From Geosiphon pyriformis (lineage: Eukaryota; Glomeromycota; Glomeromycetes; Archaeosporales; Geosiphonaceae), in contig JAAOMT010000029.1 of assembly GCA_016748015.1 (NCBI GenBank), positions 65,652 through 111,215 of the forward strand: 45,564 nucleotides of DNA, in the 5' to 3' direction. Numbering within the stretch: the stretch's first letter is position 1; each line of letters opens with the position of its first letter. Under the pieces are notes generated by a model. That model saw nothing but the letters and a program-made list of their open reading frames with translations. It ran no database searches and was not told the origin of the DNA. Below, in pieces: positions 1 to 45,564 of this stretch. The translations under genes and the position numbers were made by a program.

Positions 1-576
1 AAAACTTGGATTTTATGGGGAAGTGTTCTGGGTTTAGTTATCAAGGCAATTCCGCAATTTCTTGTGCAGGTACGTAAATTTGACTAACTAAAATCTTTTT
101 TCGATTTGAAATTGAAATTTAATTGGTTTCATTTTCTTTCAGATCTTGTATCGGAAAAATGTTGTAACGTGTGATATCATTCCTCTAATCACTCTAATTC
201 TCAGCGCCGTTCTTCTTCTCAGCAATATATTGCACAAAATATTTTTCTTAATCCAACAGCTGAAAAAACCAAAACATCAGAAAGTCCCAAATTTTCTTAA
301 AGACGAAGAAGAGTTCAACAATTTAAAAAATCAAAAACTTAATGCGAGTACCTTTGATCTTGAGCCTTCGGATTCCTCCACAGTTATTGCAGATCACAAA
401 TCTGGTTTGTTATCAAAACCTTCTTTGGGAAGGGGTTAAGAATTGAGCTTGATACTGTTCTTGAATACAATAAGCGGGCTGTGGAGGAGGTTGCATTTGC
501 AGAACTTGTGAAGCTCGATCATGGACAAACGTTTGCGTTGGTGGGACCTGAACTAAATTATGCGGTTTATGAGTGA
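1..576 (+). CDS. 3' part of a small membrane-protein gene, possibly PQ-loop-like, with a frame break
   Basis: Partial gene entering from the left edge. Exon 1-69 (frame 1) reads into a GTACGT donor; the next exon starts at 143 after a TTTCAG acceptor and keeps the frame. The protein shows a hydrophobic helix containing an IPQ motif, a basic YRKN turn, then a second long hydrophobic helix and a charged tail rich in K, E and N. The PQ dipeptide at the end of a helix followed by a short loop and another helix resembles PQ-loop/SWEET-like transporters, but this is a weak resemblance. The frame stops at 437-439. However, frame 1 is open from about 421 to the TGA at 574-576 and looks protein-like (charged, helical, ending in ELNYAVYE), so a one-base frameshift near 415-425 or an unrecognised splice is likely. 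A near-identical inverted copy lies at the other end of the window. Confidence 0.5.
43..422 (+). repeat. Left arm of a 380-bp inverted duplication (partner 45185-45564)
   Basis: Position 43 pairs with 45564 and 422 with 45185, colinear with no net indel. Reading both arms I count seven substitutions, about 98% identity, including two at 413-414. The arm covers the end of one exon, the intron and most of the next exon. Homology stops at an AAAACCTT string. The right arm runs to the window edge, so the true length may be greater. Confidence 0.9.
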
Positions 577-910
577 TCGATTCGCTCTTAGTGTCTCTGT
601 GGTAATATACATTGGAGAGTTTTTTTCTTATGCAAATATAATTTTTTTTAAGCGATTTAATAACGAAAATAAAGCCAGAATGGATTTTTTTTGAGTGATT
701 TAATCGCATGGCTCATAATCATGATAAAGGATATGAGTATCACTCCATAAGTAAGAGAGTTCTGCCCTTGTGTTGAGTGCAACACTTCCAATAGCCCAAG
801 TCATAAATATGAAATATACAAACCATATTGATTGATTTGTCGTTGCGTTACCGAAATCGCCAAACTAACTGTTTTCCCCTTCGCACTTCTCAACATTATG
901 TCCCCCTACT

Positions 911-1243
911 TTGGGAAAATGGCTAATTTTCGGATATTCATCGTCACACCAGATCGGCAAGATCGTGCGCGGAAATCATTTCGTTGCGGCAGCCGAAATC
1001 AAAGCGCTCAAAGAAAATCTATCCAGAATTCGAAGTCGGCAAATAAACTGTCCGGTACAAGCTCTCAAGGCTTGGCTACATTGCCATTCTGCTCAAACTT
1101 TCAATAAAAATGTGTATGAGGATCTCCAAGCAAGAGTTCCATGTCGTGTTTTGCTGTGGTTATCATATAGCCCACAACTCGACCTCATTGAGAATATTTG
1201 GGCTGTTGCGAAATACGAAAAGTATTGTAGAGAAAAAAAGTGA
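911..1243 (+). pseudogene. Tc1/mariner-like (DDE superfamily) transposase C-terminal fragment
   Basis: The open frame ends with SYSPQLDLIENIWAV, which matches the end of the DDE catalytic domain of Tc1/mariner/IS630 transposases (consensus P-x-SP-x-LNPIENxW), where D/E and N-x-W residues are typical. Upstream residues are only vaguely transposase-like. There is no N-terminal helix-turn-helix, no second catalytic Asp motif (DNAxxH) in frame, and the piece is about a third of the roughly 340-residue family length. It is a relic, not an active gene. I did not identify terminal inverted repeats. Confidence 0.5.
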
Positions 1244-2543
1244 TAGAAATAGTGACAAAAAAAAGGGTGTTTCAAGAGATTTTTATTAGTTAATAAAAAA
1301 GAATAGTAATCTTTCTAGAAAAGATAAAATTTAATAACATTTGTACCATGTCTGCCCTTATTCAAGCTTGTATAAATGCAGTACCTAATATTAATTTTTA
1401 CACATATTAAAGCATTAATGTTAAGGTATCTTTGATAAAAAGCTTCTAGATTTCTGTTTGAGAAAATCTTGTAATTTATAAAAAATGTCCGCCATTACTT
1501 CCACCGGAACTGTATATTTTAGATTAGTGTTTGGTAAGATTTTATTTATTCCCAAATATTTAAAATAATAGGCAAAAATTTTAATTGAATTTGGGTTTTA
1601 AATAATTAACAAGCTGTTTTATTTGATATAATGTTTTGTTTAATTATCACTAAAATGCAGCCTTGTTTATTGTACTTAGTTTCAAAAGCCTTCATGTGAA
1701 TCATAAAAACAAATATAATTCTTGAAAACTTTTACCATTTCTATCATATATTTTGGAATTCTTGTTCTGGTCCTAAAAACTAAATGGCAACAAACATTAA
1801 TGGTTAGGAATAAATGTTCTTTTTTTCACAATTTGGAATTTTCATAAACTAAATGCTTAAAGTTTGTCTTTATATTGCCATCATATTTATTAAACAGATA
1901 ATAACTTCAAAAATGCAGAAACCAGAAAAAAAATAGGTTTTTATTGTTAAACGAGTTGGTTAAAAACCATTATCCACTTTTTTGGCAGACACTAAATATT
2001 ATTGAGCACTTGAACTCTCTTGACAGATGTTTGTGCTGGAATGGTTATTAATCTAGTGAATTGAATACAACTAACGCAATCAATTTATAAAATGATTGAT
2101 TCGAAGATTATATTTTTCTATAATCTCTTTGTTGTTTAATATCATAACATAACTAAATAAGCCCTGCTTTCTTGAAGCCAAAAGAACAATTCCTATTATA
2201 ATTCTAACTCAAAACAAAAAAATGAATCTTTTTTGTTTGATAAGTTATGCTATAAAATTCTCTTATTCGTATAAGATTTAATTAGATACAAATTTCCCAT
2301 AATTTTCGATGCAGGACTGAATTGTAAGTTTTAATGAGAAATTCGGAGTTTTCGGTTCTCATATAAATAAGGGGCTAAAATTCTCAGCTCTAAAAAGGAG
2401 GATCGTCACTGGCTAAGCAGATTATACAGTCTAATTACTTCGACGTGTACCAACTTGAAACCTTATTAGCTGCTCATTATAAAGGAAATCCCTGATGCAT
2501 ATATTTTTCATCAATCCTAGCTCAAACTTACTGATATTCTCTC
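1244..2543. other. Noncoding, AT-rich intergenic region
   Basis: No open frame longer than about 60 codons and no motif I recognise. It contains short A/T runs only. The last 150 bases precede the Sel1-repeat gene and probably hold its promoter and 5' UTR, but I see no specific element. Confidence 0.5.
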
Positions 2544-3516
2544 ATGTCAAATAAAGAAATTACATTATTACAACCCACTCCCAACATGGAGAATTCGGTC
2601 ACTGAATATACAAAAGCAGAAGAAGAAATCTTTTCCGAAGTGTGGAGAGTTTTTAGGTTGCGCAACGATAACTGGGTTAATGATGAGTCAATCTCAAACG
2701 AAATAAAGTGTTTAATCGACAATTCAAAGACGGATGCGGAACGTATTTCTCAAATGTTTTTTCAAAAACAAGTGAACCTGGAATATGCTTGTATACTGGC
2801 GCTGTTCAATTATTATGGAATTGGAATGCCAATTTATAGGGAACAAGGATTCGAGTGGTATAAAAGGGCTGCAGAGGAGGCAAACGATTTATTGGCCCAG
2901 ATAGAATTGGGATATTGTTATACACATTCCTATGGGACTCACCTTGACTATACTAAGGCCTTTTATTGGCACAAGAAAGCGAGTGATGGTGGTAGTCCTG
3001 GGGGTCATTATTTTCTAGGGACTTGTTATGAACAAGGTATTTTGGGATTTATGTATTATCTGATCTGCTTTAGCGTTCAGACTTTCCTTACCATCAACGG
3101 GCATATATTTCAATTCTTTTATAAAACCTGTTATTCATACTATCATGATTAACAATCTACTTGTATAATCTTTCTTACCAGGAATTGGAACCGAAAAGAG
3201 GCCTGAAATGGCATTCTTTTATTATCAAAAAGCTGTAAATGAACAATATTTTGGTGCGTTGCCTTGGCTTGCATGTTGCTATGAAAGGGGTTTCGGTACA
3301 AGCAAGAATGGGGTTAAATCTTTTTATTGGGCTGATAAAGGCCGTCAGATGAAGAACATTCATGCAACAATGAGTTTGGCAAGACTCTATGAAAATGGGG
3401 TTGGGAGATGTAGAGATATTCATAAAGCAATATACTGGTACAGCAAGGGCAAGAGCAAAGATGATGACAGATATGATTCGTTATTTGCTCTCAATCTTCT
3501 TTTCAAAGTTCAATAA
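2544..3516 (+). CDS. Sel1-repeat protein
   Basis: Two exons, 2544-3036 and 3182-3516, joined through a GTATTT donor and TTACCAG acceptor; the join restores a Sel1 repeat across the intron (CYEQG|IGTEK). Product about 275 residues. The N-terminal 70 residues are polar and unrecognised. From about residue 75 there are four to five tandem Sel1-like repeats of about 36 residues, with the pattern A-x2-L-x2-CYE-x-G-x-GT and AFYWYxKA (for example LACCYERGFGTSKNG and ARLYENGVGR). Sel1 repeats form alpha-solenoids that serve as protein-protein adaptors. In Glomeromycotina such repeats are known to be abundant, often fused to protein kinase domains; no kinase domain is present here. The start at 2544 is the first ATG of the open frame; 2586 is an alternative. 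Confidence 0.85.
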
Positions 3517-5183
3517 AGTTGGGAATATGAATCTGTGTGTCATTCCTATTATGAAATTTATTATTGTGTGAAATGTTACTAGTAGATTTATTTGGGGGTG
3601 GGTATAGCAATTTTTCACAAAAATTACCCTTATATGGTTCGATATTTTATATTCTTTTACATAACATGTGTAGACCAGATGAAATTTTCTTTTGCGTTGT
3701 CTTAGTGTCCAGCTATTTCAAAAATATCCTCTGATTCGAGTATAGTAAGTGAAGAAATCATTTCGCCAAAAAATCTAGCGAATAGATTCTTACCCAAATT
3801 GCTAAAACAATTGAGAGGAATCAATATCTTTAAATTCAACATAATTTTGTAAAAAGCCGTTTACGACAAACATTCTTTTGAGTGGCGTTTAAGATAGAAA
3901 AAATTGAAGACTTTCTCATAATATATAAGGCTGCTTGATCAGAGAATTATTCCAATCCACTCTACTGCAATTAATTTCAAAGATAGCTTACAAATCTATT
4001 GTGAATTGGACTTTTGAGATATATTTTGATTTGAAAACCCGAATTTTGGCTCCAACAAAGTACATGTACGTATTTCTCTGTTTCTTATACATGTACATGT
4101 ATTTGAATAATTTTTACAATCAGATGACTTTACTCGATACGTTTTTGTTTATCACATCAGGTATAAAACTTACCCACACGTAAATTAGGTTTATTAAGTC
4201 TACTGTGTGATTTTGTGTTAAACAGATATAAATAAACCAGCTGTTAATTAGATTAAAAATTTGGGCAGGCTTAGTACATGTATATAATAGAGGGAAATTA
4301 TCAAACAAGGATATAAAAGGCTACTAAATAAATATATCTTTAAACTTTTCATTGAATTCAATTTTCATGCTAAGCCAGTATGAAAATGACTTAATTTATT
4401 GATCATCAATCACATCAAGTGTAAAATATCAGGTAAAACTTTAGCAAAATATCATTCATAACTTTTCAAGCGATAGAAATTATTCTAACTTATTAAATTC
4501 TGGATAAAATTAAAGTTAAGAAAATGTTTGCAAATAAAGTCAAGATCGGATACTTTGATTACAGCAACATGGTGCAATCAATTTAGAGCTTTCAGAAAAG
4601 ACAAGGGAAATTTGAATATTTTCAAATTTGACACCTTGAATTGATCCCAATATCAAAATCATTGCTTTTTAATTTTTGTCCTACATTACCTGTATTCGAA
4701 ATAGAGGGTTGCAAAAAGACTTTCAAAGCACAATGATTTCAGAAAAAGTTACAAAATCAAGTTCCCTGTTTTTGGAGTGTTAAATGCCCCCCTCCCCAAG
4801 TAAAATAGCTAAATCTGGAACTCATTCAAATTCATCTCATTTGACAGCACAAAATCGTCTGATTTTTTCCCCTATTTCATATGGTAGACAATACTCGGCA
4901 TATCGTATGATTTTTGGAACAATTTTTTACAAAAACGTGATGCATTATGTCTTGGCTTTTTACCCAACTCTTGCTGGAAGCTCTTATGAAAGGGTTGAAA
5001 ATTGAAAGTTTTTAAAGGAATCTTTTTATTCCACTTCTTTCTATTAAAATTCACAATTTTAAAGTCTTGAAAAGGAATTTCCTCAGTATTTATAACAAAT
5101 TTGATTATTCCAGTAAAGCAGTTCATCAATATTAACAATACCTACTTGACACTTTTTCTTGGTGAAAATATATAAAAACCCAA
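3517..5183. other. Intergenic region without recognisable genes
   Basis: Only short open frames (up to 82 codons) with poor protein character. The bases just before 5184 should hold the promoter of the desaturase gene; no clear box is seen. Confidence 0.5.
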
Positions 5184-6385
5184 ATGACATTACCACCATT
5201 TTCTTCGGGTGACTTCCACTATACAGAGCTAGAATTTAAGGATATAGTTATTGATGAAAGGCATCCATTTTATATCGGTGACTGGAAAAAAGCAATTGCC
5301 TTCATTGACGACGATTTTGCAATGGACGATCTGGACGAGCCACACTTAAAACGAGGAATAACAATTTTTAAACAACATCCAGAAATCGAGAAGCTATATG
5401 GTTATGAGCCAAAAACTCTGCCAATCACAATTTTTGCCACAATTTTTCAATTATCTGCTGCTTATACCTTTGGAAAAGTCTTCAATAATTGCGATTGGAT
5501 ATTGCTAATTTATGCGTATATCATTGGGGGCTCCACATCACAACTTTTTGGTGTTATCATTCATGAAGCAGCGCATGGGCTTGCTGCTTCAACGCAATTT
5601 CAAAACCGGATCGTCGGACTATTAGCCAATATTTCGATTCCATTTCCAATCGCCATGTTATTTCGTCGTTATCATTTAGACCATCATAGATTTACTGGTG
5701 TTGTGGGCATAGATTTGGATTTACCCTTGGAATGGGAAAAAAAATTTATAAGAGGGAACGCGTTTTTAAAGTTTCTATGGGTTACATTTTATCCGGCGAT
5801 TTGCTCATGGCGAACGGTTAAACACTTAAGATCCCCTCAATACTGGGAATATATAAATGCTGTTTTTACAGCCACAAGCAATATTATTATCTTCTTTTTA
5901 TGTGGCTCGAGGGGTTTTTTCTTTTTGTTAATTTCCTCATGGTTTGGCTATGGACTTCACCCTGCTGCAGCTCATTATATACAAGAACATTTTACTTTTG
6001 ACGATGGTCAAGAAACTTATTCATATTACGGGAATTTAAATAAGTTGTTAATGAACATAGGATATCACAATGAACATCATGACTTTACACAGGTAATATT
6101 TTGTTTCTGATTTTCCAAATATCCTCCTTTTGAAAACGAATAAAAATTGGTTGAACACTATAGATTCCTTGGTCAAGATTGCCAAAAGTTAAGGAATTAG
6201 CTCCCGACTTTTATGAAAATCTTGCTTACCATACCTCATGGTTTGCAGTACATTGGAATTTTATTACGCAAAGACAATTTGGTCCACAAAGCCGCCTCTC
6301 TCGAACCATCAGTGATCACAAAAGGGGAAGAAAAATGCTTAGAAACGTAAAACATTTTTTTAATGACGAACAATATTACAATTGA
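5184..6385 (+). CDS. DES1: Sphingolipid delta-4 desaturase (DES1/DEGS family)
   Basis: Two exons, 5184-6092 and 6164-6385, joined in phase 0 (donor CAG|GTAATA, acceptor TATAG), giving about 376 residues, near the usual length for the family. The enzyme introduces the delta-4 trans double bond into the sphingoid base of dihydroceramide and is an ER multi-pass membrane protein. The sequence shows the N-terminal lipid-desaturase region (KQHPEIEKLYGYEP), several hydrophobic segments, and three histidine boxes that bind the di-iron centre: HEAAH, HLDHH and NEHHD. The third box lies at the end of exon 1, directly before the intron, and exon 2 continues with IPWSRLPKVKELAPDFYENL, typical of DEGS proteins. 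The tail is basic and extends past the animal homologues. Its 3' end faces the TFIIS-like gene; the stop codons are only 93 bases apart. Confidence 0.93.
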
Positions 6386-6478
6386 AAAACGTCCCACATG
6401 TATGTTTGGGGTGATAAAAATCAAAAGGACTTACTATTATTATGTATAATGTGGATATTTTGTTGAAATCTTTAAACA

Positions 6479-7198
6479 TTAGGTTCTTGCTTCTGTGTCA
6501 GCGCCACTCCATACCTGCTTCCCAGCACGTGGTCCCAAAGTGATATGCGGGTCATCAGTTGATGTATCATCAAATTCAATTGGTTCTAATTCATGCACTA
6601 TGATCGCCTTATTCAGGGCCTCTTTACGGATTGCTTGATTTTGATTTCGACGCTCGGGAGTCGCCATTGCCTTAAAATCGTTGATACAAATAAAAAATTT
6701 TGAAAGAATAATAGGCTTAAAGCATTCAAACGTAATATATTACTTCAGCATCCATATTAACAAAATCAGCTTCACTTATATCACCATTTGCCACCCTTTT
6801 GCGAAGCTCAAGGTTTTTCTTCAGATTCCAAATATGGCTGCGTGTCTTATTCTTGTATTCCTGAGCAGTATTGGAGCCACAATTATAGATTTTTTCTTCG
6901 ATACACTCTGCTTTTTGGTAAAGGCGATTTTTTTCATCTTGTATTAAAAAAAAAATCATATTTTACAATGACTTTGTGCAAGATGCATATTCCAATTCAG
7001 ATAGTCAAAATTCATCATAACACTTTAATACCTTGACTAAGGTCACATCCATCTATCAAAGCTTCGTATATCAGTGCTACAACTTAAAATTGCAACAATA
7101 TTAAATGAAAAAGAATAAGCAGTAAAAGTTCCAACCAGAAAAAACCAACTTTTTTTACGAGTTTTATCCGAAACATCGACTTTATTATTTGCTGACAT
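6479..7198 (-). CDS. Short TFIIS central-domain protein without zinc ribbon
   Basis: Four exons on the minus strand: 7198-7150, 7082-7032, 6937-6744 and 6670-6479; all introns are GT-AG and phases fit, giving about 161 residues. The product aligns along nearly its whole length with the central domain (domain II) of transcription elongation factor TFIIS: a start helix ending in IDGCDLSQ, then YKNKTRSHIWNLKK, LRKRVANGDISEADFVNM, then AMATPERR...IRKEALNKA. In TFIIS this domain binds RNA polymerase II. Upstream of it there are only about 17 residues, so the LW/TFIIS N-domain is missing. Downstream the protein ends with GKQVWSGADTEART where TFIIS has its Cys4 zinc ribbon with the catalytic DE pair; no cysteines are present, and the DNA beyond runs into the antisense of the desaturase. 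It might be a degenerate TFIIS paralogue or a dedicated short factor. Confidence 0.75.
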
Positions 7199-7540
7199 TA
7201 AAAATTCACTACAGTTTTTCGCTCAGAGAAAATAAAAGGAAGCAAGTTTAAAATAGCGCGAGATATATGATTTGAAATAATTATGACGTCAGCAGTGAAG
7301 TAATGAGGTTGCTAAAATTTAGTCATTTCTGTTGATTATGCCAAAATGTTTATGGTCCAGATTTTTATTGATCTCAAACCTTTAAAGTCTGAGAAACTCG
7401 TGACGAAAAGGTTAGTGAAAAGAAAGCTTATATAACATGAAAAATTATTCTTTTTGGCAACTAATTCCAAGCGATGAAAGATTTTGCATTATTAAATATT
7501 CTCAGATGGATTGTAATATATCAAATAATAGACAATGCTA

Positions 7541-8650
7541 CTATTTCCTGCATGATCTACAGAGAGTGTCAAGGCTCCATTTCGGCATTTATACATCTCA
7601 GATCCTCCGATGTTTTGGATGTTTCCACACAAACTGCAAGTCTTGGACATATAATCTTCATTTTGGATAATAACATGAACTCCTAATTCCTAGGCCTTGC
7701 TGACCAGGCGTTGTAAAAAGCGATTATACGCCTAAAAAAGCATTTCCGGATAATCTTTTTGTTTTGCAATTCACCATGTCCGATACTTCAAAAGGAGGTA
7801 TGATTTCATTTAGCAGGTGTATAACTTTTTGCCACATCCGAAAAATCGTCTTATCGGGTCACCAGGTCATTTTATTCTTGCTTTTTGAGGAAGATGCTAA
7901 TAACATCCATTTTGGAGATGAGATCATTCATGTACTTTCAATGCGAATTATACGTCCAATAGAACGTTTGCCAATCTCGTCTACACCTTTTGCGGGAGAG
8001 TACCATGTAAAAGGTGTATGAACGCCAGGAACAATAGACTACGTGAACAGATAAACTCCCATTCATTAGTTTTGTGACAGTAACGGGCCACCTACTATTA
8101 TGCCTTTTTTTTCGAAATCAAGAGGCCACAAAACATGCTTATCATTATCCAGAATGGTGGTAGGCTTATAAAGATGTGTAGTAAGCATTGACGGATTATA
8201 GAGATAAGTGACATAAAAACGGTTCCATGTAGTTTTCGAGAAATTCTGTCATTTTTGCCGCAGATCTTTTCGAGATCAAAATGATAGAGTGTGCTGATAG
8301 ACCTTGCCGATTTGAATTACGCTTAATTCTTCTCCAGCAATCAATGCTTCATCGATTATGTTCGCAGACGCTTTGCCTTGGGTACCCTGAAGCAACATTC
8401 CAAGACATAAAACGGTTCGCATGAACTTGATTTCGCCCCATATTGCAGCTTTTTGGAGTTCTTCATGTTCATTCAAATTTATCTTTGATGGATTGAGGCT
8501 TTATCCAAGCTTGTTGTGATTAATCAATATGGGAATTTATAGCATAAAAATGGCGATATCGACTCTATTAGACAATAATATTATAAGCAAGCCCATCCAC
8601 CGCTTCAAGAACTGCTTGAGGATGATTCGGATACACCTTAATTAATAGTA
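7541..8650 (-). pseudogene. Decayed Fanzor/TnpB-like RNA-guided nuclease gene
   Basis: Read on the minus strand, coherent protein pieces follow each other in the order of TnpB/Fanzor domains, broken by stops and frameshifts. Around 8620-8550 a KVYPNHPQAVLE...LAYNI stretch resembles the N-terminal YPxxxQ...YN element. At 8038-7930, PGVHTPFTWYSPAKG and EIGKRSIGRI resemble the RuvC-I block. At about 7850-7790, a helical RMWQKVIHLLNEI stretch resembles the RxKIxxLxxE helix. At 7720-7541, FLQRLVSKA, then NEDYMSKTCSLCGN and GGSEMYKC match the C-terminal segment with the zinc finger (CxxC...C). Internal stops occur at about 7933, 7860 and 7700. The RuvC-I aspartate is replaced by valine (IVPG for IDPG), so the relic is inactive. 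No flanking guide-RNA end or target repeat was recognised. Confidence 0.68.
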
Positions 8651-8658
8651 TACGGAAA

Positions 8659-8883
8659 ATGGAAGAAAAAGAAATATTGAAAAACGTCAAAAGGCAAGTC
8701 GTCAAAGTTTATCATGGCGGGCGACCACAGTTTCCGAGACCATTCCGCGGATTATTTTTAGTTTGCACTAGAAACACGGACAATGGTAGTGGTATCAGCA
8801 TTTTGAGTAGTTCAAGAAAGAAGGGTATTTATTTTCGTGATTTTGAACCTGATAGTAAGCATCAGTATATTAACAAGGAATGA
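8659..8883 (+). other. Unrecognised 74-codon ORF next to the Fanzor relic
   Basis: An open frame with a basic first third and a protein-like stretch (HGGRPQFPRPFRGLFLVCT) but no family I recognise. It lies head-to-head with the 5' end of the decayed nuclease and may be a broken piece of a larger element or chance coding. There are no clear splice sites that would extend it. Confidence 0.2.
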
Positions 8884-9243
8884 TACCAGTCCCGGTTGAA
8901 TAATCAAATGTATTTTGAAAATGGCTTAATATGAAGCTCAAAAAAGGTTGAAAATTAATAATATGCAATTAAAATGAAAATATCTTTCTTAATTATATAA
9001 AAATATTCAAAAAAAATTGTTTTTAATAATATTTTTTTAGAATTTTGATTGTATTTTTAAATAAAAACATCTTAATATTTTAGATTTTTATTTATCACAA
9101 GTTCAATTTTTTCAGCTTTTCATGAATAATAAAATAATTTCATGTTTTAGATTTCTTTTTATTAAAATTTCATTTAGGAAAAAAAATCTCATTCAAAATA
9201 TTTTCCATTTCAATATTTCAAAATGAAAAACAACTAATTTACA

Positions 9244-10349
9244 AAAAAAAAATTTTGTATTTTCCATTTATTTAATCTAAAAAGCCAGAACTATCAATAA
9301 GATACTTTTTGTAATTTTTTAAAAATATATTAAGAATGTTAAAAAACTTTGTAGTTTAAAAAAAATTAAATCTTTCATTGGTTGTAAAGCTTGAAAATTC
9401 AAGATTCTTTGTTATATACTAATTAGCAATTTTGAAATGATCCAGAATCTTATATACATTCATATATTGGAAGACAAACAATAAAAGAAGTAAGGACTGA
9501 TTTTCCGCATTAATCTAACGAGAAAATGTTCTAAAAAGCGGCTTTTTTTTTGAGCTATTTTTGGAAGCATTTGTAAAACTTTAATGGAAAAACCTATAAG
9601 TCAATTAATATTTTCTGAATTTTCGAAGAAAGATTTGATCAAATTGAGACAGTGTGTTGCATTTTGAGAGAATATCATTTGATCCTTTTTTTAGATAATT
9701 GTACTTCCAAGGCTTACTAACTGCCTACCCAGTGTGTGGGAAATATTAACTAATCTATAGAGTTCCAAAAGGCAAAGTGTTTTTGTGTATTAAATAAGCG
9801 GTTATCTCATGGCATATTTTCATTTTCACACATTTTTCTAGACCTACCCGCTGATTATGTGTGTAATCTCAAACAACCCTGTCATTTTGTATTATCTCAA
9901 ATCTTTTCTTTATTTACATTAAAGAAATAAGGTTTGTGTTTGTTATTTAAACATTGTACATGAACTAATCTCAAATGATCATTTGTGTTCAAAACATTCC
10001 TTTTCTCTTTTAGACGCCAATTTTGGAAAATTGCAAAAATATATTGAAAGAACACTTGATCTACATTATATATTAATTATAGATTACTCACCAAAAGAAC
10101 AGAATTTCTCAAATCCCATTAAAATTTCATTTTAAAAAAATATTCATCTATTAATTTTAGATATAAAAGGAAAGATTTGAATCTTATTTCAAAAAAAGTA
10201 TAAAGATTGACAAAATTTCATGTTTTTTATCCGTTTACTCTCACCCCGAGCCGATTTTTCCTGCAAAAAATTGACCTTTACTATACTATATTACACACTA
10301 TTGTTACAGAAGATTCTCAAAATGACTTTGAGTACAATTCTCATTTGAT
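9244..10349. repeat. First copy of a 1,106-bp direct duplication, ending at a gap
   Basis: This sequence recurs at 10370-11475 with a constant offset of 1,126 bases. Every segment I compared is identical and no indel shifts the register over 1.1 kb. The first copy ends exactly at the run of Ns and the second begins exactly after it. The sequence is noncoding and AT-rich. Confidence 0.93.
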
Positions 10350-10369
10350 NNNNNNNNNNNNNNNNNNNN
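10350..10369. other. Assembly gap of 20 Ns
   Basis: Twenty consecutive Ns lie between the two identical 1,106-bp copies. The gap is most simply the join of two contigs whose overlapping ends were not merged. Confidence 0.97.
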
Positions 10370-11475
10370 AAAAAAAAATTTTGTATTTTCCATTTATTTA
10401 ATCTAAAAAGCCAGAACTATCAATAAGATACTTTTTGTAATTTTTTAAAAATATATTAAGAATGTTAAAAAACTTTGTAGTTTAAAAAAAATTAAATCTT
10501 TCATTGGTTGTAAAGCTTGAAAATTCAAGATTCTTTGTTATATACTAATTAGCAATTTTGAAATGATCCAGAATCTTATATACATTCATATATTGGAAGA
10601 CAAACAATAAAAGAAGTAAGGACTGATTTTCCGCATTAATCTAACGAGAAAATGTTCTAAAAAGCGGCTTTTTTTTTGAGCTATTTTTGGAAGCATTTGT
10701 AAAACTTTAATGGAAAAACCTATAAGTCAATTAATATTTTCTGAATTTTCGAAGAAAGATTTGATCAAATTGAGACAGTGTGTTGCATTTTGAGAGAATA
10801 TCATTTGATCCTTTTTTTAGATAATTGTACTTCCAAGGCTTACTAACTGCCTACCCAGTGTGTGGGAAATATTAACTAATCTATAGAGTTCCAAAAGGCA
10901 AAGTGTTTTTGTGTATTAAATAAGCGGTTATCTCATGGCATATTTTCATTTTCACACATTTTTCTAGACCTACCCGCTGATTATGTGTGTAATCTCAAAC
11001 AACCCTGTCATTTTGTATTATCTCAAATCTTTTCTTTATTTACATTAAAGAAATAAGGTTTGTGTTTGTTATTTAAACATTGTACATGAACTAATCTCAA
11101 ATGATCATTTGTGTTCAAAACATTCCTTTTCTCTTTTAGACGCCAATTTTGGAAAATTGCAAAAATATATTGAAAGAACACTTGATCTACATTATATATT
11201 AATTATAGATTACTCACCAAAAGAACAGAATTTCTCAAATCCCATTAAAATTTCATTTTAAAAAAATATTCATCTATTAATTTTAGATATAAAAGGAAAG
11301 ATTTGAATCTTATTTCAAAAAAAGTATAAAGATTGACAAAATTTCATGTTTTTTATCCGTTTACTCTCACCCCGAGCCGATTTTTCCTGCAAAAAATTGA
11401 CCTTTACTATACTATATTACACACTATTGTTACAGAAGATTCTCAAAATGACTTTGAGTACAATTCTCATTTGAT
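10370..11475. repeat. Second copy of the 1,106-bp direct duplication
   Basis: Colinear with 9244-10349. After 11475 the sequence continues into unique DNA (GTCGTAAAACGG...), as expected if this copy is the true continuation of the chromosome and the first is its redundant contig end. It contains no recognisable gene. Confidence 0.93.
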
Positions 11476-12385
11476 GTCGTAAAACGGTTTTGTAATTCAT
11501 TTTCCACGTTTCACCCTGTAAGGAAGATCTTTTGTTTACTTAATAACTCTGGGTCAAAGCTTTCGCTTCCCCTCATTGGTAAAACATTACTGAAAAAAAA
11601 AATCCAGGATAAAAAAAGCCAGATTTTTCAAAAAAATTTTATTAAAAAAGCTAAAAATTGAAAGAAATAATAGATTTTTATTATTTAAATGTAATATCAA
11701 ATAAAAATAGCTCACTGGTTAATTTTAAAAATCAATAAATTATAAATGTTTTTTGTAATAGGGGAATATCATGATTTTCGTTTGATCGGATAATGACGCA
11801 TTAAATTTTCTTTGCATTCTCTTTTTACGTAACTTTTTAATCATCTTTTTAACTAACTAGGGTTTTTTTTTCTTTAGAATTAAAACATTCACTCCCCCAA
11901 TTAGCTATATGTTTCAGAATCAAATAAATCAAACGTACAAAATTTAACTTTATTTTTTGCTTTAGGAAATTTTCGGTAAAACTTGAATGTATTCTAAAAA
12001 CTGTAAATATCATTCTTATTCTTATTCTTATTCTGTGCTGATGAAATCAATTACCCATATTCCGTAACTCCGTAAAAATTTTTCATGTTATGTAAATATT
12101 AAATTAACGCATTTAATAAATTTTAAGCATGTCATACCCTAAATCTGGTTGTTTGAATGAATTTTATCACATAAAACTGTCAATATCTTGATTAAAGTGT
12201 GGCATCCCAATTCTTTTATCTTTATAACCTTTATCATGCTGTAATTCATCCCCTTAAAAAACTAAAATCTATTTTTTGCGAGAAAAAAATTCAAGTCCAA
12301 CTGATTTTAATAAATCTCATTGATCGCACCAAAACATTTTTGGTTTTTTGGCCTCGCGAGCTCAAAGGTTTCAGAAAATATTTTC

Positions 12386-12389
<4 letters not shown>
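11476..12389. other. Noncoding region upstream of the LOV gene
   Basis: AT-rich DNA with no convincing ORF. It includes a short TTCTTA-type repeat near 12010-12035. The last part should contain the promoter of the LOV-domain gene. Confidence 0.5.
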
Positions 12390-12440
<51 letters not shown>

Positions 12441-12446
12441 TACATA
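12390..12446. repeat. (AC)n microsatellite just upstream of the LOV gene start
   Basis: About 23 AC units (12390-12436) followed by a few TACA units. It ends six bases before the ATG at 12452, so it lies in the 5' UTR or core promoter of the photoreceptor gene. Confidence 0.9.
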
Positions 12447-12451
12447 ATCAA

Positions 12452-13951
12452 ATGAACTTTCATCCCCAACGAGGATTACCCTACGCTAACTCAGAAAGCA
12501 GCGATAGTAGTCAAGAAGAGGATAGTGGACTTAACTCACATAATGCCGTGTTTATTTTACCAGATTCTTCATCAAATCCTCCTCTTCAGATTTCTTCTCA
12601 AAATTCTATTAATCAACTTCCTATGTACACTATAAACGACCGGTAAGTTCTTTAAAAAAAATAAATACGCAAAAAATTGAACCTTTATGATATCTTTCCT
12701 TCTTGTCGTGTGTAAAAATTTGAAATCTTTTAAGCGCCTAGTCAAACCCAGCACTATTCTTTTAAAATAACAGACAGAACAACGGCTCATTAGACCACTC
12801 ACTACAACACCCACAGTATAATTCTTCCCATAGCACATCTATTGCTCAAGCCTTTTTTGGATTTACCCGTAATAATTACAACCAATCTAGTTCCCATTCC
12901 ATCAACTCATTATCATCCTCCAGATCATCTCGAGACACAACGACTTCAAGGCAAATTCCTCCGTTGCCTCCGGTATTACCAGGTCTTATTCAATATATTA
13001 TCAAAATATCAAACTCTTAGCATTGATGAGCTCAAAATATAATTATATCTGAAAATCTTTCTTTATGGATCTAGGTTTAGGAATAATTTATTCAACCTCT
13101 GGATTCGACATGTTAGGCATTTTGGTAAAAACTTTGAATATAAAGAAAATTTTGCTTTCCTTTATTTAAATATAATTAACTCAAAAATATTTAAATTAAA
13201 TTTAAGGCTCGTGTAGCCACCAGGTAGATGATTATTTAAAAATTTTTTAATTTCATCTGAATAAAGAAAGCATCTCAATCCAAATCATATAAATGTAATT
13301 AGTTACAGCCCACGTGATGTTCATTTGTCACATTTTTAATCCCATCTTTAAAGCCTGAGCTTTTCATCAAACTATGTTTTTATTTATTCCCATTTTAATA
13401 GACCCAACCCACAGATTGATCTTGGACCAGTTGATCTCAATTGTTCATTAATAGTAGGTGAGTAAGATTGATCAAAGATTTAAGGTGTTCTCATTTAAAA
13501 AAAAAACTACATGTTTTCCTTGTTATGAATTTGCAGTTGATGCACGGAAACCTGATCTTCCTGTTGTGTATGCCAATGATTCATTCGAAAGATTAACTGG
13601 CTACCCACTTAGGGAAATAATAGGCCGTAATTGTCGGTTTCTGCAAGCCCCAGATGGTCATGTGACACTTGGATCACGTCGTGAACATACTGATCCGACA
13701 ACCGTTTATCATATGAGGAATGAAATCAATTCGGGACATGAATGTCGCGCCAGGGTAATAAACTATCGAAGGAATGGTCAGGTAAATAAAACATGAGATT
13801 TTAAATTCTTTTTCAACACCCAATTAATTAAAACTTGAATCTTTTTTAATTTATGAAGAGATTCTTGAACGAAATAACAGTTATTCCAATAAGAGGGGAT
13901 TATGACGAACTTTCATACTATGTTGGTTTTGCGGTTGGAATTGAAATGTAA
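12452..13951 (+). CDS. LOV-domain blue-light photoreceptor, white-collar-1 type, LOV-only
   Basis: Seven exons: 12452-12642, 12774-12982, 13075-13124, 13207-13223, 13402-13457, 13537-13781, 13859-13951; the phases fit and give about 286 residues. Residues 1-130 are low-complexity (Ser/Asn/Gln). From about residue 134 the protein follows the WC-1 LOV region: IIYSTSGFDMLGILARVATR, PNPQIDLGPVDLNC, then the flavin-binding core GRNCRFLQ with the photoactive cysteine, FERLTGY, VINYRRNGQRFLN and YYVGFAVG. In fungi this fold binds FAD and drives light responses and clock entrainment. The frame stops right after the LOV core, so the PAS domains and GATA zinc finger of WC-1 are absent; the architecture resembles Vivid/Envoy, while the FDMLGILARVATR segment is more WC-1-like. 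Downstream frames show no PAS or zinc finger. The donor at 12983 (GTCTTA) is weak. A gene truncation is possible. Confidence 0.85.
13207..13223 (+). other. 17-nt micro-exon of the LOV gene
   Basis: Flanked by TTTAAG and GTAGAT, this exon encodes ARVATR with the last Arg codon completed by the next exon. Without it the conserved ILARVATRPNPQ block of WC-1 proteins would be broken, and both phases (0 in, 2 out) match its neighbours. An automatic gene finder could easily miss it. Confidence 0.85.
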
Positions 13952-15044
13952 CAAGGCAGACCATAAAATAATTGGAATTTGCTCTCAGAACACAACGAGC
14001 TAAGATTAAGGATTCATATCAGATAAGCACTAGGATCACCAGTCAAAAATTTGTTATTTTCATATCGGATGAGATCAGGTTTTTCGACTTTTTGATAAAA
14101 TTTGCACCTTTGCTTTTAAGCCATTCTTCCCGGGAACACACAAATATCTTTAAAAAGCATGGTTATGAAGTAAAAAGACCTTTTAACTTTACCCATATAT
14201 GAGCTATATCATCTGAATTACAAAATTTGTTAGAGGCTAGGATTAAAAAAAACAAGATTTGCCTGTTCATATAACAACTCAAGTAAAATCGAGTCGGATG
14301 GAGGAATTGAAAAATACCTGTGGATCCTGGATTTAGATAAAAGTACAAGTGAATTGAATTTGTATTGTGTGAAATAAAACAAATAAAGATAATTCTTGAG
14401 ATAAATAAAAATATTTTGTTGTTATTGAGTTGCTAACCCAAATATACAAGTTTTATCATTCAACAAATATGAACGCCCAAATTTTCTTGGCATGATTGAC
14501 ATCTCACTATTTGTCAGAATAAAGTTTTCCATGCTGTGCATGATAAGCAAAAAGTTGAATTTCTATTTAAGGTGTCACTTATCATTCCTTTTTCTGCAAA
14601 AATACTTGACAATCTATTACTTTCGTTTGATAGTATTAAAACAAAAAGCTTATTTTGTTGATTTTCATTAAATTTTGAAAAATTAGTTACAGTTACCATT
14701 TATTTTGCCAATTTATCCGAAGATTTCCACTTTCAATAAAAAAATAAGTACGGTTTCCAGAATTATTGCCCCTTTTTCTTTAAAAAAATTCCAGGGTCCA
14801 GTGATAAATTGTGATCATCCCTTAAATTGTGAATCCAGGTAAATATGTGACATCAGAGTACAAATTCATAGTGTATCCATCTTTTTTCACAGAAAACGAC
14901 ATTTATCAATCGAAACGAGCGGGCACTCTTTCTAGCCATTGAGGCTTCTTCGAACTTTATTAGAATAGGCTATTCTTTAAGAAGGTGCTATTGGCTTTTT
15001 GAAAGGTAATCTAAATTGGGAAGAAAAAAACTATCCATGATAGT
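13952..15044. other. Region between LOV and HAK genes
   Basis: Open frames up to 76 codons exist, but none resembles a PAS domain, GATA finger or other known family. The LOV gene and the HAK gene converge here, so both 3' UTRs and terminators should lie in it. Confidence 0.5.
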
Positions 15045-18000
15045 TTATAACAAAGTAGTGATTCCAACTTCAATAGTATCTTCAGTTGGAATTTCCCAGT
15101 TGCCGTGCAAATCTCGGGAATTATTTGCCATAAACTGATAGAAGTTCAATAAGGGAGCTCTTAACCAATTACCGAGCCTTGGACGTATTTTATGTCGAGT
15201 AATTACGTAGGTCACCGCGGGGCTCCCAAGTAATTGGTCTGCCTTGAGAGATTCTCGTTCGGGATCAACTTTTATTATTTCTTGAATTAATTTCTGAATA
15301 AAATCTGATGACTGTATTACGGGCTCGATATAACCGTAACGAGCTATTACTCTGTACGCCCCAGCAAATTCACTAATCTTACGCACCACCAATCGATCTT
15401 CCTCACCAACAAAGGGAACAGCTACTGGTCGAATTGATATAAAAACCAAAGTCTCATGCACAGCCGATAAATGTTGTACAAAATGCCTGAAACTTAGTGG
15501 AATACTGAACCCAGCATCTTGATAAAATAGCCCGATGCCAGGAACTCGATGAATCTTTGAATTATTGCCAAGAAGTCGTAATTTTTGTGGTTGTAAAGTT
15601 GGAACAAATGAGATTGTGGGATAACTTTGAATAAATTCTGTCGTTTTAGTTTCAGGGATAACGTGACCATTGTCTTGAGTTATCTTAGATATGTCATTGT
15701 CTGATTCTATATTCTCGGGTGAAAGGGTATTTGAAGATGTGACAGGAAAATTTTGACTAATGAACAAATTTTCAAGACGCACTTTGTTCTTCGATTCATA
15801 TTCAATTCGAAGTGTAGTCCCCCATTTCCAAATAAACATTATTGTTGCCAAAATGAATCCAGAAACCAACGTGAACCAACCACCATCCTTGACCTTCCGT
15901 AGAGATGAAATCAAAAAAGCCCCATCCACAAGACCAAAGAAAAGCAGAAATGTGATTGGGACGAGAATATGCTGGCGCCAGACCACGTACATTACCACCT
16001 TTAATCAGAATTGACAAGATTAGTAAATGATCAAGGAAAAGGAAAATACTTAAATGATGTAATTTCTCTTTACCGAAAGTAAAAGTGTTGTTATAAACAT
16101 GACAGAGGCAACAGACACCCCAAAAGCACTAGTGAGCCTTGCCGATTCTTTGAACGTAACCACAATAATAAGGACCACGACCATAAGAAAAAAATTTACT
16201 GCAGTTTTTTAAATCAACAAATGGTTACTGATTAGTTGAATTTTTTTAAGCATGGAAGTGCAAAGGTCAAGGTTCTTTGAATAGATCATTTACTTTCAGG
16301 GATATAAACTTGCCCTTGATGTTGGCGAGAAGTATATACAATCTTTAAAGAATTATAAAAATAGTCAAATACACAGATAAAGAGGGAATAAACATAATAA
16401 TATATCAATATACCTTAACCCTAGGGAAAAAATCAAGTTGCATCGCTTGATGAAGCAAAGTGAACGAGGCCGAAATTAATGCTTGAGACCCTATAATTGT
16501 TGCTCCTATAGCTAGCGAAAAGATAAACCAATAAATGACATCCTGTTGAGGGATTGTTAGCCAAAAAACATTTGTGAAAAGTTCCGGCTCATTAACTAAT
16601 CTAGCACCCTGGCCCATGTATACAAGTATCAATGGTGGATAAACGAGACAAGGAAAAGATAATTGAATGGCGCGACGATTAAAATGACCCATGTCAGCGT
16701 ACATTGCCTCAACACCGGTGACAGCAAGAACGACACCGGCAAGCGAGTTAAATCCTTCTGTGCCTTTTCGTGTAAAATATTGGAAACAATAATATGGATT
16801 ATAAGCTTTCAAGATTTGTGGATGTTTGCTGATATTCCAGATCCCGATGCAACCAATACTAATCATCCAAAGAAAAATAATTGGAGCAAATACAATGCTG
16901 ACTCTATCGGTGCCGAATCGTTGTCCGAGAAAAAGTAAAACTATAATTAGGCTGAAATTACGACCTTGTTAGACCATAAAATATAATATCAAAGCAAGGT
17001 TAAAATCTGAAAATCATTTTGTTTACCATGATATGGGAACTACTGCAGAGGACAATTTTGGAACTGAAATTTCTATTCCTTCAACTGCTGAGATAACTGA
17101 AATTGCCGGAGTTAATAGTCCATCGCTTAGAACGAGCGATGCTCCAGCAAGCACTAAGATGAGTAAAACTTTTTGAACAAATTTGTTTCGAGCGATAAAG
17201 TCTGATTTCTCTTTGGCGCTATGAATGGAAACCGTATCATAATTGACAATCTTAAGGTCATCCTCATGTTTTTCACCTCGAACGGCTAGACCAGAATATC
17301 TAAAGTTAAATCAAGAATTTAACATTAACTCTCTATAGTTTCTTACTTTCTGATAATTATCTTGGAGAAAAAAATTTGCGACCTGCCTTGTAAGAAGCGA
17401 ATAAAGAGCGAAAGTCCCGCCTTCCCCGTTATCATCAGCCCTAATGACAATAAAAACGTACTTTATCAACGGCACGATTGTCCTGAAAAAAGTTATCTGA
17501 TTGAATTAAGTTGCAAACAGTACAAAAACAGAAACCATAGCAAGCTGACTATCCTTAATCTTACAAAGACCAAATAATGAGAGAGAGAGTTCCTATTAAT
17601 AAAATTTTCCCAAGTTTTTTCACTTGTGTGGCAAATATTTTGTAAAGGATCAAACAAAAATTACCATAAACATCACGAGGATCTTTTGGGGCCTCTGAAA
17701 ATATTCCCGTATAAGCATACAATGGAGAAGTTGCAAGATCCCCATAGATTACACCTGAAGCCAATGTAAAATGGGAATGAAATTCGATTTTTTACAAGAC
17801 AAAACTATTTTTTCTAAAAGATTATACCTAAAGACTTGAATGTCAAAATAATTGTCCCAATTGCGGTGACCTGAAGAAATTGCAAAAGGAAAAAGATATA
17901 TGTTCCAACTAACTAATCAGAAATAATCCTAGATCCATCTCTGAAGTAATAAGAATTGGGCTAGCCTTTTTGCGTGGTCTAAGCTTGCTTTCTAAAGCCT

Positions 18001-18064
18001 CATTTTCAACAGAAAATGATGGGTTCAAATTAACAGTTTTACTTTTCTCATTATTGGACGTCAT
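15045..18064 (-). CDS. HAK1: HAK/KUP-family high-affinity potassium transporter
   Basis: Ten exons on the minus strand: 18064-17966, 17870-17828, 17754-17665, 17592-17565, 17482-17387, 17299-17027, 16951-16414, 16342-16294, 16198-16074, 15998-15045. All phases fit and give about 764 residues, normal for the family. Diagnostic blocks: [13 protein letters not shown] (first helix, K+ filter region), [124 protein letters not shown], about 12 membrane segments, then a hydrophilic C-terminal domain. HAK transporters take up K+ at the plasma membrane, probably with H+. Two introns need GC donors: the one after exon 5 (ACAAG|GCAGGT) to restore TRYSG, and, less certainly, the one after exon 1 (AAAAG|GCTAGC). 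The first exon boundary is the least certain part. Confidence 0.92.
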
Positions 18065-20513
18065 GGTGGGTTGAAATTGGTAGAAGACAAATTATCAACT
18101 CTTTTTTTTTTATTTTAGATATCCAGCAAAAACGCAAATTTTTATATTCGACCAGGGCCTTAAATATGTATTTCAACTAATTGATGTATTATTATTATAT
18201 GTTTAAGACAATCACACGTTTATATACATTGTTCACCAAAAGTTCATTTTATTTTATTCACGTGTATTAAAATCCGTAAATTGAAATAAAGAGGATTAGA
18301 ATTCCAAAAAAATAAGTTAGAGAAAAGTTTTGATTCAAGAAAATTTGTTCAAATTCAGACAACATTGATGTGTGCCAAGTCATATAACCTTAAAAACTTT
18401 TTTAGGAAAATAGATCTTAACTCTCTCTTGAATCAATTTAAATCGATTTTTATATCTTGACTCCTTAAAAGTTTATTTTTAAAATACTTAGTCGCCTCTA
18501 CTATTTTTTTATGACGAAACTAAAATTCTGGGACAATGGGAGCCTTATTAAATGTTCAACATGGAAAGGTCAATGCTTTTAACATGTGGTTTATTTTATG
18601 CAAATCATTACCATTTTTTTCCTCATCACAAAATGATAATCGCGATAGGAATAATGTTTTCATTGAGCTGGTAACCGGGTGTTTGACGTTAGCTGAATAT
18701 GACATAATTGAAATATTCATATTTAGGTTTTGTACAAATAGTAAAATTGATTTCAAGTATAGAAGTTTCCTTCCGATTTTCTGTCAACTGATCAAGCAAA
18801 AGTCCAGATGTTTTTATTTACATGTAGAACTTTTTCTCTCCCAGATCTACTCTGCAAGTTTTTACTTTTATATTTCTTTAACTCTATAAACATTTGCTTC
18901 TTAAACTCTTTTGATTTTTTTACCAGTCTTTGCTTGATTTCCCACAATTAAATTTGGTTACGTATTTGGTGTCTGGACACATCATATGGAATTATGATTT
19001 TAAACAAGGCTTAATAAGGTTATAAAGAAAAAAGTCTGAAGTTTTTGAACATATTGAGTGATCTTTTTGTCACGGCTAGAATTAAAAAATTATCAAAGAA
19101 AAAGACAAAAAGACCTGAATTACCTGAATTTAAAGCATAGACTTTATTATTCTTTACTTGATTTTTTCATTAAATTGTGAAGTATTTCGTTTAATATATT
19201 TCTTAAAACTACTTTTTACATACAAAAAAATAATTTTTGCTAATGACAAATATTTCTGGTTTTTCAACCCATAGTTTTTTCAAAAATTCCAATTATGCAA
19301 AAACTTGAGCTTATTTTTTTTTGTTTCAATTTTTTTTCTTATGAACTTTTGTTGCAAAAACAAAACGACCATTTCTTTTTTATTGAGTGATTTCAAACTT
19401 CATAATATTTTAAATACACACATCTTTTTTCACATTTATATACAAATCTCAATTGCAAAGTAAAAGCAGATCTCAATAACATTGAGATTTAATTGTAATT
19501 AATTTTAATAATTTTTGAAAAGTATTTTTAAAGGTTTTGTTTAATGGAACATTTTATTTTGCTCTAATTAATTGTTAAAATACATAGTAGTTAATTACTA
19601 TTCATTCAACTTATTTGATGGATAAAGCTTTATCTTATACAATGGGTGGGTTACCAAAGAAATTGAAGATTAAAAAAAAAAATTCAAAATTCAAATTGTT
19701 TTTTTATTTAAGAATTGTATAAAGAAGAAGGCTTATTTTAATTATCCAGATTTACAAGTAAATTATTTAAATAATAGTTTTAATATCAATTATTCTTTAA
19801 TTCTTGATCATTTCGGGACTAATTAGATGTCAATTATTTTTCTTTACACTATACGATTATATATATAAATAAAAAAAAAGTATTGTCTTATTACAAGTTG
19901 GGATTAATATAATTTTACCATGGGTTTTTTTCTTTCAACTTACAAAGATATTTTATGGAAATCTTTTAAGTTTGAAAATTATGATTTTTGAAAGTTTTTT
20001 TTTTTTAAAAAAAAGAAATCATTTAAAACAGAAAATAATATTTGATCTGTTTAAATTTATAAATAATTTATCCTGAATACTAAATTTTTACTTTTTTAAA
20101 TAATTGCAAATATTTTTTAAAAGAGTTAATTTAAATATCTGAGATCAAATACTTTTGCTAATAAATATACTTTATTAACTTATTATGAATTAAAAATTTC
20201 CATTTATTAAATTAGAATAATATTAACTATTAATAAATTAGTCCTACTCTATTTATTAAATTTTAAAGTTTCAGTGTAAGAAATATGAAGTTGGTTTTTT
20301 CTAGAAAAATATTTAATGAAATGGATAAACTATTTTTATGACCTGAATTAAAGCTTTAACCTTTTTTATTATCTTAAAATATAGATTCTAAATTTGCGAT
20401 TAGTTAACTAGAAAATTTTTAAATTTGCAGTGTATAGTCATTTTTAAAAAATCAATATATCAAGTTCTCTCCTTTCACTACCAACCAACATTTTAATATC
20501 GTTATGTAAAAAA
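18065..20513. other. Long AT-rich intergenic region
   Basis: About 2.4 kb upstream of the HAK gene with many homopolymer and A/T runs and no ORF of protein character. ORFs at 18536-18889 and its antisense shadow show no recognisable motif. Confidence 0.5.
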
Positions 20514-21170
20514 AATGTCGTCCACTCGTACAAAACAGAACGAGATTGAAAAAGAAAAGATTCGAAAACCATAAATGTCGCTCAAACCTTTGGACTAGAC
20601 CTCACAATAATACGCCGCTTTATTGACAAATACAAAAGAATTGGGAAAAGTGAAATTCACCATGTTCTGAAAGACCACAAATTCCTAGCAACCGCAAAAA
20701 AGACTTATTCGTGAATAAAACCGCTTACGAGTGTGAAAATTGGTAAGCAATCACTACAATCAAGTTTTGCAGCACATTTAATGCTAAATGCTTTTGCGTC
20801 TACTTTCAAAAGTGAGAGGTGTTTGGTTGAGAGTTTTAAAAAGTTTATTAATATTTTGCGATGAATACCAAAAAGGGGATGCGAGTAATCCTCTTGAAAT
20901 CTTAAAAACCAATCTGTTACCATTTTCAGAACGCAATTAAGGTATTAATTGGAAGCTACGCAATTTTCATCAAGATAACGCAACGATCCATACTGCAGGA
21001 AATAAAATAATGAATCCAATTAAGAACATTTAAAGAAAGCTGTTGAAGGATAACAGCAAAAATATGAATTCTGTTATTTGAGCTTTTCAAAGAGGTTATT
21101 ACCTCAATTACAAAGATAATTGAAGCAGTATAAACTCAGGTGGAGGGCTAAGAAAGTTTTTTAGGGGGTA
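20514..21170 (+). pseudogene. Decayed Tc1/mariner-type transposase
   Basis: Starts with MSSTRTKQNEIEKEKIRK, then after a stop and frame shift continues with a helix-turn-helix-like stretch (VAQTFGLDLTIIRRFIDKYK) typical of the Tc1 N-terminus. Further on, at about 20970-21060, FHQDNATIHTA and NPIKNI*RKLLKDN match the second and third catalytic motifs of the Tc1 DDE domain (QDNAxxH and NPIENxW). The roughly 30 residues normally between those motifs are deleted and several stops interrupt the frame, so it is inactive. No terminal inverted repeats were located. Confidence 0.75.
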
Positions 21171-21786
21171 GTGTACATTAAAATCTAAAACGAGTTTTGG
21201 CCAAGTTTTTAGCATTCAAAATCAGGCAAGCATATCGTGTATATTAACGAGCTAAATACAAAATATTCATATTAAAATTTAAGTTGCTCCAAAATTAAAA
21301 CTAAATTTAATTCTTCTAATAAATGTAGTGTGCTCAGAAAAATGAAATTAAAGGAGCTTTACAACGCAGCGATTGGGTATAGATAAAAATTAAAAATGAA
21401 TGCCAGTTCTATACTACATGATTAATGGTCAAACATTAACATAGCCGATCAAAATCGTTTTAGGTAACGAGAATAAAACTAAAAAAAAAGCTTTTGAAAA
21501 TCAAGATTTAACTTGCCCTCCACTACATTTGATCATGGTATTACCGAATTAAATTTGCTGCATATAAATATGTATATTTAGAAAAAAATATTTTTTAATA
21601 TTATTTAATTAATTTTAATTTAATTAATTAATTACAATTATTGATAATGCTGAACAATTTGTACCATTTAGCGCAGCAAAAAATCATAAAATATAAAATG
21701 GGTTTTCTGGTAATAGAATTTTCAAGAGACAGAGTTTTTTTTTAAATACAAAATTTCTTTCAAACTCTCTCAATTAAATTTTCAAA
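21171..21786. other. AT-rich spacer
   Basis: No coding signal. A short TTAATTAA-rich palindromic stretch lies at about 21600-21635. It precedes the eight-exon membrane-protein gene. Confidence 0.45.
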
Positions 21787-23531
21787 ATGAGAATAAAAAA
21801 ACCTACTATTCGGCTATTTCGAAAATTTTTTATTGATATTGTCCCATTTCGAGAAACTGAACCAGTTTTTTTACGTATAGCAAAATTTGTTTTTATTTAT
21901 TTGATATATATTGCTCTCCTTTTTTATTTAATCTATTTGGGGTTAGAAATGAAAGATGAAAAACCTCACATTGAAACGACAAGGGAGGATGTTGAAAGAG
22001 TACCAGCTCCAAGTAAGCTTTTTTTATTTTTTTATTTTTGAGTTTAACTTTTCAAAAAGTTTTTTGTTCTGTTTTTGATTATTTCTTTTTTCATTAGTTA
22101 TTCTGATCATTTCACAGTTTAATATCACAACAAAAGTTTCTGTAATTAATCTTGATAATGAAGGTATTGTATGGATTCAATCATGATTTTTCATATTTTA
22201 ATTTTCAAAAGTTAATTAATCAACCTGCTTTGTATGGGTAAATTTAAGGGTTTTATACAAGACGCGAAGAACCAAATATTCATGAAAGCCCACAATTTGA
22301 AAAAAATACATATTTTAACACGATTAACGATCCGGAATTAACTTTTGGAAAAATCGGTGACAATGGGATTGAAGTGCAAGTTTTTAGGGATGAGACTTTT
22401 AATAACACAATCGAAGAAGACCTTGTAACTTCTTCAGGAATCCAAATTTGGCTTGGAGATATTGGTATGATAAATAAGATCCTTTCTCTTTTTGTTTTGG
22501 AATAGAAATTCTTATTGAAATTGCTGCTGCTACTATCTAGATATTTATAAAGCTAAGTATTTCCAAGAGAATCCCAATGCCATAAATAAGACGTATTATG
22601 ATGAAAATTATTTTTACCTTTCCCCACATCAGGTCAGAACAAAATTTTCATCATATTTAAAAGTTATCCACGTTTAACCGAATTATTTCTATCCAGAGGC
22701 ATGTTGTCTTGTTCACTCGACGAAAAAACAAAGTTCTTTTTGGTCACAAAATTAGGAATAATTTGGGAATTTCCACTAAACCTAACAACTATTATGAGAT
22801 CAAGTCAAATATCCGTAAGCTTATTTCAAATTCTTATCTACCATAATATTTTTTGCCTTAACTCTTTTCCTAAATGTTATGAAACTTTCCTTAATAATAA
22901 AAAATAGAAACAGTTGCCCCTTTAAATCCAAACACATTCAAACCTTTCCTCACTTTTGAGATTTATTGTGGGTCGTTTGTCGTAGAAGAGTTGGAAGAGA
23001 AAAGGTATTTTGACTTTTATTTCAAAACATTTAATTTAATTTAATAATACCAATGATTTTTATTATATTGATAGAGAAAAAACGGTCCTCTCAATACTCA
23101 GTGCTCTGGGTGGTGGTTTCGGCTTGGGAATGGCAGTCTATAGCTTTTGTTTTGGTAATTAAGAAATTTATTCATGAAAACTTTGAAATAAATAAATAAA
23201 TAAATATTTTTTCATTAATATAGGTGCCAGCCAAATAGGACCTTGGGGATGGGTGCAAGAATTACCAGGGGTTAGACACTCTCTAAAGGTAAAATTAAGA
23301 GACCGATTTAAAGGACATATTCCACTAATTGATGGGAGTCCCAACGTCGCCGCCGAAAATAATGATGATGATAATGGTGAATTAGGGGTTGAACCTAAAC
23401 TGTCTTCTGATTCAAGTCGTATTCGTCATCTCGAAATAAGAAGTGCAGCTCTTGAACTCTTACTCAAGGAATATGTAGTTGATATAGGTGATTTTGAAGA
23501 CTTAACAACAACACAAAACCAAGAAAACTAA
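21787..23531 (+). CDS. Membrane protein of unknown function with C-terminal PWGWVQ motif
   Basis: Eight exons: 21787-22012, 22098-22163, 22249-22464, 22541-22632, 22697-22814, 22908-23004, 23075-23154, 23224-23531; all GT-AG with matching phases, about 400 residues. Near the N-terminus, after a basic start, lies a strong membrane segment (about residues 33-52). The middle (about 85-310) is polar with beta-like patches and ends in ETVAPLNPNTF-like and CGSFVVEELEEKR-like stretches. A second membrane segment with a small-residue run (SALGGGFGLGMAVYSFCFG) is followed by IGPWGWVQ and an acidic, polar cytosolic-type tail of about 100 residues. This layout of two membrane anchors with a large domain between them, plus G(x)PWGxVQ, is one I associate with a family of hypothetical proteins in Rhizophagus-like fungi, from memory only. 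No enzymatic motif is seen; the function is unknown. Confidence 0.75.
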
Positions 23532-24662
23532 CCATTTAATTTAAATTGCATGAAATATTATTAATCAATTAATAGCTACTATTTACAATTTAAATAACAA
23601 AAAAAAATTATAATTTATAACAAACTAAATTATTCAATAAAATTTAATAAGTTAATTAATTCATTAATAAAATTTAAAATTCAACTTTGAATTGGTAAAA
23701 ATTTAAATTAACATTAGTAATTTATACAACAAAATTAATAACTTTTCTGCATGGGATAAACTTAATACTATTTTAATACTGCTATGTTCATATATATATA
23801 TATATGAATGGGACAAGCAAAACTACAAGTATCAATTATCGAGACTTTTAAGCTATTTCTTTGGAGTAATTTGCTCAGAACTAGTAAAATTCGTGACGAA
23901 AATTTTTTTTTTCGATATAAAATTTGTTAAAAAGAATTAGTACAAACTAATTACAAAAATTTCATCCCACGCTTTGCGGATAATGAACATCATTTAAAAG
24001 GAGTTTATCCAAATATGAGTTTAACTTGAAAGAATAAAAAGGCGTTTTCAGATTATATGGTTAGGACCAATTTTTATATATTAATAGTCATTTAATTTGA
24101 TATAAGGTATAATACTGTTAAAAAATAAGTATAGAAGAGTAAAGAAGTACGAGTATCCCTTATACTGAATCTCCTCATATATATATCAACTTATAATAAA
24201 TAAATTGAAAAATAATTATCTTTCAAGTTAAAAATATTAAATCTTGGATATTTTAAATACTTGAATTTAAATAAAATACAAAAAAAAATTAGTAAAAATT
24301 TTTATATTATTATTATATTAAAATTCTACATATAGGGTTCCATTTCGTGTAATTTAAACAATTTAATAATTAAAATTAAATAAAATAATTTATATGTAAA
24401 TATTTATTTACATTTTTAACCAAAAAAAAAACACTCACCAAGTCAAAAATGTAATTCAAAATTTTAACAAAATTGAACTTCCCAAATCATATCAGAAAAA
24501 ATGTTTTCATCAAGCCAGACAATTTTTTGTATTCATATTAATTCAAAAAAAACAAACAAACAAACAATAAAATTGCAATTTATTAAATTCTGTATTTTTG
24601 TTTAAAACCCTTTTGTCAATTTTGTTATTAGCTTATTTGGCTTCTTAAATTTCACAATTTTA

Positions 24663-24872
24663 TTATCTTGCTTGTACTAATTTGGATAGAGAAAAAAATC
24701 TTTGGGAATTTACAGATATCCTGAGTGGCCCATAAAATTTTTTCAGCCAATCAACTTCCAAATGCAAGATTTCACGAATGGCTTCTCGGTATATCTCAAC
24801 GAGTTGGTATACAAGTTTCGCTGAATGGACATAACAAAGGATAATTCCATCGTTCAAAAGCTTGAATTTCAT
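24663..24872 (-). other. Isolated 69-codon ORF, unrecognised
   Basis: The predicted peptide has a plausible amphipathic character (VYQLVEIYREAIREILHLE, then WLKKFYGPLRISVNSQRFF) in an otherwise noncoding region. It might be one exon or a relic of a larger gene. No upstream or downstream exon could be joined with confidence, and I do not recognise the family. Confidence 0.25.
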
Positions 24873-26556
24873 TCAAACTTACGTAAACACATATTTGTCA
24901 TTTCAACACAAAATTAAGGGTCTATTGATAATAGTTGTTTTTCATATTTTAGTTTTTCGGTATGATAATTGGCGGAAAACCTTCTAATAAAATCTCAAAT
25001 AAATTAGCAGAACAATTAATAAGAAACTGATTTTGATCGAAAAGTTGGCTAATATATTTATAGATTCTCTTCAATTTTGATGAAACAATAGAGAGTTAGT
25101 GGTAACACAAAATTAATTTGCATTATTAACCAAGTATATCTGTGTAGTTAAATCTTCTTTTTAGGATTATCATATATGAAGTACGTAAAATAAAATCTAT
25201 ACTACTTTAATATTTTTTGAAAGTTAATATTCTTTTAATGATATTATAAACTGTACTTTTATTTTTTATTATTAAAATTAATCAACATTAATTAGTTTTA
25301 TATTATATATATTATATATATTATATATATAATATATAATTATTTTTAATAAATACATATTAAAATATATATATACTTGATATTATTTAAAATGAAATTA
25401 TTAAAAAATTTTAATAAAAATATATTTGCACATAATATCTAAGATAATAAACAATTATTTTAAGATAAAAAGTAAAATAGAAAATAAATTTTTGATCCAA
25501 TTTTACAACCAAATGAATTAATTAAGTTGTATTTTAAAATATTTTTATGTTAATATTTTTATTTTAGTTTTTTCAAGCAAAAAATTTGAATTTTTATTAA
25601 TCTTTTATTTTTGATTGAAATTAAAATTAAATTTTTTTTTTAAATTTTAATATGCTATAACTGTATATAATTTTATATATTATAAATATAAATTCACAAT
25701 TCAAATCAAGTGAAAAAAATAAAATTTATATTAATAATAGATGGATTATTATTGACAATTATAATATTTTTTATTATTAAAATAATTTATTAAATAAATA
25801 TATATATAAAAAAAAATTAAAAAAATTAGAAAATTATTTAAAACCCAAATTTTAAATTTATGAAATAACTTAAATTTTAAAATACCACGAATTTTTTACT
25901 ATTTTTTTATTATTTGAACGGCATCAAATGTTTTAAATTTTATTAAAACACAAACCTTTAAAATTAATTATAAACTTCAGATTTATTTATTTTTTTATGT
26001 TTTTGTTAAGTAAATCTTTTTTTCTTTTTGGTCAAAATAATTATAAAATTTTAATAAAATTAGCTACTGTTAACAATTAATAGATTTTCATTATTATTAT
26101 TATTATTATTATAAGTAAACTTTTGAAAAATTTTTATTTTGAAACATACTAAAGATCTTTCTTTTGAAGATTATTTAATATATTTTTTTTATCTGTAAAA
26201 AAACATTGAAATAACCATATTTTTTTTCATATTTCGATCAAACAAATGTTTCTCAAAAACATGCTCTGTTGAAAAATTCATTATTTTAGCTCAGTAAGTA
26301 TCATTTTTTGTATCAGGGTATGGTCCGCGCAAAATTTTTTCAGAATTTGATTGAAAAGATTTAAAACTTCTCTATAAAGATAAAAATCTATGTGCATGTG
26401 CTACTTTTTTGTAAAATCAAATTTGTGAAAGTCTATGCATTTTTAGTTCATCTATAATTAATGGGTTACTGGGCTAAATTTTTAAAGTTTCCTTTTCAAT
26501 ATATTTAATAAATTTTAAAAAAAGTAAGGCAAATACTATAAAGAAATAATTTTGAA

Positions 26557-26600
26557 ACAAACAAACAAACAAACATCCATCCATCCATCCATCCATCATC
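26557..26600. repeat. (AAAC)n then (CATC)n microsatellite
   Basis: Four to five AAAC units run directly into about six CATC units. Confidence 0.85.
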
Positions 26601-26916
26601 TCCTCTAAGGATTCAAATCTAAATAAATAATTTTTGTTTAAACATTGCGGCACGCTTTTAAAAACATCCAAATAATCTCAAAAAGTCATGCTTTACAAAT
26701 ATTCTAATTGAGCTTGATATCATAAGCTAAAAGTTTTATAAAATAAAATATTTTAGATTCAAAAACACGGAATTCTGACAGATGATATAATTTGTTGAAA
26801 ATATTGGGGCTGGGTTATTCCACAATTCTATTTCTTTGTATTGTAACAAAACAATTTCATGTGTGTTTTGCTTAAATGTTTTTTTATATTGGAGAATTTT
26901 ACAATGACAGGTGACA

Positions 26917-27003
26917 AACAAACAAAACAAAACAAAACAAAACAAAACAAAACAAAACAAAACAAAACAAAACAAAATAAAATAAAATAAAATAAAACAA
27001 AAT
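26917..27003. repeat. (AAAAC)n / (AAAAT)n pentanucleotide array
   Basis: A run of about twelve AAAAC units continues into about four AAAAT units and one more AAAAC. The minus-strand ORFs here encode only FVLFC-type repeats and are not genes. Confidence 0.9.
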
Positions 27004-28113
27004 AAAAAAAATGTGATTGAAAATAATAACATTTATAAAATATTTCTCTCAACTCAATTTTGGAGATTTACAATTTGGGGGTATTTAAAGATTTTTATCA
27101 AAAATCCGATAAAAATTTTGCCAAAGACTTTTTTCAGTTTTAGTAATAATCATTGATATTTTTTATCATTTTTTTTTTATGTTAAAATAAAATTATTTTG
27201 AGATTATTTGGTTATTAAAACAAATAAAAATTTTCTATCTTTTTGATCCTAACCAATGAGAATTGATTTGTGTATGTTTCAAAGTACTAACCAATTTAAT
27301 TCGTTGTTAAAGCATTACCACCTTTTGAATGAAACATTTAGTGTTGTCATAATAAAAATTTAGAAATCAAATTGAATAATGGTCGGAAGTAAAGTTTTCT
27401 AAACAAAGGTTTTTTTTTAAATAATGTGTGCTAATATTAATTATTTAAATTTATCAAAAGTTTACACCACCTGGATAGGTATGACAGAAAATTCTTTCAT
27501 AATTTTAATTTTTAAAAAAAAGTTTGACTCAAACAATAACCACCAATAAAAAAAACTTGGTTCTGGAAAATTTTTCCCGATATCTGATTAAAAAGAACGA
27601 TTAATTTAAAATCTTTGTTCAGATTTTCAGTTATCTAATCAGGATATCAGCATTTTAACTCAACTTTATAAAATTATAATCCTCAATTCATTTTATTACA
27701 CATTTGGATTAAATTTCTCTTTCACTAATTTAGGATACATTTAACTATCCCCCTTCTATTCTCTCGATTTGAAATTTATTAGCTTGTTTACATTTTGAAA
27801 ATTTCTTCTGATTTGATAAAACTTTGGCAAACTTTGGCCAATTTCAAAGTTTTAATAGATAAAAAGATAAAAGGTTCAACATAAATAAATGCACAAAAGA
27901 AAGGCAATTTATTTAAGTTGAAAAAGCAATCTTAAATTGGTAATAATTTAAAAATCTTTTGGATCAAAATTCAAAATAACTAACGATTTTCCTTTCTTTA
28001 CCGATCACTCTTCTTTTAAATATTTACCTATGACAATGATTTAAACGGTGATACATCGGATGATGTGTCTTTAAACTTTGTATAAATTTAAAAATTGTAC
28101 GAGTTCAAAATTT

Positions 28114-28115
<2 letters not shown>

Positions 28116-28146
<31 letters not shown>
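28116..28146. repeat. (AT)n microsatellite
   Basis: About 15 AT units in intergenic DNA upstream of lipase-like gene A. Confidence 0.85.
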
Positions 28147-28148
<2 letters not shown>

Positions 28149-28245
28149 CGGATCAAAAATTTCCCGAAATTTTTAAAAGATTTCCGGTTTGATTGTAAAA
28201 AATTTTTTGTTCATCATCATCTCTCTGGGCTACAATGTTCAACGT

Positions 28246-28247
28246 TT

Positions 28248-28280
<33 letters not shown>

Positions 28281-28290
28281 TTATTATTTA
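28246..28290. repeat. (TTA)n microsatellite
   Basis: About 14 TTA units with one interruption (TTAG). Confidence 0.85.
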
Positions 28291-28975
28291 GTAAACTCAT
28301 TCAACTTTAATGGAGAAATGAGCAATTTCTAATTTGTAAATATTTTTGACAAATATCTTCTCATTTCTTTGATAACAGTCTTGTCCAATTTCAAAGGAAT
28401 CTCATAAGACTTTTACCAATATGTTTAGACTTTATAAAATTTAAATTTCTAGTTTTTCAATCATTTTTTCCGAATTTTAAAGTTTAATATACCCAGTATA
28501 TTATTCATTTGGAAAATAAAAAAAATCTTTCTTTTATCGAGCTTGGCTTCTCAATACAATTCGAACAATGAGAATTGATCTTTGATATTTCTTCTTTACT
28601 TGTAAATTTATTTATTACTCAAATGAAACATTATTTTATAATTAAATAATCCCGAAAAATCCCGTAAATTTTAGTTTTCTTCATCATCACAAGAGTAATC
28701 AAACAAAATTGACAGCTCGTGAATCTTTTAATATAATTATTAGCTTAGTAGTAGCAAATTCGCGCAAAGTCATATATTATTCCTTTTCCTCAATCTCTTT
28801 TTTACTTTTACTTTTTTTTTTCTTTTTTTATTTTTATTTTTTATACTATGAGAATAATATTATGCTCTAAAAAATTTATAAAGCTATTCCGAGGATCAAA
28901 GGAACTTAAAATTTTAATCGTAAAAATACTAAATTCATTACATCTCAAAGAACATTCTCTTCTTTTCATTTTAAA

Positions 28976-29862
28976 ATGAATTTCATTTCATCATACAATC
29001 TTCCCTTGTACCATTCAAAAAGATATTACGATTGTCAATTCGAACTTTTTTGGCGAAAAGTTAGCCAGCAAAACTCATCAATTTCTTCACGTAAAATCAT
29101 TCAATCTATTTTATTACTCTTCATATTGATATACCCAATGATACATATTTATCATAAGCATAATTATCATTTATCGAAAAAATTAATACAAAATGATTTA
29201 TACAATACGACAATGCAAAAAAACCTTTTTAATTTTAGTTATGAAATAAATCGGTTTCCAAATTTAGTTAGTCGAGAACTAAGCAAAAGTATCAGTCATT
29301 TCAAAATAAGGGTTTCCAGTCCTGCTTTCTTACAAATGACCCAACAATACGCATGGTATGCCATGAAATCTTATTGTTTGAACAAGAAAAATATCGTTGC
29401 TCCAGGAATTTATGGTAATTTTTTATCTATCTCGACAGCTATGAAATGATTTATTTTTCAAAAAGTTAATTTTTATAATTTCTGTAAATTATAACCCCAG
29501 CAAACATTAAAGTCGTGCAGGACCAAATAATTCTAAGCGTCAGGGGACCAAATTTAAATGATCCCAAATATTGGGAATCAAGAAGTCACGAGCTTATTGC
29601 CTTCCAAGGAGTTCATGGTGCAAAAGTTGATGCGGTATTTTATCAACAATTTCAGAAAACTAAATCTGCCCTAGGGGATGAAATATTGGAAACAGTAAAG
29701 GCAAATGAGATTTATACAGTCGCGTCTGTTGGCCATGGTGCAGGTGGTGGTAAGCAGACTCATACCCTAAAAAATAATTCATATATTCTATATTTAAGCG
29801 GAAATTTGAAAAAAAAAATTTATATTGTGCTCTCTCTCTTTTTCTCTCTCTTTTTCTCCCTC

Positions 29863-29956
<94 letters not shown>

Positions 29957-30592
29957 ATTATTTTATTTATCATCTTAGTTTTCGCCACATTTGCTCTATT
30001 GGAGTTTTGGGAACAGATCAATTCTATTAATGCTAAGATAGCAGAATTTGAAAATTTGATCAAAGTTCAATTAGTATTGGTCAGTTTCGGACAGCCACAC
30101 ATTGGCAATAAAGTCTTTGCACAATATATGAATGGACTTCAATATAAAGGAATCTTGAAGGTCTATCGATTTACTAATACAGACGATATGGTGCCGAGAC
30201 TACCTGCTCGTGTTGAAGGGGCTTACCATCATTATGTGCATAGTGTTTTCGAAGTATGGCAAGGTGAATCCACTTGTGACTGTCAACAAGAAGATACCAT
30301 CCTATATTTATGTAAAGGTCAAACACTATCAGACGAGAGAGGTATTCCATTAATTGAGGAAAGTCAGGTAACTATTTTAAATCATTTAAGCCTTTTTACT
30401 CTTACACAAAAAAATTAAACTTAATTTATTCAATTAAACTTTGCTTTTCTCAATTTTTATAAAAAGGAATGCAATAATAAATATGGGATAGCTCATTTTA
30501 CTCCACACAACGGGCCATATTTGCAAGTGCCAATGGGCAGTTGTTTAAAAGACATTCCTCCATGGGAAAAACCCATCTTCCACATACATTAA
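28976..30592 (+). CDS. Class-3 lipase-like protein A with nucleophile Ser replaced by Gly
   Basis: Four exons, 28976-29414, 29501-29749, 29979-30367 and 30467-30592, phases matching, about 400 residues. A hydrophobic segment at about residues 40-60 after a basic stretch suggests a signal anchor. The body follows the fungal class-3 lipase (Rhizomucor lipase) fold: QQYAWYAMKSYC helix, QIILSVRGPN strand, the nucleophile-elbow block VGHGAGGVFATFALLEF, the SFGQPHIGN block, RFTNTDDMVPRLP with the catalytic Asp (about 299), and a C-terminal ECNN...PHNGPY block with the probable catalytic His (about 373). The elbow should read GHSxGG, but the serine codon is GGT (Gly226), so classical hydrolysis is not expected. 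Paired cysteines (CDC, LCKG, ECN, GSC) fit an extracellular location. Genes B and C are paralogues sharing three intron positions. Confidence 0.88.
29830..29956 (+). repeat. 127-nt uninterrupted polypyrimidine (CT)n tract in intron 2 of gene A
   Basis: Every base from 29830 to 29956 is C or T, mainly CT units with TTTC interruptions. It fills much of the 229-nt intron; the same intron is 107 nt in gene B and 82 nt in gene C. It ends about 20 bases before the acceptor. Confidence 0.93.
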
Positions 30593-30728
30593 CATTTAAA
30601 CCATTTAAATCCATACTTTCCTTTCTCAATTACTCATATAAGGTTGGTTTTTTTTATCAAAAAGTTTCTTTTTCTTTAAAATAATCAAAGATATCTTAAA
30701 AAACTTTTTTTTTGCCATTTTTAATTAT

Positions 30729-31013
30729 TTGATTAAAAAAATTTTCAATTTAATTGGCTGTACAAAAATTGTTCATTATAGAAATCGATTTAGGGATTTA
30801 AATTTTTCACATGTATTAAGTAATATGGAGCGATTAATAAACCTATTCTCTCAAAATATTGAATTCCAAACTCTAGACCCAGACAAAGAGCTTCATATTT
30901 TTCAACGGAAAATTTTGGAAAACAAAAATTTTAATTGGTTGATGATTTATGAAACTAAATATTTATCCAGTTTCATCTTTATAGGTATTGAAAAAATTCG
31001 CCTAATCGAATAA
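30729..31013 (+). other. Unrecognised 94-codon ORF between lipase-like genes
   Basis: The peptide is rich in Ile, Phe, Asn and Lys, as AT-rich DNA produces by chance, but the middle (LSNMERLINLFSQNIEFQTL) is protein-like. It has no hydrophobic leader and no motif I recognise. It does not resemble the lipase family and cannot be joined to gene A by splice sites. Confidence 0.2.
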
Positions 31014-31581
31014 ACAGACCATTAAAATAAATTATGATGATGATGATGATAATGCTAAAAGGAAGGTGGGTATGACCTGATTCCTAAATCGCCTGAATTC
31101 CCAACAAATTTTCATATCATGATATTAATATATATATGTATAATGGATCAGGCCAAAATTTTATTTAATTCCTATCAAAAATATCGGGATAGATGATCAA
31201 TAATCAAATATTTGCATTGGGTTTAGCTGTCAATTTGTTCCATTGTCAATCCCCAAACGATGAGAAACTTTATGTCAGGTGAGAATTTTCCTTGTTCCTG
31301 TTACGACTTATGACCTGCATCACAAGCTCTTACTTCTTTATCAAATTTATCTATTATTTCTTATGAAGATCTGTTTGTAATTATTTTTCTTATAGATAAA
31401 GTTGACAAACAATGAGAGTACCCCAAATTTTTTTGAAGAATTTCCTACATGTCTTAATTAGAGCCTTAATAGAGATTTTCGTGATAAATTTTTTAACTTT
31501 TTTATAAAAACAAAAATACTAAAACAAAAATTAAAACTATTCACACATGATTTTTTTTTTTCTGAAAATTATTTTGAAATC

Positions 31582-31609
31582 TTTTTTTTTTTTTTTTTTT
31601 TTTTTTTTT
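31582..31609. repeat. Poly-T run of 28
   Basis: A homopolymer of T on the plus strand; it could be the poly-A tail of a minus-strand retro-insertion, but no element body was recognised beside it. Confidence 0.8.
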
Positions 31610-32018
31610 GAAAATTAAAAAACTGTTTAAAAAAAAATTTATAACAGAATTTATTCAAAAAAATATTCATAATTAAAAACTTTTTATCATGTATTAAATA
31701 TTAAATTTATTATGAATTTAAAATTTATTATTATTTTGAAAATTTTTAATTAAAATTGTAAAAAATTAGGTTTTAAATATATTGGATAAAATTTTAATTT
31801 TAATTAAAATCTCAATTATCAGATCAAAATATTAATTATATTGAATTATTATTATTATTATTATTATATCCAAATGGTATATATTTAATAAATTTTAAAT
31901 CTGTTAATAAACTGATTTTACTTTATTTAAAAATTATTTAAATATTGAATAAAATTATTTATAAAATAATGATAATAATAATAAAAATAAAAATAAATAA
32001 AAATAATAATAACAAAAA

Positions 32019-32022
<4 letters not shown>

Positions 32023-32078
<56 letters not shown>

Positions 32079-32079
32079 T
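32023..32079. repeat. (AAT)n microsatellite
   Basis: About 19 AAT-type units, with shorter imperfect AAT/ATG units before it. Confidence 0.85.
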
Positions 32080-33386
32080 GTTGTAATTAAAAAAAAAGTA
32101 TTACAATTATTTTCAAAAAATGAAAATTTGAATGATTATAAAAATATTTTTATTTTAAATATTAATAATGTAATTAATATTCTTTATTATTTTATATTTA
32201 AATATAAAATCCAAAAAAAAATAAAAATGAAAAGATGAATAAAAAAAAAGTAATTTTTTTTTGTATTTTGTAACAAATAAATAAAGAATCAGAAATTTTT
32301 TTTTTAAAAAAAAACCGTTTCAAATTTTAAATGACTTTATTTATTTATTTATTTATTCAAATACAAAGTAATATATTATTTTGAAGAAAAAAATATCATA
32401 AATAGTCAGTTAAAATTTTCAAAAAAAAAAGTTATTAATGAATCGATTAAAGAATGAATGTTTTCTTGACAAATAATATTGGAAAAAAAAGTAAAAATTA
32501 ATTTCATTAGTTTAATTTGTTTGTTTAAACTATATTTTGAAAAATTGTGTTATGCTGAAAAAAAAATGTAATGAAATATTTTATTTAATTTTTACAATAT
32601 ATATATATATGTATTTTTTTTTTTAAAAAAAAAAAAAGTAATTAAAAAACTTATTTTTAATATTTTAAAAGGAAAAAACATTTTAAAAATAAAAAAACTT
32701 TTTGTATTATTATTATTATTTTTTTTAAAAAAAAAGCATGATAATCTCTGATTAACCAATAATACTCTGTTTTTTTTTTGGTGAAAAATAACTATCTACA
32801 TATTTTGGTTAATCTCCTTTGAGTTTGTCGCAGAATGGAAGATTTATGTATTATTTACACATTTAGCTTTATTAGCTTTGCTTTGTCGATAAGCTATTTT
32901 GGGCTAGTAATATCCAAATTTGAAATTTTATTCTCAAGTTTTTGTTCAACAATGATTTCATATTTAATGATCGCGGAGATAGAATACATGATAACTTTCA
33001 AAACAATCTAGTTAAAGTGTTATTATTATTATTATTATTATTTTTTGAAATTAGTTATTTATGATAATCATAGCTCTTTGTTTAATAATAAAATGGGTAA
33101 TCACGTTTGAAACTATTCGATTGGATTTCAAATTTTGTTTTGCCAAACCATTTATATTGTATTTTTTTTGAAAAAGTGCTTTTCCAAATTCATGAAAAGA
33201 AGGGATGAATTGGAGCGTAAATTATTTTTCACCAAAGTTTAAAAATTATTTATCGATCGATGGTCTGAAAAAATTGCTTTAAAAATGAGGTCAGTTGAAT
33301 AAAAAGTTTTTGTATCATAATTATTCCCTTATAAATTTGCTTTTTAATTATTAAAAAATTTTATTTGTTCACTTTTCTTTACCCTC

Positions 33387-34846
33387 ATGACACATTCAAA
33401 TTTTATTATTTTGAAACATTTAATAAAACGATACAAAGTTTTTGATCTGTTGAAAGAGGGAAATGTTTTGCTCAAATTTTTGATTGCAAACTTATTATTC
33501 CTATTTATATGTGGAATTATATTAAGTCAAATGAGCGAAAAGTCATCATTATGGACATTAAATCTCTATTTTGAGAATTCGACTAACCCTCAGACCCTTC
33601 CAATTCTTGCGTTAAAAAATATTTCAATTATCCCTTCTTTCGGGAACCAAAATTTCACACCTAAAAGTCCGGAACGGGAAAATTTTACAATTTCCTATCA
33701 TACATTTAATTCCATTTCTAAGCATAAACCTTTCAATAAAAAAAATACCAATGGTTTTAAAGCAAAATTAACCGATTTTCAACTTGAAAAATCCAAAAAA
33801 TATGCTTGGCATGCATCACAAGCATATTGTCTTAAAAATGAACATTTAATTGCTTCAGAAATTTATGGTATATGTTTTTTATTTTTTAAAAAATAGGAAA
33901 CAACAAGAGCTTGATTTATTTAAAAATATTTATTTTTAGCAAATGTTGAGGTTCAAAAAGGAGAAATTATTTTGACTTTCAAGGGTGAAAAAGTGAATTA
34001 CCAAAGTTATTGGGACGGACGAGAGAAAGGCCTTATTCCATATCAATATAACCAAAGGGCGTTTGTCGATAAAATTTTCTTTCAGAAATGGAATCAAACT
34101 AAAAATTCCGTCTCAGAACGTATAATTGAAGAGATCAAATATCATGGTATATACACTATTGTAGCGGTCGGACATGGGATAGGTGGTGGTAAGCTTTTTA
34201 TATTAATCAAAATCTCTGATGATTATTTCACTTCAACCTTTGAGTTTGATAATAAGTTTCCTATTTTTATTTTATTTTTTTTAACTTTACATTAGTCTAC
34301 GCGACTTTTGCAATTCTAGAATTGCTAGAAATTTTAAAATATTCGAAATTCAAACTAGATCCTATTGTACGTGCTCCAAAGCTTTCTTTGCAAGTATTTA
34401 CATTTGGCCAACCCCACATTGGTGACAGAGAGTTTGCAAGACATGTTAATGATTTAATGTTCGAAGGAAAGTTATTAGTTTATAGATTTACGAACACAAA
34501 CGATTATGTTCCTCAATTACCAGAAAGTACATTTCAAAGCTATTACACTCATCATGCTTGGGAATATTGGATTGCATCAGATTGTGAATGTGCACTTCCT
34601 GAAGTTTATGTTTGTCAAGGACCAAAAGTTTTCGAAGATGGTAAAACATACATTGGAGAAAGTCAGGCAAGTTTGATTTAACCATTTTTGAAACTCAATT
34701 TTTTGCATTTCAACTGACTTTTTTAATATTATTAGGAGTGTAATAACAGCCTCCAACCAAGTTTTACATCACATAATGGTCCATACTTAGATATAATGAT
34801 GGGAGACTGTATACGAACAAACCTTCAAAAAGAACGAGTAGCTTAA
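33387..34846 (+). CDS. Class-3 lipase-like protein B with nucleophile Ser replaced by Gly
   Basis: Four exons, 33387-33867, 33940-34188, 34296-34666 and 34736-34846, about 403 residues; exon 2 is 249 nt as in gene A. A membrane segment lies at about residues 29-47 (LKFLIANLLFLFICGIILS). Fold blocks: KKYAWHASQAYC, IILTFKG, VAVGHGIGGVYATFAILE, FTFGQPHIGD, RFTNTNDYVPQLP with the catalytic Asp, HHAWEYWI, and ECNNSLQPSF with SHNGPY and the probable catalytic His (about 380). The elbow residue is Gly240, codon GGG. The last intron begins GC (AGTCAG|GCAAGT) and ends ATTAG; without splicing the frame stops at once, and the splice recreates ESQ|ECNN exactly as in paralogue A. Secreted or type II membrane protein; catalytic activity is doubtful. 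Confidence 0.9.
34667..34735 (+). other. GC-AG intron in lipase-like gene B
   Basis: Donor AG|GCAAGT is the optimal GC-donor consensus and pairs with a TTAG acceptor; the intron is 69 nt. Gene A has a GT donor (AG|GTAACT) at the equivalent codon, and both join ESQ to ECNN. Confidence 0.9.
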
Positions 34847-36960
34847 ATCTTGATTAACAAAATATAGATTCTTGAATTCAGACTTTATTTATTTATTTAT
34901 TTATTTATTTAAAAATTTATTTAAACTTTTATTTAAACTTTTAATAAAAAAAATGTGTTTTAACTATATAGTATAAATTATTTAAAAAATCTCAATTGAT
35001 ATTTTTATTGAAACTTCTTTGGTTCCCGAGAAAATGTTAAAGTTATAATTTTTATCTTTGCTGTAAGCTAAGAATTTCCACCATTTTTTTTTGATGCATA
35101 AACTACCTCATCTGGTCATCTTGTATCAAAATAAAACAAAACCAGAATCGTTTATGAATCATTAACTTTCTGAACCGGTTATATTTTTATCTTAATTGGT
35201 CTTGTTAAAAGCAAGATATCTTTAGTTAAAGAATATTTTCTTTTTTAATTATATAATCATTGACCTAGGGAATATCAATTTTTCAATTTATTCTATAAAC
35301 TCTTACAAATGAAAAATGAATTTTCATTTTTTTGAATATTTCAAAAAAAACATTGATATTTTATCCTTAACGTTTCGTTTATTTGAAAGGTAAAAATTTG
35401 TTAAAATCGCTAGTTTTCATTTTTTCGCTAATTAACAATATTATCCACAGTGTTATTCAGACTAAAAATTAATTAGGCTGTTATCCTCGGGGATGAATTG
35501 AGCAAAATAAACTTTTTTCCTAGAGTTAAACTATGCTTAATGCTTCTAACACGTGGTTAGGTATATTAATTGCTTAATCTGTTGGCATTTCATATTCGGA
35601 AGAAATATCTAATGCGAATAATTCTCAGGTGATGGTGTCATGGGTACGGTTAAGCTGAATCTCAAAAGTTTAAAACTATCTTGATTTCCAGAATCTATTA
35701 TTTATCAGATTAATGGAAAAGAGTTTCGTGAAAGAGCTAGATTTTCATATAATAAAACTTTAAAAATTTTGTTAGATTTTTAAAGAATTAAAGTAGCCTT
35801 GGTTCTCAAATTATTCGTTAAATTTCATATAGTATTCGTATATAACCTCTCACCATTGTGATTTCTTCTAAAAGAATATGAATTAATTGAGCTTTTTGTT
35901 TTGCAACTTAAAATTATTTTTAAATTTCTCTTGAGCTTAGGGAGTACTATTGATAACCATAAATTTTGAATAGAGTCCTATTAGCGAATGCAGCTTGTTA
36001 AAAAATTAAGATTTTCTACAATGTTAATTGATAAAGGTTAATTTAAAGGATAAAATCTATTATAAAAACTTTTAGCTTATGAATAAAAATGATTTGTATG
36101 CTATTGAGGATAAAAACTATTTTTATAACAAGCACAAGAAATTTTCTTTTAAAATTTTCTTCAATGTATAATACATTGAAGAAATAACCTTTTACATCTT
36201 TTTATAATAATACTTTCACAAAGATAACAAATGAATTTTAAAACTAGAATGAAATCAGTATTTTTTTATGCCCTTTGACAAGAAATACTCTAAAGTTTGG
36301 ATTTTTTTAACTTTATTACATTCTAAATATATATATTAAATTAAAATATAAAATATTTTCTTTTATATTTGGTTTCCTAAGAGTAAATTTGATCAGAAAA
36401 GTAAAGGAAAAAAAATGTTTCTTACATTTCTTTTATTGAAGAGTAAAAAGTTTGGTTGATAAATCACTTTTTTAACAAAAATTCAGCCTACCTTAAAATT
36501 TATTTTTCTATCCAAAAAGGAATTTTCATACCCGTTCCTTTACCGGTGCTGGTCTCCGATCTTGTTCATTTTTTAATTAAGACAAACAAATATTAAACTA
36601 ATTTTCTGGCAAAAAAATAAAAATCGCTTTAAATCCATATTAAGAGGCGTTGGTTTATCAATCATATTCAATATTTGAATTTGTTCGCTTTCATCAAAAT
36701 GAAGAAATTTTGTTTAATCAAATTGAATATTTATACTGTTTGATGAGATTGCCGTAAAAATCAAAAAGGTCATAGAACTTTAGGAATATAACTTTTTAAA
36801 TCTTGGACCTTGAAAAATTGCTATCATAATGAAATTTTTCTTTATTTTGTTGCGAATTGATAGTTTTCCATTTTGAAAACTCTGCAAATTAAAAATAAAT
36901 GATCTCTGGCGAATTTTTTTATTGATAAAAAAGCGGTTTATTGATAGCTTTAAAAGATTA
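34847..36960. other. Spacer between convergent lipase-like genes B and C
   Basis: About 2.1 kb of AT-rich DNA with a (TTTA)n microsatellite at 34886-34911 and no recognised gene. The 3' ends of genes B and C face each other across it. Confidence 0.5.
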
Positions 36961-38583
36961 TCAAGATGAAAGAAATTGGTTGCACTCTCCAAAAGTAATA
37001 CCAAAATAAGGACCAAAATTACTGGATTTACCTAATCCATCAGTTGACTTGTTACATTCCTGAATTAAAGTACAAAGTTAAAGAGAAAGAAAAGATTTAT
37101 ATCAGTCTAAAAGAATTTCAAACCATTTTGATGTTTTTAAGTTGGCAAAAAAATCATACCCCGTTCTCGGCAAGTTTTCCTTCCCTTGTATAATATGATG
37201 GGCATTGATAAAGATCAAATCGGTCCGAGTTTTTGCCATGTATAGTGCTTTTGCAATCACAGTTGACCTGAGTGATCCAGAATTCTTCACCGCTATGTAA
37301 ATATTCTTTCCGTGTAACAGTCATTGTTGGTAATTGCGTCACAAAGTCATTTGTGTGCGTGACTCGAAAGACTCTGAAATGTTCTTCTAAGGCTTCGTCT
37401 ATAAGTTTCGCGAATTCATAATTTCCAGCCCTGGGTTGTCCAAAGGTTACAACAGTAATATACACGCTCTTGTGTTTTATTTGTAGGAGAGGCCTTTTTT
37501 TTAATTCCCAATGTACCATCAGCGCCAGATATTGTGCATAAACTTTGCATAGTTCCCATCAATAGAAATTGTATTTAGCTTTTATTAATTAAATTAGTGT
37601 AAGATATTGTCAAAGAAAAAATACCTCCTCCAATCCCGTGTCCAGTAAAAAAAATATTAATACTTTCAGATTGTATTACCTCCATTTGATGTTCAATCTT
37701 TGTTAAAAGCCTTGAAAATATTGCGCCGGATATAACTTTGGACCATTTGGAATCAATTCTAAAATGAATTTTTTTTTTTTCAAGCTGAGTAGTAACTTCA
37801 TTTTGATAGAATTTCATAGCTTTCCATTTGCTTCTAGTCATTTCTGGTCCTAAATCGAAATTTCCATAAATGAAAAAAGTCACAATCCAGAAACTAAAGG
37901 AAGAGTTATTTATATTTTTGAATTTAACAGCAGTTGACTTACCACGTAAAACTCCTACGATGCCAGCATCTTGGCCCGTCAGAAAAACGTCTCCTTTTTT
38001 TTTTTTTTTTTTTTTAAAATGAGAATAAATTAAAGAGTCAATTAAACTCTGTGTCTAAATTCTAGATTTCTCTTTATATATATATATATATATAATTTCA
38101 TTTATTACAATAAATGTAGTTACCTATTATTTCAGGTTCTTCTCCCCCAAGATAATTGAGTTCTTTAGTACAATAAAGTATACTTGCCCACCTTGCCATA
38201 TTTTGAAAAAAAACTCCAATCAGGGGATCCTTGATCAAAATTTTAGGTGGTGATTTGTTTGTAGAACCAAAACCCTTTGCGCTACGGCTCATTAAAATTT
38301 TTCGATGCCCCTTTAAAGACTCGTTTTCGACCATATACGAAGAATCTCTATGAATTGATCTAGTGATCAAGTGCTGGGTATGATTAATGGATAATTCTAA
38401 GTTTGAAAAGTTCAAAGGCGGAGGCTGCATGCCACTAACAAAAATACAATTAAAGAGCATGCTAAGTAAAATAAAAAAAAGTTCTAATGATAATGATGAT
38501 GATGATGATGATTGAAATTTGAAGCGAAAATTTCTTTTTCTGCAATGACGAATTTTATTGGCAAAGATATTTGAGCCCTTCAT
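36961..38583 (-). CDS. Class-3 lipase-like protein C lacking the catalytic Ser and probably His
   Basis: Five exons on the minus strand: 38583-38124, 37993-37943, 37849-37625, 37542-37160, 37059-36961; phases match, about 405 residues. A basic start and a serine run are followed by a hydrophobic leader (about residues 34-51, LFFILLSMLFNCIFVSG), probably a signal peptide or anchor. Fold blocks: MARWASILYC, VFLTGQDAGIVGVLRG, FTGHGIGGVYAQYLAL, VTFGQPRAGN, VTHTNDFVTQLP (catalytic Asp kept), YLHSGEEFWI, and the C-terminal ECNK block. The elbow Ser is Gly242 (GGG). Where A and B have HNGPY, this protein has NFGPY, so the catalytic His appears to be Asn387. It shares three intron positions with A and B and has one extra intron after a 51-nt exon. 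YLHSGEEFWI is closer to Rhizomucor lipase than in A and B. Confidence 0.86.
38075..38095. repeat. (TA)n microsatellite in intron 1 of gene C
   Basis: About ten TA units close to the donor side of the first intron of gene C; a poly-A run on the coding strand lies just before the acceptor. Confidence 0.75.
38486..38513 (-). repeat. Coding (TCA)n microsatellite giving a serine run
   Basis: On the minus strand TCA units encode a run of six serines just before the hydrophobic leader of gene C. The repeat is in frame, so length changes would alter only the leader region. Confidence 0.85.
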
Positions 38584-40415
38584 GATTCAGTAGATTAAAA
38601 TATTTTACAAGACAAACTCATTTTCAAATATTTTTCAACTCGTCAACTTCAAAGGAAAATTTTGTTAAAATCGTAAGTGTTTCACCAGCAGGAACTTGCT
38701 TAACTAGAACGGATTAAAATTCAGCTTTTTTGAGTCAAAAAGTTTTGTGCCGAAATATTTACCAAATAAAAATTTAAGCTTCATAGAATTGAGGATAGGT
38801 TTAAAATTTAAATTCCCTAGACTATGTAAAATTAAAAAAAAAATTAAAAAAAAATGGGAATTATTTTTTAAACATTAATAATTATGAGTACAAACAAAGT
38901 TATTTACATGGTATTGATAAAACTCAAAAAATGCTAATTTTGAAAACTTTTTTAAATCTCAAGAGAAGCTTAGATATAGATCTGTATGTATATGTGAATG
39001 AATGAATGAATGAATGAATGAACGAACGAATGAATGAATGAATGGATGAACGAATGAATGAATGAATGGATGAACGAATGAATGAATGAATGAATGAATG
39101 AACGAAAGAATGAATGAATGAATGAATGGATGAACGAATGAATGAATGAATGAATGAAAATTTTATCATAATGACGCATGATGATTCAAAATCTTCGGAA
39201 ATACTTTGCGCTAAAAATCAATTTTTAATTGGACCTATTATTGTTTAGAAAGTTCTAATGCTCATTATTAACTACTACTATAAACATTTTAAACTCAATG
39301 AGAGCGAATCCCAAATAGATTTCAATTAAGATTTTCCGTGTTTTAAAGATTTTCGAAATTTATAATTGACCATAATTAATTCAAAATAAGAGCCTATCCT
39401 GAAGACTACAGGAAATGAATGAAGTTTGGGCGCGCGTATATAAAAGATTCATTAATCTATGAAATAAAAATTTTATATGCAAATGTTCAACACTACACAA
39501 AGAAATTGGAATTCCATAGCCCAAAGAAGAGTTCATGAGTTTGTCATATGTTTGTAACATTGTACATGTATTCCAAAATCGGGAAACAATATAACTTTTA
39601 AAAATCATTAGTTTTAATTTGGGAATTAAATCATTGAGAAACTCAAGATACATATTGTACCCCTAAAATTTAGTCGTTGCACAGCTTTTTCTAACGCCCC
39701 AACCGGTATTATTCATTTGATTGAAAAGTTTCTGGGGGAATTCTTATCGTTACGAAAAGTTCCATTCTTTGGAAATTTTGATGAGGACCAATGAAAACTT
39801 TAACAATTGAATAATTGATTTTCAATTCAAAGCAATATTAGGTTTAGCAGTTTTCAATTTAAATTATAAATCAAGCTTTATCGAGTGAAAGGTGCATAAG
39901 TAGCAATGTAGTGTAAAGAAATCACGAGCCTTGAAAATTAAGAAAGGGGGGAGTAGGATGAGTAGGAGGAGTTAAACGAGGAAGAAGTTAAACGAGGCGA
40001 AAAATATTAGCCATGATTGCTATCCAGAATATTACGCTTTGAATGGGTCAAGAACGAAAAAAATAATAATAATTTCCTATTTTTATACAGAATTTTTATT
40101 TATTGTTTAATGTTTTTCTCTAATTTTTTATGACTTATGATATTGAAAAGGATTTAATATTTAATTGATATATACAGCGTGAAAAAATGAAACGATAACG
40201 AAGTTGGCAGAAAATTAACAAACTTTGAAATCATGCCCTACCTATTTCTGATGTTTGAATCATTCCATCCTATCTCTCTAAAAAAAAGGGCAAAATTTGA
40301 CACAACTCATGATATTTTTTCTTAAAACTTTAAATTACTGAATATTCTCTTAAAAATTTATTTTACAAAAATTGTGTGTACATTCTCAATTGAATGAAAA
40401 AATATAACTTTGTAT
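38584..40415. other. Intergenic region with a tetranucleotide array
   Basis: Upstream of gene C. It contains the GAAT array (38995-39158) and no ORF of convincing protein character; the 90-codon ORF at 39653-39381 is unrecognised and probably chance. Confidence 0.5.
38995..39158. repeat. (GAAT)n array with GAAC and GGAT variant units
   Basis: About 40 tetranucleotide units. Variant units are not random: a block of GAAT units followed by GGAT-GAAC-GAAT recurs about three times, so there is a higher-order pattern. The minus-strand ORFs here encode only FIHS-type repeats. Confidence 0.92.
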
Positions 40416-40970
40416 TTATATGCTGGTAACTACCATGGGTGATATTCCCCATTCAATGTTCATACTGTAAGAATTTATTCCAGCTGGGTCATTAACAGAA
40501 CCATTATTCTTAATATTGCTGGGAACCTGAAAAACTGAAGAATATGTATAATTCATAAAGAAATCATCTATAACCTCCTTGTTTGATTTGTTCGAAAAAT
40601 CGTTGATGGGAATGTTGAATTTTGTGTGTAGTCCTTGATTAGGGATATAAAGCTCCTCATCTGGTGGTTGCGTATCCAAATTTGTTCGCGCATGTAAATC
40701 GTCCTCTTGATGTTTTAGAGGGTCAAGATAAATATTAATCAAAGAAGACCTTTTGCTTCCTTTTGCTAAGATTCCATATTTGATGTGATCTATATGATTC
40801 TTGCCAAAATGATTTATGAGCTTTTTGTTGACACTTTTATCAAATGATTTAGCGGTCTTTAAAGTTTTAGAAACTTCAATCTTGTCTGATGTGGTAAGGG
40901 AAGGATGAGGTTGAATATCGAATGATATGGTTTGTTCTTGCATAAAGATTTCCCCTTTTAAAGACTCCAT
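40416..40970 (-). CDS. Hypothetical protein, 184 codons, unrecognised
   Basis: The longest unassigned open frame in the right third of the window. The composition is mixed and protein-like (Asp, Lys, Ser, Pro, few low-complexity runs), hydrophilic, with no leader and no membrane segment. Stretches such as NKKLINHFGKNHIDHIKYG and PDEELYIPNQGLHTKF suggest a real protein, but I know no family. The start ATG at 40970 is the first in the frame. Near the end, ATG|GTAGTT could be a splice donor, so the true C-terminus might differ from the stop at 40416. No downstream exon was identified. Confidence 0.45.
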   Translation of the reverse strand: MESLKGEIFMQEQTISFDIQPHPSLTTSDKIEVSKTLKTAKSFDKSVNKKLINHFGKNHIDHIKYGILAKGSKRSSLINIYLDPLKHQEDDLHARTNLDTQPPDEELYIPNQGLHTKFNIPINDFSNKSNKEVIDDFFMNYTYSSVFQVPSNIKNNGSVNDPAGINSYSMNIEWGISPMVVTSI

Positions 40971-43230
40971 TTTGAGAGAATGGTTGTTTTAATGGAATTT
41001 TTAAAAATTAAACAATGAAAAGGCTATTGACAAAAGATATTCAGCAGAAAAAAAGGTTGGACGTAGACTTTTATAGTTTTTGGTCTTGCGCCTGCAGATA
41101 AAGTAAAACTGACTGTGCAGCGGTTAAAACCTGAATCTCCCTGACTAAATTTATAGGGATTTTCCGGAGTAAAATTTCCAAATTTTTAAACTTGCGTTCT
41201 GGTCACAACTGAGGCAGATTAAATAAAATATTTCTGGATTTAGCTTTCTGTGATACATTTTGGCTGTGGGAAGTTATTTAAAAAACCATATGCTTCCGAA
41301 GGGTATAAATGGTGTTTCTTGATCTATATTTAAATAAGATCTTCTGTTTATCATTATTGATTTGTGATTGTGGTAAGTCAATTATTAAAAAAATTAATTA
41401 ATCTTTTTATCGAGATTGACGAATACTTTAAATAATTTTCAAATTCGATTCTACCAATCAAGGATTAGGAGAAAGATTCTTTGTACAAAAAACTGGAAAC
41501 CCAAAGCTATTCGCAAAACTGTTATAATAAAAGAAATTTCAAAGGATTTAACGACAGTTCTCAAAATCTTTTGGCTTTTAGGCTAGATTAAAAAAAAAAG
41601 ATTATTCTTTTCCTGAAGAAAATTTTCTTTAAGAGCCTGTGTCAATAAATAATATTATTTGCTTCTTCAGATATAAGATAAAAGCTACTCCCGATTCCTG
41701 GAACAATAAACAAAGAAACTATTTTTTATTAACGAGACCTTCTGAATACCAAAAGTTTTTTATTTCAATAATTTATCATTAGTACCCATAATAATTTTTT
41801 TTAAAAAGATTTCCTAAATCAAATTTTCTTTTACCCACTTTTATCTCAGTACTTGACATAATAAGTATTTTAAAAATGTGACCACAAAACAAAGTTTGTT
41901 TGTTTTTTTTGCAAATGATATCAAAAAATCACCATATGATCCTTTTTATAATCAAGTTTCCCATTTTAGGATAGACAAAGCGGGTAGTTCTGGTGAAGCT
42001 GGCAAGGAAAAAATAAAATAGCATTCAAAATTTCAACTATAAAAAAGTCACTAACTAAATATCCCCAATGAAAAATGCCTCCTTAAATCAGGTTGAATAA
42101 TACGAAGCCTAAAAGAATCTGTTGATAAGGTCGCTCAATCTTAAAATTCCCAAAATCCCAAATAAACTTATCTGGATAAAAAATCCCGAACAAGTTACTC
42201 TATCGTAATCCGTCTTTTATTCTAGTTTAAACTCGCAAAGCTAATAAGCTTTTGTTTGTGGCCTACATAAAAATTCTTTAAACGCCAAAATTTGGTGACA
42301 CAAATCAAACGGTAAAATATTTATAGTTTTTTTTATAAATAAATCACGACAGGTTTTTAAAGGGAAGTATATTCATTATTAGAACTCACCATTTTGCGAA
42401 TGTCTTTTTTCTCGGTATTGGAATCAATCACCAAATTTTTACCTTCGATAATGCTGATAGAACATAGAAAAGCTTCTCGTTATTTTCACTTATAATTCAA
42501 TTGATATCTTAAATTTCTTGGCTATTGGAAATACTGTAACTAAATAATTAAATTAATATCTTTTTAATTTAAATAGTATATCTTTGAAACTCGTTAGAAT
42601 TTGTTTGAGTACATATTTTTATTGGTTTTTCATTCAGAACCATTGCAGAATTAGCTAATAATTTTTTAAAAACATGCTAATTTTCTTAATTTTTAATATA
42701 TGATTTAAATTTTTTAAATCAATATTAACAAATTCTCAATGATAAATTAGGAGTTCAATTATTAATCACAGATTAAATTAAATAAATCATTAATCAGTTG
42801 ACTTTGATTAAAAGTTTAATTGTGCAATTATAAAATATAAATGATTTTAAATAGGATTTGAATTTATCATTTTTAAAAGCAACCATCTTTTAAAATTATG
42901 ATAATCATATAAATAAAGTTGGATTTGATTTAGAAAAAGGGCATTAAATTAGCTGTTCTCATTGATTAAATCAAAATGAAAGTGATTGAAACATTTAGTT
43001 GGAATACAATTTTGTAAAGAATTTTTGTCGACCTAGGGATAAATTCTGAGAACTTGGATTTCTATGATTAATTTACTTTGAAATATTTCTTAAAAAAGAT
43101 TCAAATCTCTCCAGAATATATAGGGGAAAAATTTTAAAATTCACTAGGATATCTAAAACTTTAATTTGCATTTCATGAATATCAAACTCTTGCAGATTTC
43201 AACGCGTTCATTTCAAGAATCCTGTATGAC

Positions 43231-43265
<35 letters not shown>
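43231..43265. repeat. (AAT)n microsatellite
   Basis: About 11 AAT units. Confidence 0.85.
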
Positions 43266-43268
<3 letters not shown>

Positions 43269-44370
43269 ACAGAACGTGATGATAATTTCAATCAATCAAT
43301 CAACTAATGCTTTTGGCACCATTTACAAAGTTCAACAATAAATTTATCCGAATTATTTTCGAGCCGCTAGCTCGTAGTCAAAATTTAGATTGGCATATGA
43401 TAAAAAGCACCATGATTGTAATTCAGTAGTAAACGGAAAATATTGTACAGCTTTCTTTCAAATTTAGGATATCTAATCCCTATTTACTTGTCCGTTAATC
43501 AGTACTCAAAACAGTTTGGTTTTGGAAAAGTCTACATTATCTCAAAAAGAATACTCAAAGAATGAAGAACCACAAAAGTTTTAACACAATTTAACTGGTG
43601 GGAAATTATATTATTATTATTCGTTATAAAATAATAAAAGAGCTCTTCGTTTAAAAAAAAAAAAGCCGCAAGATTTTTATTATAAACTCTATGAAAGATG
43701 ATCACTGTCTCGGATCGAATATTCTTTTGTGCAGCATTTACCTATTCATCAAAATAAATAATGTCACAAGTTCATGTGCTACAAACACTGCCTTGCGGTT
43801 TTGTAATTTACAATTAAATAAATAGTATTAGTGTTTTTTTTCGAATATTTTGAGAGAATGATAAGTCCGAATTTGCTTGAGCATTTACGATAAACGAGTA
43901 AACTTGGGGGGATATAGATAACATTCATTAGAATATTCTAGTTAGAATTAGGATTAGGAAAATTAAAAAATTTTCAAGTCTCATTCGGCATTCTATATTT
44001 TCGAAAAGATTATTTTACTTGCATATCATATAATCAGCCTAAATAACCATCGAATCTAAAAAAAAAATACGTCATCCAACATCAAGAATACCAAAAAATA
44101 CGTCTTCAGCAACTAAAAATTCGTTCTTTCATCTTTTTGTAAAAGCCAACATCTTACAAAGCTCTTATTGACTTTTTTATCTAACCAAAATTTTTACATT
44201 TAAAAATGAGTTTTAAAATATAAATAAATAAGACAATGTTGAATAACAATGGTGGAGGCTTTGTTTATAAAGAATTCTAGAATCAAACTTATTTTGAATA
44301 TTTGAAAATGGTTTATAATACCTTATTTCAAAAAAAAATTTACGTTTTCGAAACAAAATCACAAAAATGA

Positions 44371-44388
44371 GGGGTGGGGGGTGGGAGG
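44371..44388 (+). other. G-rich string, possible G-quadruplex
   Basis: Runs of four, six, three and two G separated by single bases (GGGGTGGGGGGTGGGAGG) in otherwise A/T-dominated DNA. The six-G run could supply two of the required tracts. Confidence 0.5.
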
Positions 44389-45182
44389 TTTTACCCATCC
44401 ACAAAAAAAAATTGTTTTTTATTTCAATTAGAATTTTATTTATTACATTTTATATAATTATATTTTCAATGATTTATTGCATTTATAAAATTTCTTATAA
44501 ATCAAATATTCAACTTGTAATATAATTATTTAAACAATTTTAATTTTAAAATAATAATAATAATAATAAAATTGGTTAATTAAAAATATATTTTTTATTA
44601 AAATTTATATACCTAAAGTAATTATTTTTAGTATATTTTAGTTTAAAATTCCTTTTTCTTAATTAAACTCAAGACAACAATTAATTAAAGAGTTAAGCCG
44701 TATTTTAATGAATAACATATTGCAGAAATTTTGGACGATCTAGCTCAATTATTTAATTTGTGGAATATATTCAAAATGTAAATTCAGAGCCAGATGAATA
44801 ACTTATACAGGAATGTTTCAATGAAATTTATTTATCCGTATAATTGAAAATTGCCAAAAAAATTTTGTAAGAAAAGGATGTTAATTTTGCTAATTAATAT
44901 AACTGTTGTAGCGATCTTCATTCTCAATAGTTTTACTCCAATAATACTAAATGAAATGCTACTTATGATTAATATCGTAATTAATTTTTAACCCTTTTAT
45001 ACATTACGGTTTTAATTTGCATGTTGGCCTCTCTACGAATTTGTCATCGACCCAAGATTCCAAAAATACCTTCTCCGTGCTGCATAACGACAATGACAGT
45101 GAGGTTTCCAGCCAATCTAACTTGGCAGCAGGACTATCCAAAGGTACTATGAAAATATCACACGATCAATGTTTTTTAGGGC

Positions 45183-45564
45183 TCAAGGTTTTCCTAACAA
45201 GCCAGATTTGTGATCTGCAATAACTGTGGAGGAATCCGAAGGCTCAAGATCAAAGGCACTCGCATTAAGTTTTTGATTTTTTAAATTGTTGAACTCTTCT
45301 TCGTCTTTAAGAAAATTTGGGACTTTCTGATGTTTTGGTTTTTTCAGCTGTTGGATTAAGAAAAATATTTTGTGCAATATATTGCTGAGAAGAAGAACGG
45401 CGCTGAGAATTAGAGTGATTAGAGGAATGATATCCCACGTTACAACATTTTTCCGATACAAGACCTGAAAGAAAATGAAACCAATTGAATTTCAATTTCA
45501 AATCGAAAAAAGATTTTAGTTAGTCAAATTTACGTACCTGCACAAGAAATTGCGGAATTGCCTT
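45183..45564 (-). pseudogene. Truncated inverted copy of the left-edge membrane-protein gene
   Basis: On the minus strand, exon 45564-45538, intron, then exon from 45464 encode the same IPQFLVQ...YRKN membrane segment as 43-422, with a few substitutions (for example Trp for Cys after NVVT, Ala for Thr in the tail). The frame runs into a TGA exactly where homology ends, so the C-terminal part seen at 421-576 is missing. It continues past the window edge, so its 5' half may be intact. It forms the right arm (45185-45564) of the inverted duplication. Confidence 0.75.

Follow-up and report, generated by a model that had tools for sequence, protein, structure and literature searches.

Geosiphon pyriformis encodes a large class-3 lipase-fold family that mostly lacks the nucleophile serine

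Genes A, B and C of Geosiphon pyriformis encode intact class-3 lipase-fold proteins in which the Ser of the GxSxG nucleophile elbow is absent and Gly stands in its place. Our preferred reading of the sequence, which we hold tentatively, is that they form part of a derived, hugely expanded class-3 lipase-fold set, mostly lacking both the nucleophile Ser and the oxyanion Thr or Ser, that would bind lipids without Ser-type hydrolysis. An earlier sequence-only reading had described a cluster of three genes. The cluster is real, but it belongs to a genome-wide family with 402 pattern matches. The proposal that these genes represent a conserved pseudo-lipase family under selection, rather than one in decay, is thus supported on a larger scale than was first suggested.

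Three intact genes with glycine at the elbow

The window, that is, the whole analysed stretch of 45,564 nucleotides, contains three matches to a degenerate G-H-G-x-G-G pattern (29731 and 34170 on the forward strand, 37643 on the reverse strand) against 0.05 expected, and none of 100 shuffles reached three. Splice models with GT/AG introns, apart from a single GC donor in exon 3 of gene B, give complete proteins of 400 (A), 403 (B) and 405 aa (C). First exons were placed by splice model and hydrophobicity, elbow exons and elbow codons by pattern search and splice model, and all other exons by splice model.

Gene A lies on the forward strand. Exon 1 (28976..29414) holds the N-terminus and a hydrophobic segment and ends in IY(A), and exon 2 (29501..29749) runs from the oxyanion loop (VRGP) to the elbow GHGAGG, whose codon at the nucleophile position is GGT (29737..29739, Gly226). 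Exon 3 (29979..30367) encodes SFGQPHIG, TNTDD with the catalytic Asp, and CDC; exon 4 (30467..30592) encodes ECNN, PHNGPY with the catalytic His, MGSC and the stop. Gene B, on the same strand, comprises exon 1 (33387..33867), exon 2 (33940..34188) from FKGE to the elbow GHGIGG with codon GGG (34176..34178, Gly240), exon 3 (34296..34666) with TFGQPHIG, TNTND (Asp) and CEC, and exon 4 (34736..34846) with ECNN, SHNGPY (His), MGDC and the stop. Gene C is on the reverse strand and has five exons: exon 1 (38124..38583), a short exon 2 ending in VLRG (37943..37993), exon 3 (37625..37849) from PEMTRSKW to the elbow GHGIGG with codon GGG (37635..37637, Gly242), exon 4 (37160..37542) with TFGQPRAG, THTND (Asp) and CDC, and exon 5 (36961..37059) with ECNK, SNFGPY, FGEC and the stop.

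The elbow motifs, their codons and the retention of the catalytic Asp in all three genes therefore stand as previously claimed. Intron positions had also been described as kept. A, B and C do share the intron that follows the elbow directly, but gene C has an extra one in the oxyanion loop. In that loop, (R/K)G is followed by Pro in A and C and by Glu in B, and in none by the usual Thr or Ser. Asn replaces the catalytic His in gene C, a point that the sequence-only reading had not raised, and this gene has consequently lost two triad residues.

The claim that the remaining lipase fold is kept also holds. All ten spliced domains in one set (A, B and eight paralogues) match the Lipase_3 profile (PF01764), with A scoring 63.9 bits against a cut-off of 22; gene C was outside this set, and its exon separately matches PF01764 over the cut-off at window positions 37322-37525. 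The hydrophobic leaders previously noted are present as segments, but about 27-40 residues precede them, and judged by hydrophobicity alone they resemble signal anchors more closely than classical signal peptides.

Family size, active site and selection

A pattern combining the elbow with the splice donor gave 402 matches across the genome, against 7 for a reversed control. The elbow residue is Gly in 287, Ser in 42, Asn in 4 and another residue in 69, so that 360 of the 402 lack the catalytic Ser and Ser-bearing relatives are minority paralogues. Elbows read locus by locus (94, including A-C) comprise 64 Gly, 21 Ser and 9 others; these individually sampled loci are the better-scoring Lipase_3 matches and are biased towards a conserved Asp. 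The 14 elbows that are neither Gly nor Ser among the matches listed are Ala (5), Phe (2), Tyr (2), and Asp, Asn, Ile, Cys and Glu (1 each). The loci are strongly clustered, with 63 of 141 lying within 15 kb of another listed locus against 4.5 expected at random, and an N-terminal hydrophobic segment occurs in 82 of the 84 exon-1 frames found.

Elbow Gly codons are GGT (27), GGA (25), GGG (7) and GGC (4), a spread that falls inside that of the neighbouring invariant glycines, and all 21 Ser codons in the locus-by-locus tally are AGY. Sequencing error had been called implausible on the strength of three genes. That judgement is borne out by the same state recurring, with four synonymous codons, across dozens of contigs in loci that are divergent and number in the hundreds; an origin in sequencing, assembly or annotation, for which no supporting point was found, is accordingly of negligible probability. 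In bacterial and viral-contig relatives, Ser was present in all 96 readable loci of 97, although the query profile and one of the two search patterns read GHG. No close Gly-type homologue was found among the readable loci of these collections, which are ordinary Ser lipases. A search of the open-access literature by titles and abstract openings, a scope that does not take in the Geosiphon genome paper, found no description of class-3 lipases without the Ser from these fungi.

The rest of the active site is largely retained. All 93 aligned members have the catalytic Asp (72/72 non-Ser, 21/21 Ser), and 71 of 85 have the catalytic His (56/67 non-Ser, 15/18 Ser), with Asn replacing it in 9 of the 67 non-Ser members, gene C among them. 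Among 204 columns in non-Ser members, Asp ranks 4th in conservation, His 28th and the elbow 30th, and seven columns have no exception. In the loosely aligned oxyanion column, non-Ser members have Thr or Ser in 5 of 68 cases and Pro in 10 of 68. A CxC pair occurs in 63 of 72 non-Ser members versus none of 7 canonical ones, and 43 of 68 non-Ser members have a Trp no more than 13 residues away from the oxyanion glycine. The genome also has canonical Ser members whose oxyanion loop reads RGT (5 readable among the 93 aligned).

The sequence-only reading had also asked whether a nearby Ser might take over as nucleophile. None is fixed in the aligned part of the 72 non-Ser members, which leaves out exon 1, and on this basis another Ser as nucleophile was rejected. 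Nine of the 72 have Ser immediately after the elbow residue; columns with at least 60% Ser, Thr or Cys are limited to two Thr columns, common in Ser members too, and five Cys columns.

On trees, Ser and non-Ser members are intermixed, one tree forcing at least 8 changes and a quicker one 4-5; canonical members fall outside the derived set on a tree, and terminal branches have a median of 0.68 changes per column. Among 15 near pairs with dS below 1, 10 of them drawn from one five-gene group, dN/dS is 0.33-0.63 in 11 and 0.76-1.03 in 4. A ratio near 1, named beforehand as evidence against constraint, is thus not seen in most pairs but is approached in a few, and these coding-sequence comparisons show mostly purifying selection on the family. 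Synonymous sites among A, B and C are saturated (pN/pS 0.50-0.61). Two loci, L062 and L068, appear damaged, and their pairs account for three of the four high ratios. Broken frames and dN/dS near 1, as expected of pseudogenes, do not characterise A-C and the near pairs, L062 and L068 being likely exceptions to this intact, constrained state.

Lipid binding and its alternatives

From what is known of the lipase family, absence of the Ser would make the acyl-enzyme mechanism impossible, and members without it probably act in binding or signalling instead of splitting fats. Most likely the family binds acyl lipids without Ser-type hydrolysis, acyl lipids being the ligand that we infer. Gly may be favoured partly because the elbow residue occupies a strained backbone turn, as is also suggested by family knowledge; this argument is weakened by the Ala, Phe, Tyr, Asp, Asn, Ile, Cys and Glu elbows among the matches listed. 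Less firmly, the N-terminal segment could hold or export the proteins outside the plasma membrane, and the former acyl pocket could take lipids such as a fatty acid, a monoacylglycerol or a symbiont lipid. The lid-region Trp is weak evidence for lipid contact because it is rarer in canonical members of the genome (1/5). FAS-I domains gave no match in the genome; the control is weak, since of 14 control genomes, none fungal, one (C. glutamicum) matched, over the cut-off in only one search. With no FAS-I, the fungus would have to take up fatty acids, and the family might serve to capture or deliver lipid; it offers concrete candidates for the extracellular handling of host or symbiont lipids.

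A less probable but serious alternative is that these are diversifying secreted or surface proteins, acting as effectors or in symbiont management or self/non-self recognition, in which the fold would be no more than a scaffold, function would reside in the loops and lipids would play no part. The roughly 400 pattern matches, their clustering, the long end branches and the near-universal hydrophobic segment would all suit such proteins, as would the four near pairs at 0.76-1.03, which also count against lipid binding as the best explanation. Purifying selection in the other 11 pairs does not, and the high ranks of the Asp, His and elbow columns indicate that the former active site does not vary as freely as a scaffold would. 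Full Asp retention in turn exceeds the needs of a plain lipid binder. Asp and His are kept without Ser much as they are with it, which would fit enzymes using another mechanism, either a His-Asp pair acting as general base on water or a substrate nucleophile, or thiol chemistry at the CxC pair that canonical members lack. Among proteins of the alpha/beta-hydrolase fold, cofactor-free dioxygenases work with a His-Asp pair. We nevertheless consider this unlikely, given the change of His to Asn in some members, including gene C, an oxyanion position that is more often Pro than Thr or Ser, and an aligned part without another fixed Ser.

A role as inactive partner or inhibitor of the scarce Ser-type lipases, for instance through dimerisation or competition for lipid interfaces, would require such lipases in the same genome. 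These exist, but a ratio of 287 Gly to 42 Ser fits one-to-one pairing poorly, and we regard this option as improbable. Relaxed decay, with the family becoming pseudogenes and Gly merely the easiest step from AGY, has still less to recommend it. A single transition turns AGY into GGY, all tallied Ser codons are AGY, and L062 and L068 with their three high-ratio pairs look the part; yet GGA and GGG, two steps from AGY, make up 32 of the 63 elbow Gly codons, and AAY, which lies at the same distance from AGY as GGY, occurs only 4 times genome-wide. The intact state of A-C, the constrained pairs and the exception-free columns are equally at odds with decay.

Geosiphon keeps cyanobacteria inside its cells. 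A more specific and rather doubtful reading would place several hundred divergent pseudo-lipases, secreted or anchored in the membrane, at the symbiont interface, binding or passing on Nostoc lipids or envelope components through an Asp-His site without a nucleophile. If this were true, a genome-wide 'lipase' expansion annotated as digestive would instead be a non-hydrolytic lipid-handling or symbiont-management system. The repeated switches between Ser and non-Ser states, within one fold and one genome and with the remaining active site constrained, also constitute a natural experiment that makes the role of leftover catalytic residues after nucleophile loss directly testable.

Relation to known lipase-fold proteins

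Fungal class-3 lipases and feruloyl esterase A are the best PDB profile matches (1TGL from Rhizomucor miehei, 1DT3 from Thermomyces lanuginosus and 1UWC/2HL6 for FaeA, all PF01764; E 6.5e-28 to 8.4e-27), and the profile alignment sets the family's elbow Gly over their Ser. The elbow, FGxPRxG, Asp, EYW and the C-terminal His region align, as do three cysteines in 1TGL. Unlike these enzymes, the family has Gly for Ser, lacks the oxyanion Thr or Ser, has CxC after EYWI and adds an N-terminal hydrophobic segment with a linker of about 65-95 residues.

Plant EDS1 and PAD4 give weak profile matches (E 1e-9 to 4e-5). Together with SAG101 they are lipase-like immune proteins in which a class-3 lipase-like domain serves without hydrolysis, and their defining feature is a C-terminal EP domain. 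Genes A-C have no such domain, stopping only 6-15 residues past the final Cys of the lipase domain. Loss of the catalytic Ser is also a feature of insect yolk proteins and neuroligins, alpha/beta-hydrolase pseudoenzymes that belong to other hydrolase families and, unlike the Geosiphon set, are known in few copies.

A parallel in number comes from Entomophthorales, where very large Lipase_3 counts are likewise reported for early-diverging fungi: 348 genes in Entomophthora muscae, 190 in Zoophthora radicans and 132 in Entomophaga maimaiga (PMC11105155). The E. muscae-unique secretome is enriched in trypsin (PMC11105155), in contrast to the Geosiphon genome, which gave no trypsin match. The lack of trypsin and of FAS-I domains also told against Entomophthorales as the source of the genome; the 18S primer site of Glomeromycotina and the start of the 18S gene gave no hit either, which is uninformative because the assembly may lack rDNA. 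In the parts of that study consulted, the Lipase_3 proteins are treated as likely host-tissue-metabolising enzymes and the state of the nucleophile is not mentioned, in line with comparative genomics of fungi, where Lipase_3 counts are taken to indicate degradation of host tissue (e.g. PMC11105155). With 360 of 402 elbow matches lacking Ser, such a count would mislead in Geosiphon.

Structure of genes A, B and C and their neighbours

Genes A (28976-30592, + strand), B (33387-34846, +) and C (36961-38583, -) each gave a spliced model of a complete protein, of 400, 403 and 405 residues respectively, in which an N-terminal hydrophobic segment is followed by a linker and the class-3 lipase domain. 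These models bear out the sequence-only reading that Gly stands in for the nucleophile Ser in all three (GHGAGG, codon GGT, in A; GHGIGG, codon GGG, in B and in C), and the hydrophobic leaders it described are likewise present. The window contains three copies of the elbow pattern, where 0.05 would be expected by chance, and A, B and C share an intron directly after it (..GG G|GT). The claim that the catalytic Asp is kept stands for all three. His is also present in A and B, but C has Asn at the His position. In the oxyanion loop, the residue following (R/K)G is Pro in A, Glu in B and Pro in C. As Pro lacks a backbone NH to donate, A and C are unlikely to have a standard oxyanion hole. CxC pairs follow EVWQ in A (CDC, 30275-30283, +) and EYWI in B (CEC, 34583-34591, +) and C (CDC, 37253-37261, -). 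A long CT-rich simple repeat (about 29829-29957) lies in the gene A intron separating the elbow exon from exon 3.

Other genes in the window, where GC is 23-33% (29.25% for Geosiphon pyriformis in passages of PMC9453076), include a sphingolipid delta-4 desaturase (5166-6110, +; Lipid_DES and FA_desaturase) and HAK-type potassium transporter exons (15045-16968, -; K_trans and K_trans_C). Sel1-repeat protein exons were identified by domain match (2535-3516, +); expansion of this family in Glomeromycotina is reported in passages of PMC9453076. A LOV/PAS exon (13458-13796, +), with fungal (Neurospora) Vivid as its best PDB match in profile comparison, points to a white-collar-type blue-light receptor in a soil symbiont.

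Extent and history of the family

The genome searched (124.7 Mb, 406 contigs) may be a filtered set, the published assembly being given as 129 Mb in 795 scaffolds in passages of PMC9453076. A Lipase_3 profile search yielded at least 163 matches (748 first-look candidates, 150 scored); passages of PMC12574304 give a mean of 189 lipases, all kinds together, for Glomeromycotina AM fungi. For a profile-independent count, the elbow and its splice donor were searched as a DNA pattern across the entire genome, with a reversed control. This pattern, which does not catch elbows like GFG or GHGxAG and includes a few chance matches, matched 402 times with any residue at the nucleophile position (control 7). 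Gly accounted for 287 matches (71%; control 1), Ser for 37 as AGY and five as TCN (together 10% of the 402; control 0 for each) and Asn, as AAY, for four (control 0), while 69 had none of these three. Among the matches listed, 14 were neither Gly nor Ser: five had Ala, Phe and Tyr were seen twice each, and Asp, Asn, Ile, Cys and Glu once. The family is clustered in the genome, since 63 of the 141 listed loci have a listed neighbour no more than 15 kb away, where random placement would give 4.5.

Elbows were also read locus by locus. The listed Lipase_3 matches gave 134 regions matching the second half of the domain, of which the DNA of 94 was read; 90 of these matches start at profile position 74 or later, past the nucleophile, and four loci (L019, L022, L023, L047) span it. 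Adding A, B and C brought the set to 97 loci, overlapping those of the pattern count. Using a score that ignores the nucleophile position and was trained on GH-type elbows, 94 of the 97 were readable: Gly 64, Ser 21, Asp 3, Ala 2, Asn 2, Cys 1 and Arg 1. The sub-threshold loci were L019, L048 (best reading GYN) and L055 (no elbow found). L006 and L019 represent a separate lipase type outside the family (GHSLGAALGTLF, Ser intact), with no intron after the elbow.

The resulting alignment has 93 rows (21 Ser, 72 non-Ser), L047 being left out for want of an exon-3 model. On a careful tree of these rows, with elbow columns removed, the Ser label has to change 12 times, and starred branches force eight or more of these changes. 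A quick tree of 103 rows, adding two solved lipases and eight bacterial or viral-contig lipases, forces just four to five; both counts cover changes between Ser and non-Ser, loss and regain alike. Because R. miehei lipase and FaeA sit among fungal rows, no branch separates the outgroup from the rest. On this tree, 86 rows (72 non-Ser, 14 Ser) form a set with SH-aLRT 98, and the seven canonical Ser rows fall outside with R. miehei lipase and FaeA. Ser and non-Ser members are mixed on both trees. A and B neighbour L043 and L067; C lies in a different subclade, with L069, L056, L085, L057 and the Ser member L075.

Conservation and selection

Asp is retained in 72/72 non-Ser and 21/21 Ser members, although the search profile for loci itself contained the Asp; His is retained in 56/67 and 15/18, with exon 4 located by a motif score that ignores the His column but requires a GPY-like motif. 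This similar retention indicates no visible relaxation of Ser's two partners where Ser is missing. Ranking the 204 columns by conservation in non-Ser members puts Asp in 4th place, His in 28th and the residue at the elbow in 30th. Three cysteines line up with those of R. miehei lipase. A CxC pair follows EYWI in 63/72 non-Ser members, 7/14 other Ser members and 0/7 canonical members. The pair marks the derived set, and its role may be disulphide, metal or thiol. In the loosely aligned oxyanion column, all five canonical members that could be read have T, and 5/68 non-Ser members have T or S; a Trp lies within 13 residues of that position in 43/68 non-Ser, 6/14 other Ser and 1/5 canonical members. 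The search for a replacement serine found none fixed among members across the aligned part.

Elbow Gly codons (GGT 27, GGA 25, GGG 7, GGC 4) fall inside the range of adjoining invariant glycines. As a test of drift, AAY is as close to AGY as GGY is, yet the genome has four AAY against 287 Gly. Nei-Gojobori dN/dS, the paralogue check suggested earlier, was computed for the 26 closest pairs. Among 15 pairs with dS below 1, ten of them from one five-gene group, dN/dS was 0.33-0.63 in 11 but 0.76-1.03 in four; A, B and C are saturated at synonymous sites among themselves (pN/pS 0.50-0.61). Eight pairs with dS 1.0-3.2 gave less reliable values of 0.18-0.56 (three are Ser-Ser), and three further pairs were saturated. 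Three of the four high-dN/dS pairs include L062 or L068, both damaged-looking and resembling young pseudogenes. Members of the five-gene group (L032, L033, L059, L062, L068), spread over five contigs, are recent near-copies of one another; their elbows read GHGLGG, GHGSGS, GHGSGG, GHNLGG and GHGSGG respectively.

Putative function and relatives

The elbow strongly suggests that members without Ser are not Ser hydrolases. A hydrophobic segment is present in 82 of the 84 predicted exon-1 frames found (10/94 loci gave none), so the proteins would sit outside the plasma membrane, held or exported by it. Since the fold and active-site partners are retained and the fungus must import fatty acids, the members may be lipid binders. 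Profile search found no match to FAS-I domains PF18325 and PF08354 in the genome, with weak controls, and passages of PMC10629195 describe loss of FAS-I in Glomeromycotina. The strongest rival to lipid binding is that these are diversifying surface or effector proteins. A trypsin domain had no match in the genome, in a search positive in 11/14 control genomes.

Ser-lacking class-3 lipases go unmentioned in passages of PMC11105155, PMC12574304, PMC4771724, PMC11134847, PMC8778642, PMC10629195, PMC11426481, PMC9453076 and PMC4746824. Relatives were collected with a Gly-type profile, A1, giving 67 loci from viral contigs and 30 from bacterial genomes. Of these 97, all 96 readable loci have Ser at the elbow, though one of the two search patterns demanded GHG. 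On this comparison, the elbow Gly is a property of this family, not of class-3 lipases at large.
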